This document shows, piece after piece, positions 1 to 64,000 of a stretch of DNA of 64,000 nucleotides. Location of the stretch: assembly GCA_013822085.1 (NCBI GenBank), contig PNJV01000007.1, positions 1-64,000 on the forward strand, in the 5' to 3' direction. A program made the translations under genes and the position numbers. A model generated the notes under the pieces. It was not told the DNA's origin. It searched no databases and saw only the letters and a list, made by a program, of their open reading frames with translations. Numbering within the stretch: position 1 is the first letter of the stretch; every line of letters begins with the position of its first letter. This DNA is from Isosphaera sp. Lineage in GTDB: Bacteria > Planctomycetota > Phycisphaerae > Phycisphaerales > UBA1924.

Positions 1-69
1 TCCACATCATCATCCACATCCACATCATCCGCCCCGCCGCCCCCACAGACCCATCCCGGGCCGGGGCTG
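1..69. other. Window edge, short TCCACATC repeats
   Basis: This segment lies downstream of the minus-strand receiver gene. The first 32 bases are imperfect iterations of tccacatc/atc, which on the minus strand would read as an Asp/Val-rich stretch, so an unseen gene may begin or end at the edge. Nothing firmer can be said. Confidence 0.3.
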
Positions 70-684
70 TTACATCCAGAGCCCCTTCGCCCCCGACCCA
101 CCGCCCGGACCGGGCCACCGTCCAAGGTAGAACCGGCTCAGGCACCGCTGCAACACCTGGAGCATCAGCTCCAAGTCCGCAGCAGCTCGGTCCACCACCG
201 CAAAGGCCCCGACATGCAACGCCCGGGCCAGCTCGCGCCGCTCGTCCATCGAGGTCCGCGGCGACTTGATCACCACCGTCGGCGGGGGCTCGCGCAGCCG
301 TGAGAGCACGTCCAATATCCGCCCCCCACCGGCCTCTTCCTCCGATATCCCCCCGGCAACCCCCCCCGCTCGGCCCGTCTCACCCGCCGACCCGCTGCGC
401 CCGCCCGCCGGCTCATCAGCGCTGGGCGCGGGCCCGGTCGGCTCTCGCATCGGCAGGCCCAGGTCCACCACCGCGATGTGCACGCGCACCGACCTGATGG
501 CCCGCTCGGCCTCGGGAACCGACCCGGCACGAATCGATGTAACCCCAATCGGAGCAAGTACTTCGGATAAAGCATCGGCCCAGTGCGACCGGCTCCAGCG
601 CGGCTGGGTCAGCAGCAAGTTCAACCGCCCGACGCCCCCCGCGTCGCTGCTGTTGCCACCGCTGGATGTGCCCTCGTGACGCAT
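70..684 (-). CDS. Response-regulator receiver-like protein
   Basis: A protein of 204 residues resembling a single CheY-like receiver domain. After a Gly/Ser-rich N-terminus it runs RLNLLLTQP (first strand), then HIAVVDLGLPM, where the Asp of VVDLGLP sits at the usual phospho-acceptor position, then TVVIKSP with the conserved Lys region near the end of the fold. A Pro/Gly/Ala-rich insertion of about 35 residues separates the acceptor strand from the next helix, which is unusual for a receiver. There is no output domain, so it may act by protein interaction. The start is set at ATG 684; the open frame continues upstream to 810, but that part looks non-coding. No clear Shine-Dalgarno is visible. 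Partner kinase unknown. Confidence 0.6.
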   Translation of the reverse strand: MRHEGTSSGGNSSDAGGVGRLNLLLTQPRWSRSHWADALSEVLAPIGVTSIRAGSVPEAERAIRSVRVHIAVVDLGLPMREPTGPAPSADEPAGGRSGSAGETGRAGGVAGGISEEEAGGGRILDVLSRLREPPPTVVIKSPRTSMDERRELARALHVGAFAVVDRAAADLELMLQVLQRCLSRFYLGRWPGPGGGSGAKGLWM

Positions 685-1079
685 CACCACACGTGGGCCA
701 AAGCAAATCAAAGACCAATCAGAATCCGGCTGTGCGGCCCCCGCGGGGGGCTGTTCTGGGTCCCCTGCCAGACCCGGTCGCTGCACTGGGACCCGCAAAC
801 GAGCGACCAATGCTGCCAGCAGCCCGGGTCGGGAATCCGGCGTCTGCCGAATTGACAGCCCCCAGCACGCCCAAACGAGCCCCTCTGCGCCGTCCCCGCG
901 GGCATGGCGCAGCCCGCGAGTCCCCTGGCCTCAGACCCGCGGCCAGCCCCCACGCAGCCCTGGCCCGCCGGGGCCGAGGGACAGGCGTGCGTCCCTGATC
1001 GCACGGAGTGGGCCAAGATCCGGTCGGTTATGGGGGCGAGCGTTGCTCGCTGGCCCAGCCGCTGGTAGGGTCCCCGGTG
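685..1079. other. Intergenic region between divergent genes
   Basis: About 395 bases between the receiver gene (minus) and rmuC (plus). Open frames here look like GC-rich shadows. I found no convincing sigma70-type promoter, RNA gene or repeat. A TAGGGT hexamer sits 8 nt before the rmuC ATG, slightly too far for the leaderless pattern seen elsewhere in the window. Confidence 0.4.
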
Positions 1080-2579
1080 ATGACCACGGCTCAGCTGATC
1101 GTGCTGGTGGTGCTCCTGGCAGGAGCGGTGTGCGTGGCGGGGCTGCTGGCGTGGCGGTGGGCCGTGGAGCGGAGCGCGCTCGCTGAGGCCCGGGCGCGCC
1201 TGGAGGCCGACAGCGCCATGCGCCAGTCGCTGGCGGCGGATCTGCACACGGCCAGGCAGGAGCTGGGCTCGGCGCGGGCGCTGGCGGCGCAGCTGGGTCA
1301 GCGGATCGCCACCGACCAGGAGAAGCTCGAAGGCCTGGCGGCGGTGCACAGGCTTGAGTTGGACAAGGCCCAGGAGCTGGCCCAGGCCAAGATCGACTCG
1401 GCCGGCGCGCTGATGGCCCAGCTGCGGCAGGACCGCGAGGGCATGGACCGCCAGCTGCGCGAGTCGTTCGCCAAGCTCTCGGGCGACGCGCTGCGGGCCA
1501 GCCAGGAGCAGCTGATCGCCGTCGCCGAGCAGAAGTTCGCCGCCGCCCGGGCCGACGCCGACAAGGACCTGGCTGCGCGGCAGGTCGCGGTGGAGCGGCT
1601 CGTCGGGCCGATCGCCCAGACGCTCAGCAAGGCCGACGAGCAGATCCGCGAGCTGGAAAAGGAGCGGCAGAGGGCGTACGCCGGGCTCCGCGAGCAGATG
1701 ACCGCCGTCAACCAGGTCAGCGCCGAGCTGCGCCGCGAGACGGGCAACCTGGTGCGGGCCCTGCGCGACCCGAAGGTGCGGGGCACGTACGGGGAGGTGC
1801 AGCTGCGGCGCGTCGCGGAGCTTGCCGGGATGCGGGAGTACTGCGACTTTGTCGAGCAGGACCACCGGCGCGACGAAGACGGCGCTGCGCTGCGGCCGGA
1901 CATGATCGTGCGGCTGCCCAACGGGCGCGAGCTGGTCGTCGACGCCAAGGCCAACCTCAAGCCGTACCTCGACGCGCTGGAGGCGACGACCGAGCAGGAG
2001 CGCGAGCAGTCGCTCGACCGCTTCGCTGAGGGGATCGCTCGGCAGGCCGAGCAGCTGGCGGGCAAGCGGTACTGGAAGCAGTACCAGGGCTCGCCCGAGC
2101 AGACGGTGATGTTCGTGCCGGCGGACCAGTTCCTGGACGCGGCGCTGGCGCGTCGGCCGGGGCTGATCGAGGAGGCCGCCCAGCGGCGGGTGGTCTTCGC
2201 CACGCCGTCGACGCTGATCGCGCTGCTGCGCGCAGTTGCGGTGGGGTTCGCCGAGCTGCGCGTCACCGAGCACGCCCGGGAGATCCAGGGCCTTGGCAAG
2301 GAGCTCTCCGAGCGCGTGGCCAAGGTCGCCGAGCTTGTCGGCGATCTGGGCGAGCAGCTCGGCCGGACGAACAAGAAGTACAACGAGCTCGTCGGCTCGT
2401 GGGACACCCGGCTGGGCGTGACGCTGCGCAGGTTCCAGGAGCTGGCCGACCCCGCCAGCGAGCCCAGGGCACCCGAGCTTCTGGAGGTTGTCCCTCGGCG
2501 GTTGGCTGCGGCGCAGGTGGTGGCGCAGGTGGTAGCGATTCCGCCCGGGAGTGAAGCCCAGAGCGCCGGGGGCACGTAA
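1080..2579 (+). CDS. rmuC: RmuC family DNA recombination protein
   Basis: 499 residues. RmuC proteins are membrane-anchored coiled-coil proteins with a restriction-endonuclease-like core that limit inversions and other rearrangements. Visible here: an N-terminal membrane segment (about residues 4-24), a long charged coiled coil to about residue 230 (many Ala/Glu/Gln/Arg heptads), then the core with GTYGEVQLRRV, the VVDAKANLKPY strand carrying the Asp and Lys expected of the nuclease-like fold, and the YWKQYQ...VMFVPADQFLDAAL and PSTLIALLRAVA segments typical of the family. ATG 1080 gives the membrane segment at the very N-terminus, so the earlier in-frame ATG at 1008 is rejected. The next gene starts about 90 bases downstream on the same strand. 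Confidence 0.9.
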   Translation: MTTAQLIVLVVLLAGAVCVAGLLAWRWAVERSALAEARARLEADSAMRQSLAADLHTARQELGSARALAAQLGQRIATDQEKLEGLAAVHRLELDKAQELAQAKIDSAGALMAQLRQDREGMDRQLRESFAKLSGDALRASQEQLIAVAEQKFAAARADADKDLAARQVAVERLVGPIAQTLSKADEQIRELEKERQRAYAGLREQMTAVNQVSAELRRETGNLVRALRDPKVRGTYGEVQLRRVAELAGMREYCDFVEQDHRRDEDGAALRPDMIVRLPNGRELVVDAKANLKPYLDALEATTEQEREQSLDRFAEGIARQAEQLAGKRYWKQYQGSPEQTVMFVPADQFLDAALARRPGLIEEAAQRRVVFATPSTLIALLRAVAVGFAELRVTEHAREIQGLGKELSERVAKVAELVGDLGEQLGRTNKKYNELVGSWDTRLGVTLRRFQELADPASEPRAPELLEVVPRRLAAAQVVAQVVAIPPGSEAQSAGGT

Positions 2580-2666
2580 GGATTGGTGCGGGGGAGGACG
2601 GTGCCAGGGATGCGGGCGGGCGTGGGTGGCGGGCGGGTGGCGTGGGTGGAGACCCGGGAGCGCGCG

Positions 2667-4310
2667 ATGCGGCGTGATGCAGACCGTCCCAGCAGCGAGC
2701 GCAGCCCGCCGGGAGCGGCAGTGGTCGTTGCAGCGGCGCTGGCGGCGCTCGGCGCAGCTGGGCAGGTCGGTGCTGCGCGGGCCCAGTGGCCCGGCCAGAC
2801 CGCGTCGGAGCAGCCGGGGTTGACCCGACCCGCGTCGGCCCAGCCGGCCCGCCCGAGCACGCCGCGCCCGCCCACGCCCGCGACGACGCCCCCGCCAAGG
2901 CCCGCCGGCACGCCGGCGCCCGCGGTGCGGCCGGAGATCGAGCCCGGGCCCGGCCTGCCCAAGAGCGGGGCGGTCACGCTGGTTGCGCGCGGGGTCATCC
3001 CCGCGACGCTGACCGACGCGTCCGGTCTGAGCGAGCGGCTCGGCAGCGGCACGCCGCACAACCGGCTCGGGGCGATGGGGTCGTCGATCGCCTACGCGGG
3101 CAGCGGCGTCAACTACCTGATGCTCGCCGATCGGGGGGCCTTCGACGGCGCCGAGGCGTACCGGACGCGCGTGCAGCTGGCTCGGCTGACCATGGCCCAG
3201 GGCTGGACGCAGCGGCTGGGGGCTGGGTGGGTGCAGGAGCTGCGGTTCGAGCTGCTGGGGACGACGCTGCTGGTGGACGGGGCCGGGGCGAGCCTGCTGG
3301 GCAAGTCCGACGAGATCGGGCCGCCCGGCTCGGTGCGCCGGCTGGACCCGGAGGGCCTGGCGCTGCTGGCGGACCGGCGGATGGTCATCGCCGACGAGTA
3401 CGGACCGCACCTGCTTGTGTTCGGCGCCGCGGGCCGGCTCGAGCGCTCGATCGCCGTTCCCGGGGCGATGGCGGTGGCTCGCCCCAGCGCCGACGCGGCC
3501 CAGGAGCTGCGCGAGAACGCCTCGGGCCGGGCACCAAACAGGGGCTTTGAGGGCGTGGCTGTCAGCGGTGACGGCTCGGTGGCGCTGGCGGTGCTGCAGG
3601 GGCCGCTGATCCAGGACGGCGGGGCCCAGGGGCGCTACGTGCGGCTCTTGGAGGTGCCGCTGGGGCCTGGTGATGTTGCCGGCGGGGGGGCTGCGCCAGC
3701 GGGGCCTGCTGGGGCGGGGGTCGGGGAGCGGGCGGGGGCGGCGCAGGGGCCAGGGGTCGGTGGCGTGCAGTACGTCTACCCGCTGGACGAGCCGGGGATG
3801 CTGCTGACCGAGGCGGTGTGGCTCGGCCCGGGGCGCTATCTGGTGCTCGAAGGCGACGCCCTGCCGGGGGCTGAGTCCAGGGGCAAGCGGGTCTACGTCG
3901 TGGAGACCGGCGGCGCGACGGACGTGACGGGGCTGGATCGGCTGGACGAGGGCTTGATGGGGCGGGGCGGCCCCGGGGGGGCGCCGGTGCGGCCGGTGCG
4001 CAAGCTGCGCCTGCTGGACCTGCTGGACCCTGCCTGGGGGCTTGAGGCGTCGCAGGTCCCGGCCAAGATCGAGGGGATGACGCTTGGGCCGAAGCTCGAC
4101 GCGGCCCGGCGGACGCTGGTGATCACCAGCGACAACGACTTCAAGGCCGACGAGCCCACGCGTGTGTGGATGTTCGCCCTGCCGGCCTCGCTGGTGCCCG
4201 AGCCGACGCGCTTCACGGCCCCGCTGGTGGCGCAGTTCGGCGTGACGCCGCCGGAAGCGCCGCGCCGCGGCGGCCGTCCGGCGCAGGGGCGGCCTCAGCC
4301 CCGGCCGTGA
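2667..4310 (+). CDS. Secreted phytase-like esterase-domain protein
   Basis: 547 residues, resembling the esterase-like activity of phytase family (Pfam PF13449), a beta-propeller group of secreted hydrolase-like proteins. ATG 2667 is preceded by CCGGGAG at suitable spacing and begins an arginine-rich n-region followed by an Ala/Val-rich core ending near ARAQ, a good export signal. A Pro/Ala linker (about residues 45-95) leads to the propeller, with SGLSERLG, LADRGAFDG, a DPEGLALL strand, RGFEGVAV, LEGDAL and a C-terminal KIEGMTL...ITSDNDF stretch; acidic repeats of the EG(L/V/M) type are characteristic of this family. Substrate unknown. Its 3' end overlaps the convergent lipB by 16 bases. Confidence 0.75.
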   Translation: MRRDADRPSSERSPPGAAVVVAAALAALGAAGQVGAARAQWPGQTASEQPGLTRPASAQPARPSTPRPPTPATTPPPRPAGTPAPAVRPEIEPGPGLPKSGAVTLVARGVIPATLTDASGLSERLGSGTPHNRLGAMGSSIAYAGSGVNYLMLADRGAFDGAEAYRTRVQLARLTMAQGWTQRLGAGWVQELRFELLGTTLLVDGAGASLLGKSDEIGPPGSVRRLDPEGLALLADRRMVIADEYGPHLLVFGAAGRLERSIAVPGAMAVARPSADAAQELRENASGRAPNRGFEGVAVSGDGSVALAVLQGPLIQDGGAQGRYVRLLEVPLGPGDVAGGGAAPAGPAGAGVGERAGAAQGPGVGGVQYVYPLDEPGMLLTEAVWLGPGRYLVLEGDALPGAESRGKRVYVVETGGATDVTGLDRLDEGLMGRGGPGGAPVRPVRKLRLLDLLDPAWGLEASQVPAKIEGMTLGPKLDAARRTLVITSDNDFKADEPTRVWMFALPASLVPEPTRFTAPLVAQFGVTPPEAPRRGGRPAQGRPQPRP

Positions 4311-5122
4311 GGCTGGGACCGGAGCGCGCCGGCGAAGCGCGCAGCCAGGGCGGCGGCCAGGGCGTGCTTGACATCGGCCATCGGCGGGCAGGCGGGCCCC
4401 AGCTCGGTGCGCAGCGAGGTCACGGGTCGGCCGTGGAGGCCGCAGGGGACGATCAGCCCGAAGTGCTCCAGGTTGGTGGTCACGTTCAGGGCCAGGCCGT
4501 GCATCGAGACCCATCGGCGGACCCGGATGCCGATGGCCGCGACCTTGCGCATCGCCGCGGGCGTGTCGGCCGGCGCGCCCACCCAGACGCCGGTGGCGCC
4601 GGGGTCGCGCCCGGCGCGCAGGCCCAGGCCCTGGCAGACGTCGATCACGGCGCCCTCGAGCAATCGCACATAATCATGGAGTCGCAGGCGGAGCGCGTTG
4701 AGGTCGGCGATGGGGTAGGCGACCAGCTGGCCCGGGCCGTGGTAGGTGATGTCGCCGCCGCGGTCGGTGGCGGCGAGGGCCACGCCGTGGGCGGCCAGGG
4801 CGGCCGGGTGCGCCAGCAGGTGCCCGGCGACGCCCGGGCGGCGCGAGATGGTGATGACCGGGTCGTGCTCGACGAGCAGGAGCGTGGCTGGGGCCAGGGC
4901 CGGGTCCTGCGGCGCGTCTCGGCGTGCCAGGCGGTCGAGCAAGGCCGCTTCCTGGACGGCACAGGCGGCGTGGTAATCCATCCGGCCCAGGTCGATGGTG
5001 CACAACGCTGGGCCCGCCGCGGGGGCGACGAGCCCGAGCTGCGCCCGCGGGGCGAGCGGGAGGAGCCACAGCGGGGTGGGAAGCGTGACGGGCATGGGAT
5101 GGCGCGTTGTCAATTGCGGCAT
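4295..5122 (-). CDS. lipB: Lipoyl(octanoyl) transferase LipB
   Basis: Transfers octanoate from octanoyl-ACP to lipoyl domains of the 2-oxoacid dehydrogenases and the glycine cleavage H protein, the first step of de novo lipoate synthesis in the cytoplasm. Diagnostic motifs are RGGDITYHGPGQLVAYPI, the KVAAIGIRV segment carrying the catalytic Lys, SMHGLALNV and GLIVPCGLHGRPV with the acyl-accepting Cys. Start is uncertain: ATG 5122 (275 aa) or ATG 5095 (266 aa) are both plausible, and neither has a Shine-Dalgarno. An in-frame ATG at 5158 would overlap the lpxA start codon and is unlikely. Runs divergently from lpxA; its 3' end overlaps the convergent esterase-like gene. Confidence 0.9.
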   Translation of the reverse strand: MPQLTTRHPMPVTLPTPLWLLPLAPRAQLGLVAPAAGPALCTIDLGRMDYHAACAVQEAALLDRLARRDAPQDPALAPATLLLVEHDPVITISRRPGVAGHLLAHPAALAAHGVALAATDRGGDITYHGPGQLVAYPIADLNALRLRLHDYVRLLEGAVIDVCQGLGLRAGRDPGATGVWVGAPADTPAAMRKVAAIGIRVRRWVSMHGLALNVTTNLEHFGLIVPCGLHGRPVTSLRTELGPACPPMADVKHALAAALAARFAGALRSQPHGRG

Positions 5123-5145
5123 GTTAGGGAACGGGGTGGTGTCGC

Positions 5146-5151
5146 TATAGT
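5146..5151 (+). promoter_or_regulatory. Putative -10 element of lpxA (leaderless)
   Basis: TATAGT lies 5 nt before the lpxA ATG, so a transcript starting at normal -10 spacing would begin at the start codon. No Shine-Dalgarno is present and no good -35 is visible. Confidence 0.55.
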
Positions 5152-5156
5152 CGGCC

Positions 5157-5990
5157 ATGGCGATCCATCCAACAGCGGTGGTTAGTGCAGAGGCACAGCT
5201 CGGGAGCGGGGTAGAGATCGGGCCGTGGTGCGTGATCAGCGGCCCGGTGGTGCTCGGCGACGGCGTTCGGCTGCGAGAACGCGTGAGCATCGCCGGGCGG
5301 TCACGGATCGGGGCTGGGACGGAAGTGTGGCCGGGGGCGTGCCTGGGGTTCGAGCCGCAGGACGCCAAGTTCGACCGCGCCAAGGGGTCGCCCGGCATCG
5401 AGGTCGGGCCCGGGAGCAAGCTGCGCGAGAACGTGACGATCCACGCGGCCAGCAGCGGCAAGGAGGTCCCCACGCGCGTGGGCGCGCGGTGCTTCATGAT
5501 GGCCGGCGCGCACGTGGGCCACGACGTGCAGGTCGGCGACGACGTGACGCTGGTCAACGCCACGGTGCTGGGCGGTCACAGCATCGTGGGCGACCGGGCG
5601 ATCATCAGCGGGCTGTGCGCGGTGCACCAGCACACGCGGGTGGGGCGGCTGTCGATGATGTCGGGGGGCTCGGAGGTTTCGACGGACGTCCCGCCGTTCT
5701 GCGTGGCCTGGGGCCGCAACGCGCTGAGCGGGGTGAACCTGGTGGGGATGCGGCGTGCGGGGATCCCGCGCGATCAGATCACCGAGGTCAGGCGGGCGTT
5801 CGACGACCTGCTGCGCAAGTGGGCCGGTCGGCAGGAGACGGTCGCCGAGCTGGAGCGCCGCGGGGCGTCGTGCCCGCCGCTGCTGGAGATGGCCCGGTTC
5901 ATCTCGGAGTCGAAGCGGTCGCTGTGCGTGTACCGGCGTGCCATGCTGCCGCGCGACGACGGGACGATCGCCGAGGAAGCGGGGATATGA
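5157..5990 (+). CDS. lpxA: UDP-N-acetylglucosamine acyltransferase LpxA
   Basis: 277 residues. LpxA performs the first step of lipid A synthesis, adding a 3-hydroxyacyl chain to UDP-GlcNAc. The N-terminal two thirds is a left-handed beta-helix of hexapeptide repeats starting IHPTAVV, IGPWCVI and VVLGDGV; the GAHVGHD segment carries the catalytic His region; the C-terminal third is the helical domain (RAFDDLLRKWAG). It shows that the organism makes lipid A and hence a Gram-negative outer membrane, together with waaA and gmhA in this window. First gene of a plus-strand cluster running to aroB; its stop overlaps the next start as ATGA. Confidence 0.93.
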   Translation: MAIHPTAVVSAEAQLGSGVEIGPWCVISGPVVLGDGVRLRERVSIAGRSRIGAGTEVWPGACLGFEPQDAKFDRAKGSPGIEVGPGSKLRENVTIHAASSGKEVPTRVGARCFMMAGAHVGHDVQVGDDVTLVNATVLGGHSIVGDRAIISGLCAVHQHTRVGRLSMMSGGSEVSTDVPPFCVAWGRNALSGVNLVGMRRAGIPRDQITEVRRAFDDLLRKWAGRQETVAELERRGASCPPLLEMARFISESKRSLCVYRRAMLPRDDGTIAEEAGI

Positions 5991-6844
5991 GCGCCGGGGG
6001 CTCGGGCCGGCTGTGCGTGCTGGGCTCGGGGTCCAAGGGGAACTCGGCGGTGGTGTGCGCCGGGGGCGAGGTGGTGCTGGTGGACCTGGGGCTCTCGCCG
6101 CGGCTGACCGAGGCGCGGCTCGCCCAGGTGGGCCTGAGCCTCGGGGCGGTGACGGGGGCGCTGCTGACCCACCTGGATATGGACCACTGCCATCCGGGGT
6201 GGTGCCAGGGGAGCGGCGCCCTGCCCCGCGGCGCCGAGGTCTGCGTGGCGGGCGCGCACGGCGATCGCGCCGGCCGCCGCGGCCTCAACGGCGGGCGCGT
6301 GCGGCACTTCGAGGGCGAGTTCGTCACGCGCGGCGGGCTGACGGTGCTCCCGCTGATGCAGCTCCACGACGAGCTGGGCGTGGCCGCGTTCCGGGTGGGG
6401 CTCCCAGGGCGCGGCTGGCTGGGCTTTGCCACCGACATCGGCCGGGTCACCGACGAGCTGATCGCCCACCTGCACGGCGTGGACGTGCTGGCCATCGAGT
6501 CGAACTACTGCCCGGTGATGCAGGCGGCGTCGGACAGGCCGGGGTTCCTCAAGCGGCGGATCATGGGCGGGTGGGGGCACCTGTCCAACCAGGATGCGGC
6601 GCGGGCCACGGCGGCGATCGAGCCGCGCGAGCACGCGGTCTTCCTGCACCTATCGCGCGACTGCAACGACCCGGACCTGGTCTGGCGGATGCACGAGGGC
6701 GCCGACTACGCGGTGACGATCTCCTCGGCCGACGAGCCCACGCGGTGGGTGCCGGTGCGCCCGGCGGCTGCGCCGGCCGGAACGCTGATGGGCGCAGCCG
6801 GGGGCGTCGGGGCGCAGCGAGCGGCGCGGGGCGTGCTGTGGTAG
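5987..6844 (+). CDS. Metallo-beta-lactamase fold hydrolase (YycJ/WalJ-like)
   Basis: 285 residues. Resembles the YycJ/phosphoribosyl cyclic phosphodiesterase branch of the metallo-beta-lactamase fold: LGSGSKGNSAVV near the N-terminus, LLTHLDMDHCHPG at the metal site, then MQLHDELG, TDIGRVT, IESNYCPVM, GHLSNQDA and LHLSRDCNDP. The metal motif is odd: the usual HxHxDH is HxDxDH here, with the second His replaced by Asp. The start overlaps the lpxA stop by four bases, so the two are translationally coupled. The C-terminal 40 residues are Ala/Gly-rich. Substrate cannot be predicted; nuclease or phosphodiesterase activity is the family expectation. Confidence 0.75.
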   Translation: MSAGGSGRLCVLGSGSKGNSAVVCAGGEVVLVDLGLSPRLTEARLAQVGLSLGAVTGALLTHLDMDHCHPGWCQGSGALPRGAEVCVAGAHGDRAGRRGLNGGRVRHFEGEFVTRGGLTVLPLMQLHDELGVAAFRVGLPGRGWLGFATDIGRVTDELIAHLHGVDVLAIESNYCPVMQAASDRPGFLKRRIMGGWGHLSNQDAARATAAIEPREHAVFLHLSRDCNDPDLVWRMHEGADYAVTISSADEPTRWVPVRPAAAPAGTLMGAAGGVGAQRAARGVLW

Positions 6845-6929
6845 CCTTGCGGGCGTGCGCGCCGCGGGCGTTCGCGGGGCGACGGCGGGCGTGAGCCGGG
6901 CCGGCGTGGGATCACAACGAGAGAGAGCC

Positions 6930-7721
6930 ATGAGCAAGGGCGCGGCAAAGAAGCGAACGAAAAAGGCTGGGACCAAGGCCCCGGCTGCTGCACGGGCCAA
7001 GGCCCCCAAGGTGGCCCCCGCCACGCCCGCCACGCCCCCCGCCCCCGCCACGCCCGCCCGCAGCGGCGCGCGGGCGACCAGCGGCGCGCCCAAGGCCAAG
7101 CCGGCCGGGGCCAAGCCGGCCAAGACCAAGCCCAACGCCGCGGCTAAATCCAGCGGTAAGTCCAAGGCCAAGCCCGCTGCGACTAAGGCCAAGCCGGCAG
7201 CGGCCAAGACGCCCGCCAGCGCCACGCCACGCAGCAAGACCAAGCCCACCAGCCCACCGGCGGTGACCGTGCGCGAGCGCCAGGAGGCCGCGGCCCGCGC
7301 GCTGGCGGTCGCGGCGGCGTGGTCGCTGCACGCCGACAAGTGCCAGGACGTGCGCGTGCTGGACGTGCGCGGGCTCTCCAGCGTCGCCGATTACTACGTG
7401 CTGGCCTCGGGCACCTCGGACCGGCAGATGCGCGGCGCCTCCGACAACGCCGCCGAGCTGGCCGGGCGTCTCGGGCACGAGGTGGTCCGCCAGGACATCG
7501 ACGACCGCACGACCTGGGTGGTGCTCGACTGCGTGGACGTGCTGGTGCACGTCTTCGAGCCGGCCACGCGGGCGCACTACGACCTGGAGACCATGTGGGG
7601 CGACGCCAAGGCCGTCGACTGGCGCGCCGAGCCCGGGGCGGCCCCCGGCGGGCCGGGGCGCGGCATCAGGGCGCGGCGCGTCGTCGAGCCGGCCCATGAG
7701 GGCGCCCCGGGCGAGGCCTAA
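6930..7721 (+). CDS. rsfS: Ribosomal silencing factor RsfS with histone-like tail
   Basis: 263 residues. RsfS binds ribosomal protein uL14 and blocks joining of the subunits when nutrients are scarce. The conserved domain occupies about residues 120-235, with LDVRGLSSVADYYVLASGTS, DDRTTWVVLDCVDVLVHVF and the typical ending YDLETMWGDAKAVDW. The first 115 residues are an extension of Lys, Ala and Pro repeats (AKPAGAKPAKTK-like), similar in composition to histone H1 tails and absent from most RsfS. ATG 6930 follows a GAGAGAGA purine stretch; an upstream in-frame ATG at 6855 lacks one. A further tail of 25 residues follows the domain. Lies 12 bases before panD. Confidence 0.88.
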   Translation: MSKGAAKKRTKKAGTKAPAAARAKAPKVAPATPATPPAPATPARSGARATSGAPKAKPAGAKPAKTKPNAAAKSSGKSKAKPAATKAKPAAAKTPASATPRSKTKPTSPPAVTVRERQEAAARALAVAAAWSLHADKCQDVRVLDVRGLSSVADYYVLASGTSDRQMRGASDNAAELAGRLGHEVVRQDIDDRTTWVVLDCVDVLVHVFEPATRAHYDLETMWGDAKAVDWRAEPGAAPGGPGRGIRARRVVEPAHEGAPGEA

Positions 7722-7733
7722 ACTGGCCACCTC

Positions 7734-8105
7734 ATGCTTCGCAAGGTGCTCTTTGGCAAGATCCACATGGCACGCGTCACGGCGTGCAGGCCCGAGTACG
7801 TCGGCTCGATCACCATCGACCAGGACCTGCTCGACGCGAGCGGGATCCGCGTCAGCGACGCGGTGGCGGTGGCCAACTGTCGCAACGGCGAGCGTTTCGA
7901 GACGTACGTCTTCCGCGGGGAGCGCGGGAGCGGCGTGATCGAGATCAACGGGGCCGCGGCCCACCTGGTCGAGCCCGGCGACCGCGTGATCGTGATGCAC
8001 TACGCGCTGATGACCGACGCCGAGTACCGCGAGCACCGCCCGCGCGTGGCCGTGATCGGCGAGGGCAACGCCATCGCCCAGCGGATCAGCTATGACCCGT
8101 CCTAG
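7734..8105 (+). CDS. panD: Aspartate 1-decarboxylase PanD
   Basis: 123 residues. Makes beta-alanine from aspartate for pantothenate and CoA synthesis. It is a pyruvoyl enzyme made by self-cleavage of a proenzyme at Gly24-Ser25, and that dipeptide is present at exactly those residues (PEYVGSITID). Other family features: MLRKVLFGKIHMARVT at the start, TYVFRGERGSGVIEINGAAAH, and the GDRVIVMHYALM strand near the end. Follows rsfS by 12 bases and overlaps aroB by 14 bases, which suggests coupled translation. Confidence 0.95.
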   Translation: MLRKVLFGKIHMARVTACRPEYVGSITIDQDLLDASGIRVSDAVAVANCRNGERFETYVFRGERGSGVIEINGAAAHLVEPGDRVIVMHYALMTDAEYREHRPRVAVIGEGNAIAQRISYDPS

Positions 8106-9312
8106 GGGCGCCCTGCGTGTGCGCGTGCGGGGCGAGGGCCCGCAGAGCTACTCGGTCATGGTCGGCAGCGGCCTGCTCGGGGCCGAGGGCGGGCCAATCG
8201 CCCGGCTTGCGCGCGGGCGCGACGCGGCGCTGATCGTGGCCGACGCGGGCCTGCCGACGCAGCTGGTGGAGGCCGTCGAGAGTCGCATCGCCGGCGTGGG
8301 CGTGCGCGTGGCTCGCGTGGGCGTGCGGGCCCAGGAGCGGCGCAAGAGCCTTGCCACGCTGGAGCTGGTGCTGGCCGCAGCGGCTGCGGCGCGGCTGGAC
8401 CGCGGCGGCCTGATCGTCGGGCTCGGGGGCGGCGTCGTGACGGACCTGGCCGGCTTCGCGGCGGCGGTCTACCGGCGCGGCGTGGACTCGGTGCTGTGCC
8501 CGACGACGCTGCTGGCGATGGTCGACGCCAGCGTCGGCGGCAAGACCGGGGTCAACATCGAGGTGGGGGCGGCGGGGACCGGCGCGGGTGCCCCCCGGCT
8601 GCTCAAGAACATGGCCGGCGCGTTCCATCACCCGCGCCTGGTTGTGTGCGACGTGGCGGCGCTGGCCTCGCTCTCGCTCCGCCAGCTGCGCGCGGGCCTG
8701 GCCGAGTGCCTCAAGCACGGGCTGGTCGGGGCGGGCGCAGCGGACGCCGGGCTGTGGGGCTTCACGCAGCGGGCGATCGACCGGCTGGCCCACGAGCCCT
8801 TGCACGAGCGCACGCTGGCGGCGCTGGTCGGGCGCCACGCGGCGTACAAGGCTCGCGTGGTGGCGGCCGACCCCAAGGAGCGCGCCCGCGGCGGGGCGGT
8901 CGGTCGCATGGCCCTCAACCTGGGCCACACCTTTGCCCACGCCATCGAGACCCTGCCCGGCCTGCGCTGGCCGGCGCCCGGCGGGGCCGGGCCGGCGGTG
9001 CGCGGCCCGCTCTTGCACGGCGAGGCGGTCGGCCTGGGGCTGATCGCTGCCGCGGACCTGGGCGAGTCGCTCCGGCGTGCCGAGCCGGGGCTGGCCCTGG
9101 CCGTCGAGGGAGCGCTCGGTCGCGCGGGCCTGCCGACGCGCGTCGGCGGCCTGCCCGCCAGCGACCAGGTGATCGACCGGATGCTCGACGACAAGAAGGT
9201 CCTCGGCGGCCGGCTGCGCGTGATCGTGCCGACGCGCGCCCGCCGGGCTGCGCTGATCGACGGGCCCGATCGAGGGCTTGTCGCGCGGGCCATCGACCGC
9301 TTGCGGGCCTGA
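8092..9312 (+). CDS. aroB: 3-dehydroquinate synthase AroB
   Basis: 406 residues. Second step of the shikimate pathway, an NAD- and zinc-dependent conversion of DAHP to 3-dehydroquinate. Recognised by LGGGVVTDLAGFAA (nucleotide binding), DASVGGKTGVN, LAECLKHGL, and the zinc ligands in NLGHTFAHAIE and LLHGEAVGLGL. About 40 residues longer than typical AroB, because of small Ala/Gly/Pro-rich insertions such as the one before RLLKNM and another before the LLHGE motif. The start lies inside panD in a different frame; no alternative start in better context is visible. Last gene of the lpxA-aroB cluster. Confidence 0.93.
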   Translation: MTRPRGALRVRVRGEGPQSYSVMVGSGLLGAEGGPIARLARGRDAALIVADAGLPTQLVEAVESRIAGVGVRVARVGVRAQERRKSLATLELVLAAAAAARLDRGGLIVGLGGGVVTDLAGFAAAVYRRGVDSVLCPTTLLAMVDASVGGKTGVNIEVGAAGTGAGAPRLLKNMAGAFHHPRLVVCDVAALASLSLRQLRAGLAECLKHGLVGAGAADAGLWGFTQRAIDRLAHEPLHERTLAALVGRHAAYKARVVAADPKERARGGAVGRMALNLGHTFAHAIETLPGLRWPAPGGAGPAVRGPLLHGEAVGLGLIAAADLGESLRRAEPGLALAVEGALGRAGLPTRVGGLPASDQVIDRMLDDKKVLGGRLRVIVPTRARRAALIDGPDRGLVARAIDRLRA

Positions 9313-9619
9313 CCTCCCGTGCAACGGGCGGCGCCGCCCCACCCCCACCCCCACCCACCCCCCGCTCCCGCGCGCGCCCCCGCACCACGCTCACAGTCGG
9401 CCCGGGCATGCCCGTGCCCCGCGCCTCCACCCGCACGCCGCGTCCCCCCGCGCCCTTGGCCCACCCGCGTGTGGTGCTCTGAGGCGCGATGCGCGGAATT
9501 TGCAGGAGCGTGGAGGTCGCACCCGATAAGCGTGGTGCGGGTGGAACCCGCGGCGTGAGCCCCGGCATCGGACGCCGACGGCGACACACGCGGCGCGTCA
9601 CGATCACCCGCGACGGAGC
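9313..9619. other. Intergenic, C-rich tract
   Basis: 307 bases between aroB and the ParA-like gene. Bases 9337-9371 are almost pure C with single A (runs of CCCCCA), giving G-quadruplex potential on the minus strand. A weak TTGCAG near 9495 with GATAA 18 bases later could be a promoter for the ParA operon, but the match is poor. Confidence 0.35.
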
Positions 9620-11254
9620 GTGCGCGTGCGGGTCATCGCCATCATCAATCAAAAGGGCGGCTGCGGAAAAACGACCAGCGCGATCAACCTGGCGGGCTAC
9701 TTCGCCCGCACGGGGCAACGCACGCTGCTGGTGGACCTGGACCCGCAGGCGCACTGCGCCGCGGGGCTTGCGATCCCCGAGCAACGCATCGACGTGCAGA
9801 TCGGCGACGCGATGGCCTCGCCCGAGGGCGAGGCCGACCTCCAGCGCCTGCTGTGGCGCGTCACTCGCAACCTGGACCTGGCCCCCAGCACCGTCCGGCT
9901 GGCGGCGCTCGAGAGCGCCCGCGGCGGGCTGGCCGGCGCGCCGGGCGCCGAGCGACGCCTGGAGCGCGTCCTGTCGCGCATGGCCGACCGCTACGACATC
10001 GCGGTGATCGACTGCGGGCCGGCCATCGGGGTGCTCACGTTCAACGCGCTGGTCGCTGCGACCGAGGTGCTCATCCCCGTCGAAACGGGCTTCTTCGCCC
10101 TCCAGGGCGCAGCCAAGCAGGCCAGTACTATCAAGGCGCTGGGCAAGCGCCTGGGCGCCACGCCGGTCCACCGCCTCGCCGCGGTGATGCACGCAGCGGA
10201 GAACCCGCTGGCACGCGACGTCCTGGCCGAGCTGCGCCGCCGGTTCCCTGATCAGGTGGCCCCGGTGGTCATCCGTCTGGACCCGCGCCTGCGCGAGGCC
10301 GTCTCGTTCGGCCAGCCCGTGATGGAGTACGCGCCCACGTCCGACGGCGCCCAGGACTACGCAGCGCTGGGTCAGTGGCTCCTCGACCACCCGCCGAGCC
10401 CCCGGCCCGAGCACGGCGCAGCGCCCGCCGACACGCCGGCGACCGGCGGCCCCAGCGAGGTCCGCGTCGTCCCCACAGCCGCGTCGGCGCTGCTGGGCGA
10501 GGCACGCGCGCTCGCCGCTACCGCAGCGCGCCCAAGCGAACGCGCCGAGCCGGACAGCCCCGGCATGGTCCCCGTGGTCTCGACGGGCGGCGTCATCTCG
10601 CGCGCCGCGGCCCCGCGGGCCGAGGTCAAGCCCTTTCCACCCGCCCCATCCCCCGCCCCCGGCGCTCGGCCGGCTCCCGCGGGAGCGCTCACCGAGGCGG
10701 AGCCCTCGCTGCGCCGAAACGGCCAGCGTCAAGCCGAGGAGCAGGAGCCCGACCTCGGGCAGGCCATCAGCGCGCTGATCCACCAGCGCACCGAGGAGCT
10801 CGCCCGGCGTGTGGCGGCCCTGACCGCCACGCCCAGCACGCTCGCCGCACCCACGCCCGATGCGCTCGGCGCGGCGCACACAGCGACCGCCGCCGGCGCG
10901 TCCTCGGGCACGCTGGTCCTGGTCAGCGACGAGCCGGCAGCGGCCAGCACGCAGGCCGCCGTCCCCGCGACGCTCTTCGGGGCCCGCGTGACAGCGCGCG
11001 GTGTGCTCTTTGTTCAACCGATGGACGCCGGGACCGCCGTGAGCGTCGCCGGGAGCTTCAACGGCTGGTCCGCCGACGCCACCCCGCTGCGCCCCGATCC
11101 ACACACGGGTGTGCGTCAGGCGTTCGTCGCGGTGCCGGCGGGCCGGCACGAGTACCGCCTGGTCATCGACGGCGTGTGGGCGGCCGACCCGTTCAACCCC
11201 CATCAGGCCGACAACCCCTTCGGCGACCGCAACAGCGTCCTGGACGTGGGCTGA
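9620..11254 (+). CDS. ParA ATPase fused to a glycogen-binding (CBM48-like) domain
   Basis: 544 residues with an unusual architecture. Residues 1-260 are a ParA/Soj ATPase: deviant Walker A QKGGCGKTT (Lys12 and Lys17), LLVDLDPQAHC, Walker B region VIDCGPAIGV, and the ALQGAAK and RLAAVMH strands. Residues 260-450 are a low-complexity Pro/Ala/Ser linker. Residues 451-544 match the AMPK-beta/isoamylase N-terminal glycogen-binding fold, with VSVAGSFNGWS, TPLRPDPHTG, VPAGRHEYRLVIDG and a final DPFNPHQADNPFGDRNS. ParA proteins pattern cargo on DNA or membranes; the C-terminal domain suggests that a polysaccharide such as glycogen is the cargo or surface. GTG 9626 fits the GGAG at 9615 better than GTG 9620. 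The next gene, 54 bases on, is its likely partner. The function as a unit is inferred. Confidence 0.8.
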   Translation: MRVRVIAIINQKGGCGKTTSAINLAGYFARTGQRTLLVDLDPQAHCAAGLAIPEQRIDVQIGDAMASPEGEADLQRLLWRVTRNLDLAPSTVRLAALESARGGLAGAPGAERRLERVLSRMADRYDIAVIDCGPAIGVLTFNALVAATEVLIPVETGFFALQGAAKQASTIKALGKRLGATPVHRLAAVMHAAENPLARDVLAELRRRFPDQVAPVVIRLDPRLREAVSFGQPVMEYAPTSDGAQDYAALGQWLLDHPPSPRPEHGAAPADTPATGGPSEVRVVPTAASALLGEARALAATAARPSERAEPDSPGMVPVVSTGGVISRAAAPRAEVKPFPPAPSPAPGARPAPAGALTEAEPSLRRNGQRQAEEQEPDLGQAISALIHQRTEELARRVAALTATPSTLAAPTPDALGAAHTATAAGASSGTLVLVSDEPAAASTQAAVPATLFGARVTARGVLFVQPMDAGTAVSVAGSFNGWSADATPLRPDPHTGVRQAFVAVPAGRHEYRLVIDGVWAADPFNPHQADNPFGDRNSVLDVG

Positions 11255-11308
11255 CCGGCCGCGCCGCTGCTGCATCTCCCCCGCACGCACCGAAGCGAGA
11301 GCACGCCG

Positions 11309-12880
11309 ATGTTCGACGATCCCAGCCAGGTCAGGCGCAGCGACGGCCCGTCGTCTCCCAGCGGGCCCGGCGGCTTCCCCCGCCTGCGCACCGACGACGC
11401 CAACGACCCCTACGACCTGCTCACCGACCTGTTCGTCGGCCCGGAGCCGACCAGCGCGCCCGAGCCCCGCGCGCCGCTGCCCGCCAGCGAGAGCGCTCCC
11501 CCGCTGCGCAACGAGCCGGGCCCGATCGCGCTGGGCAATCCCTCCGCCGTGCCCGAACCTGCTCGTGTGACGCGCGAGGCGCCCGCGCACGGCTCCCAGC
11601 CCCGACGCGGGACCGACGGCGGCGACGGCGTGCGCTGCCGCGGGGCCACGGTCGAGCTGCTCATCGCCGGCAACCTCCCGACGCTCGCTGCGGCGTGGGT
11701 CAGCCAGTACGCGCGCTCCGCTGCGGCACTCGCCGGCGAGCCGGTGGCGTTGGTCCGGCTGACGGGCGCCACGCTGCGCGTGGAGATCCACGGCGAACCG
11801 GCGACGCTCGCCAGCCAGGCCACCGAACGCGCCGCGCTGCGAGCCGCTGCGCTGTGCTGCCGCAGGGTGATCGTCCACGGCGAGGCGGACACGGCGCTGG
11901 CCGCGGCCTGCGGCGACGGCGAGCACCAGCCCGACGAGGTCTCGGTCCTCTTCGGGTGCGACGAGGCCGGCGTGGTCTCGGCCTATCGCGCAGTCAAGCG
12001 GCTCGCTGCGGCGTGGTCGCGGGCGGGCGGGGCGGGACCGAGCCAGAGCGGGGCGGGGGCAGGAGAGGCGGAGTTGCCGGCGCGCCCTCGCGGCGTGACG
12101 CTGGTACCGATCGGCTCTGCCGCCGCCAAGGCCGCGCAGGCCTCCCGCCGCATCGAGGACGCGGCACGGTCGTTCCTGACCGCCACCGTCCGCTGCACCG
12201 CGCCGATCGAGCGCGTGACCGCTGGGGCGCCGGCTCGGCCGCTGCTGGACTCCGCGGCCACGCTCTCGCTGATCGATGTGCTGGCGGCTCTGCGCCAGGC
12301 TGCCCCCGGCACCTCGGCCCAGCGTCCGGGTGAGCCCGACGCCCCAGAGCCGGCCCCACCAGAGCCGGCCCCCCAGGCGCGCTCGGTCGTGACGCGTGCG
12401 GGAGCGCCGCTGCTCGACGCTGTGCCCGCCACTCGCTCGGACCCCGCCCGCTCCGCGCCGGCGCACGCTGCGACACGCCCAACGCACCAGCCCATGAAGC
12501 ACACGCACGCCACAGCCCCGCTGTCCTCGTCGCTGAGCGAACTGATCGACGCCGACGGGCCGCTTGTCCTGCTCCGGGCCCGCTGCCCGCACGCGCCCGG
12601 CGTCGAGCTGGCCCTCGACGCGATGGGCACCCTCCACGCGCTGCGCGACGACACCGCCCACGACGCGGTCGCTGACCTGGTCGCGGCCCTGGGGTGGGCC
12701 GCTGAGCACGCCGCTGTGCTCTCGCTGACAACGACCGAGCCGGTGGACACCGCTGCGGCGCCCGTGGGGCACTTCTTCACGCGGCGTCCGTCGGAGGCCC
12801 GCCGGCTGGTGCCCGGCTCGGTCCGCGTGCACGCGCTGGCGCAGACGCGCTCGGGCGAGTGGGCCGCCGTCGAGCTCTGA
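11309..12880 (+). CDS. Uncharacterised partner of the ParA fusion, possibly a degenerate MinD/FlhG-like protein
   Basis: 523 residues, not recognised as a named family. The first 105 residues and a stretch near 360-405 are Pro/Ala-rich linkers. The segment of about residues 110-310 is compact and shows a MinD/FlhG-like rhythm: strand VELLIAGNLPTL where a P-loop would lie but without GKGGxGKT, then EPVALVRLTG, later VSVLFGCDEAGVVSAYRAVKRL like the AYxLIK helix of MinD, and VTLVPIGSAAAKAAQASRRI like the following strand and helix. If so it is a nucleotide-binding-dead paralogue that could pair with the ParA upstream. The C-terminal 110 residues form a second ordered region (LSELIDADGPLVLLRARC). 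The fold assignment is inference; the operon with the ParA fusion is evident. Confidence 0.5.
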   Translation: MFDDPSQVRRSDGPSSPSGPGGFPRLRTDDANDPYDLLTDLFVGPEPTSAPEPRAPLPASESAPPLRNEPGPIALGNPSAVPEPARVTREAPAHGSQPRRGTDGGDGVRCRGATVELLIAGNLPTLAAAWVSQYARSAAALAGEPVALVRLTGATLRVEIHGEPATLASQATERAALRAAALCCRRVIVHGEADTALAAACGDGEHQPDEVSVLFGCDEAGVVSAYRAVKRLAAAWSRAGGAGPSQSGAGAGEAELPARPRGVTLVPIGSAAAKAAQASRRIEDAARSFLTATVRCTAPIERVTAGAPARPLLDSAATLSLIDVLAALRQAAPGTSAQRPGEPDAPEPAPPEPAPQARSVVTRAGAPLLDAVPATRSDPARSAPAHAATRPTHQPMKHTHATAPLSSSLSELIDADGPLVLLRARCPHAPGVELALDAMGTLHALRDDTAHDAVADLVAALGWAAEHAAVLSLTTTEPVDTAAAPVGHFFTRRPSEARRLVPGSVRVHALAQTRSGEWAAVEL

Positions 12881-12917
12881 ACCGCAGCCGCGGGATGCCG
12901 GCCCGAGCTGAACGGGC

Positions 12918-12948
12918 AAGAAAAAAGCCCGGGCACGCGCCCGGGCTT
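12918..12948 (-). terminator. Rho-independent terminator of the DUF11 lipoprotein gene
   Basis: A perfect 10-bp stem, AAGCCCGGGC at 12925-12934 with GCCCGGGCTT at 12939-12948, and a 4-nt loop. The A-run at 12921-12926 becomes a U-tract on the minus strand, so it terminates the minus gene ending at 13013. It may also stop the plus-strand ParA operon less efficiently. Confidence 0.85.
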
Positions 12949-13012
12949 GTGTGTCAGCTCGTTATGTCCGGCGTGCGCCGCTGGAGGCGGCGTGATCGGC
13001 GGCTCAGGCCGA

Positions 13013-14647
13013 TCAGCGGTAGAGGTTGGTCGCCTCGGTCTCCTCGACCGGGGTGGTGAACTGGTCGGAGGTCATGATGATCTTGAAGCGGACGTCGCCG
13101 GGGTTTGCGGCCTTGACGGTGATGCGCCAGGCGGCCTTGGCCCCGGGGGCGAGCGAGGCGAGCGGCGCGAAGGTGACGCGGGCGCCCGAGGCGGAGCCGG
13201 CCGTCACGCCCGAGGCGCTGACGAACTGCTGCTGACCGGGCAGGTCGGCCAGGATGCGGATGCCGGTGCCCGGGGCCGAGCCCTGGTTGGTGACCTCGAT
13301 GACGTAGGTGGTCTCGGCGCCGACCTCGATCGGGTCCTCGGTGTCGATGACCTCAAGGAGGATGGCGGGGATGCCCGAGACGACGGTCTGGCAGCTGGTG
13401 TTGACGGGGTTTGCGCACTCGCCGCCGGCGGTGGCCTCCACGCGGTAGGAGCCGATCGCGCCGGGCTTGACCGAGGCGCGGACGACGCGCTCCTGGCCCG
13501 CCGTCAGCGTGCCGACGTTGTAGCGGATCGTCGAGCCGGCCACGGTGCCGCCCTCGACGGCGCCCTGCACGGTCATGTTCGCCGGGAGCGAGACCTCCAC
13601 GACGGTGTTCTCGGAGGGGGCGTCGCCTGTGTTGCGCACCGTGAAGGCGTAGGTGCCGGTGCGGCCGGCGAAGAGGTTCTCGGTGCACTGGGCCGTGATG
13701 GCCAGGACCGGCTGGCGCACGACGGTGGTCGTGGCCGGTGCCGAGGCGGTCAGGCCGCCGGCGGAGCTGGCCTGGGCCGGGCTGGAGAAGGTCCCGGTGC
13801 GCGCGGCCTTGGCCGTGACGCGGACGGTGCGGGACTGCCCGGCGGCCAGGTCGCCCACATCGACGTCGATGCTCTGCTGGTCGTCGGTGGTCACCAGGCC
13901 CTGCGGGAAGGTGTCGCGCAGGCGGACGCCCTCGGCCACGCCCGAGCCGGTGTTGGTCACGACGTACTCGAGCGTGAGCACGTCGCAAAGCAGGAGCTGG
14001 GCCTGGGCGGTCTTGGTCAGGGCCAGGGCCGGCTGGACGACCAGGACGTTGGCGCACAGCACGTTGTTGTACGCCACGGCCAGGCAGATGCTCGAATCGC
14101 CCACGCTCTCGGCCCGGCTGGTCACGCGGATGTCACGCGTGGAGCGGGCGGGCAGGTTGCCCAGGAGCCAGACCGTGTCGCCGTCGGGCGCACGGGTGAA
14201 GGCCGGCTCGGAGCGGATGGGGGTCAGGTTCGTGATGCTCTCGGAGTTGAGGATCACGTTCTGGAGCTCGTTGTTGGTCAGGTTCGTGACCTGGATGTCG
14301 TAGGTGAACTCTTGGCCGGCGCGGACCTCGCGCGGCATGTTCACCGCGACCAGCACGGCGCTGGTGCGCTCGTCGCCGGTCGGGAACGCCAGCCGGGTGC
14401 CGCTGGAGCCGACCGGGCTGGTCCGCCGGCGGGGGGCCTCAGGTGCGACGGGGGCGGGCGCAGCGACGGGGGCCGGCGACGGGGTGCGGGCCTGGATCAG
14501 CGTGCCGCCGCCGCTGGTGGGCGACTCGGACGCCGGGCCGGGCGGGACGCTGCCGGGGCGCTGCGGCTGGGCGCAGCCCACCAGCAGCGCCGCCACGGCG
14601 CTCAGGGCCGTAAACACAAAGGTACAAGATCGGGTCCGCGTGGTCAT
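13013..14647 (-). CDS. OmcB-like lipoprotein with DUF11 repeats
   Basis: 544 residues. The N-terminus is a lipoprotein signal with lipobox LLVGC, so the mature protein should be lipid-anchored. After a Pro/Ser-rich linker come at least four beta-sandwich repeats of the DUF11/CARDB-like type: FTYDIQVTNLTN, LEYVVTNTGSG, YAFTVRNTGDAP and TYVIEVTNQGSAPGTGI. Six cysteines besides the lipobox occur at similar places in the repeats (SSICLAV, ANVLCANV, LLLCDVL, TAQCTENL, GGECANP, NTSCQTV), recalling the disulfide-linked OmcB protein of chlamydiae, which belong to the same superphylum. A strong AGGAGG lies 8 nt before ATG 14647. Likely an abundant structural envelope protein crosslinked by disulfides; that role is inferred. 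Confidence 0.75.
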   Translation of the reverse strand: MTTRTRSCTFVFTALSAVAALLVGCAQPQRPGSVPPGPASESPTSGGGTLIQARTPSPAPVAAPAPVAPEAPRRRTSPVGSSGTRLAFPTGDERTSAVLVAVNMPREVRAGQEFTYDIQVTNLTNNELQNVILNSESITNLTPIRSEPAFTRAPDGDTVWLLGNLPARSTRDIRVTSRAESVGDSSICLAVAYNNVLCANVLVVQPALALTKTAQAQLLLCDVLTLEYVVTNTGSGVAEGVRLRDTFPQGLVTTDDQQSIDVDVGDLAAGQSRTVRVTAKAARTGTFSSPAQASSAGGLTASAPATTTVVRQPVLAITAQCTENLFAGRTGTYAFTVRNTGDAPSENTVVEVSLPANMTVQGAVEGGTVAGSTIRYNVGTLTAGQERVVRASVKPGAIGSYRVEATAGGECANPVNTSCQTVVSGIPAILLEVIDTEDPIEVGAETTYVIEVTNQGSAPGTGIRILADLPGQQQFVSASGVTAGSASGARVTFAPLASLAPGAKAAWRITVKAANPGDVRFKIIMTSDQFTTPVEETEATNLYR

Positions 14648-14735
14648 GTCGGTGCCTCCTAGAGCTTTGGAAGGCGATCCCTGGATCGCCGAACGTCACG
14701 TCCCCCGCGCAGGGAGAGAGTGCGGCCCGATGATA
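14648..14735 (-). promoter_or_regulatory. Leader with hairpin and putative promoter of the OmcB-like gene
   Basis: Upstream of the AGGAGG site is a perfect 8-bp inverted repeat GGCGATCC/GGATCGCC at 14673-14690 with almost no loop, which could protect or regulate the 5' end. TATCAT on the minus strand (plus 14730-14735) is a candidate -10; no convincing -35 accompanies it. Confidence 0.45.
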
Positions 14736-14955
14736 CCACAAAGAGATCCGAAAACCCGCTGAGGCTGAGCGATTGTGCGGCCGTCCCCATCAAATCTTGA
14801 TATTTCACGCACGCAGGGCGGCAAAGTTGCCGTTCTTGCGCGTCGCCAACTCCCCGTCGTGCACGCGAGAGCCCGGGATCGGGGTGCGCGCAGCGCAGCA
14901 TCGGGCCCTGGCGGGCGTGGACGCGCTGGGTGCTCGGCGCAGCCCGGGGCTGGGC
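14736..14955. other. Intergenic between clpX and the OmcB-like gene
   Basis: 220 bases downstream of clpX (minus). The first part is less GC-rich (aaatcttgatatttcacg near 14792-14810), consistent with promoter DNA. No terminator hairpin with a U-tract was found for clpX, and no RNA gene. Confidence 0.3.
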
Positions 14956-16395
<1,440 letters not shown>

Positions 16396-16664
16396 GGGGT
16401 GCTCGCTGCGGAAGACGCGGATGGGTTTCGATCGGTGCTGTGACGGGCACGATCGCGGGAGGATCGATCGGCTCGCACCGCGCGGCCGGCGTGATCCGAA
16501 GTGTATCGGCCGACTGGTCGAACGGCTTGCTTGAGCCGCATCAAAGCGTGTATCGACGCGGTGGCGGGGCGTTGCACGACCGGCTCGGCGAGCCGAACCA
16601 ATAACACCGGCGCGGACGTGCCGAAAGCCCCGAGCGCACGCGAATCGGCGGGCTGGGCATGCGC

Positions 16665-17096
16665 TCAGCCGGGGCCGTTGGGCCGCTGCGGCTTGCGCGC
16701 GGGGGCGGCGGCGGCGGGGCCGGGGGCGGGGGCGGGGGCGTCGCTCGGCTGGGCAGGGGTGCGGCCCTTGGCGTTCATCGACGCCGAGACGCGGTCGATG
16801 AGCCTGGCGCGGGCGGCCTGGAACTCCTGTTCGGTCATCGTCCCCGACGCGCGCAGCCGGCGGAGGTGCTCCATGATGCCGATGTCGTGGGCGTCGCCAG
16901 CGGCTGCCTTGCGGTAGCGGTCGCGCACCAGGGCGATGATCAGCGAGCCCACGACCGCGGCGACGATCAGCACCAACGCCCAGAGCAGCACGCCGGTGGG
17001 GTCGAAGGTCTTGGGCGCGATGGGCGTGAACGGCGCTGGGTTGCCCGCCAGCGCCAGGGCATCGGCCGGTGCCTGGATGAGCAGGGCCATGAGCAT
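16665..17096 (-). CDS. SHOCT-domain small membrane protein
   Basis: 143 residues. One clear transmembrane helix ([23 protein letters not shown], about residues 35-57), then a cytoplasmic segment [28 protein letters not shown] that matches the short C-terminal SHOCT helix pair found in many small oligomerising membrane proteins. The last 35 residues are Pro/Ala-rich and disordered. ATG 17096 or the next ATG two codons on are equally likely. It follows the 255-residue unknown gene on the same strand after 77 bases. Precise function unknown. Confidence 0.65.
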
Positions 17097-17173
17097 GGAG
17101 CGTTGCTGGGCCGGGGGGTGGGGCCGGGTGGTGGGGCCGGGGGGTGGGGAGTGGCGTTGGGGCTGGATGTGCG
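17097..17173. other. G-rich spacer
   Basis: Bases 17107-17153 are runs of 3-6 G separated by T or CC on the plus strand, with strong G-quadruplex potential, between two minus-strand genes. Confidence 0.4.
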
Positions 17174-17941
17174 TCAGTCGGTCGAGCCGACGGCCTGGCG
17201 GATGGGCATCACAAAGTGGGGCACCACGCGAGAATCGAGCAGCTCCTCGCCGGCCTTGGCGATCGATTGGAGCGTCGCTGCCAGCTCGCGCACGTCGGCG
17301 ATGGACCCGTACTTGCGCAGGGTCAGGTACAGCGAGATGGGCTGGGGCTCGAACTCGCCGGTGCGGATGGCGCGGGCGGAGGTGCGTGTTTTGACCTCAA
17401 AGTGCGCCTGGAAATCGACGCTCTCGGACAGGGCGATGGCCAGCGAGGGCTGGCAGTCCAACGGGATCGCCGCCCGGTCCGGCCCCAGGGGCGCCGCCAG
17501 CTTGGCCCAGAGCGAGCCGCCCAGCAGGGCGTCAAAGACGATCGCGTCGTGGTTGCCGGCGGCCATGATGTCAAAGCCGTAGAGCAGCTCGAGGTAGTCC
17601 ACGTCCAGCGGGCTGATGGAGAGGAAGTACGGGGCGATCTCGAGGGTCAGGGCGTGGATGCGGTAGGTGTCCGGGGCGCGCGGGTTGATCACGCCGGTGC
17701 GCACGCTGGTGCGGCGGAGCGCGATCCACTGCTGGAAGCCCTCGTCCTGCTCGGGGGTCGACTCCAGGGCCAGCTCGTGGGTGAACCGGCGGAAGCGCGT
17801 CATGGAGGGGAACTCGCGCCGGACGCGGTCGAAGAGGGCCAGGATGGTCTCGCGGTCGGAGGGGAGGTCCATCTTGAGGGCCAGGCGCTGGTTGATGTAG
17901 AAGTCCGTGGCCAGGGCTGAGTAGGAGGATGGGTCGGTCAC
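17174..17941 (-). CDS. Conserved-looking protein of unknown function
   Basis: 255 residues, not recognised. No signal peptide, membrane helix or nucleotide-binding motif. Alternating strands and helices throughout, with a full complement of hydrophobic residues and few low-complexity stretches, so it is a real globular cytoplasmic protein. Notable segments are [27 protein letters not shown], the aromatic-rich [22 protein letters not shown], and [21 protein letters not shown] lies about 9 nt before ATG 17941. Located between a HAD phosphatase and a SHOCT protein; context does not suggest a role. Confidence 0.6.
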
Positions 17942-18026
17942 GGGGCGCTCCGGCGCGGGTGGTGGCGGGGTTGAGCGTGCCCGGGACGGTACGGCGCCAG
18001 GCGGGTCGGCGAGCGCGGGCGGGGTG

Positions 18027-18731
18027 TTAGCGCGCCCGGCGGTCGATGATCCAGCGGAGCGTGGCCGGCGTGTCGGCCAGCGACGAGACCGCGGCGTCGG
18101 CGCCGGCGGTGGCCAGCTGGATCACGCTGAAGGATCCCGTGGCCACGGCCAGGACCCGGCAGCCGTTGACGCGGGCGCAGCGCACGTCGTGCGGGGTGTC
18201 GCCGATGATCAGGACGTCCTCGGCAGGGATGGGCCTGCCGCGGGCCTGGGCGTAGCGCTCCATGGCGGCGCGGGGGAGGTCGTCGCGCGTGGGCGGGTCG
18301 GAGCCCGAGTCGTCCCCCCAGGCGTTGACGACGAAGGGCTCGGGGTCGATGCCCACACGCCCGAGCTTCATCAGCCCGGTCTCCTGGTAGTTGCCCGTCA
18401 GCAGGCCCAGGGTGACCCCGCCGATGGCGGCCAGCTCGGTGACCAGCTCGGTGACGCCGGGCATGGCCCTGGCCTCAACGGAGGCGGCCAGGTGCTCGGG
18501 CATTCGGCGGGCGTACTCGGCGCGGAAGGCGCGGTGGGCCTGATCGGTGAAGGGGACGCCGGCGTTGCGGTGCACGTCCATGACGATGAGCGGGTCGAGC
18601 CGGCCGGCGGTGTCGACGCCGTCGAGGGAGGCGTGGGGCGCGACCACGGCGCGGGCGGTCTGGTTCATGGCGCGCACGCCGGCGCCGGCGGTGCGCAGCA
18701 GTGTGCCGTCGATGTCGAAGAGGACGAGCAT
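18027..18731 (-). CDS. HAD-superfamily phosphatase (phosphoglycolate phosphatase-like)
   Basis: 234 residues. Motif I FDIDGTLLRTAG at the very N-terminus supplies the nucleophile Asp and acid-base Asp; motif II is LLTGNY; motif III Lys in MKLGRVGI; motif IV IIGDTPHDVRCA. A helical cap lies between motifs I and II, as in the Gph/beta-phosphoglucomutase branch. AAGGGG 5 nt before ATG 18731 serves as Shine-Dalgarno. Likely cleaves a small sugar phosphate or phosphoglycolate; substrate cannot be fixed from sequence. Confidence 0.8.
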   Translation of the reverse strand: MLVLFDIDGTLLRTAGAGVRAMNQTARAVVAPHASLDGVDTAGRLDPLIVMDVHRNAGVPFTDQAHRAFRAEYARRMPEHLAASVEARAMPGVTELVTELAAIGGVTLGLLTGNYQETGLMKLGRVGIDPEPFVVNAWGDDSGSDPPTRDDLPRAAMERYAQARGRPIPAEDVLIIGDTPHDVRCARVNGCRVLAVATGSFSVIQLATAGADAAVSSLADTPATLRWIIDRRAR

Positions 18732-18789
18732 GCGGGCCCCTTGTGTGCCCCGGCGTGCCCCGCGGGCGCGGCCGGTGGTGGGCTGACCC

Positions 18790-18795
18790 TACGCT
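18790..18795 (+). promoter_or_regulatory. Putative -10 element of terC (leaderless)
   Basis: TACGCT is 7 nt before ATG 18803 and there is no Shine-Dalgarno in between. Confidence 0.4.
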
Positions 18796-18802
18796 GCCGG
18801 CG

Positions 18803-20320
18803 ATGTCCTGGGTATGGGTCTGGTCGGCGAGCTTGGCGGTGCTGGCGGCGCTGGCGCTCTTCGACGCGCTGGTGCTCCAGCGCGGCGGGGGCGGGGGTCA
18901 GCGGTGGCGCGCCGCGGCGTCGGGGGGCGTGTGGCTGGCCGTCACCGCCGTGACGGCCTGGGCGCTGCACCGGGTGTACTCGGACCAGTGGCCGTGGCTG
19001 CGCAGCTCCGTCGGGGACCCGGGCATGGGCGGCGACGTGGCGGTGCGCCAGTTCCTGGCGGCGATCGTCATCGAGCTGACGCTGAGCCTGGACAACGTCG
19101 CCGTGCTGGCGCTGCTGGTGGCGTACTACAAGATCCCGCCGGCGCGCGTGGGGCGCGTGCTGCTCATCGGCGCGCTGGCCTCGCTGGTGCTGCGGATGCT
19201 GGTGATCCTGGGCGTCGGGCGGGTCCTTGAGCGCGTGGCGTGGTTCGAGACGGTGCTCGGCGGGGTGATCGTCCTGGCCATGCTGCGCACGCTGGTGCTG
19301 CCCGACGAGGGGACGGACTTCTCGCGTCGGCGGCTGGCCCGCGCGGTGCGTCGCTGGGTGCCCATCGCCCCGGTGGGCGTCGAGAACGTCCCCGGCGCCC
19401 GCGGCGAGTGGTTCCTGGTCCGCCACGGCGGGCGGCTGTGCCTGAGCACCACCGGGCTGGTGGCGGTCATGGCCGGGCTGGCCGACACGTCGCTGGCGGT
19501 GGACTCGATCCCGGCGGTGTACGCCGTGACGCGCGACCCGTTCATCGCCTGGACGAGCAACGCGCTGTCGATCCTGGCCCTGCGGTCGCTGTACTTCGGC
19601 CTTGGGCTGGGGGCGGCGCGGTTCCGGTTCTTGCGCCTGAGCGTGGCGCTGGTGCTGCTGCTGCTGGCGATGAAGACCTTCCGCGGCGAGGCCTGGGGGC
19701 TCCAACCCGGGATCGTGGCCCGCGCGACGCTGGCGATCGTGGCCCTGGGCGTGATGGGCTCGGTGGTGCACGCGTGGCAGGTGCGGGCCACGGCGGGCGC
19801 GCGGGCGGCGCTGGAGGGCGTCCGGCCCACGCCCGTCGAGGACCTGGCCGAGGCCGCCGCGGGCGCGCGGCGCAACCTCTGGCGCGTGGGCGTGCTGGTC
19901 GTCGGCGTGACGATCGTGCTCTTTGGCATGCTGGTGGTCGCCCCGCTGCCGGGGCCCCTGGGGGCCGTGGTCGTGGGGGCCGGGCTGTGGGTGCTGGGGA
20001 CCGAGTTCGTCTGGGCCCGCAACCTGCTCAACGCCATGCGCACCAGGCTGGAGCAGCTCAACGAGCGGACCGACCGGCTCGTCAGGCGTGCGCCGTGGTG
20101 GGTCTTTGTGATGGCCGCGGCGGGGTACGCGGGCTTCTGGGCTGGGGCGTACTGGCTGGCGGTCGTGCGGCTGGGCCTGCTCGGGCCATCGCCGGTGATC
20201 GGCGGCGCGCTGGGTGGGCTGTTCGTGCCGGCGTGGCTGACGGTGCAGCGCGTCCGCCGCGCCCGCGCCGAGCGCGCCGGGGCCCGTGGCGTCGCGCCGC
20301 GGGCAACTCCCAGCGCCTGA
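18803..20320 (+). CDS. TerC-family membrane protein with C-terminal PGPGW-like domain
   Basis: 505 residues. The first 330 residues are a TerC/Alx-type integral membrane protein (metal ion, probably Mn2+, efflux in studied members): LTLSLDNVAVLALLVAYYKIP and DTSLAVDSIPAVYAVTRDPFIAWTSN carry the conserved Asp residues within membrane segments, followed by FLRLSVALVLLLLAMK. The remainder adds a further module with VAPLPGPLGAVVVGAGLWVLGTEFVWARNLLNAMR, resembling the PGPGW family of small membrane proteins, and two more membrane helices. A cytoplasmic loop of about 40 charged residues sits in the TerC part. ATG 18803 puts a membrane segment first; upstream in-frame codons are shadow. Transcribed divergently from the HAD gene. 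Confidence 0.8.
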   Translation: MSWVWVWSASLAVLAALALFDALVLQRGGGGGQRWRAAASGGVWLAVTAVTAWALHRVYSDQWPWLRSSVGDPGMGGDVAVRQFLAAIVIELTLSLDNVAVLALLVAYYKIPPARVGRVLLIGALASLVLRMLVILGVGRVLERVAWFETVLGGVIVLAMLRTLVLPDEGTDFSRRRLARAVRRWVPIAPVGVENVPGARGEWFLVRHGGRLCLSTTGLVAVMAGLADTSLAVDSIPAVYAVTRDPFIAWTSNALSILALRSLYFGLGLGAARFRFLRLSVALVLLLLAMKTFRGEAWGLQPGIVARATLAIVALGVMGSVVHAWQVRATAGARAALEGVRPTPVEDLAEAAAGARRNLWRVGVLVVGVTIVLFGMLVVAPLPGPLGAVVVGAGLWVLGTEFVWARNLLNAMRTRLEQLNERTDRLVRRAPWWVFVMAAAGYAGFWAGAYWLAVVRLGLLGPSPVIGGALGGLFVPAWLTVQRVRRARAERAGARGVAPRATPSA

Positions 20321-20325
20321 GCGGC

Positions 20326-21153
20326 TCAGGGCGTCGGGCCCGCCAGGCTCAGCTCGCCCCCCGACCAGGCGCGCAGCGGGGCGTTGTGCTCAGCGATCAG
20401 CGCCCGGCCGTGCTCGTCGATGCCGGCCAGGACGCCGCGCGTCAGGCCAGCGGCGGCGCCGTGGTCGGCGTCCGGCGGGGCGAGGCTCACGCCCTGACCG
20501 CGCCACGCCAGGCGCTGGTTGATGCTCGCCAGCAGCGCGGGCGGCATCGCCCCCGGGGCCGGCGGCTGCGCGGCGTGCGCCGGGGCGAGCGCAGCGACCA
20601 CCGCGCGGGCGATCTGCCGGCACAGCTGATCGATCGGCACACGCCCGGCGCCGAGCATGCCCAGGGACGCGGCGGGGAGCCTGGTCCCGGCGGGCAGGTC
20701 CGCCGGGCCGAGGTTGGCGTTGACGCCCACGCCAACATGAACATGTTCGCCGTCGCGCTCGCCCAGGATGCCGGCGATCTTCCAGAGCCCGCCGCCGAGC
20801 CGGCCGCGCAGCGCCGGGTGCGCGCCGTCGGCCGTGACGTCGTTGGGCCACTTGAGGCGCAGGGCGCACGCCTGGGCCGCTGCGCCCGAGCGGGCCAGGG
20901 CCCGCTGGACCACCCCCAGGACCTCCCAGGCCACGCCGAGCATCGCCCAGGCGGGCAGGGGCTCGGGCCCGACCCACGCCGTGGTGGTCGTCCACGCCCC
21001 GCCGATGGGCGAGGCCCACGCCCGGCCGCGCTGGCCGCGCCCGGCGGTCTGCCGGTCGGCGCGCACCAGGAAGGGCGCCTTGGCCCCGCGCGCCAGCAGC
21101 CTGCGCGCGTCGTCCATCGTCGAGCCGGTCAGGATGAGTCGGGCCTCGTCCAT
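20326..21153 (-). CDS. birA: Biotin-[acetyl-CoA-carboxylase] ligase BirA
   Basis: 275 residues. Attaches biotin to carrier proteins. Recognised by STMDDARRLL, the adenylate-binding loop QTAGRGQRGRAWAS (GRGRxG-type), LKWPNDV, KIAGILGE and VGVGVNANLG. There is no N-terminal helix-turn-helix, so this is the non-repressor form. A C-terminal SH3-like domain ends in RALIAEHNAPLRAWSGGELSLA. ATG 21153 begins 19 bases after the kynU stop, so the two are probably cotranscribed although functionally unrelated. Confidence 0.9.
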   Translation of the reverse strand: MDEARLILTGSTMDDARRLLARGAKAPFLVRADRQTAGRGQRGRAWASPIGGAWTTTTAWVGPEPLPAWAMLGVAWEVLGVVQRALARSGAAAQACALRLKWPNDVTADGAHPALRGRLGGGLWKIAGILGERDGEHVHVGVGVNANLGPADLPAGTRLPAASLGMLGAGRVPIDQLCRQIARAVVAALAPAHAAQPPAPGAMPPALLASINQRLAWRGQGVSLAPPDADHGAAAGLTRGVLAGIDEHGRALIAEHNAPLRAWSGGELSLAGPTP

Positions 21154-21172
21154 AGCGCTGGCGCCCTGGCGC

Positions 21173-22564
21173 TCACCACCCCTGCTCGACGGCGCGGCGC
21201 AGGGCGTCGGCGGCGCGCCACACGTCGTGGAAGCTGTTGTAGAGCGGCGCCGGCGCCAGCCGGATGATGTCCGGCTGACGGAAGTCGCACACAACGCCCT
21301 GGCGCAACAGCCGCTGCTGCAGGGCCCGGCCGTCGCCGGCGACGGCGACGGAGACCTGCGCCCCGCGCTCCGGGGCGCGCTCGGGCGTGACGACACGCAG
21401 CGGCGCCTCGGCGCCCGGTCGGGCGCTTGCGGCCCACTCCACGCCGCGGCGCAGGGCCGCGCTGAGCACGGCCGACTTGCGCCGCAGGTTCTCGGCCCAC
21501 CCCGCCGCGTCGAAGAGCTCCAACGAGGCGCGCAGCGGCGCCGAGGAGAGGATCGGCATCTCCGAGAGCTGCCAGCCCTCGGCCCCGGCGCGCGGCACGA
21601 AGTCCGGCCGCATGGCCATCCGCGCCGAGGGCTCGTTGCCGAACCAGCCGGCCAGCCGGGGGATGTCGGTGCGCTCGGCGTGGCGCTGGTGCACGAAGAC
21701 GCCCGCGGGGGACCCGGGGCCGGCGTTGAGGTACTTGTAGCTGCACCAGACGGCAAAGTCCGCCCCCCCGCCCCACTGGTGCATCGAGAGCGGCACGTTG
21801 CCGATGGCGTGGGCCAGGTCCCAGCCGACGGTGATGCCCTGGGCCCGGGCGGCGGCGGTGATCCGCGCGATGTCCAGCGCCTGCCCGGTCAGGTACTGCA
21901 CGCCGGGCAGGAGCGCAAGGGCGATCGACCTGCCCTGGCGGTCGAAGAGGTTGAGCACGTCCTCGGTGTCGATCAGCCGCGTGCCCGGGCGCGCCCGGAT
22001 GCGCGTGACGGCCTGGGCCGGGGCCATGCGGTGAAAGGCCGCGTGCGACACCACCGCGTACGCGTCGGTCGGGAAGGCGTCCTCCTCGATGACGATCCTG
22101 AACCGCGCCGGCGTGGGGCGGTAGAACGAGGCGAGCATCAGGTGCAGGTTGCCGGTGAGACTGCCCATGGCCACCACCTCGCCGGGCGCGGCGCCCACCA
22201 GCCGGCGCAGCCCTTCGGTGAACGACTCGTGGTAGGTCAGCCACGGGCGCCGGGCCTGGAAGTGACCCTCCACGCCCAGCACGGCCCAGTCCTGGAGCTC
22301 CTGCCGCACGGCGCCGTAGGCCGCCTTGGGCTGGAGGCCCAGCGAGTTTCCACACAGATATGCGCACGGGCGCGAGGCCCCCTCGCCGCGCTCGCCGTAG
22401 GCGGCCATCACCGGGACGAAGAACTGCTCGCGCAGCGGCGCGAACGGATCGGCCGCGTCGTGCGCGTGGGCCTGGGCCTCGGAGCCGGGGTCGTCCGGGG
22501 GGGCCTCGGGCAGCGGCGCCTCGGCGGGGATGACGGGGATCGGCGGGGGCGCGTTGGGGCTCAT
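21173..22564 (-). CDS. kynU: Kynureninase
   Basis: 463 residues. PLP enzyme that splits kynurenine or 3-hydroxykynurenine into (hydroxy)anthranilate and alanine. Signs: YLCGNSLGLQPK at the N-terminus of the fold, ESFTEGLRRLVGA, GSLTGNLHLMLASFYRPT, WDLAHAIGNVP with the cofactor Asp, and CSYKYLNAGPGSPAG with the PLP Lys. The first 45 residues form a Pro-rich extension compared with typical kynureninase. No other kyn gene is near, so it could serve tryptophan breakdown or NAD synthesis with genes elsewhere. Starts divergently from gmhA; the two start codons are 66 bases apart. Confidence 0.9.
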   Translation of the reverse strand: MSPNAPPPIPVIPAEAPLPEAPPDDPGSEAQAHAHDAADPFAPLREQFFVPVMAAYGERGEGASRPCAYLCGNSLGLQPKAAYGAVRQELQDWAVLGVEGHFQARRPWLTYHESFTEGLRRLVGAAPGEVVAMGSLTGNLHLMLASFYRPTPARFRIVIEEDAFPTDAYAVVSHAAFHRMAPAQAVTRIRARPGTRLIDTEDVLNLFDRQGRSIALALLPGVQYLTGQALDIARITAAARAQGITVGWDLAHAIGNVPLSMHQWGGGADFAVWCSYKYLNAGPGSPAGVFVHQRHAERTDIPRLAGWFGNEPSARMAMRPDFVPRAGAEGWQLSEMPILSSAPLRASLELFDAAGWAENLRRKSAVLSAALRRGVEWAASARPGAEAPLRVVTPERAPERGAQVSVAVAGDGRALQQRLLRQGVVCDFRQPDIIRLAPAPLYNSFHDVWRAADALRRAVEQGW

Positions 22565-22571
22565 TGCCCGG

Positions 22572-22577
22572 ATTATG
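22572..22577 (-). promoter_or_regulatory. Putative -10 element of kynU (leaderless)
   Basis: On the minus strand CATAAT lies 7 nt before ATG 22564 with no Shine-Dalgarno between. Confidence 0.4.
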
Positions 22578-22629
22578 CGCCCCGGCGCCCGGGCGACGCA
22601 AGCCCGGCGCCATCTACCATCGGTCCGGC

Positions 22630-23217
22630 ATGACCCCACCGCTCCCGCCGGACCTGCGCCCGTCCCTGCTCAGGGCCAGGGCGAACCTCGACGCCTTCAT
22701 GGCCGACGCGCCCTCGGTCGAGGCGCTCCACCACGCCTGCCAGGTCCTGGCGCTGGCCCTGCGCCAGGGCAACAAGGTGCTCGTCTGCGGCAACGGCGGC
22801 TCCAACGCCGACGCCGGGCACTTCGCCGAGGAGCTCACGGCGCGCTTCCGCGCCGATCGCCCGGCCCTTGCCGCCGTCGCCTGCACCGACGCCGGGCACA
22901 TCACCTGCGCCGCCAACGACTTCGGGTTCGACCGCGTCTTCTCCCGCTGGGTCGAGGCCCTGGGCAAGCCCGGCGACGCGCTGGTGGTGCTCTCGACGTC
23001 GGGCAACTCGGCCAACATCCTCCTGGCGCTGGAGGCCGCCCACGCCCGCGGCCTGCGCACCGTGGCGCTCCTGGGCAGGGGCGGCGGCCGCGCCGCCGGC
23101 TTGGCCCACGCCCAGATCGTCGCGCCGGGCGACACCGCCGACCGCGTCCAGGAGATCCACCACCTGGTGCTGCACGTCTGGGTCGAGGGCATCGAGAAGG
23201 CCCTGGGCCTGGCCTGA
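22630..23217 (+). CDS. gmhA: Phosphoheptose isomerase GmhA
   Basis: 195 residues. A SIS-domain enzyme that converts sedoheptulose 7-phosphate to D-glycero-D-manno-heptose 7-phosphate, the first step toward LPS-core heptose. Seen: [22 protein letters not shown], the SIS phosphate loop [11 protein letters not shown], and a C-terminal helix [18 protein letters not shown] carrying the conserved histidines. ATG 22630 is chosen because the upstream in-frame ATG at 22564 would give a non-homologous tail. A TACCAT hexamer lies 9 nt upstream, a little too far to be a clean leaderless case. With lpxA and waaA it argues for complete LPS. Confidence 0.9.
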
Positions 23218-23308
23218 GACGCGCCAGCAACCCGCAGCGCACGACTCTCGGCCCCACGCACCGCCGGCGCGCTGGCCCCGACGCTCACCGGCGCGCACAG
23301 CGGGCCCG

Positions 23309-23314
23309 TACACT
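23309..23314 (+). promoter_or_regulatory. Putative -10 element of the threonine aldolase gene (leaderless)
   Basis: TACACT is 6 nt before ATG 23321; no Shine-Dalgarno is present. Confidence 0.5.
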
Positions 23315-23320
23315 GCGGCC

Positions 23321-24415
23321 ATGGCACACACCAACGGCGCCCACGCGGCCCCGCCGGAGATCATCGACTTCCGCTCCGACACCGTGACCCGCCCCACCCC
23401 GGCCATGCGCCGCGCCATCGCCGACGCCGAGGTCGGCGACGACGTGCTCGGCGACGACCCGACGGTCATCCGCTTGCAGGAGCGCGTGGCCGAGGTCCTG
23501 GGCAAGCCCGCCGCGGTGTACGTCCCCTCGGGCACCATGGCCAACCAGTGCGCCATCCGGGCCCACACCGAGCCCGGCGACGAGGTCCTGTGCCACAAGG
23601 ACTCGCACATCATCCACTACGAGTCGGGCGCGCCCGCGGCGCTCTCGTCGGTGATGATCCGCCCGCTGGAGGGCCCGCTCGGGCTCTTCGACGCCCCCGA
23701 CGTGCACGCGGCGGTCAGGCCGCGTTCGCACCACTTCGCCTGCTCCAGGCTCCTGCTGGCCGAGAACACCCACAACCGCGGCGGCGGGGCCGTGTGGCCC
23801 CTGGAGCAGCTGCGCCGCGTCGCCGACGCGGCCCGGCACCACCAGCTGGCCACGCACCTGGACGGCGCCCGCGTCTGGAACGCCTCGGCCGTCACGGGCA
23901 TCGCCCCCGAGACCTACGCCCAGCCGTTCGACACCGTCTCGTGCTGCTTCTCCAAGGGGCTCGGCGCGCCCGTGGGCTCGGCGCTGGCCGGCCCCAAGGA
24001 CCTGATCGCCCGCGCTCACCGCTTCCGCAAGCTCTTCGGCGGCACCATGCGGCAGGCCGGCGTCCTGGCCGCCGCGGCCCTCTACGCCCTGGACCACCAC
24101 CGCCAACGCCTGACCGAGGACCACCAGAACGCCAAGCTCCTGGAGGCCGGCCTGGCCGACATCCCCGGCGTCACCATCGCCATGCCGGTGGTCACCAACA
24201 TGGTCTTCATCGACCTGGCCCCGAGCCTGGGCACGGCCCAGCAGGCGTGCGACCTGCTCCGGCCCATGAACGTGTGGGCGCTGCCCAACCTGCCCCAGCG
24301 GATCCGCTTCGTGACGCACCTGGACGTGCCGCGGCCGTCGATCGAGCGTGCCGTGCCGATCATCCGGGCGGCCCTGGGCGCCAAGGCCCCCACGCGCGTG
24401 CTCGTCGGCGGCTGA
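23321..24415 (+). CDS. ltaE: Low-specificity L-threonine aldolase
   Basis: 364 residues. PLP enzyme cleaving threonine or allo-threonine to glycine and acetaldehyde. Typical features are [19 protein letters not shown] at the N-terminus, [46 protein letters not shown] with the cofactor-binding Asp, and [14 protein letters not shown] with the PLP Lys. All hallmark motifs are intact and the length is normal. Ends convergently to dps with an 80-base spacer containing only a small 6-bp hairpin (24460-24475) and no U-tract. Confidence 0.92.
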
Positions 24416-24495
24416 GGCGCACCAACGCCGCCGTGGGCTCGATCGCTCGGGCGTGCTGCGCACACTCGTGTGTGCCAGGCGCGCCCGGGATCAAT

Positions 24496-24984
24496 TCACA
24501 CACCAAGGTGCGACTCGACGAGCCACAGGTCCTTGTCCAGGTCGCGGACCACCTCCGTCAGCACGTCGGCCGAGGCCGCGTCCTTCATGGCGGACGCGTC
24601 GTCGATCCCCTGGCGCGCGTGGCCGCCGGCCACGGCCAGCGCCGCCGCCAAGGCCCGCGCGTGCGCCGCCCAGTCGGCGGCCGCCGCGGGGTACGGCCCG
24701 AGCCGGCTGGCCCCCGCTGTGTGCCGGGCGGTGCCCTCGACGCGCCCGCCCAGCGCCGCGATCCGCTCGGCCAGCGTGTCGGCGTGATCCTCGGCCCGCT
24801 CGGCGATCTGATCGAACAGCTCGTGGAGCGCGATGAACGCGGGCCCCTTGACGTTCCAGTGGGCCACCTTTGCGTGTGTGAACAGGTCGATCATGTCGGT
24901 CAGCACGCCCTGGAGCACCCCGATCACGCCCTGCCGCGCGATCCCGCCCAGCCGGATCATCCCGCCGCCGTTTGCTTGGCTCAT
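24496..24984 (-). CDS. dps: Dps/ferritin-like DNA-protecting protein
   Basis: 162 residues. Dps dodecamers oxidise and store iron and shield DNA during stress. The four-helix bundle carries the intersubunit ferroxidase residues: His in KVAHWNVKGPAFIALHELFDQ, Asp and Glu in ERAEDHADTLAERIAALGG, and a C-terminal helix DVLTEVVRDLDKDLWLVESHL. ATG 24984 overlaps the stop of the upstream amine oxidase gene by four bases, so translation may be coupled. A TACGAT lies 6 nt upstream inside that gene, so a private leaderless promoter is also possible. Confidence 0.9.
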   Translation of the reverse strand: MSQANGGGMIRLGGIARQGVIGVLQGVLTDMIDLFTHAKVAHWNVKGPAFIALHELFDQIAERAEDHADTLAERIAALGGRVEGTARHTAGASRLGPYPAAAADWAAHARALAAALAVAGGHARQGIDDASAMKDAASADVLTEVVRDLDKDLWLVESHLGV

Positions 24985-26663
24985 GCGTCAATCGTAGTCG
25001 TGCCCCGCGTGGCCGTTCCCCTGCGATAGAGCCTGGCGGCGCTCCCCGCGCCCCGGGGCGTGCCGGCGGGGGCCTGGGCGGGGTCGGGCGATGGCGCGCC
25101 CTCGGGCGTGACGGCCGGCGGGTCGTCCTGCAGGGGCTCCGAGAGCATCGGGGCGCCCACGCCGATGACGCCGTCGCGCGTGGCGATGCGCCGCGCGACC
25201 TCCACGCCGCTCCAGAGCGCCCCCTCCATGTAGCCGATGGCCCGGTACGCGCAGTGCTCGCCGGCAAAGTGCATCACCGCCGGCTCGCCGCGCGGGCTGT
25301 GCAGCAGCGGGCCGAAGCCCGTCACCTGCCCCGGCGCCGGGAACGAGTACCCGCCGAAGGTCCAGCGGTCGGTCGGCCAGTCCATGAAGCGGGTCCGCAC
25401 GCGCTGCCCGGCCAGGCCGGGGTACATCGCCGCCAGGCCCGCCAGGCCGGCCCGCTCGCGCGGGCCCTCGGGCAGCTGGCGCAGCCGGTCCGCCGCCGGC
25501 CCGCCCGCAAAGCCCGTGAGCACCGACAGCGGCGTGCTCTGGCCGCCCGTGGCCTCCCACGTCATCGGGACGTCGCCGTCGGAGAGCCCGTCGGGCGCCT
25601 GGCCCTCCTCGAGCCAGAAGCGCCGCTCGACCGTCGCCAGCAGCTTGACCGCCGGGCCCATCTGCGGGAAAAAGTCCAGCGGCCGGCCCGGGAACAGGTC
25701 CATCCGGTCCCACATGGCCGGCGAGGTTGCGATCACGATCTCGTCGGCCTCGTAGCGCTCCAGGCGGTCGTTGACGACGAACGCTCGGCCGCGCGCCACC
25801 GCGGCGCGGATGACGCGCTCGCCCAGGCGGACGCGCTCGCGCCCGATGGCGTCGGCCAGGGCCTCGGCCAGCTGCTGAGCGCCCCCGGCGGCGCGGTAGA
25901 CCTCGGTCTGGGTCCAGTACTGCGACCCGCCGTGCCCCTTGACCGTGGCCAGCTGGGCCAGGTACGACTGCGCCTCGAGCGCCACGCCGTTGTTGCTCTC
26001 CAGCTGCACGCGGATGGCGCGGCGCGTCAGGTCCGTGACGCCCTGGCTGGCCAGCCAGTCGGCCACGGAGCGGCCGTCGAGCTCGCCGGCGCCGGGCGAG
26101 AGCCACGGCCGGTCGGCGTCGACCCCCGCCGCGTCCACGTCCATCGAGCGCAGCGTCTGGATCATCTCGTCGTAGAGCCGCGCCGACTCCTCATCGCTGA
26201 GCCGGCGCCCGTCGAGCACCACCGGCGAATCGAGGCCCTCGTCCTCGCGCTCCGGGCGCAGCTCGATGCCGAACCTCTTGGCCGCGGCCAGCCACGTGGG
26301 CTGGTTGGCCCCGATCCACTCCCCGCCGCCCTCGACCACGGCCCCGGGCGCCACGTCCGTCAGCGAGAGCACCCGGCCGCCGACGCGCCGCCGCCCCTCG
26401 AGCACCAGCACCTCGTAGCCCAGCGCCCGCAGCTCGTGGGCGCAGATCAGCCCGGCCAGACCCGCGCCGATCACCAGCACGCGCTTGCCGCCGCCCAGCG
26501 GCGCGGCCCGCTCGGGCTGCTGCGCCGACGCCGCGCCCGACGCGCCGGAGAGCAACGCGCCCGCCGAGGCCGCCATCACCCCCGCGAGGAACTCGCGCCG
26601 CGACCACCGCGCCGCCCCCGGGTCGTGCCTGCACGCCAGCCTCGCCAGCAGTGTCCTGCCCAT
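24981..26663 (-). CDS. Tat-exported flavin amine oxidase
   Basis: 560 residues. A flavin-containing amine oxidase/monoamine oxidase-type protein. The N-terminus has a twin-arginine signal (SRREFLAGVMAASAGALL), so it is exported folded with FAD. The FAD-binding motif VLVIGAGLAGLICAHEL begins about residue 72, then VLEGRRRVGGRV, GGGEWIGANQPT, and the C-terminal FAD segment HFAGEHCAYRAIGYMEGAL. The TWxxxGGYSF stretch (RWTFGGYSFPAPG) is typical of the family. A Pro-rich tail of 60 residues follows the domain. ATG 26663 gives the Tat signal at the right place. Being coupled to Dps makes sense, since the oxidase releases hydrogen peroxide; this link is inference. Confidence 0.85.
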   Translation of the reverse strand: MGRTLLARLACRHDPGAARWSRREFLAGVMAASAGALLSGASGAASAQQPERAAPLGGGKRVLVIGAGLAGLICAHELRALGYEVLVLEGRRRVGGRVLSLTDVAPGAVVEGGGEWIGANQPTWLAAAKRFGIELRPEREDEGLDSPVVLDGRRLSDEESARLYDEMIQTLRSMDVDAAGVDADRPWLSPGAGELDGRSVADWLASQGVTDLTRRAIRVQLESNNGVALEAQSYLAQLATVKGHGGSQYWTQTEVYRAAGGAQQLAEALADAIGRERVRLGERVIRAAVARGRAFVVNDRLERYEADEIVIATSPAMWDRMDLFPGRPLDFFPQMGPAVKLLATVERRFWLEEGQAPDGLSDGDVPMTWEATGGQSTPLSVLTGFAGGPAADRLRQLPEGPRERAGLAGLAAMYPGLAGQRVRTRFMDWPTDRWTFGGYSFPAPGQVTGFGPLLHSPRGEPAVMHFAGEHCAYRAIGYMEGALWSGVEVARRIATRDGVIGVGAPMLSEPLQDDPPAVTPEGAPSPDPAQAPAGTPRGAGSAARLYRRGTATRGTTTIDA

Positions 26664-26669
26664 GCCAGC

Positions 26670-26675
26670 ATCATA
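26670..26675 (-). promoter_or_regulatory. Putative -10 element of the amine oxidase gene (leaderless)
   Basis: On the minus strand TATGAT lies 6 nt before ATG 26663, with no Shine-Dalgarno. Confidence 0.5.
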
Positions 26676-26708
26676 CCGAACCGGCCCGCGCACGCCGCCT
26701 GCGCCCTG

Positions 26709-27644
26709 TCACCTGCGGCGCACGCGCGCCAGCGCCGCCCCGCCCCGGCCGACCGGCTCCCACCCCGCCGCTCGCACCTCCAAGAGCCCGCTCACCAGCA
26801 CGCGCTGGCTCCGGCCGGGCCCGCCGGCTTGGGCATCGATCAGCCCCTCCCAGCCATCGACGCTCTCGGCCTGACCGCCGCCGTCCCCCTGGCGGCTGCG
26901 CCGCACGCCCCCGGCAAGCGGCCCCAGCTCCTGGGCGCCCTCGCCCTGGCCAAACCGCCCCAGCACCACCGCCAGCCCCTCTGCGCCCGCACGCAGCTGC
27001 ACCTGCTGCGCGATCACCCCGGCGCCCACCCGGCGCGCCGCCGCGGAGCGCTCGTCCATCGCCACGGCGAACACCGACACCTCCGACTTGCTCTTGCCGT
27101 CGTAGAGCCGGGCCCAGGCCATGGTCGCCGGCCCGGCGCCGCCCGCGGCGACGCTCCCCGGCTGGCCCGGGCGCTCCGAGAGCCACATCGTCCGGTTCTC
27201 GCGCAGCTGGAGGCGGTCCAGGCGGTACCACACAGCCGTGTGCTCGCCCTGGTCCCGGCCGTCGGCGGCGCCGCGCGCGATCACCCCGTAGCGAAGCCCG
27301 TCCGGCGGCCCCAGCACGCCCCCGATGCCCTCCCCGAGCTCCCGGACCTGGGCCGCCGAGAGCCCCTGGACGCTGAGCACCTCCGGCTGGTACTGCCCCA
27401 CCAGCGCCACCACGCGCTGGCGCACGCTCTCCCAGCCCTCGCCCTCACCTGCGCCCTGGCCTGCGCCCGCTCCGAGCGCATCGACGCCCATGACCACAAG
27501 CTCCAGCCGCGGCGTCGTGAGCACGTAGTCCAGCAGGCCCGGCGTCTTCTCGTAGCTCTGGCAGGCCGGCAGCGCCACCGCCGCGCACGCGCACAGCCAC
27601 ACCGCCAGCGCCGCGCGCAGCCCTCGCCCGGTGGCGTCCCTCAC
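26709..27644 (-). CDS. Lipoprotein with a catalytically degenerate EEP (endonuclease/exonuclease/phosphatase) fold
   Basis: 311 residues. A lipoprotein signal with LPAC leads into a sequence that tracks the EEP superfamily along its length: WESVRQRVVALVGQYQPEVLSVQG (family: RxxxVxxLIxxxxPDIxGxQE), DQGEHTAVWYRLDRLQL, MWLSERPGQPGS and VSVFAVAMD. Every catalytic or metal residue is replaced: the Asn of the first strand is Val, the Glu of QE is Gly, the Arg before the TWA segment is Ala, the His of NTHxD is Ala, and GDFN is GRFG. It therefore cannot work as a standard EEP enzyme and may be a binding or scaffold protein. Its ATG overlaps the stop of the upstream 95-residue gene as ATGA. The last 60 residues are Gly/Arg-rich. 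Confidence 0.7.
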   Translation of the reverse strand: MRDATGRGLRAALAVWLCACAAVALPACQSYEKTPGLLDYVLTTPRLELVVMGVDALGAGAGQGAGEGEGWESVRQRVVALVGQYQPEVLSVQGLSAAQVRELGEGIGGVLGPPDGLRYGVIARGAADGRDQGEHTAVWYRLDRLQLRENRTMWLSERPGQPGSVAAGGAGPATMAWARLYDGKSKSEVSVFAVAMDERSAAARRVGAGVIAQQVQLRAGAEGLAVVLGRFGQGEGAQELGPLAGGVRRSRQGDGGGQAESVDGWEGLIDAQAGGPGRSQRVLVSGLLEVRAAGWEPVGRGGAALARVRRR

Positions 27645-27928
27645 GGCTTGGGCCCCGCGGAGAGCTCGCCGACGAGCGCGGCCAGCGCGCTCACGTCGCG
27701 CGACCGCTCGATCAGGTCCAGCCGCGAGCCCTCCACGCCGGCCCGGCGCAGCGCCGCCAGGGCCCGCGTCCAGAGCTTGGCCGCTGCGGCGTCCTGGCCG
27801 GCCTTGGACTCGACGAACAACTCCGAGACGATCTCCTGCAACTGGGCGACCAGGCGCGCGTCGGCGTGCTGGTAGTACCGGCTGACGATGCCCCGCTGGT
27901 GCTTGCTCAGGTACTGATGGCCGGCCAT
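27641..27928 (-). CDS. Small conserved-looking protein of unknown function
   Basis: 95 residues, all-helical by appearance (MAGHQYLSKHQRGIVSRYY, then LVAQLQEIVSELFVESK and a helix pair to the end). It is small, soluble and without known motifs. GGAGGG lies 4 nt before ATG 27928, supporting this start over the open frame that reaches 27967. It sits 13 bases after the 709-residue gene and overlaps the degenerate EEP lipoprotein, so the three form one translational unit. Function unknown. Confidence 0.65.
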   Translation of the reverse strand: MAGHQYLSKHQRGIVSRYYQHADARLVAQLQEIVSELFVESKAGQDAAAAKLWTRALAALRRAGVEGSRLDLIERSRDVSALAALVGELSAGPKP

Positions 27929-27941
27929 GCGCCCTCCGCGG

Positions 27942-30071
27942 TTATGGTTGATCGCCGTCGGGCGCATCGGCGTCGGCCCGCGCCGACGAGATCGCCGCGA
28001 TCGACTGTAACGCCTCGGCCGTCGCCAGCAGGCTCATGGCCGTGGCCTCGATGGGCATCCGCTGGTCCCACAGCGACACCCGCACGCCCCCGTGCGCCCC
28101 TGCGGGATCGGCGTGCATCCACGCGTGCGCCGCGTCGGCCTGGAGCTGCCGCAGGAAGCGCATCAGCCCCAGGAGCCTGACCAGCTCGGCGGGGCGCTCC
28201 TGGGCGGGCGTGAGCCGGGCGTCGCCGAGCATGGTGGCCACGAACGTCAGCGGCCTTGTGAACTGCCAGCTGGGCAGCGCCGCCCGCGACGCGGTGAAGA
28301 CCACGCCCCCGACCAGGTCGTCACCGTCCGGCCCCGCGTCGCGCGCCGTGAGCGTGTGCTCGTGCACCAGCGACCGCATCCTGCGCAGCCCGGCCGCCGA
28401 GGGCGGCTCCTGGCCGGGCCCGCTCGCTGCAAGCTCGGCCCAGCCGAGCCACGGCATCTGGGTCACGAGCGCCGCGGGGGGCGTCCCCGACAGCGTGGCG
28501 CGCACCAGCCCCTGGGCCGAATCGCGCAGGGCCCGCCGCTGGCCCTCGGGCGCACCAGCGGCCACGGACAGCACCGCCGCCGCCAGAAGCCCGCGCAGCG
28601 GCTCGGGCACGCCGGCGGGGGCCTCGCCCGCGCCCGCCGACTCGATCACCCGCCGCCGGCAGCGCTCCACCAGGTCGGCGACCGGCTCGTCCCCGACCGG
28701 CAGGGCCCCGGCCGGCACCAGCACCACCAGCGCCGCCGTCGCTGGGTCGTCCCACGGCGCACGCTCGCCGGCCCCGACGCTTGCCAGGCCCCCGAGCAGT
28801 TCCGCCACAGCCGCCCGGCTCTGGGCGCGCCCCCCGGCCCCCGCCACGCTCTGCGCGTACCGCCCCAGCGCCAGCGCCGCAAGGGCCGCCTCCGAGCCGC
28901 CCGCGCTGGGCGGGTCGGCCCCGCCGTCCCAGGGCCGGTACGCCCCCAGCCCAGCCCCGCCGGGCACGCCGGCTCGCCCGATCAGGAAGCGCGCCATCGC
29001 GTCGGCCATCTGGCGCAGCTCCGCGACCGAGTCCACCTCAGTCGGTGGGATCACACGCCCGCCGCGGTACACGAACCGCCCCGGCCCGCCCGGCTCGCCC
29101 TGCGCCGCGTGGCTGACGCGGAAGCGGAAGGCGCGCACGCCGTGGCGCGCGCTCAGCTCCCCGGGCTCGCTCAGGGCCAGCGCCGCCGAGCCCGTGGCCA
29201 CGCTCACCAGCGTGCCGTAGACCTCCGCCGGCGTGGCGTTCTCCGCCAGCATGCGGGCCGGGAATTGCGCCAGCGTTGCCCCGCCGCGCTCTCCGCCCGC
29301 ACCCCCCGTCCCCCCCGCACCCGCCACAGCCCCCGACGCCCGCACCGCCAGGCCCTCAAGCCCGGGCGCCACCGCGGCGTCCACGTCCCCGCGCGTCCGC
29401 GGCGCGATCGGCACCAGGCCGCCACCAAGCTCCAGACTCAGCGTCAGGCGCCGGCCCAGCCCGGCCAGGGCCTCGTTGTCGGCGCCCCTGGGCACACGCT
29501 CGCCGGCCTGGGCCACGGCCCGCTGCGCCGCCTCCCACACCGCTCGGTCGCTCGGCCCGGCGCCCGGCTCGGACACCACCCACTCCCCGCGCCCCAGGAC
29601 GCGGCCCCCCAGCCGCAGCTCGACCGCTGCCGCCTCGCACGCGGGCAGCCCGAGCCCCTCGGGCACCGGCTCGGGCACCGCCCATTGGTCCAGCCACCCA
29701 CGCACGATCCCGAAGGCGCGCAGCGTCTGCTCGGGGCTGGGCGGCTCCAGCTGCGAGCCCCCGCCGGGCTCGCCCGCGCGTTGCTCGCACAGCGCCGCTG
29801 CGCCCACCGCCGCCGACGCGCCGCCGCTGTGCGACAGCCACGCCACCGCGACCGCCGCAAGTGTCGCCGCCACGCGGCGCGCTGCGCCGTCGCGCCGGGC
29901 CGAGCGCAGACACCCCGGCGCGGGTCCGGGAATAGGCCCCAAGCCTCGCCCCAACCGCCCGCGTGCCCAACGCTCGGCCGCTGCGCGCAGCCCAGCGGGA
30001 CCCTGGCACGCCGGCTGCCTCCTGTCCGGGTGCTCGGACAACGCACGCAGACACGACCGGAGCGCAGACAT
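27942..30071 (-). CDS. Large protein of unknown function with export or membrane-anchor segment
   Basis: 709 residues from ATG 30071, which has a strong GAGGAGG six bases upstream. The N-terminal 75 residues are Arg-rich, then a hydrophobic stretch VAATLAAVAVAWLSHSGGASAAVGAAAL acts as a signal or anchor, an unusually distant position for a signal peptide. The rest is rich in Ala/Gly helices; the segment around 235-360 contains ordered strands (FRFRVSHAAQ, GRFVYRGGRVIPP) and the C-terminal 320 residues look like an alpha/alpha repeat (AALAALALGRYAQS, LLGGLASVGAG, LLGLMRFLRQLQADAAHAWMH). No named family recognised. A shorter start nearer the hydrophobic segment cannot be excluded. Leads the operon with the 95-residue protein and the EEP-like lipoprotein. 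Confidence 0.55.
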   Translation of the reverse strand: MSALRSCLRALSEHPDRRQPACQGPAGLRAAAERWARGRLGRGLGPIPGPAPGCLRSARRDGAARRVAATLAAVAVAWLSHSGGASAAVGAAALCEQRAGEPGGGSQLEPPSPEQTLRAFGIVRGWLDQWAVPEPVPEGLGLPACEAAAVELRLGGRVLGRGEWVVSEPGAGPSDRAVWEAAQRAVAQAGERVPRGADNEALAGLGRRLTLSLELGGGLVPIAPRTRGDVDAAVAPGLEGLAVRASGAVAGAGGTGGAGGERGGATLAQFPARMLAENATPAEVYGTLVSVATGSAALALSEPGELSARHGVRAFRFRVSHAAQGEPGGPGRFVYRGGRVIPPTEVDSVAELRQMADAMARFLIGRAGVPGGAGLGAYRPWDGGADPPSAGGSEAALAALALGRYAQSVAGAGGRAQSRAAVAELLGGLASVGAGERAPWDDPATAALVVLVPAGALPVGDEPVADLVERCRRRVIESAGAGEAPAGVPEPLRGLLAAAVLSVAAGAPEGQRRALRDSAQGLVRATLSGTPPAALVTQMPWLGWAELAASGPGQEPPSAAGLRRMRSLVHEHTLTARDAGPDGDDLVGGVVFTASRAALPSWQFTRPLTFVATMLGDARLTPAQERPAELVRLLGLMRFLRQLQADAAHAWMHADPAGAHGGVRVSLWDQRMPIEATAMSLLATAEALQSIAAISSARADADAPDGDQP

Positions 30072-30159
30072 GCAGAACCTCCTCGGGCTCCTGGAGCTGA
30101 GCATCGCCCGTCAGCGTATCGCGATCTTGTTCTTCCTGTCCTTCGCTGCGATGTGCTAA
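30070..30159 (+). CDS. Possible 29-residue membrane peptide divergent from the large unknown gene
   Basis: An ATG at 30070 preceded by CGGAG (7-nt spacing) opens a 29-codon frame: a short amphipathic start MQNLLGLLELSIARQ followed by a hydrophobic helix IAILFFLSFAAMC and TAA. Third codon positions are mostly G or C. Its start codon overlaps that of the opposite-strand gene (shared CATG at 30069-30072), and its 5' half covers that gene's Shine-Dalgarno. It may be a small membrane protein, a leader peptide, or chance. Confidence 0.3.
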   Translation: MQNLLGLLELSIARQRIAILFFLSFAAMC

Positions 30160-30397
30160 GGGCCGCAGCGATCCGCCCGCGTGCCGCTGCGACTTGCTTC
30201 CTCTCCACCCACCCACCACGCCCGACCGCCCAGCTGCCCTGCCGTCCTGAACCGTCCAGCCGAGGCACAGCCAGCCCTCGCTGAGGGAGCGGCTGGCTGA
30301 GAAACAACAGCAAACTGCCCGCGGGTAGGCTCAGGGCGCGCAGCGCGACCGGCACGCGTCGATCGCGGGCGTCCAACGCGTAGACGGGCCGGAGCGA
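30160..30397. other. Intergenic with imperfect hairpin
   Basis: 238 bases between rpsA (minus, ending 30398) and the small ORF. AGCCAGCC at 30269-30276 pairs with GGCTGGCT at 30291-30298, with an inner CTC/GAG pair. No U-tract follows on either strand, so a rho-independent terminator is not supported. Composition is slightly less GC-rich than the genes. Confidence 0.35.
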
Positions 30398-32200
30398 TCA
30401 GCCCTCGCGCTTGCCGAAGGTGATCTTGTCGGTGCCCAGTGCGCCGTGGGTGTCCATGCCGCCGCGGGTCGGTGCCGGGCCGCGGGAGCGTCCCTCGCGC
30501 TCGCCGCCGCCGCCGCCGGCCCCGCTGCCGGTGCCACCGCCGGTGCCGGCGGACGTGTCGCCCCACTGGGCGCGCTTGAGGGAGAGGCCGATCTTGCGGT
30601 CGGAGGTGTCCACACGCAGGATCTTGACGTCGACCTCGTCGCCGATCTTGACCACGTCCTGGGGGTTCTCGACCTTGTGGTCGGCCAGCTCGGAGATGTG
30701 CAGCAGGCCCTCAAGGTCGGACTCGAGCTCGACGAACACGCCGAAGTTGGTGAGCTTGGTGACCTTGCCGCGGATGACCATGCCGGGGCGGTAGTGCTCG
30801 GGGATGGCGTTGATCCACGGGTCCTCGGTCAGCTGCTTGACGCCCAGGCCGATGCGCTGCTTCTCGCGGTCCACGTCGAGCACCACGCACCGCACGGCCT
30901 GGCCCTTCTGGAGCACCTCGTTGGCGTGCGTGACCTTCTTGGTCCACGACAGGTCCGACACGTGGAGCAGGCCGTCGATCCCCGGCTCGATCTCCACGAA
31001 CGCGCCGTAGTTGGTCAGGTTGCGCACCACGCCCTCGATGACGTGGCCCGGCGGGTACTTCTCGCTGACGAGCTCCCACGGGTTGACCTCGGTCTGCTTC
31101 ATGCCCAGCGAGATCTCCTGCTTGTTCTTGTCGATCTCCAGCACGACCACGTCCACCTCGTCGTTGGGCTTGACCAGCTCGGAGGGGTGGTTGATGCGCC
31201 GGGTCCAGGACATCTCGGAGATGTGCACCAGGCCCTCGATGCCGTCCTCAAGCCGCACGAACGCCCCGTAGGAGACGATGCTCACCACCGAGCCGTGCAC
31301 GCGCGAGCCGACCGGGTACTTCTGCTCGATCTCCTCCCAGGGGCTGGCCTCCTTCTGCTTGAGGCCCAGCGCGATCTTCTCCTTCTCGCGGTCGATGTTG
31401 AGGACCTTCACCTCGACCCTCTGGCCGATCTTGAGCAGCTCCGACGGGTGGTTCACCCGGCCCCAGGACATGTCGGTGATGTGCAGCAGCCCGTCGATGC
31501 CGCCCAGGTCGATAAAGGCGCCGAAGTCGGCGATGTTCTTGACCTCGCCGCTGACCAGCTCGCCCTCCTTGAGGGTCTCCATCAGGCGGCGCTTGGCCGA
31601 GTCGCGCTCCTCCTCGATGAGCTTCCGCCGCGAGACGACGATGTTGCGCCGCTCCAGGTCGATCTTGATCACGCTGGCGCGAACCGTGCGCCCGATGTAC
31701 TCGCCGATGTCCATCGGCCGGCGCACGTCCACCTGCGACGCCGGCAGGAACGCCGGCACGCCGATGTCCACCAGCAGGCCCCCCTTGATCTTCTTGGTCA
31801 CGCGCCCCTCGACGGCGTCCCCCTCGCGCGTGGTGTCCACCAGCCGCTGCCAGTTGAGCATCCGGTCGGCGCGGCGCTTGGAGATCTGGATCAGGCCCCC
31901 CTCGCCGTCGATCCGCTCCAGGAGCACCTTGACCTTGTCCCCGATCTTCAGGTCGACGCCCTCGAACTCCTCGCGCGGCACCAGGCCCTCGGACTTGAGC
32001 CCGACCTCGATCACCACGTCGTCGCCGGCGAACCCGACCACCTCCCCGTCGAGGATCGTGCCCTCTTCCAGGCTGGCAAGGTCGCCGCCGAGGATCTCCC
32101 CCAGGTCGGTCTTGCCCGTGGCGGTGTTGTATTCCTTGAAGAGCTTGTCCGCCTCGTCGTTGGCAAGGCCGAGCGATGCGATCAGGGTCTCGTCGATCAT
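30398..32200 (-). CDS. rpsA: 30S ribosomal protein S1
   Basis: 600 residues. RNA-binding ribosomal protein that recruits and unfolds mRNA leaders. Six S1 (OB-fold) repeats are visible from about residue 45 to 545, with the signatures GLVPREEF, GFLPASQV-like AFLPASQV, DFGAFIDLGGIDGLLHITDMSW, SYGAFVRLEDGIEGLVHISEMSW, NYGAFVEIEPGIDGLLHVSDLSW and NFGVFVELESDLEGLLHISEL. The C-terminal 50 residues are a Gly/Arg-rich tail. ATG 32200 is the natural start and has no Shine-Dalgarno upstream, which is common for rpsA because of autoregulation. The 214-base upstream gap holds a candidate -10 TATCAT (minus; plus 32357-32362) about 150 bases ahead of the start. Confidence 0.95.
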   Translation of the reverse strand: MIDETLIASLGLANDEADKLFKEYNTATGKTDLGEILGGDLASLEEGTILDGEVVGFAGDDVVIEVGLKSEGLVPREEFEGVDLKIGDKVKVLLERIDGEGGLIQISKRRADRMLNWQRLVDTTREGDAVEGRVTKKIKGGLLVDIGVPAFLPASQVDVRRPMDIGEYIGRTVRASVIKIDLERRNIVVSRRKLIEEERDSAKRRLMETLKEGELVSGEVKNIADFGAFIDLGGIDGLLHITDMSWGRVNHPSELLKIGQRVEVKVLNIDREKEKIALGLKQKEASPWEEIEQKYPVGSRVHGSVVSIVSYGAFVRLEDGIEGLVHISEMSWTRRINHPSELVKPNDEVDVVVLEIDKNKQEISLGMKQTEVNPWELVSEKYPPGHVIEGVVRNLTNYGAFVEIEPGIDGLLHVSDLSWTKKVTHANEVLQKGQAVRCVVLDVDREKQRIGLGVKQLTEDPWINAIPEHYRPGMVIRGKVTKLTNFGVFVELESDLEGLLHISELADHKVENPQDVVKIGDEVDVKILRVDTSDRKIGLSLKRAQWGDTSAGTGGGTGSGAGGGGGEREGRSRGPAPTRGGMDTHGALGTDKITFGKREG

Positions 32201-32414
32201 GGTGTGTGGTCTCGGGGTCCCGCGGGCGTGCGAACACCCCGCCGAGCCAGCGGTGCCGGATGGAGCAGGGTTTTGGCCGTGCCGGCGACGCGCCGAGCGG
32301 TTCAACGGCCTTGTCTGCGACCATGCCGCCGCGGGTCTGACTCAGCGGGAACCGTGATGATAGCCCGCGCCCGGGCCGCCGCCGGGCGATCAACACCCGC
32401 GGGCACCTCGGCGG

Positions 32415-33194
32415 TTAGCCCGGGTCCAGCCGGGCCGGGGTCTGGAGCACGTCCGACTCCATCAGGCCGTCGCGCAGCCGCACGACGCGCTGGCACAGCC
32501 GGGCCACCTCGGGGTCGTGCGTCACCATGATGATGGTGATCCCCTTGGCGTGCAGCTCGTTGAAGAGCTTGAGCACCGACCGGCCCGTGGCCGAGTCCAG
32601 GTTGCCCGTGGGCTCGTCGGCCATGAGCACCACCGGGCGCGTCACCAGGGCTCGGGCGATGGCGCACCGCTGCTGCTGACCGCCCGAGAGCTCGCTGGGC
32701 CGGTGGCCGATGCGGTTGCCCAGCCCGACAAGCTCCAGCGCCTCGACGGCCCGCGCATGCCGCTCGGCCGGCGGGGCCCCCTGGTAGAACAGCGGCACCT
32801 CGACGTTCTCGCGGATCGTCAGCTCCGGGATCAGGTTGAACGCCTGGAAGATGAACCCGATCTTGCGCCCGCGCATGGCCGAGATCTCCGAGTCGGGCAT
32901 CGACTCGGTCGCGGTGCCGTCGAGCAGGTACTGCCCCAGGGTGGGCCGGTCCAGGCACCCGAGTATGTTCATCATCGTGCTCTTGCCCGAGCCCGACGAG
33001 CCCATGATGGCCAGGTACTGCCCCTCGGGGATCCGCAGGTCCACCCCGCGCAGGGCCTCGACCAGCACCGAGCCGTCCGCCTTGTAGTAGATCTTCTTGA
33101 CCTGGCGCAGCTCCACCACCGCCCGGCGCGAGGCCCAATCGATCGCCTCAGCGGGGGCCGCGTTGCTCGACTCAAAGACGGGTGTGATGGACAC
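32415..33194 (-). CDS. ABC transporter ATP-binding protein (LolD/MacB type)
   Basis: 259 residues with GTG start. Energises a permease that exports lipoproteins, peptides or drugs. Seen: Walker A MGSSGSGKSTMMNILG, Q-loop FIFQAFNLIPELTIRENVEVPL (typical of the MacB/LolD branch), signature LSGGQQQRCAIARAL, Walker B VVLMADEPTGNLDS and the H-loop IIMVTHD. The permease is not adjacent: upstream is a LuxR regulator and downstream rpsA, so the membrane partner must lie elsewhere. GTG 33194 is selected because it begins about 20 residues before the first strand and has the AACAAT leaderless signature; no Shine-Dalgarno. Confidence 0.85.
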   Translation of the reverse strand: MSITPVFESSNAAPAEAIDWASRRAVVELRQVKKIYYKADGSVLVEALRGVDLRIPEGQYLAIMGSSGSGKSTMMNILGCLDRPTLGQYLLDGTATESMPDSEISAMRGRKIGFIFQAFNLIPELTIRENVEVPLFYQGAPPAERHARAVEALELVGLGNRIGHRPSELSGGQQQRCAIARALVTRPVVLMADEPTGNLDSATGRSVLKLFNELHAKGITIIMVTHDPEVARLCQRVVRLRDGLMESDVLQTPARLDPG

Positions 33195-33199
33195 GGTTG

Positions 33200-33205
33200 A
33201 TTGTT
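33200..33205 (-). promoter_or_regulatory. Putative -10 element of the ABC ATPase gene (leaderless)
   Basis: On the minus strand CAACAAT ends 5 nt before GTG 33194. The same CAACAAT-N5-GTG arrangement recurs at thiE and at the gene on the right edge. Confidence 0.5.
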
Positions 33206-33247
33206 GGCCCGCCGCCCAGCCCGGGTGCGCCCAAGCGCCGGGGCCGC

Positions 33248-34126
33248 TCAGCTGGGCGAGGCGATCTCGTCGTGCGGCAGCGCCGGGCCCAGGCCCGGAC
33301 GCGCCCCGCTGTGACGGTCGGCCGAGGGGCCGTACCGCAGCAGCAGCTCGACACGCGACGTGACCCCGATCTTCTGGTAGATCGCCTTGACGTGGTGGTG
33401 GATCGTGTGCGGGCTGCGGCCCAGCCGCATGGCGATCTGCTGCTTGTTGAGCCCCTCCAGGAGCATCGAGAAGATCACCCGCTCGGCCCGCCCGAGCGAG
33501 TCCAGCGCCGCGTCGGGAGTCTGCGCACCGGCGCCGCCGTATCGCGCCAGCCGGTGCCGCTGCGCGTGGTAGAACCACTCCCCGACCGCCGTGTGCACGA
33601 AGTTCACAAGCTCCCGGTCGTGCTCGGTGTACGGCTCGCTCCCCGAGGCCCTGGTCAGGATCCACACGGGGACCCACGGGGTCAGCTCGGGGCTGATCCG
33701 CCGAGAGAGAAGGAACTGATCGAACGAGAGCGCCTTGAGCGCCGCGGCCCAGTACTGGCGGTCGAACTCGCCCGGGTCGATGTACAGCTCGCGGTCGGCC
33801 GCCGTGGCGATGGTGCCCCTGCCGCGCGTGAGCAGCACGTCCAGCGGGGCGCACCGCGTGGTGTGCGGCGTGAGCGTCCGCAGCGCCAGCCGACGCTCCA
33901 GGTCGTCGGTCCACCCGATATCGCCCAGGAACACCGGCCCCTGGTACAGCCCGTTGCCCATCGGCCGGTACGCGGCGATGATCACCACGCGCGAGCGCGT
34001 CAGCGCCGCCAGGTGGTGCGCCAGCCGCTCGGCGGCCAGCGGGGGCTGAGACAAGCTCGACGCCACGTCATCGATCGCGGCGGCCGAGCGGAAATACTCA
34101 TCGGTTCTGTCAAAGTCCCTGGTCAT
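33248..34126 (-). CDS. LuxR/FixJ-type transcription regulator
   Basis: 292 residues. A GAF-like N-terminal sensor region of about 200 residues (no recognisable ligand motif) is followed by a LuxR-type helix-turn-helix at about 208-266: LGRAERVIFSMLLEGLNKQQIAMRLGRSPHTIHHHVKAIYQKIGV, with the recognition helix THTIHHHVK-like. A 26-residue tail follows. There is no receiver domain. GGGAGG lies 7 nt before ATG 34126, and a sigma70-like promoter sits about 40 bases upstream. The target genes are unknown; the ABC ATPase gene begins 54 bases downstream but has its own promoter-like motif. Confidence 0.8.
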   Translation of the reverse strand: MTRDFDRTDEYFRSAAAIDDVASSLSQPPLAAERLAHHLAALTRSRVVIIAAYRPMGNGLYQGPVFLGDIGWTDDLERRLALRTLTPHTTRCAPLDVLLTRGRGTIATAADRELYIDPGEFDRQYWAAALKALSFDQFLLSRRISPELTPWVPVWILTRASGSEPYTEHDRELVNFVHTAVGEWFYHAQRHRLARYGGAGAQTPDAALDSLGRAERVIFSMLLEGLNKQQIAMRLGRSPHTIHHHVKAIYQKIGVTSRVELLLRYGPSADRHSGARPGLGPALPHDEIASPS

Positions 34127-34168
34127 CGAAGGCCTCCCTGTCACGTCATGGTGCGGGCTGCACGAGGA

Positions 34169-34197
34169 AATCTAACCGCGCAACTCCATAACTGCAA
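34169..34197 (-). promoter_or_regulatory. Sigma70-type promoter of the LuxR gene
   Basis: On the minus strand TTGCAG (plus 34192-34197), a 17-base spacer and TAGATT (plus 34169-34174). Transcription would begin near 34162, giving a leader of about 35 bases containing the GGGAGG site. Confidence 0.6.
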
Positions 34198-34563
34198 GGA
34201 TTACTCAGATGCCTGGCGACCGAGCACCGCTCATCCACCGCGCAGCCGACCGCGCCGGCACGCACGCGCCGCGCGTGCCCAGCCGCTGACGCACCTGCGC
34301 CATCACCGCCGCTTGCAATCACGTATCGACGACGCCTGTTGCGATGTTCTAGATCCGGCACAAAAGCCATGTCCAAGCTCGTGGAACGCGTGTCACAGAT
34401 TTGGGTTTCATGATCAATCGACAACCCGGCGCCTGCGCGCCATTGCGCACGACAAATCCATCGATTGATCGCCGCCATCTATCACGCCTGTGCATGCCCG
34501 CGATCCAAAGAGAACGCACGGGCAACGCCGGGCTCATGAGCCTCAGCGGGCGTTGACGGGGCC
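34198..34563. other. Intergenic, lower GC, with inverted repeat
   Basis: 366 bases between the STAS gene (ending 34564) and the LuxR promoter. Composition is noticeably less GC-rich than the genes. Contains one 10-bp inverted repeat pair, listed separately. No gene or tRNA seen. Confidence 0.4.
34412..34470. repeat. 10-bp inverted repeat pair
   Basis: GATCAATCGA at 34412-34421 and its exact reverse complement TCGATTGATC at 34461-34470, with 39 bases between. The arms are AT-rich against the local background. Could be paired operator half-sites, an RNA stem or a relic; it is some 215 bases upstream of the LuxR promoter. Confidence 0.55.
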
Positions 34564-34905
34564 TTAGTCCTCCAGCTGCAACGACGCTAGCGCCGTCGAC
34601 GGGTCCTGGGCGAACCGAAAGACGCGATCCAGACCCGTCAGTGTCATCACGGACATCACATCGGGGCTCGTGCCGCACACGATCAGCCGGCGCTTGCGCT
34701 CGGCGATGAGCTTGCGCAGCCTGAGCATCTGCGCCAGGTGCGAGGAGGAGACGTACGAGACGGCGGTGAAGTTCAGCACCAGGTCCTTGCTGTGCGCGGG
34801 CTCATCGCTGGCTATGCGGTCGTGCGCCGCGGCGAGCTCCTCGCTCAGGTGCGGCTCGTCGGCCAGATCCGCGACCAGGATGCGTTCGGACCATTCGATC
34901 GGCAT
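34564..34905 (-). CDS. STAS-domain protein (anti-sigma factor antagonist-like)
   Basis: 113 residues, a single STAS domain. These switch proteins bind kinase-like anti-sigma factors and are controlled by phosphorylation of a Ser. The central strand and helix LVLNFTAVSYVSSSHLAQMLRLRKL carry the Ser cluster at the usual phosphorylation position, followed by RRLIVCGTSPDVMSVMTLTGLDRVFRF, the typical second half. The usual Asp before the Ser helix is replaced by VSYVSSS, seen in other non-SpoIIAA members. No anti-sigma partner is adjacent. Confidence 0.8.
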   Translation of the reverse strand: MPIEWSERILVADLADEPHLSEELAAAHDRIASDEPAHSKDLVLNFTAVSYVSSSHLAQMLRLRKLIAERKRRLIVCGTSPDVMSVMTLTGLDRVFRFAQDPSTALASLQLED

Positions 34906-34912
34906 GGCCGCC

Positions 34913-34918
34913 AGTGTA
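34913..34918 (-). promoter_or_regulatory. Putative -10 element of the STAS gene (leaderless)
   Basis: On the minus strand TACACT lies 7 nt before ATG 34905, no Shine-Dalgarno. Confidence 0.4.
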
Positions 34919-35092
34919 CCACGCGGCCGCCGGCGCGCTCAAGGGGCGCAGCGGGCCGCACCCGCACAGATTCCAACTCATCGCTGGGCCCCGAGCGTGT
35001 GCCTTGCCGGGGCGCGCTCCGCCAGCGGCCCAAGAGGCGTGCGCACAGCGACCCGATCGGCCCGCGCGTGTCGCAGGCGCAGCCTTGGTCGG

Positions 35093-37288
<2,196 letters not shown>

Positions 37289-37616
37289 TGCGGTTCTCCA
37301 GCAGCGGGCCGGCGGGGGCGGGGGGCCAGCGCCCCGGGACACCAGGGGCCAGGGCGCGGGCCGGCCGGACCAAGGGCGATCGTTCGTCGGCTCGGGCTGA
37401 TTGTCCAAAGCCGCGAGCCCGCGATTGTCGAGAAACCCGCCCCCAAGCCGCCACCGGGCACACGCCAAACGACAGCGCGACCGCCCAGGACAACAGCTCT
37501 GTCGCCCTGGGCGGGACGCCGCGGCAGTATCGGTCCTCGCTGCGAGCCGCGCCGAGCGCACGCCCGGCCCGGGTTCGCAGCCAATCGCACGGGGAGTCAT
37601 CCCCTCGTCAGGTCAA
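37289..37616. other. Intergenic upstream of glnN
   Basis: 328 bases between the small secreted protein gene and glnN, both minus. Contains the glnN ribosome-binding site next to the start and the presumed glnN promoter, but no clear -35/-10 pair stands out. No terminator hairpin with a U-tract was found for the upstream gene; a short AAAAAA lies right at its stop (37618-37624). Confidence 0.35.
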
Positions 37617-38045
37617 TCAAAAAAACGTGTCCAGACCACCGCCACCCCCGAAGCCCGGCGTGGGGAAGACGAAGAAGGCGAACACGACCTGGTTCGCCGC
37701 GACCGTCACCGTCTGCGAGAGCGACTGACCGCCGCCGTTAAGGGCGGTCACGACGTACGTGCCCGGGGGAACGGAGATCGCGTACGAGCCGGTGAACGGG
37801 TCGGAGCCCAGAAACGTTGCCACGGGGGCGCCGGTCGTGGCGTCGGTGATCATGATGAGTGGGAAGAAGATGTCCGTGTCTTCCTGGACCACAAAGCCGG
37901 TGATCACGCCGGTCGTCGCCGTCGGGGCCGGAGGAGTGGTGGGAGGCGGGAAAAAGAACGGCTGCACAGCCCCAGCAGGGCTGGGCGCGAGGAAACACAG
38001 CAGAGCCAGAGCGCAGAGCCCGAAGATTCGCGTTGCGATGCTCAT
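37617..38045 (-). CDS. Small secreted beta-sandwich protein (carboxypeptidase-regulatory-like)
   Basis: 142 residues. A signal peptide (RIFGLCALALLCFLAPSPAGA) is followed by a Pro/Thr linker and one domain resembling the carboxypeptidase regulatory-like/Cna-B fold: TGVITGFVVQED, PLIMITDATTGAPVATFLGSDPFTGSYAISVPPGTYVVTALN, with the closing SLSQTVTVAANQVVFAFFVF strand. The last 20 residues (PTPGFGGGGGLDTFF) end in an aromatic Phe-Phe, as seen in outer-membrane or surface proteins. Strong AGGAG precedes ATG 38045. Probably envelope-located; role unknown. Confidence 0.65.
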   Translation of the reverse strand: MSIATRIFGLCALALLCFLAPSPAGAVQPFFFPPPTTPPAPTATTGVITGFVVQEDTDIFFPLIMITDATTGAPVATFLGSDPFTGSYAISVPPGTYVVTALNGGGQSLSQTVTVAANQVVFAFFVFPTPGFGGGGGLDTFF

Positions 38046-38136
38046 GATCGAAAACTCCTGTGAGTGCAGGGCTGTTCTTCTTGGAACAGCCCGGGTGAAG
38101 CTCGCGCCGCCGCGGGACGCAAGCGCGCCATATATA
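38046..38136 (-). promoter_or_regulatory. Leader with hairpin and candidate -10 of the small secreted protein gene
   Basis: A 9-bp stem GGGCTGTTC/GAACAGCCC (38069-38077 with 38084-38092, 6-nt loop) stands just upstream of the AGGAG site. A TATATA palindrome at 38131-38136 could be the -10, giving an 80-base leader. No convincing -35. Confidence 0.45.
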
Positions 38137-38614
38137 CCCCAGATTGACGCGTGCTGCTACCCATATTCACACTCGCCCGGAGCATTACGCATATTCCCTG
38201 GTGCTTGGCAGTGCGAACAAAGTATTGACATCGGGCACGCTGCTGCGCACTGCACGCGCCCAGCCCAGCGCCGACCACAGCGCGCAGCCGGCGCGAGAAT
38301 CCGGCGCGAGAAGGCGCCGCTGCTGCGCAGGAAACACACGATCGTGTGATCGCTGACCCGCGCCACATCGGATCACGGCGCGGCAGATCGCGTCCGTCGC
38401 GGAGGCCGCGTCTGCCGCCTCGGCCCACGCGCACACACGGATGCGTGCGTGTGCGTGAGCGCGTGCGACCGCACGCCCCCGACGCAGCTCGCGGGGAAGC
38501 GATCGCGCGCAGGCACGCAGTCATCGGTGGTAGAGTGCCCTGCGCGTCCGCTGCGGGGGCGCGCCCCGGGCGCGTGCCGCGTCCGCACGCCGTCCAACCC
38601 GAAAGCGAGGGGTG
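38137..38614. other. Intergenic between divergent genes, otsA upstream region
   Basis: About 480 bases. The left part (38137-38240) is the least GC-rich stretch of the window and includes a TTGACA at 38225, with no matching -10 at 17 bases. The right part has alternating CACACACG/CGTGCGTGTG sequences (38425-38462) that could form a weak hairpin. TAGAGT near 38531 might be a -10 for otsA with an 80-base leader. No gene seen. Confidence 0.35.
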
Positions 38615-40029
<1,415 letters not shown>

Positions 40030-40033
<4 letters not shown>

Positions 40034-42657
40034 GCGAACCGGCCGCCCTGGCCCGACGCGCCGCGTCGGCCCCCATCCTGCTGGTGGGCTGCGACATGGA
40101 CGGCACGCTGGCCCCGATCGTCGCCGACCCGGCGCTGGCGCGCCCCGACGAGCGCGCCCTGCGGGCCCTGCGACGCCTGGCGTCGATGGGCCACACCCAC
40201 GCGGCGATCATCTCGGGGCGCGGCCTGGCCGACCTGACGCGGCTGGTGGGCCAGGTCGGCCCGCTCCGCCTGCTCGGCAGCCACGGCGCCGAGAGCGACC
40301 GCCCGGACCTCTCGGGCCTCGACACCGCCACCCGGGCCGACCTCGGGGCCGTCCGCGCAGCCGCGCTGGCGCAGATCGATTCCCCCGCCGACGGCGCCCC
40401 CCCCGCCGGCGCAGTCATCCCGGCCAACAGCCGCCCGCCAGCCCAGGCGCCGGGACGCGGCGCGTGGGTCGAGGACAAGCCGCTGGGCTTCACCGTGCAC
40501 CTGCGCGGCGCATCGCCCCAGACGCGGGCCCGGCTGGAGGCCGCCCTGGAACGCGCGACGGGCTCGGTGCCGGGCGTCAAGGTCCGCCGAGGCATCGAGA
40601 TCATCGAGGTCGCCGCGGTGCGCACCGACAAGGGCGACGCGCTGCGCGCCGTCCGCGCCCGCGTCGGGGCCACCGCCGCGGTCTTCATCGGCGACGACGC
40701 GACCGACGAGGACGCCTTCGCCGCCCTGGGCCCGGGCGACCTGGGCGTCAAGGTCGGCCCGGGCCAAACCTCGGCCTCGGCGTGCCTGGCCGACCCGCGG
40801 GGCGTCGCCGAGTTCCTCGAGGCCCTGGCCCAGGAGCGGGCCGCGTGGCTGGCCGCCCGCGGCCTGGTCCCGATCGAGCGCCACTCGGTGCTCTCGGACC
40901 AGCGCACCCTCGCCGTGATGACCCCCGACGCGCGCGTGGTCTGGCTCTGCCTGCCGCGGATCGACTCGTCGGCGATCTTCTCGGCGCTCGTCGGCGGGCC
41001 CGCGGGCGGGGCGTTCGAGATCCGGCCGACCGGCGACCCCGGCCCGCCCACGCAGCGGTACGAGCCCGACTCGTTCGTCCTGGTCACGCGCTGGCCGGGC
41101 CTGAGCGTGACCGACTACTTCGATTGCGCCGGCGGGCGCGCCTACCAGCGCGCGGGGCGATCGGACCTGATCCGCGTCATCGAGGGCCCCGGCGAGGCGG
41201 CGATCCGCTTTGCGCCCCGCCTGGAGTTCGGGCGCCTGCGCACGGCCCTGCGCCCGATCGAGGGCGGCCTGGGCCTGGAGATCGACGGCGCCGCCGACCC
41301 GATCGTCCTCTTCAGCCCGGGCGTGCGCTGGGAGATCCTCGCCGAGGGACACCACCACAGCGCCACGGCACGCGTCAGACCCGCCGAGGCGCCGGGGGGA
41401 GCCGTCACGCTCGAGCTGCGCTACGGGACCGGCAACCCAAGGCCGCATCTGCGCCCCGAGGCCGAGCGGCGGGCCGCGACCCAGCGCTTCTGGGGCGGCT
41501 GGGCCGGGACGCTGCGCCTGCCGCGCGTCCACGGCGAGCTGGTCCGGCGCAGCGCCCTGGTGCTCAAGGCGCTGTGCCACGGCCCGACCGGGTCGATCGC
41601 CGCCGCGGGCACCACCTCGCTGCCGGAGCAGCTCGGGGGCGTGCGCAACTGGGACTACCGCTTCTGCTGGCCGCGCGACGCGGCGATGTCCGCCGCTGCG
41701 CTGGTCCGCCTGGGCAACACCGGCATGGCCATGAAGCTCCTGGACTGGGTGCTGGGCATCGTCGATCGCTGCGAGTCCCCCGACCGCCTCTGCCCCATCT
41801 ACACCGTCACCGGCTCGCACCTGGGCACCGAGGCCGAGCTGACCGAGGTGCCCGGCTACGGCGACAGCCGCCCGGTGCGCGTCGGCAACGCCGCCGCCAG
41901 CCAGGTCCAGCTGGACGTCTTCGGGCCCATCGCCGACCTGGTGGCTCGCCTCACCGAGCAGGGCGCCCCGATCTCCCCCGACCACTGGCGCCTGGTGCGA
42001 GCCATGGTCGCCGCCGTCGAGGCGCGCTGGCGCGAGCCCGACCACGGCATCTGGGAGATCCGCGGCGCCAAGCGCCACCACGTCCACAGCAAGGTGATGT
42101 GCTGGCACACCGTCGACCGCGCGCTGGTCGTCCAGGACGCCGTCCTGGGGCGACAGAGCGCCGAGTGGCTCGACCTGCGCCAGCGCATCGGGCGCGACGC
42201 CCTGGCCGGCGGCTGGAGCGACCGCCTCGGGGCCTTCGCTATCGCCTACGGCGCCGACGAGCCCGACGCGGCCACGCTCTGGGTCGGCCTCTCGGGCCTG
42301 CTGCCCCCAACCGACGACCGCTTCGCCCGCACCGTCGACGCCGTCGACCGCCTGCTCCGCCGCGGGCCCACCGTCTACAGGTACACCGCCAACGACGACC
42401 TGCCGGGCACCGAGGGCGGCTTCTCGATCTGCCTCTCGTGGCTCATCGAGTCCCTCGTCCTCCTGGGCAGGCTCGACCGCGCCGCCGAGCTCCTGGACCA
42501 GCTGGCGGCCCTGGCCGGGCCGACCGGCCTGATGTCCGAGCAGTTCGACCCCGCCCACGGCATCGCCCTGGGCAACTTCCCGCAGGCCTACTCCCACCTG
42601 GGCCTGATCAACGCTGCCACAGCGGTCGATCGGGCGCTCGCTGCGCGGGGCCGATAG
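40030..42657 (+). CDS. otsB: Trehalose-6-phosphate phosphatase fused to a GH15 glycosidase
   Basis: 875 residues. Residues 1-275 are OtsB, a HAD phosphatase that removes the phosphate from trehalose 6-phosphate: CDMDGTLAPIV, IISGRGLADL, LLGSHGAE and FIGDDATDEDAFAAL. Residues 280-875 are a glycoside hydrolase family 15 protein (glucoamylase/trehalase type): IERHSVLSDQRTLAVMTPDARVVWLCLPRIDS, VRNWDYRFCWPRDAAMSAAAL, the HGIWEIRG segment with the probable general-acid Glu, HVHSKVMCWHTVDRAL, and GLMSEQFDPAHGIALGNFPQAYSHLGLINAA with the probable general base. The fusion places a trehalose-making phosphatase and a potentially trehalose-hydrolysing or alpha-glucan domain on one chain. Whether the GH15 half acts on trehalose is inferred. 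Confidence 0.88.
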
Positions 42658-42660
42658 GCT
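42655..42660 (+). promoter_or_regulatory. Putative -10 element of the lipoprotein gene (leaderless)
   Basis: TAGGCT overlaps the stop of the upstream gene and lies 5 nt before ATG 42666. Confidence 0.3.
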
Positions 42661-42665
42661 TGTGC

Positions 42666-43115
42666 ATGCCCCAGCCGCGTCCTGCGCCCGTGACCGCACC
42701 GCGAGCAGGCGCCCGCGCCGCGTGCGCCTGCGCCTTGGCCGGCGCGCTGGCGGCCGGGTGCGCCAGCGGCTCGCCCCTGCGCCTGACGGTCCGCGACGCC
42801 ACCACCCACGCGCCGGCGGCCGGCCTGGACGTGCTGGTCATCGACCAGCGCCCGGTCCACCCCCTGGACATCTACTCCCAGGTCTTCTGGCCCGAGCCGG
42901 TGCTCATGCGCGTCACGACCGGCGCCGACGGCTCGGCCCGCCTGCCCGGGGCCGTCAGCGCGCCGCTGGCCATCCGCGCCGTGCGCCCCGACGGCACCAC
43001 CGCCGAGTGGTTCTTCCTGCGGCACCCAGCAGCGGAGTACGCCGGCACCTGGGTGCCCTCCGAGCCCACCGTGGGCAGGCCAAGCGCGCTGGAGATGTCG
43101 TTCGCCCGGCCATGA
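42666..43115 (+). CDS. Lipoprotein with a transthyretin/carboxypeptidase-regulatory-like domain
   Basis: 149 residues. Signal with lipobox LAAGC, then a beta-rich domain beginning LRLTVRDATTHAPAAGLDVLVIDQ and continuing with RVTTGADGSARLPGAVSAPLAIRAVRPDGTTAEW, the strand pattern of regulatory-like or Cna-B folds. Starts 8 bases after the otsB-GH15 stop, so it may be cotranscribed with trehalose genes, although a TAGGCT at leaderless spacing suggests an own promoter. No enzymatic motif. Confidence 0.65.
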   Translation: MPQPRPAPVTAPRAGARAACACALAGALAAGCASGSPLRLTVRDATTHAPAAGLDVLVIDQRPVHPLDIYSQVFWPEPVLMRVTTGADGSARLPGAVSAPLAIRAVRPDGTTAEWFFLRHPAAEYAGTWVPSEPTVGRPSALEMSFARP

Positions 43116-43172
43116 TGGGCCAAGGCGCAGCACGCGGCTGACGGATCGGCGGGGTGCCCAGCGGCCGGGCCG

Positions 43173-44282
<1,110 letters not shown>

Positions 44283-44361
44283 GCCGGGGCTCCGGCCCGG
44301 GGCGCCGCCCCGCGCGGGCGCCCCGCGGCGGCCCACCGGGCCCCGGTTGTCTCCAAGCCAG

Positions 44362-44435
44362 AGGCCGCGGTCGGATTCGAACCGACGGTAAACGGATTTG
44401 CAATCCGCCCCATTAGACCACTCTGGCACGCGGCC
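44362..44435 (-). tRNA. tRNA-Cys (GCA)
   Basis: 74 nt, minus strand. Acceptor GGCCGCG (plus 44429-44435) pairs with CGCGGCC (plus 44363-44369); the discriminator is U, the cysteine identity base. Anticodon stem GGATT/AATCC carries GCA, and the T loop is GTTCGAATC. CCA is not encoded. It lies 79 bases upstream of moxR on the same strand and could share its promoter. Confidence 0.95.
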
Positions 44436-44548
44436 GTTCTCACGCTGGATCCTTCGCCCCGGCACCGGCCGCGTCCACGCGCAGCATCGGCGATCTCTGC
44501 GCCGCCCCGCGGCCGTGTATCCTCCGGCTCCACGCCCCGCCGCCACCC

Positions 44549-45478
44549 ATGCGCCGAGCCCTGAGAACCATCACCGACTCCCTCCGCAAAGACCCCACCG
44601 TCAGGTCGGTCGCGCGCCGCGCCGTCTGGCTGATCCCCGACCTGCCCTGGACCGTGCGCATCCCCGACGTCGGGCCGCTGCGCATCCGCCTTCGACGCAA
44701 CCGCTACCTGTTCTGGGAGCACCCGCTGGTCAACGACTGGCTCATGATGTCCGCCTTCGAGCGGATGATCAGGCCCGGCGACGTGGTCTACGACATCGGC
44801 GGGGCGATCGGGCTCTACACGCGCGTCCTGAGCCACTGGTTCGGGCCCTTGCGCGTGGTCACCATCGAGCCCATGTCGGCCAACGTCCAGCAGATCCGCC
44901 GCAACGTGGCCCTGGGCGGCCTGCTCGAGCGGGTCACGGTCCTGCACATGGCGGCCGCCGACCGCGAGGGCTACGAGGACCTCCAGATCGACGACATCAT
45001 GTCGGGCACGGCGGTCCTCGACCGCGTGACCGGGGGCCGGGCCTCCCACGGCCGCCAGCACCTGGGGCTGCCGCCGAAGGTCGAGCGCGTCCGCGTGCGG
45101 ACGATCGACGGGATCATCGCCGACGGCACGGCGCCGCCGCCGGCGTTCATCAAGATCGACACCGAGGGGGCCGAGGGCGACGTGCTCCGCGGGGCACGCC
45201 GGACCATCGACCAGCACCGCCCGCGCCTGGCCATCGCGCTCCACGGCGACGACAAGGCCCGCGACTGCGCAGCCGTGCTGGCCGGGCACGGCTACCACGT
45301 GGCCGGGTGGGTCAGCACGCCCGGCTCGCCGCGCGTCTACGCCGCCATCACCCCCGACAACGTCGGGGCGCTGGCCGACAACAACATCATCGCCTCGGCC
45401 GACCCCGCCGACGTGGCCACCGAGCCGCCCCGGCTGACCTCCGCCCCGCGCCGCGGCCCACGCCCGCCGGGCAGCTAA
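44549..45478 (+). CDS. FkbM family methyltransferase
   Basis: 309 residues. SAM-dependent methyltransferase of the FkbM type, often found in glycan or O-antigen modification. Motif I is [17 protein letters not shown], motif post-[21 protein letters not shown], and the signature [20 protein letters not shown] contains the DxExAE motif. A disordered Pro/Arg tail of about 25 residues ends the protein. Starts about 110 bases after the tRNA-Cys gene on the opposite strand. A TATCCT at about 44518 could be its -10 with a short leader; no Shine-Dalgarno. Confidence 0.85.
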
Positions 45479-45578
45479 CAGCACGCACGCGGCGATCTGT
45501 GCGGGGCCGGCGCCCCCCGGTCCGATCAATCCCCGGTCCCGTCCATCACCCACCACGCCCCCGGCCGAGGCCCCCGGC

Positions 45579-46163
45579 ATGACCAACCGCCCAGCACCGT
45601 CACCATCCCGCACACGCCGGTCGATCGCTGGCGCGCTCGTCGGCGCCGCACTGCTGGCGGCCGTCTCGGCGTCGCTGGCCCGCCCGCCCGCTCCCCCCCC
45701 GCCCACCCCCGCGGCTCCCCCGACTTCCCCCACTTCCCCCACGCCGCCGGGCCGACCGACCGACCCCGAGCAGATCATCCGCGACCTTGAGCGGGCCACC
45801 CGCCCGCCCTCGTCCCCCGAAGCGCCCGCCGCCCGCGCTCCGGGCCCCGCGCCCGCCACGATCCCCGGCTCACGGCTGCTGCGCGAGGGCTCGTTCCTGA
45901 CCGACCGCAGAGCCCGGCTCAGCCGCGGCTCGGGCGGCGAATGGCAGGCCGTCTTCGACGCCGACGCCGCGGGCCAGGCCGACCCGCCCATGACCCTCCA
46001 GCCGTGCCAGAACCTCCAGGCCATGGAGGCCATCGTCGAGGGCGGCTCACCCAACGCCGTCTTTAGCCTCTCGGGGCAGGTCTTTGTCTATCGAGGCCGC
46101 AACTACCTGCTGCCGCTGATCTACCGCATCGAGCGCCGCGGCGACGTGACCACCGGCGGCTGA
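45579..46163 (+). CDS. Exported protein of unknown function
   Basis: 194 residues. An Arg-rich n-region and a hydrophobic core GALVGAALLAAVSASLARPP serve as a signal or anchor. Then 60 Pro/Ser/Thr-rich residues, and a compact C-terminal domain of 95 residues: SRLLREGSFLTDRRARLSRG, EWQAVFDADAAGQADPPMTLQPCQNLQAMEAIV, SLSGQVFVYRGRNYLLPLIYRI. The MTLQPCQNL...VFVYRGRNYLL pattern suggests a conserved planctomycete envelope family, but I cannot name it. CGAGG lies 9 nt before ATG 45579. Confidence 0.6.
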   Translation: MTNRPAPSPSRTRRSIAGALVGAALLAAVSASLARPPAPPPPTPAAPPTSPTSPTPPGRPTDPEQIIRDLERATRPPSSPEAPAARAPGPAPATIPGSRLLREGSFLTDRRARLSRGSGGEWQAVFDADAAGQADPPMTLQPCQNLQAMEAIVEGGSPNAVFSLSGQVFVYRGRNYLLPLIYRIERRGDVTTGG

Positions 46164-46172
46164 GGCTCAAGC

Positions 46173-47363
46173 TCAGTCGGCGTCGTCGGCTGCGGGCGCG
46201 TCGCCTGGCGTGGCGGGGGTGTGGCCGTCGGCCGGGGGGAGCGCGGCCTCCTCGGCGCGGGCGCTGCGCCCGATGAGGTCGTAGCAGGTCGCAAGCAGGC
46301 CCACCAGCGGGAACCGCGTGCCCTCGAAGGGGCTGGCGCCCAGCCGGCGCAGCAGGACGTGGCTCACCTCGGGCTCGCGGATCGGGAGCTCCAGGGCCTC
46401 GAGCGCCTCCCCGGGCGTCCAGAACGAGCCCAGCGCCCGTTCGAGGCCCGGCGTCGCCCCGGCGTCATCGACACCCGGCAGCCTGGGCACGTAGACCGGG
46501 ACCGGCCGGCCCGGGGCGCCGGCGTCGTCGCTGCCCGGCCCGCCGACGGCGCGCTTCTGGCGGAAGCGTTCGAGCAGGTCCTCGCGGGCCAGCCCGCGCA
46601 GATGGAAGATCAGGAATGGGTCGCTCCCGAGCCGGTCGCCGACCAGCGCCATCACGCAGCAGACGTGCTTGCACCAGGGCGACTGGGGCGCCTCCGGGTG
46701 GGCCATGCCCAGGGCGCTGCGCACGGCGCGGTTGGCCGTGGCGCATGTGCACGAGACCGTCAGGTCGCTCGCCAGCGACGGGAACAGCCGCAGGCCGTGG
46801 GGCGCAAAGCACTCCTCGATCACCGCGGGCACGTCCCCGGCCAGCAGCCCCGCCACGTGGCGGGCCTCGGCGGCCATGCTCGCCAGGGCGTGCTCCCACT
46901 CCCCGAACTCGAAGACCGGCAGGCGGACCTCGACGCCGTAGGCCGCCGGGAGCCGGCCCTGCACCCGGGCCGTGATCCGGCCGTGATCGGTCGCCAGCGA
47001 GCGCGCCTGGCCCATCTGGGCGTAGCGGAGGCCCTCGGCCATGGCCTCGTTTGGCGCCAGCTCCTCGACCAGGCGCATCCACCGCTGGCTGGACCAGGCC
47101 CGACAGACCGCCCCGTCCTTGGCCGCCAGGCGCACCCCGCCGCGGACCTTCTTGGGGTGCATCGTGGGGGCCGCCGGTCGCGGCGCCACGATCTGCCGCG
47201 GGGGCACGCCCTGGGCGGTCCCTTCGCGGATGAGCCCGTCACGGATGGGCCCCGCGCCCAAGGGGCCGGCGTGGGCCCGCGGGGGCGCGTCGCCGGCGGG
47301 GGGGCTCGGCGGGTGCCCCGCGGGGTCGGGGGACGCGCCCGATGGGGCTGGGGGGTGGCTCAC
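46173..47363 (-). CDS. SWIM zinc-finger protein, partner of the SNF2 helicase
   Basis: 396 residues, GTG start overlapping the helicase stop (GTGA). Contains a SWIM motif: SCTCATANRAV..., then SPWCKHVCCVMA, i.e. CxC...CxH in the spacing of this family, a zinc-binding DNA or protein interaction unit. The preceding 100 residues form the usual SWIM-associated region (RITARVQG...VRLPVFEFGEW). Both termini are Pro/Ala-rich. SWIM proteins translationally coupled to SNF2 helicases are a recurrent bacterial pair of uncertain role, possibly in DNA repair or chromosome maintenance. Confidence 0.8.
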   Translation of the reverse strand: MSHPPAPSGASPDPAGHPPSPPAGDAPPRAHAGPLGAGPIRDGLIREGTAQGVPPRQIVAPRPAAPTMHPKKVRGGVRLAAKDGAVCRAWSSQRWMRLVEELAPNEAMAEGLRYAQMGQARSLATDHGRITARVQGRLPAAYGVEVRLPVFEFGEWEHALASMAAEARHVAGLLAGDVPAVIEECFAPHGLRLFPSLASDLTVSCTCATANRAVRSALGMAHPEAPQSPWCKHVCCVMALVGDRLGSDPFLIFHLRGLAREDLLERFRQKRAVGGPGSDDAGAPGRPVPVYVPRLPGVDDAGATPGLERALGSFWTPGEALEALELPIREPEVSHVLLRRLGASPFEGTRFPLVGLLATCYDLIGRSARAEEAALPPADGHTPATPGDAPAADDAD

Positions 47364-50300
47364 GCGGTGGCTCCCGCGGCCCGGTCGGCGTCGCCGGGCG
47401 TGTCGGACTCGGCGGGGTCGGCCTCGACGGCGCCCGGGCGGAGCATGAGCACGTCGCGCAGCTGGGAGAGGTTCAGCTCGGTCAGCCAGGCCTCGCCCGA
47501 GCCGATGACGTTCTCGGCCAGGTCGCTCTTGAGCTCGATCATCTGGTCGATGCGCTCCTCGAGCGTGCCCGAGACGACGAACTTGTGCACCTGCACCGAG
47601 CGGGTCTGGCCGATGCGGAAGGCGCGGTCGGTGGCCTGGTTCTCCACGGCCGGGTTCCACCAGCGGTCGAAGTGGAAGACGTGGTTGGCGGCGGTGAGGT
47701 TGAGCCCGACGCCGCCGGCCTTGAGCGAGAGCACAAAGACGGGGCAGCGCGGGTCGCCGCGCTGGAAGCGGGCCACCATCTCGTCGCGCGCCTGGGCGGG
47801 GGTGCCGCCGTGGAGGAGGAGCACCTCGCGGTCCAGCTCGCGGCGGAGCATGCCCGAGAGGAGCTCGGCCATGGTCCGGAACTGCGTGAAGACCACCGCG
47901 CGACCGCCCGAGGCGAGGACCTCGTCGAGCATCTCGACCAGGCGGACGCACTTGCCGCTGCGCCCCGGGCGTGCCTGGGCGTGGGCGGCTTGGCCCTGGG
48001 CCGGGGCGTCCTCGGGCTCGTCGGGGGCCAGGGCGGCGCGGTCGGGCGCGGGGCCCTGGGCCGGGAGCAGCTCGATCAAGGCCGGGTGGTCGCAGATCTG
48101 CTTGAGGCGGACCAGGCCGGCCAGGATGGCGCCGCGCCGAGCGATGCCCTCGGCCCGCTCGGCCTCGGCGAGCATCCGCCGCACCGTGACCTCGTAGAGC
48201 TGGGCCTGCTCGGGCGTGAGGTAGCAGAACTCCTTGGTCTCGACCTTCTCGGGCAGGTCGGCGATGACGGTCGGGTCGGTCTTGAGCCGGCGCAGGACGA
48301 AGGGCCGCACCAGCGAGCGCAGCTGGGAGGCGCGGTGCTGGTCGCGGTAGCGCTCGATGGGCGCGGCAAAGCGCGTGCGGAACTCGTGCACGCTCCCGAG
48401 CACGCCGGGGTTGAGGAAGTCCATGATCGACCAGAGCTCGCTCAGGCGGTTCTCGATGGGGGTGCCGGTCAGGGCCACGCGGCGGGGCGCGTCGATGGCG
48501 CGGATGGCCTGGGCCTGCTTGGCCGCGGGGTTCTTGATGTTCTGGGCCTCGTCCAGGGCCACGCGGCCCCAGGGGACCTGGGCCAGGTCGTCGCGGTCGC
48601 GGTGGGCCAGGCTGTAGGTCGTGACCACCAGCTCGTGGGCCGCGGCCGACTCGAAGAGCTCGCGCCCCGTCAGGCGGTCGGCCCCGTGGTGCACCAGCAC
48701 GCGCAGGTCGGGGGCGAAGCGCCGCGTCTCGCGCACCCAGTTGCCCACCACCGACATGGGCACGACCAGCAGCGTCGGGCCCGGCGGCTGGGCCGGGTCG
48801 GCGCCTGGCTGGCCCTGGCGCTCGCGGTGCTCGGCGTGCTCGTGGGCCAGCAGGGCCAGGAACTGGATCGTCTTGCCCAGGCCCATGTCGTCGGCCAGGC
48901 ACGCCCCCAGGCCGATGCGGTCCAGGAAGGCCATCCACGAGAGGCCCTTGATCTGGTACGGCCGAAGCGAGCCGACGAAGCCCTTGGGCTGCTCGAGGAT
49001 CGGCACGCCGCTGCCCAGGCCCTCGCCCCCCGCCGAGGCGCCGCCGGCTGCGCCCTGGGCCCCGCCGGCGCCCGCCGGGGCGCCCTGGGGGGCCCCGCCC
49101 AGGAGCGCCGAGGCCCAGCCCGACACGTCAAGGCCCAGCACCGGCAGGCCCGTCTGGCGCACGTCGGCGGCGTAGGCCAGGCGCAGGGCGCGGCCCAGCT
49201 CGATCCGCCCGCCGGGGTTCTGGCGGATGAACTCCATGGCGTGGCGCAGGTCCTCCGGGCGGACCTCCACCCACCGGCCCCCGACCATCACCAGGGGGCT
49301 GCGCGTGGCGGCGAGCTTCTCGAACTCGGCAAGCGAGAGCGTCGTGTCGCCCAGGGAGATCTGCCACTGGTAGCCCACAAGCGTGTGCAGGCCCACCCGC
49401 GACGGGGCGGCGGCGCCGGGCGCCGGGGTCAGGGCGGGCAGCTCGCCGCTGTCGATGGCCAGGCGCACGCCGATCCGCGCCGAGGGCGTGTCCCACCACC
49501 GCGGGACGACGACGCCGAAGCCCTGCTCGATGAGCACCGAGCGGTGCTCGCGCAGGAACTCGTAGGCGGCGGCGGTGCCCAGGCTCACGCGCGACGGCTC
49601 GCCCTGGGCCAGCGCGTCCTCGACGGGCTTGTAGAGCCGCGCTGCGCGCCCGATCTCGGCAAGGAGCGTCTCCTGCGGGCGGTCCAGCCGCACGCTCCGG
49701 CCCGCGCGGCCCGAGCCGGCCACGACGGCCCCCCCCGTGGGCATGCCCCAGACCTCCGAGGCCTCCACGAGCACGTCGTGGTCCTCGGTGGATTGGAGCA
49801 GGAACGCCAGCGGCCAGGTCAGCCCCGGGCCGGGCGCCGCCAGGTCCTCGGGCAGGCCCAGGTCCAGGGGCTCGGAGAGGCGCAGGCACAGCCGCCAGCC
49901 CCCCTCGGCCCCGCGCTGATCCAGCACGCCCACCCAGGAGCGCACACGCCGGATGACCTCGGTGCGCCGCTCGGGCCCGGCGCGGACCTGCGGCGCAGCG
50001 GCCAGCAGGCCCGTCAGCCACGCCACGTGCGGGTCGGCGCCGGGGTCGCGGCCCTCGATGGTCTCGCCCATCGTCTCGCGCAGGAGCACCTGGCGGCACT
50101 CGGCGTCGCAGGCGCGGGTCAGGAAGTCGTCGAGCACGGGCCAGGCGGCGTGCTCCAGGCGGTCGACGCCGCACCGGGCCGCGCCGGGCATCGCCGCAAG
50201 CAGGGCCCGGACGCGCTCGAGCGTGCCCTCGTCGGCCAGCCAGGGCTGCCACAGCCCCCGCACCCCGCCGCCCACCTCCTGCATCACCGACGGCACGATG

Positions 50301-50988
50301 CGCTGCTCCGAGAGCAGCCACCGCACCGCCCGCCCCGCGGCCATCCAGAACCGCGCCTCGCCGCTGACGATCACTCGCCGGGACGCCCCGTCGGGGCCCG
50401 CTGGGCCAGCGTCCCACCCGCCGGCGTCGTCCTGCGACTCCTCGATCCGCCCCAGCGCCCGCCGGGCCCAGGCCGGGTCCACGCTCAGGCACGGGGCCGT
50501 GAAGGTCTCGAGCACCTCTCCAGCGGGGGCGTCCAGGCCCAGCGCGTGGGCCATGGCGTCGCTCAGGCAGGGCGCCAGCTCGGCCGACGCCTCGGCATCG
50601 GCGCGCCGGGTGCCCGGGGTTTCGGGCGCGTCGGGGTGCCCGTGTCGGGGGTGCCCGTGTCGGGGGTGCCCGTGTCGGGGGTGCCCGTGTCGGGGGTGTC
50701 GGTGTCGGCGAGCGACGACGCGCTGCGCAGCGGCAGCCGCAGCTCGACCGTGCCCTGGCGCAGCCACGCCGGGTCGATACCGGCGGGCGCCAGCGCCGCG
50801 CGCAGGTCGGCAACCGAGGCCGCGTGCCCGAGCCCCTCATCAGCCGCGGCTGGGCCGCCGGGGGTGCTGGCAGCGCTGGGGCGCGCGGGGGGAGCGGGGG
50901 GGCGCTCGCCCCAGAGGCGCAGGGCCCCGTCGCACCAGACCGCGTGCAGGACCATCGGCTCGGCGCTGATGGCGCCCCCGAGCATCAC
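47360..50988 (-). CDS. SNF2-family DEAD/DEAH helicase, interrupted by an apparent 1-nt frameshift
   Basis: Read as one gene in two frames. The N-terminal part (GTG 50988 or ATG 50985 behind GGGAGGGG) starts with MVLHAVWCDGALRLWGE-like sequence normal for this family. At the GTPDT repeats the frame shifts at a G-run at 50633-50636 (four G where sister repeats have five); adding one G joins it to the open frame that continues to 47360. That frame holds the SNF2-associated region, then Walker A DDMGLGKTIQFLALL, motif II LDEAQNIKNP, LTGTPIENRLSELW, FVLRRLKTDP, and the helicase C domain with [40 protein letters not shown] and QATDRAFRIGQT. ATP-dependent DNA translocase, about 1,209 residues if restored. 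May be a sequencing error, a real mutation or slippage. Confidence 0.8.
50633..50703 (-). repeat. 15-bp tandem repeats encoding GTPDT
   Basis: Four to five copies of a 15-bp unit gtgtcgggggtgccc on the plus strand, coding GTPDT repeats in the SNF2 N-terminal region. Copy number changes keep frame, but each unit has a five-G run; the copy at 50633 has four, which is the site of the frameshift. Confidence 0.85.
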
Positions 50989-51070
50989 AGGGCCCCTCCC
51001 CCGGCGTCGCCGTCGCGTTGGTCAGAGGCCATGATGAGGTGTGCCGGCGCCGGAGTCATTGTGTTGAAAT

Positions 51071-51143
51071 GAGGACGCGGGGGATCGAACCCCGGACCTA
51101 CGGATTAAAAGTCCGCTGCTCTACCAGCTGAGCTACGTCCTCC
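51071..51143 (-). tRNA. tRNA-Lys (TTT)
   Basis: 73 nt on the minus strand. Acceptor GAGGACG (plus 51137-51143) pairs with CGTCCTC (plus 51072-51078); discriminator A. D arm GCTCAGCTGGTAGAGC, anticodon loop CTTTTAA with TTT, T arm CGGGGTTCGATCCCCCG. CCA is not encoded. Lies between waaA and the SNF2 gene. Confidence 0.96.
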
Positions 51144-51253
51144 CGCGCTGCCGCCCCGCTGTGGGCCCAGGCGCCCGCGCCGCTCACGCCGAGCGACGAC
51201 GGCGGATCGTATGTGCACGCGGGCCGCGGTTCTGCGAGCGGCGCAGCGGGGGC

Positions 51254-52570
51254 TCAATGTTGCCCGAGCGCGGGCGGCTCGGTCGGCGGGGCCGCGACCG
51301 GCAGCGCGCCGGCGCTGGGCGGGGGCGGCTTGAGCAGGGCGAGGATCATCGCCGCGTGCCGCTCGGTGGCCCCGCGCTGGGCGCAGATGGCGCCCCGGCC
51401 GGCCTTGGCCATGGCCCCGCGGGCGGCTGGGTCGGCCAGCAGCTGCGCCAGCGCCGGGGCCAGCCCGTCGCGGCTGACGACGCGCAGGCCGCCGGCGCGC
51501 GCCAGCTCGCCCACGACCGAGGCGAAGTTGTCCACGTGCGGGCCGATGAGCGTGGCCCGGCCCAGGCCGACCGGCTCGATCGGGTCGGAGCCGCCCAGCG
51601 GCGTGAGCGATCGCCCGACGAAGACGGCGTCGGCCAGCGCGTAGGCGGCGCGGAGCTCGCCGATGGTGTCCAGCAGGTACCGCCCCGTGGGCGACGGGGC
51701 GCCGGCTGCTTGTCCGCCCGCGGGGCGCTGGCTCCGCCGCACGCACCCGGGCAGGGCCGCAGCGGCCCGGGCGAAGCGCTCGGGCTTGCGCGGGGCGCAC
51801 AGGAGCTGCACGCCTGGGCCGACGCGCGCGCACGCCGCGTGCAGGGCCGCCTCCTCGCCCGGCCCGGTGCTCCCGCCGACGACCAGCGGCCGCGCAGCGT
51901 CGATGCCCAGCCGCTGGGCCAGGTCCCGCGAGCCGGGGGCGTCGTCGGCGATGACCGCCGCGTCCCACTTCATCGACCCGGTCACCTCCACGCGCCCCTC
52001 GGGCGTGCCCATGGCCACGAAGCGCCGCGCGTAGTCGGCGTCCTGCGCCCCCACGCGCGCCAGGCGCGCAAAGGTCGGCCCGAGCACGGCGCGCAGCCTG
52101 CGGTAGCCCCCGAAGCTCCGGGCGCTGAGCCGGCCGTTGATCACCGCCACGGGGATCGCCCGGCGGTGGCACTCGGCGATGAAGTTCGGCCACACCTCCA
52201 GCTCGGCAAGGGCCACGGCCGAGGGGCGCACCGCGTCGAGGAACCGGCGGACGCACCCGGAGAAGTCCAGCGGGTAGCGCACCACCGACGCTGCGCCCCC
52301 GTGCAGCTGACGCGCCCTGCCCAGGCCCGTGTCGGTCGTGGCCGAGACGACCACCTCGGCGCTGTGCGCGAGCATCGGCACCAGCTCCCGCAGGGCCGCC
52401 GTCTCGCCCACCGAGACGCCGTGGAGCAGCACCCTGGGCCGGGCCGGGTCGGCGCGCGGCAGGGTCGGCGTCCTGCCCAGGCGCTCGGGCCACCCGCCGC
52501 GGGCCTTGCGCAGCCAGAGCGGGGCCAGCGCCACGGCTCCGATCGCGTAGAGGGCGTCCAGGGTGTTCAT
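51254..52570 (-). CDS. waaA: 3-deoxy-D-manno-octulosonic acid transferase WaaA (KdtA)
   Basis: 438 residues. Inner-membrane GT30 enzyme adding Kdo to the lipid A precursor. Features: an N-terminal hydrophobic anchor ALYAIGAVALAPLWL, VLLHGVSVGETAAL with the catalytic Glu, VVSATTDTGLGRA, LAELEVWPNFIAECH, VINGRLSARSFGGYRRL, GSMKWD, GGSTGPGEEAALHAA, and the C-terminal FVGRSLTPLGGSDPIEPVGLGRATLIGPHVDNF that binds CMP-Kdo. A Gly/Ala insertion sits before LLDTIGELR. ATG 52570 gives the anchor at residue 5. With lpxA and gmhA it supports full LPS synthesis. Divergent from thiE. Confidence 0.93.
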   Translation of the reverse strand: MNTLDALYAIGAVALAPLWLRKARGGWPERLGRTPTLPRADPARPRVLLHGVSVGETAALRELVPMLAHSAEVVVSATTDTGLGRARQLHGGAASVVRYPLDFSGCVRRFLDAVRPSAVALAELEVWPNFIAECHRRAIPVAVINGRLSARSFGGYRRLRAVLGPTFARLARVGAQDADYARRFVAMGTPEGRVEVTGSMKWDAAVIADDAPGSRDLAQRLGIDAARPLVVGGSTGPGEEAALHAACARVGPGVQLLCAPRKPERFARAAAALPGCVRRSQRPAGGQAAGAPSPTGRYLLDTIGELRAAYALADAVFVGRSLTPLGGSDPIEPVGLGRATLIGPHVDNFASVVGELARAGGLRVVSRDGLAPALAQLLADPAARGAMAKAGRGAICAQRGATERHAAMILALLKPPPPSAGALPVAAPPTEPPALGQH

Positions 52571-52576
52571 CGTGGG

Positions 52577-52582
52577 ATCGTT
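52577..52582 (-). promoter_or_regulatory. Putative -10 element of waaA (leaderless)
   Basis: On the minus strand AACGAT lies 6 nt before ATG 52570; no Shine-Dalgarno. Confidence 0.35.
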
Positions 52583-52667
52583 GGTGGGCGTGGGCGTGGG
52601 CGTGGGCGTGCAGGGTGGGCCGGGGCCGGGTGGGTGGGGGCGGGGTGGGTGGGGGCGGGGGTCCCGC
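52583..52667 (+). repeat. G-rich tandem repeats between waaA and thiE
   Basis: Four GTGGGC units followed by GGGTGGG and two copies of a GGGTGGGTGGGGGCGG-like unit on the plus strand. Many G3-G5 runs give strong quadruplex potential directly upstream of thiE. Confidence 0.6.
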
Positions 52668-52673
52668 TGGGGC

Positions 52674-52679
52674 AACAAT
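52674..52679 (+). promoter_or_regulatory. Putative -10 element of thiE (leaderless)
   Basis: CAACAAT ends 5 nt before GTG 52685, the same CAACAAT-N5-GTG arrangement seen at two other genes; no Shine-Dalgarno. Confidence 0.5.
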
Positions 52680-52684
52680 CGGGC

Positions 52685-53773
52685 GTGGACCCGATCCTGC
52701 GCATGCTCGACGCCAACATCAACCGCGCCCGCGAGGCCCTGCGCGTGCTGGAGGACATCGCCCGCTTTGCGCTCGACGACGGGCGCCTGGTGGCGTTGAT
52801 CAAGCCCGTCCGTCAGAGCGTCTCGCGCCTGGCCGAGGCGATCCCCGGCGGCGAGCCGCGGCTGCTGGCGGCGCGCAACACGCCCGGCGACGCGGGCGCG
52901 GGCATCACGACACGGGCCGAGTCCGCCCGCGCCGGCCCGCGCGACATCGCCAGCGCCGCGGCCAAGCGCCTGACCGAGGCCCTGCGCGTGATCGAGGAGT
53001 GCGCCAAGGCCACATCGGCGGGCCCGCGCCTGGCCCAGGTGGCCAAGGAGGCTCGCTACGCCGCCTACGAGGCCGAGCGCGCGATCCTCTCGGCCCTGCC
53101 CCCGCCGCGCGGCACGCCCTGGCGGCTGTGCGTGCTGCTGACCGAGTCGCTCTGCGCCGGGCCGTGGCTGGGGGTGGCCCGGGCGGCGATCGAGGGCGGC
53201 GCCGACTGCATCCAGCTGCGCGAGAAGGCCCTGCCCGACGCCGAGCTGCTCCGCCGCGCGCTGGCCCTGGTCGAGCTGGCCCGCGCCGCGCCCGCCCAGC
53301 GCAGGGCCAGCGTGGTGATCAACGACCGCCCGGACATCGCCCTGGCCAGCGGCGCCGACGGCGTCCACCTGGGCCAGGACGACCTGCCCCTGCCCAGCGC
53401 CAGGGCCCTGGCCGGCGACCGGCTCTCGATCGGCGTCTCGACGCACACGCCCGACGAGCTGCGCCGGGCCGTGGCCGACGGGGCCGACGTGGTGGGCATC
53501 GGGGCGATGTTCGCAAGCACCACCAAGGACCGCCCCGCCAGCGGGCCACAGCTGCTGCGTTGGTGGCTGGGCCAGAGCCAGGCCCAGCGGGTGCCGCACC
53601 TGGCGATCGGGGGCGTCACGCCGGCCAACGCCCCGGAGCTGGCCAGGCTCGGCTGCCGCGGGGTGGCCGTCAGCGCCGTGGTGTGCGCAGCCGCGGACCC
53701 GGCGGGGGTCTGCCGAGCGCTGCTGGGTGCCCTGGGCCCGGCGCCGGGCTCTGGAGAGGGCCCGGCCACGTGA
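52685..53773 (+). CDS. thiE: Thiamine phosphate synthase with N-terminal ThiD2-like domain
   Basis: 362 residues, GTG start. The C-terminal 210 residues are ThiE, which joins HMP-PP and the thiazole phosphate: CIQLREKALPDAELLR, VVINDRPDIALASGADGVHLGQDDLP, IGVSTHTPDELRRA and GIGAMFASTTKDRP. The N-terminal 135 residues (LRMLDANINRAREALRVLEDIARFAL, AAKRLTEALRVIEECAKAT) match the all-helical ThiD2 domain, which in studied bacteria phosphorylates HMP phosphate. The protein may therefore carry out two consecutive steps. Diverges from waaA. Confidence 0.88.
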   Translation: MDPILRMLDANINRAREALRVLEDIARFALDDGRLVALIKPVRQSVSRLAEAIPGGEPRLLAARNTPGDAGAGITTRAESARAGPRDIASAAAKRLTEALRVIEECAKATSAGPRLAQVAKEARYAAYEAERAILSALPPPRGTPWRLCVLLTESLCAGPWLGVARAAIEGGADCIQLREKALPDAELLRRALALVELARAAPAQRRASVVINDRPDIALASGADGVHLGQDDLPLPSARALAGDRLSIGVSTHTPDELRRAVADGADVVGIGAMFASTTKDRPASGPQLLRWWLGQSQAQRVPHLAIGGVTPANAPELARLGCRGVAVSAVVCAAADPAGVCRALLGALGPAPGSGEGPAT

Positions 53774-53862
53774 CTGGCCCCGTGCCGGCTGCGCGAGCGG
53801 CCGCATGCCCGGCCCGAACAATGGAGTCGGGCCGGCGCGCCCGGGGGCGGGCCGCTGGCCGG

Positions 53863-53868
53863 TACAAT
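53863..53868 (+). promoter_or_regulatory. Putative -10 element of the M16 protease gene (leaderless)
   Basis: TACAAT sits 5 nt before ATG 53874 with no Shine-Dalgarno; one of the clearest examples in the window. Confidence 0.55.
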
Positions 53869-53873
53869 CACGC

Positions 53874-55100
53874 ATGCCCGTGACGTTCCGCGCTCACACG
53901 CTCGACAACGGCCTGACGATCATCGGCGAGGTCGACGACGCGGCCCACACCGCCGCGGCGGGGTTCTTCGTGCGCACCGGCGCCCGCGACGAGCCGCCGC
54001 AGATCATGGGCGTGTCGCACTTCCTTGAGCACATGATGTTCAAGGGCACGCCCGGCCGCAGCGGGGAGGAGATCAACCGGGCCTTTGACGCCATGGGCGC
54101 CCGCGCCAACGCCTACACCTCCAGCGAGCTGACGGCGTTCCACGCGGCGGTCCTTCCCGAGCACGCGCCGACGGCCATCGGCCTGCTGGCCGACATGCTC
54201 AGGCCGGCCCTGCGCGACGAGGACTTTGCCGCCGAGAAGGGCGTGATCCTCGAAGAGATCGCCATGTACCAGGACGACCCGGGGTGGGTGCTCTACGACC
54301 GGGCGATGGAGGAGCACTACGGCGGCCACCCGCTGGCCCTGCGCGTGCTGGGCACGCAGCAGACCGTCGGGGCCATGCGGGTCGAGCAGATGCGCGAGTA
54401 CTTCGGGGCCCGCTACTCGTCGGACAACACCGTCGTGGCCCTGGCCGGGCGGATCGACTTCGACGCCGCCGTGGTCCAGGTGGCCGGGCTGTGCGGGAGC
54501 TGGCGGCGGACCGGCGCCGCCCGGGCCCAGGCGCACCCGAGCCTGAGCGGGCGCGCCTTCCGCGTGCGCCAGCGCAACATCTCCCGCGCCTACCGCATGA
54601 GCGTCTCGGAGGGGCCGGGGATCGGCTCGGAGCTGCGCTACGCGGCCTTCGTGCTGGCCCAGGCCCTCGGGTCGCAGGACAACAGCCGGCTGCACTGGGC
54701 CATCGTCGAGCCGGGGCTGGCCGAGGAGGCCGAGGCGGGCTACGAGCCGCGCGACGGCATCGGGGACCTGCGCGTCTTCGTCGCCTGCCAGCCCGAGCGC
54801 CTGGAGGAGTGCTGGACCGCCGTGGAGCGCGAGATCGACGCGCTGGCCGACACGCTCACCGAGGACGACATCGCCCGCGTCCGCGCCCGCGTGGCCACGG
54901 GCGTGACCGTCGCCGGCGAGCGGCCCGACGGGCGCATGCACCGCCTGGGCCGGCTCTGGTCGTACCTGCACCAGTACAGCACGCTCGAGGAAGAGCTGGC
55001 GCGCGTCGGCCGGGTCTCGCTGGGCGACGTCCGCGACCTGGCGCGGGCCCTGGCCACCGGCCCGCGGACCGTCGGCACGCTCCTGCCCGAGACCGAGTGA
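53874..55100 (+). CDS. M16 zinc peptidase (processing peptidase/PqqL-like)
   Basis: 408 residues. Pitrilysin-family peptidase with the inverted zinc motif HxxEH in VSHFLEHMMFKGT and the third ligand Glu in the FAAEKGVILEEIAMYQDDP helix. The N-terminal active half (to about 215) is followed by the inactive second half with LAQALGSQDNSRLHWAIVEPGLA and a final R/Y-containing segment. Length is near that of bacterial processing peptidase-like proteins. No signal peptide, so cytoplasmic. ATG 53874 opens directly with TFRAHTLDNGLTIIGE, the family start. Confidence 0.9.
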   Translation: MPVTFRAHTLDNGLTIIGEVDDAAHTAAAGFFVRTGARDEPPQIMGVSHFLEHMMFKGTPGRSGEEINRAFDAMGARANAYTSSELTAFHAAVLPEHAPTAIGLLADMLRPALRDEDFAAEKGVILEEIAMYQDDPGWVLYDRAMEEHYGGHPLALRVLGTQQTVGAMRVEQMREYFGARYSSDNTVVALAGRIDFDAAVVQVAGLCGSWRRTGAARAQAHPSLSGRAFRVRQRNISRAYRMSVSEGPGIGSELRYAAFVLAQALGSQDNSRLHWAIVEPGLAEEAEAGYEPRDGIGDLRVFVACQPERLEECWTAVEREIDALADTLTEDDIARVRARVATGVTVAGERPDGRMHRLGRLWSYLHQYSTLEEELARVGRVSLGDVRDLARALATGPRTVGTLLPETE

Positions 55101-55112
55101 CCGCCCCGGGGC

Positions 55113-57413
55113 TCAGCGCGGCGCGGGCTCGCCCAGGTGCTCCTTGAAGAACCCCACCGTGCGGGACTGGAGCCGCACCACCGCGGCCGGCTCGCCCACG
55201 GCATGGGTGAAGCCCGAGAGCGGCAGGAACTCGAAGGGCCGCCCGGCGCGGAAGAGCGCGTCGGCCATGCGCAGGCTGTTGATCATGTAGACGTTGTCGT
55301 CGGCCGTCCCGTGCACCAGCAGCAGCGGCACGCGGAGGTCCTTGGCGTAGGTCAGGGCGCTGGCGGCGTCGTAGCCGGCCTGGTTCTGCTCGGGCAGGCC
55401 CATGTACCGCTCGGTGTAGTGCGTGTCGTAGTCGCGCCAGTCGATCACCGGGGCGCCGGCGACTGCGGCCCTGAACACGTCCGGGCGCCGCAGGGCCGCC
55501 ATCACCGAGAAGTACCCGCCGAAGGACCACCCGGTGACGCCGATCCGCTGGCGGTCCATCTGAGGGAAGGCGTCGCACAGCGCCAGCGTGGCGGCGGCCT
55601 GCTCGGCCAGGGGCACGGCGATCAGGTCGCCCTTGACGGCCCGCTCCCAGGCCCGCCCCCGGCCCGGCGTGCCGCGGGCGTCGATGGCCACCACGATGAA
55701 GCCCTGGTCGGCCAGCCACTGGTTGCGCAGGTGCGCGCGGGCCGGGGCGTTGACGACCGTGGTGGTCGGGCCGGCGTAGACGGAGTTGATGACCGGGTAG
55801 CGCAGGGCGGGGTCGAAGTCGCGCGGGCGCAGCACGACGGCGTTGAGCGACCGGCCGTCGACGCTCACGGTGGTAAAGCGCGGCTCGGGGAGTATCGGGC
55901 AGGCCTCGGCCACCGAGCGGAGCGCGCCAAGCGCGGGGGCGTCGGGGGTCAGGCCGCGGCGGAGGGTCCAGGTCGGGGCGCCGTCGGGGCCCGGCGTCGA
56001 GTGCAGCCACACGCCGGACTCTCGGCTGAGCGTCACGCCGTGCGAGGTGCGGGCGGCGGTGTCGGTGATGGCGCGCGGGGCCGAGCGCGCCCGGATCGGG
56101 TAGAGCCACAGCTGGTCGCCGATGGCGTCGGGCGAGCGGCTGACCAGCACCGCGTCGCCGGTGTGCGTCAGGCCCTCGACGCCGGCCAGGTGCTGGTCGC
56201 CGGCGACGATCACCGAGGCGAGCGAGCCGTCCGGGTTGCGCAGCTCGAGCCGCCAGCCGTCGTCGCCGGTGGCGTCCTGCTGGGTCATCCACAGGAAGCC
56301 GCTGCCGTCGCGCAGCCAGCGCACGCCCGAGAGCACCAGCCACGCCGGGTCGGTCTCGCGGACGAGGGTGGTGGTGGCGCCGGTGGCCAGGTCAACGCGC
56401 AGGAGCAGCTGCTCGGTCTGGGCCCGGTCCTGGACCAGGATCGTGACCGGGGCGTTCTCGGAGGTGTCCACGCGGGCCAGGTATGGGAAGCGGGCGCGGT
56501 CCCAGAGCACCTCGACGTGCGAGCCCTGCGGCGTGCCGCCGTCGGCCGGGGCCACAAAGAGCCGCACGTCGGCGTTGGCTCGCCCGGCGCGCGGGTAGGG
56601 CCAGGTCTGGGCCGGCCGGCCCGGGTTGGCCGGGTCGGCGATGGTGAACGTCTCCAGGCCCGCCGTGTCGGTCCGCTGGTAGAGGATCGAGCGCGAGTCG
56701 GCGGTGAACCAGTACCCGTCGAGGCGGCCCATCTCCTCCTGGGCGACGAACTCGGCGGCGCCGAAGGTCACGTGCCCGGTGGCGCCGGAGGTGATCGCCG
56801 CCTGGGCGCCGCTGGCCACGTCCTGCACGTAGAGGTTGCCGCCGCGGACAGAGGCGACCTTGCGCGCGTCGGGGCTCAGGCCGGGGTCGATCGGGAAGCC
56901 CCCGTCGGCCTGGGGCAGCTCGCGCGTGCGGGGGGCGGCGCGGTCGGTGATGTCCACCACAAAGAGCCTGCCCGACAGGGGCACCAGGAGCGTCCGGCCG
57001 TCGCGCGAGAGGGAGTAGCTTGCGATGCCGCGGGCCGATGCCGTGCGGGCGCGCTCGCGCCGGGCCAGCTCCTCGGGCGTGAGGACCTCCTCCTGGCCGC
57101 GGAGGATCTGGTCGGCCGTGAGGAGCACGCGCTCGGCGCCGCTGGCCACGTCATAGACCCACAGGTCGGAGACGAACGACCGCGGGCCGCTGGCGCGCAG
57201 GAAGAGCACCGCGTCGCCGGTGGGCGTCAGGCGGACCGAGCCGGGGTTGCCCAGCGAGAAGCCCCGCGTGGCGGCCAGCTGCTCGAGGAACTCGGCGTTC
57301 TTGATCGCCGGCGGCTGGCGTCCATCGGCGTGGGGCGCCTGGGCGGCCGGCGCGGGGGCGGCCAGCGTCGCCGCCGCGAACAACGCGGCACCTATGTCGG
57401 TGAGTGTGCTCAT
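55113..57413 (-). CDS. Dipeptidyl peptidase IV-type serine peptidase, exported
   Basis: 766 residues. An S9 prolyl oligopeptidase-family protein. Signal peptide LFAAATLAAPAPAAQA, then a DPP-IV N-terminal beta-propeller (VRLTPTGDAVLFLRAS, YSLSRDGRTLLVPLSG, SFEEFVAQEE-type segment FGAAEFVAQEEMGRLDGYWFTADS), and an alpha/beta hydrolase domain from about 530: GWSFGGYFSVMAALRRPD with the nucleophile Ser, HGTADDNVYMINSLRM with the Asp, and GFTHAVGEP with the His. The EEMGR segment supplies the Glu that binds the peptide N-terminus. ATG 57413 gives the signal peptide at residue 8; the longer upstream frame is not convincing. Probably periplasmic. Confidence 0.92.
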   Translation of the reverse strand: MSTLTDIGAALFAAATLAAPAPAAQAPHADGRQPPAIKNAEFLEQLAATRGFSLGNPGSVRLTPTGDAVLFLRASGPRSFVSDLWVYDVASGAERVLLTADQILRGQEEVLTPEELARRERARTASARGIASYSLSRDGRTLLVPLSGRLFVVDITDRAAPRTRELPQADGGFPIDPGLSPDARKVASVRGGNLYVQDVASGAQAAITSGATGHVTFGAAEFVAQEEMGRLDGYWFTADSRSILYQRTDTAGLETFTIADPANPGRPAQTWPYPRAGRANADVRLFVAPADGGTPQGSHVEVLWDRARFPYLARVDTSENAPVTILVQDRAQTEQLLLRVDLATGATTTLVRETDPAWLVLSGVRWLRDGSGFLWMTQQDATGDDGWRLELRNPDGSLASVIVAGDQHLAGVEGLTHTGDAVLVSRSPDAIGDQLWLYPIRARSAPRAITDTAARTSHGVTLSRESGVWLHSTPGPDGAPTWTLRRGLTPDAPALGALRSVAEACPILPEPRFTTVSVDGRSLNAVVLRPRDFDPALRYPVINSVYAGPTTTVVNAPARAHLRNQWLADQGFIVVAIDARGTPGRGRAWERAVKGDLIAVPLAEQAAATLALCDAFPQMDRQRIGVTGWSFGGYFSVMAALRRPDVFRAAVAGAPVIDWRDYDTHYTERYMGLPEQNQAGYDAASALTYAKDLRVPLLLVHGTADDNVYMINSLRMADALFRAGRPFEFLPLSGFTHAVGEPAAVVRLQSRTVGFFKEHLGEPAPR

Positions 57414-57419
57414 GGGCAC

Positions 57420-57425
57420 AGCATA
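57420..57425 (-). promoter_or_regulatory. Putative -10 element of the DPP-IV gene (leaderless)
   Basis: On the minus strand TATGCT lies 6 nt before ATG 57413; no Shine-Dalgarno. Confidence 0.45.
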
Positions 57426-57534
57426 CCGCGCCGGGGGCGGAGGGGCGCCCGCGGCGGTGGCCGCCAGTCGCGCGGCTTGACGCGGCACGCCGGGGAGCCG
57501 GGGACCGGCGAGCCGTGGAGTGAGGGGGTGAGGG

Positions 57535-59289
<1,755 letters not shown>

Positions 59290-59306
59290 TCGCTGGCCCC
59301 GCGCCC

Positions 59307-59334
59307 TCGACAAACCTTGACAATCCGGTATGCT
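59307..59334 (+). promoter_or_regulatory. Sigma70-type promoter of the PEP-CTERM-like gene
   Basis: TCGACA at 59307-59312, 16-base spacer, TATGCT at 59329-59334, giving a leader of about 65 bases with a purine-rich ribosome-binding site. A second TTGACA at 59317 lies inside the spacer. Confidence 0.5.
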
Positions 59335-59404
59335 GGCGACATTCCGGCACGCCGGGCCTTGTTGGCAGGCGCCGCCGGAGCCATCCCGCAGAGGAGAGAG
59401 AGAT

Positions 59405-60250
59405 ATGTCATATCGTTTGTCCGTTGTGCCCGCCTCGGTCGCTGCGCTCCTGGCCTGCTCCACGCAGGCGCTGGCCCAGACGCGAACCCTCAACTCAGGC
59501 AGCACCATCTATCAGCAGACGGGGGACTTCACGGCCACCACCGGCGACAGCCGGCTGGGCACGGGCGGGATCTTCGATCAGCTCTTTGCCAACACGTGGT
59601 ACTTCCGCACCGGCTCGTTCAACGGCGTGCGGATCTTCTCGTCGCTGGTGACGCCGAGCTACACGCAGGAGGCGGCCAACGTCGGGAGCTGGCGCTGGCT
59701 CAACAACGGCGCCGGCCCGACCGACCGCTTCGACGCCACGCTGCGCATCTCGCTCAACGAGGTCGCGCCCGGCGCCGCCCAGGTCCTCAACGAGCTGACC
59801 CTGACCAACCGCACCGCCACAGCGGTGACGTTCAACATCTTCAACCGCATCGACCTGGACCTGTCGGGCACCAACACCGACGACCGCATCGCCGCCGCCC
59901 AGGCCCCGGGCGTGCTCGCCTTCCGCCAGAGCGACGCGAGCACCAACTTTGCCAACATCGCCGGCTTCGGCGCCGACCGCTTCGCCGTCAACACCAGCAC
60001 CAACATCCGCAACCTCTTCCCCACCAGCTCCCTCAACGCCGGCACCATCCTCAACCTGAACAACACCGTCACCAACGCCGGCCCCGCCGACCTGGCTGTG
60101 GCCCTCCAGTGGACCTTCACGCTCAACCCGGGCGAGTCGTTCTCGCTGGCCTCGTCGTTTGCGATCAACGCCCCGGCGATCCCCGCCCCGGGCGCCGCGG
60201 GCCTGCTCCTGGCCGGGGGCGCCCTGGCTGCCCGCCGCCGCCGCCGCTAA
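59405..60250 (+). CDS. Secreted protein with PEP-CTERM-like sorting tail
   Basis: 281 residues. N-terminal signal peptide (VVPASVAALLACSTQALAQ), then a mostly beta domain rich in Asn and Thr (NSGSTIYQQTGDF, FDATLRISLNEVA, LTLTNRTATAVTFNIFNRIDLDLSGT, FTLNPGESFSLASSF), and the C-terminal sorting signal IPAPGAAGLLLAGGALAARRRRR: PxPG motif, one membrane helix and an Arg cluster, the arrangement of PEP-CTERM/MYXO-CTERM proteins common in Phycisphaerae. Presumably processed by an exosortase-type enzyme and attached to the surface. GAGGAGAGAGA precedes ATG 59405. Terminated by a strong hairpin. Function unknown. Confidence 0.8.
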   Translation: MSYRLSVVPASVAALLACSTQALAQTRTLNSGSTIYQQTGDFTATTGDSRLGTGGIFDQLFANTWYFRTGSFNGVRIFSSLVTPSYTQEAANVGSWRWLNNGAGPTDRFDATLRISLNEVAPGAAQVLNELTLTNRTATAVTFNIFNRIDLDLSGTNTDDRIAAAQAPGVLAFRQSDASTNFANIAGFGADRFAVNTSTNIRNLFPTSSLNAGTILNLNNTVTNAGPADLAVALQWTFTLNPGESFSLASSFAINAPAIPAPGAAGLLLAGGALAARRRRR

Positions 60251-60280
60251 GCACCCAGATCGCACGAGCCCGTCACGCTC

Positions 60281-60320
60281 AAGCCACGGCCGCCCCACCG
60301 CGGGGCTCCGTGGCTTTTTT
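60281..60320 (+). terminator. Rho-independent terminator after the PEP-CTERM-like gene
   Basis: AAGCCACGG (60281-60289) pairs with CCGTGGCTT (60308-60316), with an inner GCCCC/GGGGC pairing, followed by a run of six T at 60315-60320. Textbook form on the plus strand. Confidence 0.92.
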
Positions 60321-60435
60321 CATCCCCACCCCCCAATCCCCACCGCCCACCGCCCCACATCCCACCCGACGCTCCGAGCTCCTCCCGCGCTCCGAGCTCC
60401 CACGCGCACCGCCTGAGCGGTACCATGCAAGCCCC

Positions 60436-61668
60436 ATGAAGATCCACGAGCACCAGGCACGAGACCTGCTGGCCCAGTTCGGCATCCCGGTCCCCCCGGG
60501 CCGGGTCATCACCGACCCCGCCCAGGCCCCCGACGCCTTCGCCGCCGTCAGCGCGGGCGACGGCTCAGCCCTGGCCGTGGTCAAGGCCCAGGTGCACGCC
60601 GGCGGCCGGGGCAAGGCCGGGTTCGTCAAGCTGGTGCGCTCGGCCCACGAGGCCGCCGACGCGGCGCGGTTCATGCTCACCAACCGCATGGTCTCGCCGC
60701 AGACGCCCCCGGGCGGCCTGGCCGTGAGCAAGCTGCTCGTGGCCGCCGGGGCGCAGATCGCCGAGCGCCCGCGCAGCGCCGGCGGCGGTCGCGAGGAGTT
60801 CTACCTGGCCATCACCACCGACCGCGCCTCGCGGCGCAACGTGCTCATCGCCTCGCGGCAGGGCGGCGTCGAGATCGAGCAGGTCGCCCACGACAGCCCC
60901 GGGGCCATCATCAAGTCGCCGCTGGACCCGCTGCTGGGGCTCCACCCGTTCCAGGCCCGCCGGGTCGCCTTTGCGCTGGGGTTCAAGGGCAAGCAGGTCG
61001 GCCAGGCCGTGTCGATCATGTCGGCCCTGGCCCGGCTGTACGTGCAGACCGACTGCACCCTGGCCGAGATCAACCCGCTGGTCATCACGCCCCCCACCGG
61101 CGAGCACCCCGACGGCCGCGTCGTGGCCATCGACGCCAAGTTCAACTTCGACGACAACGCCCTCTTCCGTCACCCGGAGCTGGAGAAGCTCCACGACGCC
61201 TCGGAGGAGAACCCCGCCGAGACCAAGGCCCGGGCGCTTGGCCTCTCGTATGTCGCCCTGGACGGGAGCATCGGCTGCCTGGTCAACGGCGCCGGCCTGG
61301 CCATGGCCACCATGGACATCATCAAGCTCCACGGCGGCGAGCCGGCCAACTTCCTGGACGTGGGCGGCTCGGCCTCGGAGGAGGCCGTGACCGAGGCGTT
61401 CACGATCATCCTCTCCGACGCGCGCGTGCGCGGGGTGCTGGTCAACATCTTCGGGGGCATCATGCGCTGCGACGTGATCGCCCAGGGCATCATCAACGCG
61501 GCCAAGAAGCTCGGCTTTCGGGTGCCCCTGGTGGTGCGTCTGGAGGGGACCAACGTCGAGGCCGGCCGCCGGCTCCTCCAGTCCGCCCGCGCCGACATCC
61601 CCACCATGCAGGCCGCATCGGACCTGGCTGACGCAGCGAAGAAGGTCTGCGCCTCGGTCACCGCCTGA
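60436..61668 (+). CDS. sucC: Succinate-CoA ligase (ADP-forming) beta subunit SucC
   Basis: 410 residues. ATP-grasp subunit that couples succinyl-CoA cleavage to nucleotide phosphorylation in the citrate cycle. MKIHEHQARDLLAQFGIPVPPG opens the ATP-grasp domain; VKAQVHAGGRGKAGFVKL, AEINPLVIT and DAKFNFDDNALFRHPEL bind nucleotide and metal; the C-terminal flavodoxin-like domain has NFLDVGGSASEEAVTEAF and GVLVNIFGGIMRCDVIA. sucD normally follows directly but is absent: downstream is a small lipoprotein gene. A TACCAT hexamer is 9 nt upstream of the start. Slightly longer than the E. coli protein by insertions. Confidence 0.95.
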   Translation: MKIHEHQARDLLAQFGIPVPPGRVITDPAQAPDAFAAVSAGDGSALAVVKAQVHAGGRGKAGFVKLVRSAHEAADAARFMLTNRMVSPQTPPGGLAVSKLLVAAGAQIAERPRSAGGGREEFYLAITTDRASRRNVLIASRQGGVEIEQVAHDSPGAIIKSPLDPLLGLHPFQARRVAFALGFKGKQVGQAVSIMSALARLYVQTDCTLAEINPLVITPPTGEHPDGRVVAIDAKFNFDDNALFRHPELEKLHDASEENPAETKARALGLSYVALDGSIGCLVNGAGLAMATMDIIKLHGGEPANFLDVGGSASEEAVTEAFTIILSDARVRGVLVNIFGGIMRCDVIAQGIINAAKKLGFRVPLVVRLEGTNVEAGRRLLQSARADIPTMQAASDLADAAKKVCASVTA

Positions 61669-61802
61669 CCGCTGGCCGCCCGGCCCTGGCCCTGGTTCCC
61701 CCATCGGTCATTTCACCCCTGCTTCCCGCAGCCACACCCGCAGCCGCCACACCCGCAGCCGCCGAGTGAGCACTCGCCACGCTGGCACCCCCCGAGCCCC
61801 GC
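61669..61802. other. Spacer with short tandem repeat
   Basis: Contains about two and a half copies of a 17-bp unit related to CAGCCACACCCGCAGCC at roughly 61727-61765. No gene, promoter or terminator recognised. Confidence 0.3.
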
Positions 61803-62111
61803 ATGCACCCACCCCAGGTCCCCACCGCGCCCGCTGCGCCCCGGCCTCGCCGCTGGGCCATCGCCACGCGCTGCGCTGCGCTAGGAGTGCTCGCCGGCGC
61901 GCTCCTGCCCGCCTGCGCCCCGCCGCAGGGCCCCGCGCGCACGTCCACGCCGCAGCCCGGCGTCTTTTCCGAGAACGGTCCGCTGGGGCCCAACTGGCTC
62001 ACCGAGGCCGGCTCGCGCCTCAACCGATCGGGGCTCGACGGCGCAGCCACGTCCGACATCCAGCCGATCCAGCGCCCCGCCCGCCCGGCTGGGATCGACG
62101 CCCGCCCGTAA
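61803..62111 (+). CDS. Small lipoprotein of unknown function
   Basis: 102 residues. Arg-containing n-region, hydrophobic core AALGVLAGALLPAC with the lipobox LPAC at the cleavage site, then a 65-residue mature part poor in secondary structure (GVFSENGPLGPNWLTEAGSRLNR). The predicted lipid anchor is the main evidence that this short frame is a real gene. No Shine-Dalgarno. Function unknown. Confidence 0.5.
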   Translation: MHPPQVPTAPAAPRPRRWAIATRCAALGVLAGALLPACAPPQGPARTSTPQPGVFSENGPLGPNWLTEAGSRLNRSGLDGAATSDIQPIQRPARPAGIDARP

Positions 62112-62228
62112 CTCGCCCTTTGCCCCCCCACCCCCCACCCCCACCCCCCACCCAACCCACGCACCTCACGCCCCCGGCCCCGCACCGCGCGCCCCGGCCC
62201 GGTACCACCCCTCGCCCGCTGCAACACC
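62112..62228. other. C-rich spacer
   Basis: Bases 62123-62160 are runs of 4-7 C separated by single A, with G-quadruplex potential on the minus strand. Nothing else seen before the SMR gene. Confidence 0.35.
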
Positions 62229-62573
62229 GTGACACCCACGCTCGCCTGGTTGCTGTTGCTGATCGCCGGCGCGCTCGAGATCGGCTGGGCGCTGTGCTTC
62301 AAGCTCGCTGAGACGCCCGCGGGCCTGCGGTGGGGCTGGGTGGGCGTGGCGGCCCTGTGCCTGGTGGCGAGCATCGCGCTGCTGTTCGTCGCCCAGCGCA
62401 CGATCCCCATCGGCACCGCCTACGCGGTGTGGACGGGCATCGGCAGCGTCGGGGCCGCGGCGGTGGGGATCCTGCTCTTTGGCGAGCCGGCGAGCGCCGC
62501 CCGCGTCGGGTGCGTCGGCCTGATCGTCGCCGGCGTCGTCGGGCTCAAGCTCTTGGCCCCCGCGGGCGCCTGA
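62229..62573 (+). CDS. sugE: SMR-family guanidinium exporter (Gdx/SugE-like)
   Basis: 114 residues, GTG start. Four membrane helices with the SugE/Gdx pattern: ALEIGWALCFKLA with the coupling Glu in helix 1, ALLFVAQRTIPIGTAYAVWTGIGSVGAAAVGILLFGEPASAARVGCVGLIVAGVVGLKL. The PIGTAYAVWTGIG and ILLFGE segments are almost identical in form to characterised Gdx proteins that exchange guanidinium for protons; EmrE-type multidrug export is the alternative. No guanidine riboswitch is apparent in the preceding spacer, which is C-rich. Confidence 0.85.
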   Translation: MTPTLAWLLLLIAGALEIGWALCFKLAETPAGLRWGWVGVAALCLVASIALLFVAQRTIPIGTAYAVWTGIGSVGAAAVGILLFGEPASAARVGCVGLIVAGVVGLKLLAPAGA

Positions 62574-62577
62574 GGGC

Positions 62578-63396
62578 TCAGCCGAGCTCGTCGGGCAGGC
62601 GTTCCATGCCCTCGCTGAGCACGCGCGGGCCGTCCCGGGTGATCAGCACGTCGTGCTCGTAGTGGACCGAGAGGGACCCGTCGGCGGTGAAGATCGGCCA
62701 GGAGCGGCGCGCGTGCCGCACCTCGCCGGTCGTCTCGGCGAGCATCGGCTCGACGGCCACCAGCGTGCCCGGGGCGCAGGGCGTCTGGGCGTCGGGCCAC
62801 TCGCCGGGGTAGCTCGGCAGGACGTTGCTCACGTACGGCGGGCCGTGGAGCGACCGCCCGATCCCGTGCCCGCCCAGCCCGCGCACCAGCCGGAACCCCC
62901 GCTCCCCCTCCACGTACGACTGCACCGCCTGGGCCCAGTGCGCGTAGGTGTTGCCGGGGCGCAGCTGCTCCACGCCGCGCCGGAGCGACTCCTTGCCCGC
63001 GTCCATCAGCGCGCGGGCGCGCGGCTCGGCCGGGCCGATGGAGTACGTCCACGCCGCGTCGCCGACAAAGCCCTTGTGCCACACCCCGATGTCCAGCTTG
63101 AACAGGTCGCCGTGCTCCAGCGGCCGGCTCAGGGTGTTGGACATGCCGTGCACCACGCAGTTGTTGACCGACAGGCACGCGTGGTTGGGGAACGGCGGCA
63201 TCCCGCTGGGCTTGTAGCCCAGGAAGCACGAGCGCACCCCCAGCTGGCGCAGCACCGCGCCCACGCGCGCGTCGATCTCGGCCAGCGTCCGCCCGGCGCG
63301 GACGTACTCGGCCAGGCGCTCGTGGGTCCTGACCACGACCTGCGCCGCCGCATACGCCAGGTCGGCGTCGGCGCTGCTTTGCGTGCCAGTGCGCAT
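62578..63396 (-). CDS. map: Type I methionine aminopeptidase
   Basis: 272 residues. Removes the N-terminal methionine from nascent proteins, using two metal ions. The five ligands are visible: Asp in FKLDIGVWH, Asp in VGDAAWTYS, His in LGGHGIGRSLH, Glu in LVAVEPML and Glu in SVHYEHDVLIT. CLSVNNCVVHG carries the substrate-site His. Slightly longer than the E. coli enzyme at the N-terminus. Its stop is only four bases from the stop of the convergent SMR gene. Confidence 0.95.
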   Translation of the reverse strand: MRTGTQSSADADLAYAAAQVVVRTHERLAEYVRAGRTLAEIDARVGAVLRQLGVRSCFLGYKPSGMPPFPNHACLSVNNCVVHGMSNTLSRPLEHGDLFKLDIGVWHKGFVGDAAWTYSIGPAEPRARALMDAGKESLRRGVEQLRPGNTYAHWAQAVQSYVEGERGFRLVRGLGGHGIGRSLHGPPYVSNVLPSYPGEWPDAQTPCAPGTLVAVEPMLAETTGEVRHARRSWPIFTADGSLSVHYEHDVLITRDGPRVLSEGMERLPDELG

Positions 63397-63402
63397 CGAC
63401 CA

Positions 63403-63408
63403 ACCGTA
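63403..63408 (-). promoter_or_regulatory. Putative -10 element of map (leaderless)
   Basis: On the minus strand TACGGT lies 6 nt before ATG 63396; no Shine-Dalgarno. Confidence 0.45.
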
Positions 63409-63479
63409 TCACCCCCGCTGCCACCGGCCCCGCGACCGGCCCCGCGACCGGCCCGCTGCGACCGGCCCCCGACCGCGGC

Positions 63480-63485
63480 AACAAT
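63480..63485 (+). promoter_or_regulatory. Putative -10 element of the right-edge gene (leaderless)
   Basis: CAACAAT ends 5 nt before GTG 63491, identical in layout to the thiE and ABC ATPase starts. Confidence 0.5.
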
Positions 63486-63490
63486 CGGCG

Positions 63491-64000
63491 GTGTGGTGGA
63501 TGCGGGCACACGACGACGCCGGCCGCCCCGTGCGCATCGGGGGCGCTGCGCTGCGGCACGCCCTGGCGCGGTGGGCCGCGGGTGCTCGGCGGGCCTCGTG
63601 GGTGCGCGCGGCGCAGCGGGCCACGCTCCAGGGCACGCTCCCGCTGGCGCTGGGCACTGCGGCCCTGCTGGGCATGATCCTGGCCCTGTCGATCCTGAGC
63701 GGGGCCGCTGGGCTGTGGCTCCTGCTCTTTACGCCGGTCTTCACGTCGCTGGTCTTCCCGCTGGCGATCGTCGTGGCGGCCTCGGAGCGCCTGCCCGGCC
63801 TGAGCCGACAGGCCGCCATCCGCGCCGCCCTGATGCTCCGGCGTTGCCCAGCGTGCGACTACGACCTGTCCCCACCCCCACCCACCCCCCCACCACCCCA
63901 CCACCACGCCTCACGCCCCTTCGGCCCTCCCAGTCCCCACACGTCCCACACGTCCATGGGCGTGGCCGCGGACGCCCGCTCGCACGCGCCCGGGCCCACG
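63491..64000 (+). CDS. Membrane protein with zinc-ribbon start, truncated by the window edge
   Basis: 170 codons visible from GTG 63491 without a stop. After a charged N-terminus (MRAHDDAGRPVRIGG) there are two membrane helices (LPLALGTAALLGMILALSIL and AGLWLLLFTPVFTSLVFPLAIVVA), then a basic stretch and RRCPACDYDL, the opening of the small CPxCxYDL...CPxC zinc ribbon seen at the end of many planctomycete membrane proteins. In place of the usual short GLP turn a Pro/His-rich insert of about 45 residues follows and the frame runs off the edge. Start chosen for the CAACAAT-N5-GTG signature. Function unknown. Confidence 0.65.
   Translation, partial: MWWMRAHDDAGRPVRIGGAALRHALARWAAGARRASWVRAAQRATLQGTLPLALGTAALLGMILALSILSGAAGLWLLLFTPVFTSLVFPLAIVVAASERLPGLSRQAAIRAALMLRRCPACDYDLSPPPPTPPPPHHHASRPFGPPSPHTSHTSMGVAADARSHAPGPT

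Follow-up and report, generated by a model that had tools for sequence, protein, structure and literature searches.

The locus raises the question of why a ParA-type partition ATPase should end in a domain resembling the glycogen-binding module of AMPK beta. An open reading frame at positions 9620-11254 of the forward strand, encoding 544 aa, had been predicted to join a deviant Walker A and ParA N-terminus to such a module, and it was present as given in the window (the whole 64,000-nucleotide stretch of DNA analysed here). Pfam searches placed an AAA_31 match at residues 4-177 (1.6e-40) and an AMPK1_CBM match (PF16561) at residues 470-543 (38.8 bits, against a cut-off of 26.8), and the C-terminal 90 residues alone retrieved AMPK beta-2 and beta-1 from the PDB at 5.7e-8. 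In an AlphaFold model built from 39 homologues, pLDDT exceeded 90 across nearly all of the ParA domain and reached 94-98 at residues 450-544; the linker joining the two was largely unstructured in the model, and its length differed among homologues. A Foldseek search with the full model, in which the matches listed were ParA structures, aligned the ATPase with Soj/ParA at an E value of 1.4e-26 and TMt of 0.93-0.94. K12, K17, D41 (DPQ) and D131 (IDC) were invariant in the 39 homologues, the signature lysine of the deviant Walker A being retained. On basic residues for non-specific DNA binding, alignment to an approximate Soj sequence gave a lead only: most members have a basic residue in the LREA/LKEA segment, and one Omnitrophota member has Thr. 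The domain matches and the model confirmed that the frame encodes a Soj-type ParA, a disordered linker and a confidently modelled AMPK-beta-type carbohydrate-binding module, and both ends of the original prediction were therefore upheld. Since homologues begin at the equivalent of window codon 3 (GTG), the true start may be at 9626, 6 bases downstream.

Table 1. Positions in the window of the fusion, its domains and the adjacent genes.
Feature	Positions	Strand	Basis
aroB (3-dehydroquinate synthase), upstream neighbour	8092..9312	+	Pfam; same strand in 24/40 relatives
ParA/Soj-type ATPase domain, residues 1-257	9620..10390	+	AAA_31, Foldseek, invariant catalytic residues
Deviant Walker A, NQKGGCGKTT	9647-9676	+	Within ParA domain
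Pro/Ala-rich low-confidence linker, with predicted helices at residues 287-302 and 379-402	10391..10966	+	pLDDT mostly <65 outside helices
AMPK-beta-type carbohydrate-binding module, residues 450-544	10967..11251	+	PF16561, PDB matches, pLDDT, contact residues
Gene X, Walker-less, FlhG/FleN-like, 523 aa	11309..12880	+	Directly downstream in 32/40 relatives
N-terminal motif of gene X, PYDLLTDLFVG (family consensus YDALADLFLG; YDxLADLFLG)	11408..11440	+	Conserved in family alignment
FlhG/FleN/MinD-like domain of gene X, residues 112-335	11642..12313	+	Profile and Foldseek
Conserved C-terminal alpha/beta domain of gene X	12518..12877	+	pLDDT mostly 86-97 from residue 411

Taxonomic spread, which had been named as a check on the fusion, proved wide, with recurrence across the Phycisphaerae (Planctomycetota) and the Omnitrophota. 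Among 40 order-level loci, taken around the best match in each relative, the C-terminal module stood in the same frame in 34 and was missing from six, three of which retained gene X. Fusion-type module matches were found in 114 of 198 genomes of a larger Phycisphaerae sample (at ≤1e-20) and in 124 of 145 Omnitrophota genomes (at 1e-15), both counts including some free-standing modules. When frames were read directly, the ParA Walker A and the module lay in one frame in all 20 sampled loci from other Phycisphaerae and in all 20 from Omnitrophota. Because the fusion occurs in more than 70 loci of independent genomes, it is neither a chance arrangement nor the product of a chimeric contig. One gammaproteobacterial MAG also carries a ParA-CBM fusion (L144:2261-6243), directly downstream of a MerR-type regulator gene and with a GH100 neutral invertase nearby; this occurrence may be a binning error.

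In a tree of ParA domains, the fusion family separated with support of 0.995 both from plasmid ParAs and from the Soj-type paralogs that its genomes also encode, indicating one old family, and the module-less members nested within the order-level fusion group. The simplest reading is a single old fusion followed by later losses. Compared with ParA/Soj of ParABS, the fusion shares the fold, the deviant Walker A and the Walker A-prime and B residues, but has a long C-terminal extension bearing the carbohydrate-binding module and a Cys (KGGCGKTT) where ParA/Soj has Val. It also differs in having a Walker-less FlhG-like protein as its partner in place of an adjacent ParB. No ParB gene adjoined the fusion in the window genome or the relatives searched, and ParB was present elsewhere in the genome of every relative tested, so chromosome partition is probably served separately. 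In the window genome ParB lies on another contig (C35:16093-16392), where it is not adjacent in this assembly to the genome's own Soj-type ParA (KGGVGKTT; L104:9270-10304, minus strand, contig C25), which lies near a MurJ-like gene.

We then considered whether the module retains a binding site. In rat AMPK beta-1, the residues that touch beta-cyclodextrin or on which glycogen binding depends are W100, K126, W133, L146, T148 and N150, and the contacts have been examined by mutagenesis (PMC2642990, PMC4032982). By alignment, W100, K126, W133, L146 and N150 correspond to W483, R513, W520, F534 and N538 of the fusion, the changes from Lys to Arg and from Leu to Phe being conservative. Of 122 fusion homologues, 121 have the first Trp and 119 have the second. 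The K126 position was Arg or Lys in nearly all (Arg in most, where AMPK beta has Lys) and the N150 position was Asn or Asp in most. This residue pattern is that of a retained binding site rather than a structural remnant, and the module may bind alpha-glucan. Both the fold and the site residues, carbohydrate-contacting aromatics among them, were thus found conserved through the class and in a second phylum, where another fold or the lack of such aromatics would have spoken against the original prediction. The nearest known relative is the AMPK beta glycogen-binding module (PF16561/CBM48 group), above whose cut-off the fusion module scores and whose glucan-contact residues it keeps; unlike AMPK beta in its kinase complex, however, the module here is joined to a ParA ATPase. 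Small free-standing proteins with little beyond an AMPK-type module were also seen in genomes that carry the fusion, as at L103:8683-8904 on the minus strand (contig C6:63683-63904 of the window genome) and in many Omnitrophota frames of about 85-140 aa. Such proteins could be competitors of the fusion for a common glucan, or could bridge it.

Inspection of the flanking genes revealed a partner that the original prediction did not include. Gene X starts 54 bases past the fusion; in 32 of 40 relatives it is the next gene downstream and reads in the same direction, indicating a conserved operon partner that is probably co-transcribed with the fusion. It is a fast-evolving sequence, with a mean column identity of 21% in the family alignment. 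No Pfam or NCBIfam family matched it, no convincing Pfam match was obtained for 32 family members, and its C-terminal alpha/beta domain had no match in the PDB or Pfam. A gene X profile searched against the PDB placed Pseudomonas FleN and then other FlhG-type proteins on top at an E value of 0.01, and FlhG/FleN likewise made up the seven Foldseek matches of the gene X model with E <1e-3 (best 6.7e-5), at low TM-scores. FlhG/FleN is therefore the nearest fold and the nearest profile, but gene X lacks Walker A (the P-loop position reads GxLPxxAxxW in the family alignment), carries a short motif in its N-terminal part and a further domain at its C-terminal end, and does not lie in a flagellar locus. 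Distant forms were present in 5 of 20 loci from other Phycisphaerae, with none detected in the remainder. Gene X is new here and constitutes a second undescribed protein family in these poorly studied phyla.

The surroundings of the two genes contained further frames. A ClpX homologue on the opposite strand (14959-16395, minus) stays near the fusion in 13 of 40 relatives, and a DUF11-repeat protein (13016-14647, minus) weakly matched the family of chlamydial cysteine-rich outer-membrane proteins. Upstream, an RsfS frame (6855-7721, plus) extends about 150 residues ahead of the RsfS domain from its putative start codon.

The Omnitrophota loci had a different neighbourhood. A GH57 (alpha-glucan) gene lay about 2 kb upstream of the fusion on the same strand in 10 of 20 loci, and a small related gene stood just upstream of the fusion in 14 of 20. 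The ten such upstream proteins listed shared N-terminal motifs such as KKEIYEHLAKIYLD, a hydrophobic segment and a beta-rich C-terminal part weakly similar to sugar-binding families. In some loci the gene after the fusion encoded a short protein that by eye resembled the FlhG-like form; in about 12 of 20, a Lys-rich protein followed, with a C-terminal domain weakly like the peptidase U32 C-terminal domain (L268:10141-10551, L276:10196-10654 and L275:10461-10973). We scanned all ORFs of at least 100 aa in the 20 loci for the gene X motif. With BLOSUM-averaged scoring, the N-terminal region of an adjacent gene ranked first in nine loci, where that gene lay upstream, and second in three (p = 0.0016 for adjacent versus other ORFs, among loci that are related to each other), whereas weak-pseudocount scoring put the adjacent motif-bearing gene on top in just two of 20. 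The two scans differed in scoring alone, and the BLOSUM-averaged one was run after the other result had been seen. Given this choice of scoring and the relatedness of the loci, a docking motif common to gene X and an otherwise unrelated Omnitrophota membrane protein is suggestive only.

To relate the fusion to glucan metabolism, we searched for four enzyme families, namely GT5, GlgB, phosphorylase and GH57. The window genome had matches to GlgB (828.8 bits), GH57, phosphorylase and GT5, and most fusion-bearing relatives, including nearly all fusion-bearing Phycisphaerales, had at least one of the four, with none found in the fusion-bearing drafts G008 and G031. Several genomes without the module still had glucan enzymes, and loss of the module did not track loss of the enzymes. 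Co-occurrence was accordingly set aside as an uninformative test of function, because nearly every relative has some of the enzymes and the rare exceptions occur on either side. In none of 60 Phycisphaerae loci did a glucan gene lie within about 10 kb of the fusion; in view of this and of the missing co-variation, it is the binding site and the neighbourhood in Omnitrophota that carry the glycogen reading. The link of the fusion to alpha-glucan metabolism is indirect but real. The proposal of glycogen positioning or sensing thus held in part: the glycogen link gained from the Omnitrophota GH57 genes, while positioning drew no support from the Phycisphaerae neighbourhoods or from module loss.

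Taken together, our preferred reading, tentatively held and a little short of an even chance, is that a ParA patterning ATPase with its own glucan module acts with gene X in the spacing, partition or local control of alpha-glucan particles. By analogy with its family, the ATP-bound ParA dimer would bind the nucleoid, and the AMPK-type module, tethered by its long flexible linker, would grip an alpha-glucan such as glycogen, either directly as cargo or as a signal; alpha-glucan in either role would be without precedent. The N-terminal motif of gene X may contact the ParA dimer much as ParB and MinE do with their N-termini, its Walker-less FlhG-like domain may regulate the ATPase cycle, and, as in the ParA/MinD family, an N-terminal peptide of the partner would stimulate hydrolysis. 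In Omnitrophota, the membrane protein with the similar N-terminal motif may serve as the partner. An N-terminal peptide of ParB stimulates hydrolysis by ParA (PMC12462528), and other ParA/MinD partners likewise act through such a peptide (PMC10241942). The expected outcome would be alpha-glucan particles that are spaced, partitioned or locally controlled.

This reading is supported by the catalytic residues and Soj fold, the Trp pair, the age of the family, the adjacency of gene X and its likeness to FlhG/FleN by two methods, together with the Omnitrophota GH57 gene, the glucan enzymes of the window genome and the location of ParB elsewhere. Counterpoints to positioning are the Phycisphaerae fusions with no glucan gene near them, the two drafts without glucan enzymes, the six module losses with gene X kept in three, and the failure to detect gene X beside the fusion in most Phycisphaerae outside the Phycisphaerales. 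ParA-family ATPases that position non-DNA cargo are already known. McdAB and related ParA/MinD cargo systems resemble the present one, in which a ParA-family ATPase is likewise paired with a dedicated neighbouring gene and is proposed to act on a cargo other than DNA (PMC6328274, PMC10241942). In McdAB, however, the partner McdB contacts the cargo, whereas here the predicted glucan-binding module is on the ATPase itself; and unlike in carboxysome positioning, no microcompartment is implicated.

A serious rival, only somewhat less likely, is that the protein senses glucan state, with module-bound glucan allosterically controlling a ParA/gene X switch, as glycogen inhibits AMPK. The switch would then regulate metabolism, transcription or an envelope machine, as FlhG/FleN and BcsQ do with their own targets. 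In favour of this rival, glycogen can act through the AMPK-beta module to regulate the kinase and not merely to localise it (PMC2642990). FleN/FlhG, the proteins that the partner resembles, act both in regulation and in positioning, and a MerR regulator gene directly precedes the fusion in the gammaproteobacterial MAG. BcsQ of cellulose secretion is likewise a ParA/MinD-like ATPase tied to a polysaccharide system, and the ParA domain of the fusion scored on BcsQ models (TIGR03371). That score was nevertheless well under the curated cut-off (86.3 versus 157.85 bits), leading us to reject BcsQ membership; the neighbours examined included no bcs genes, and no regulated target was linked to the Phycisphaerae fusion locus. 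To our knowledge, BcsQ has no carbohydrate-binding module.

It is also conceivable, if improbable, that the likeness to glycogen modules misleads and the ligand is not an alpha-glucan but, for example, a precursor of a cell-envelope glycan or another protein. Such a ligand would suit a module that does not co-vary with glucan enzymes and whose N150 position is Asp in 15 of 20 Omnitrophota. The Omnitrophota neighbours would suit it as well: Alginate_exp outer-membrane proteins, the membrane protein with its weakly sugar-binding-like C-terminal part and, by eye, a run of division/cell-wall-type genes just downstream of one fusion. In most members, however, all five glucan-contact positions are either retained or altered conservatively, and the two stacking Trp residues are near-invariant over two phyla. 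Finally, an ordinary chromosome-partition ParA with a decorative C-terminal domain would account for the Soj-like ATPase domain but is very improbable and was rejected, given the split from coexisting Soj-type paralogs, the ParB located elsewhere and a module maintained over a class and a phylum.

We found no description of a ParA-CBM or glycogen-partition system in the open-access literature, and the module, partner and proposed cargo of the fusion are undescribed in the literature searched. The preferred positioning reading may, in its fullest form, which we consider doubtful, represent the first ParA-type partitioner or spacer of a carbohydrate store; it would carry its own glycogen-binding module, pair with a Walker-less regulator of the FlhG type, date far back in both Phycisphaerae and Omnitrophota, and recruit partners by a shared N-terminal docking motif. 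We know of no bacterial system that places glycogen or shares it out at division, and the glucan module built into this ParA makes such placement or sharing directly testable. Were the fusion limited to sensing glucan, bacteria would have in it an equivalent of AMPK's glycogen switch, built on a patterning ATPase. The fusion and its usually adjacent partner gene thus suggest that some bacteria place or sense stored carbohydrate by a new kind of mechanism.
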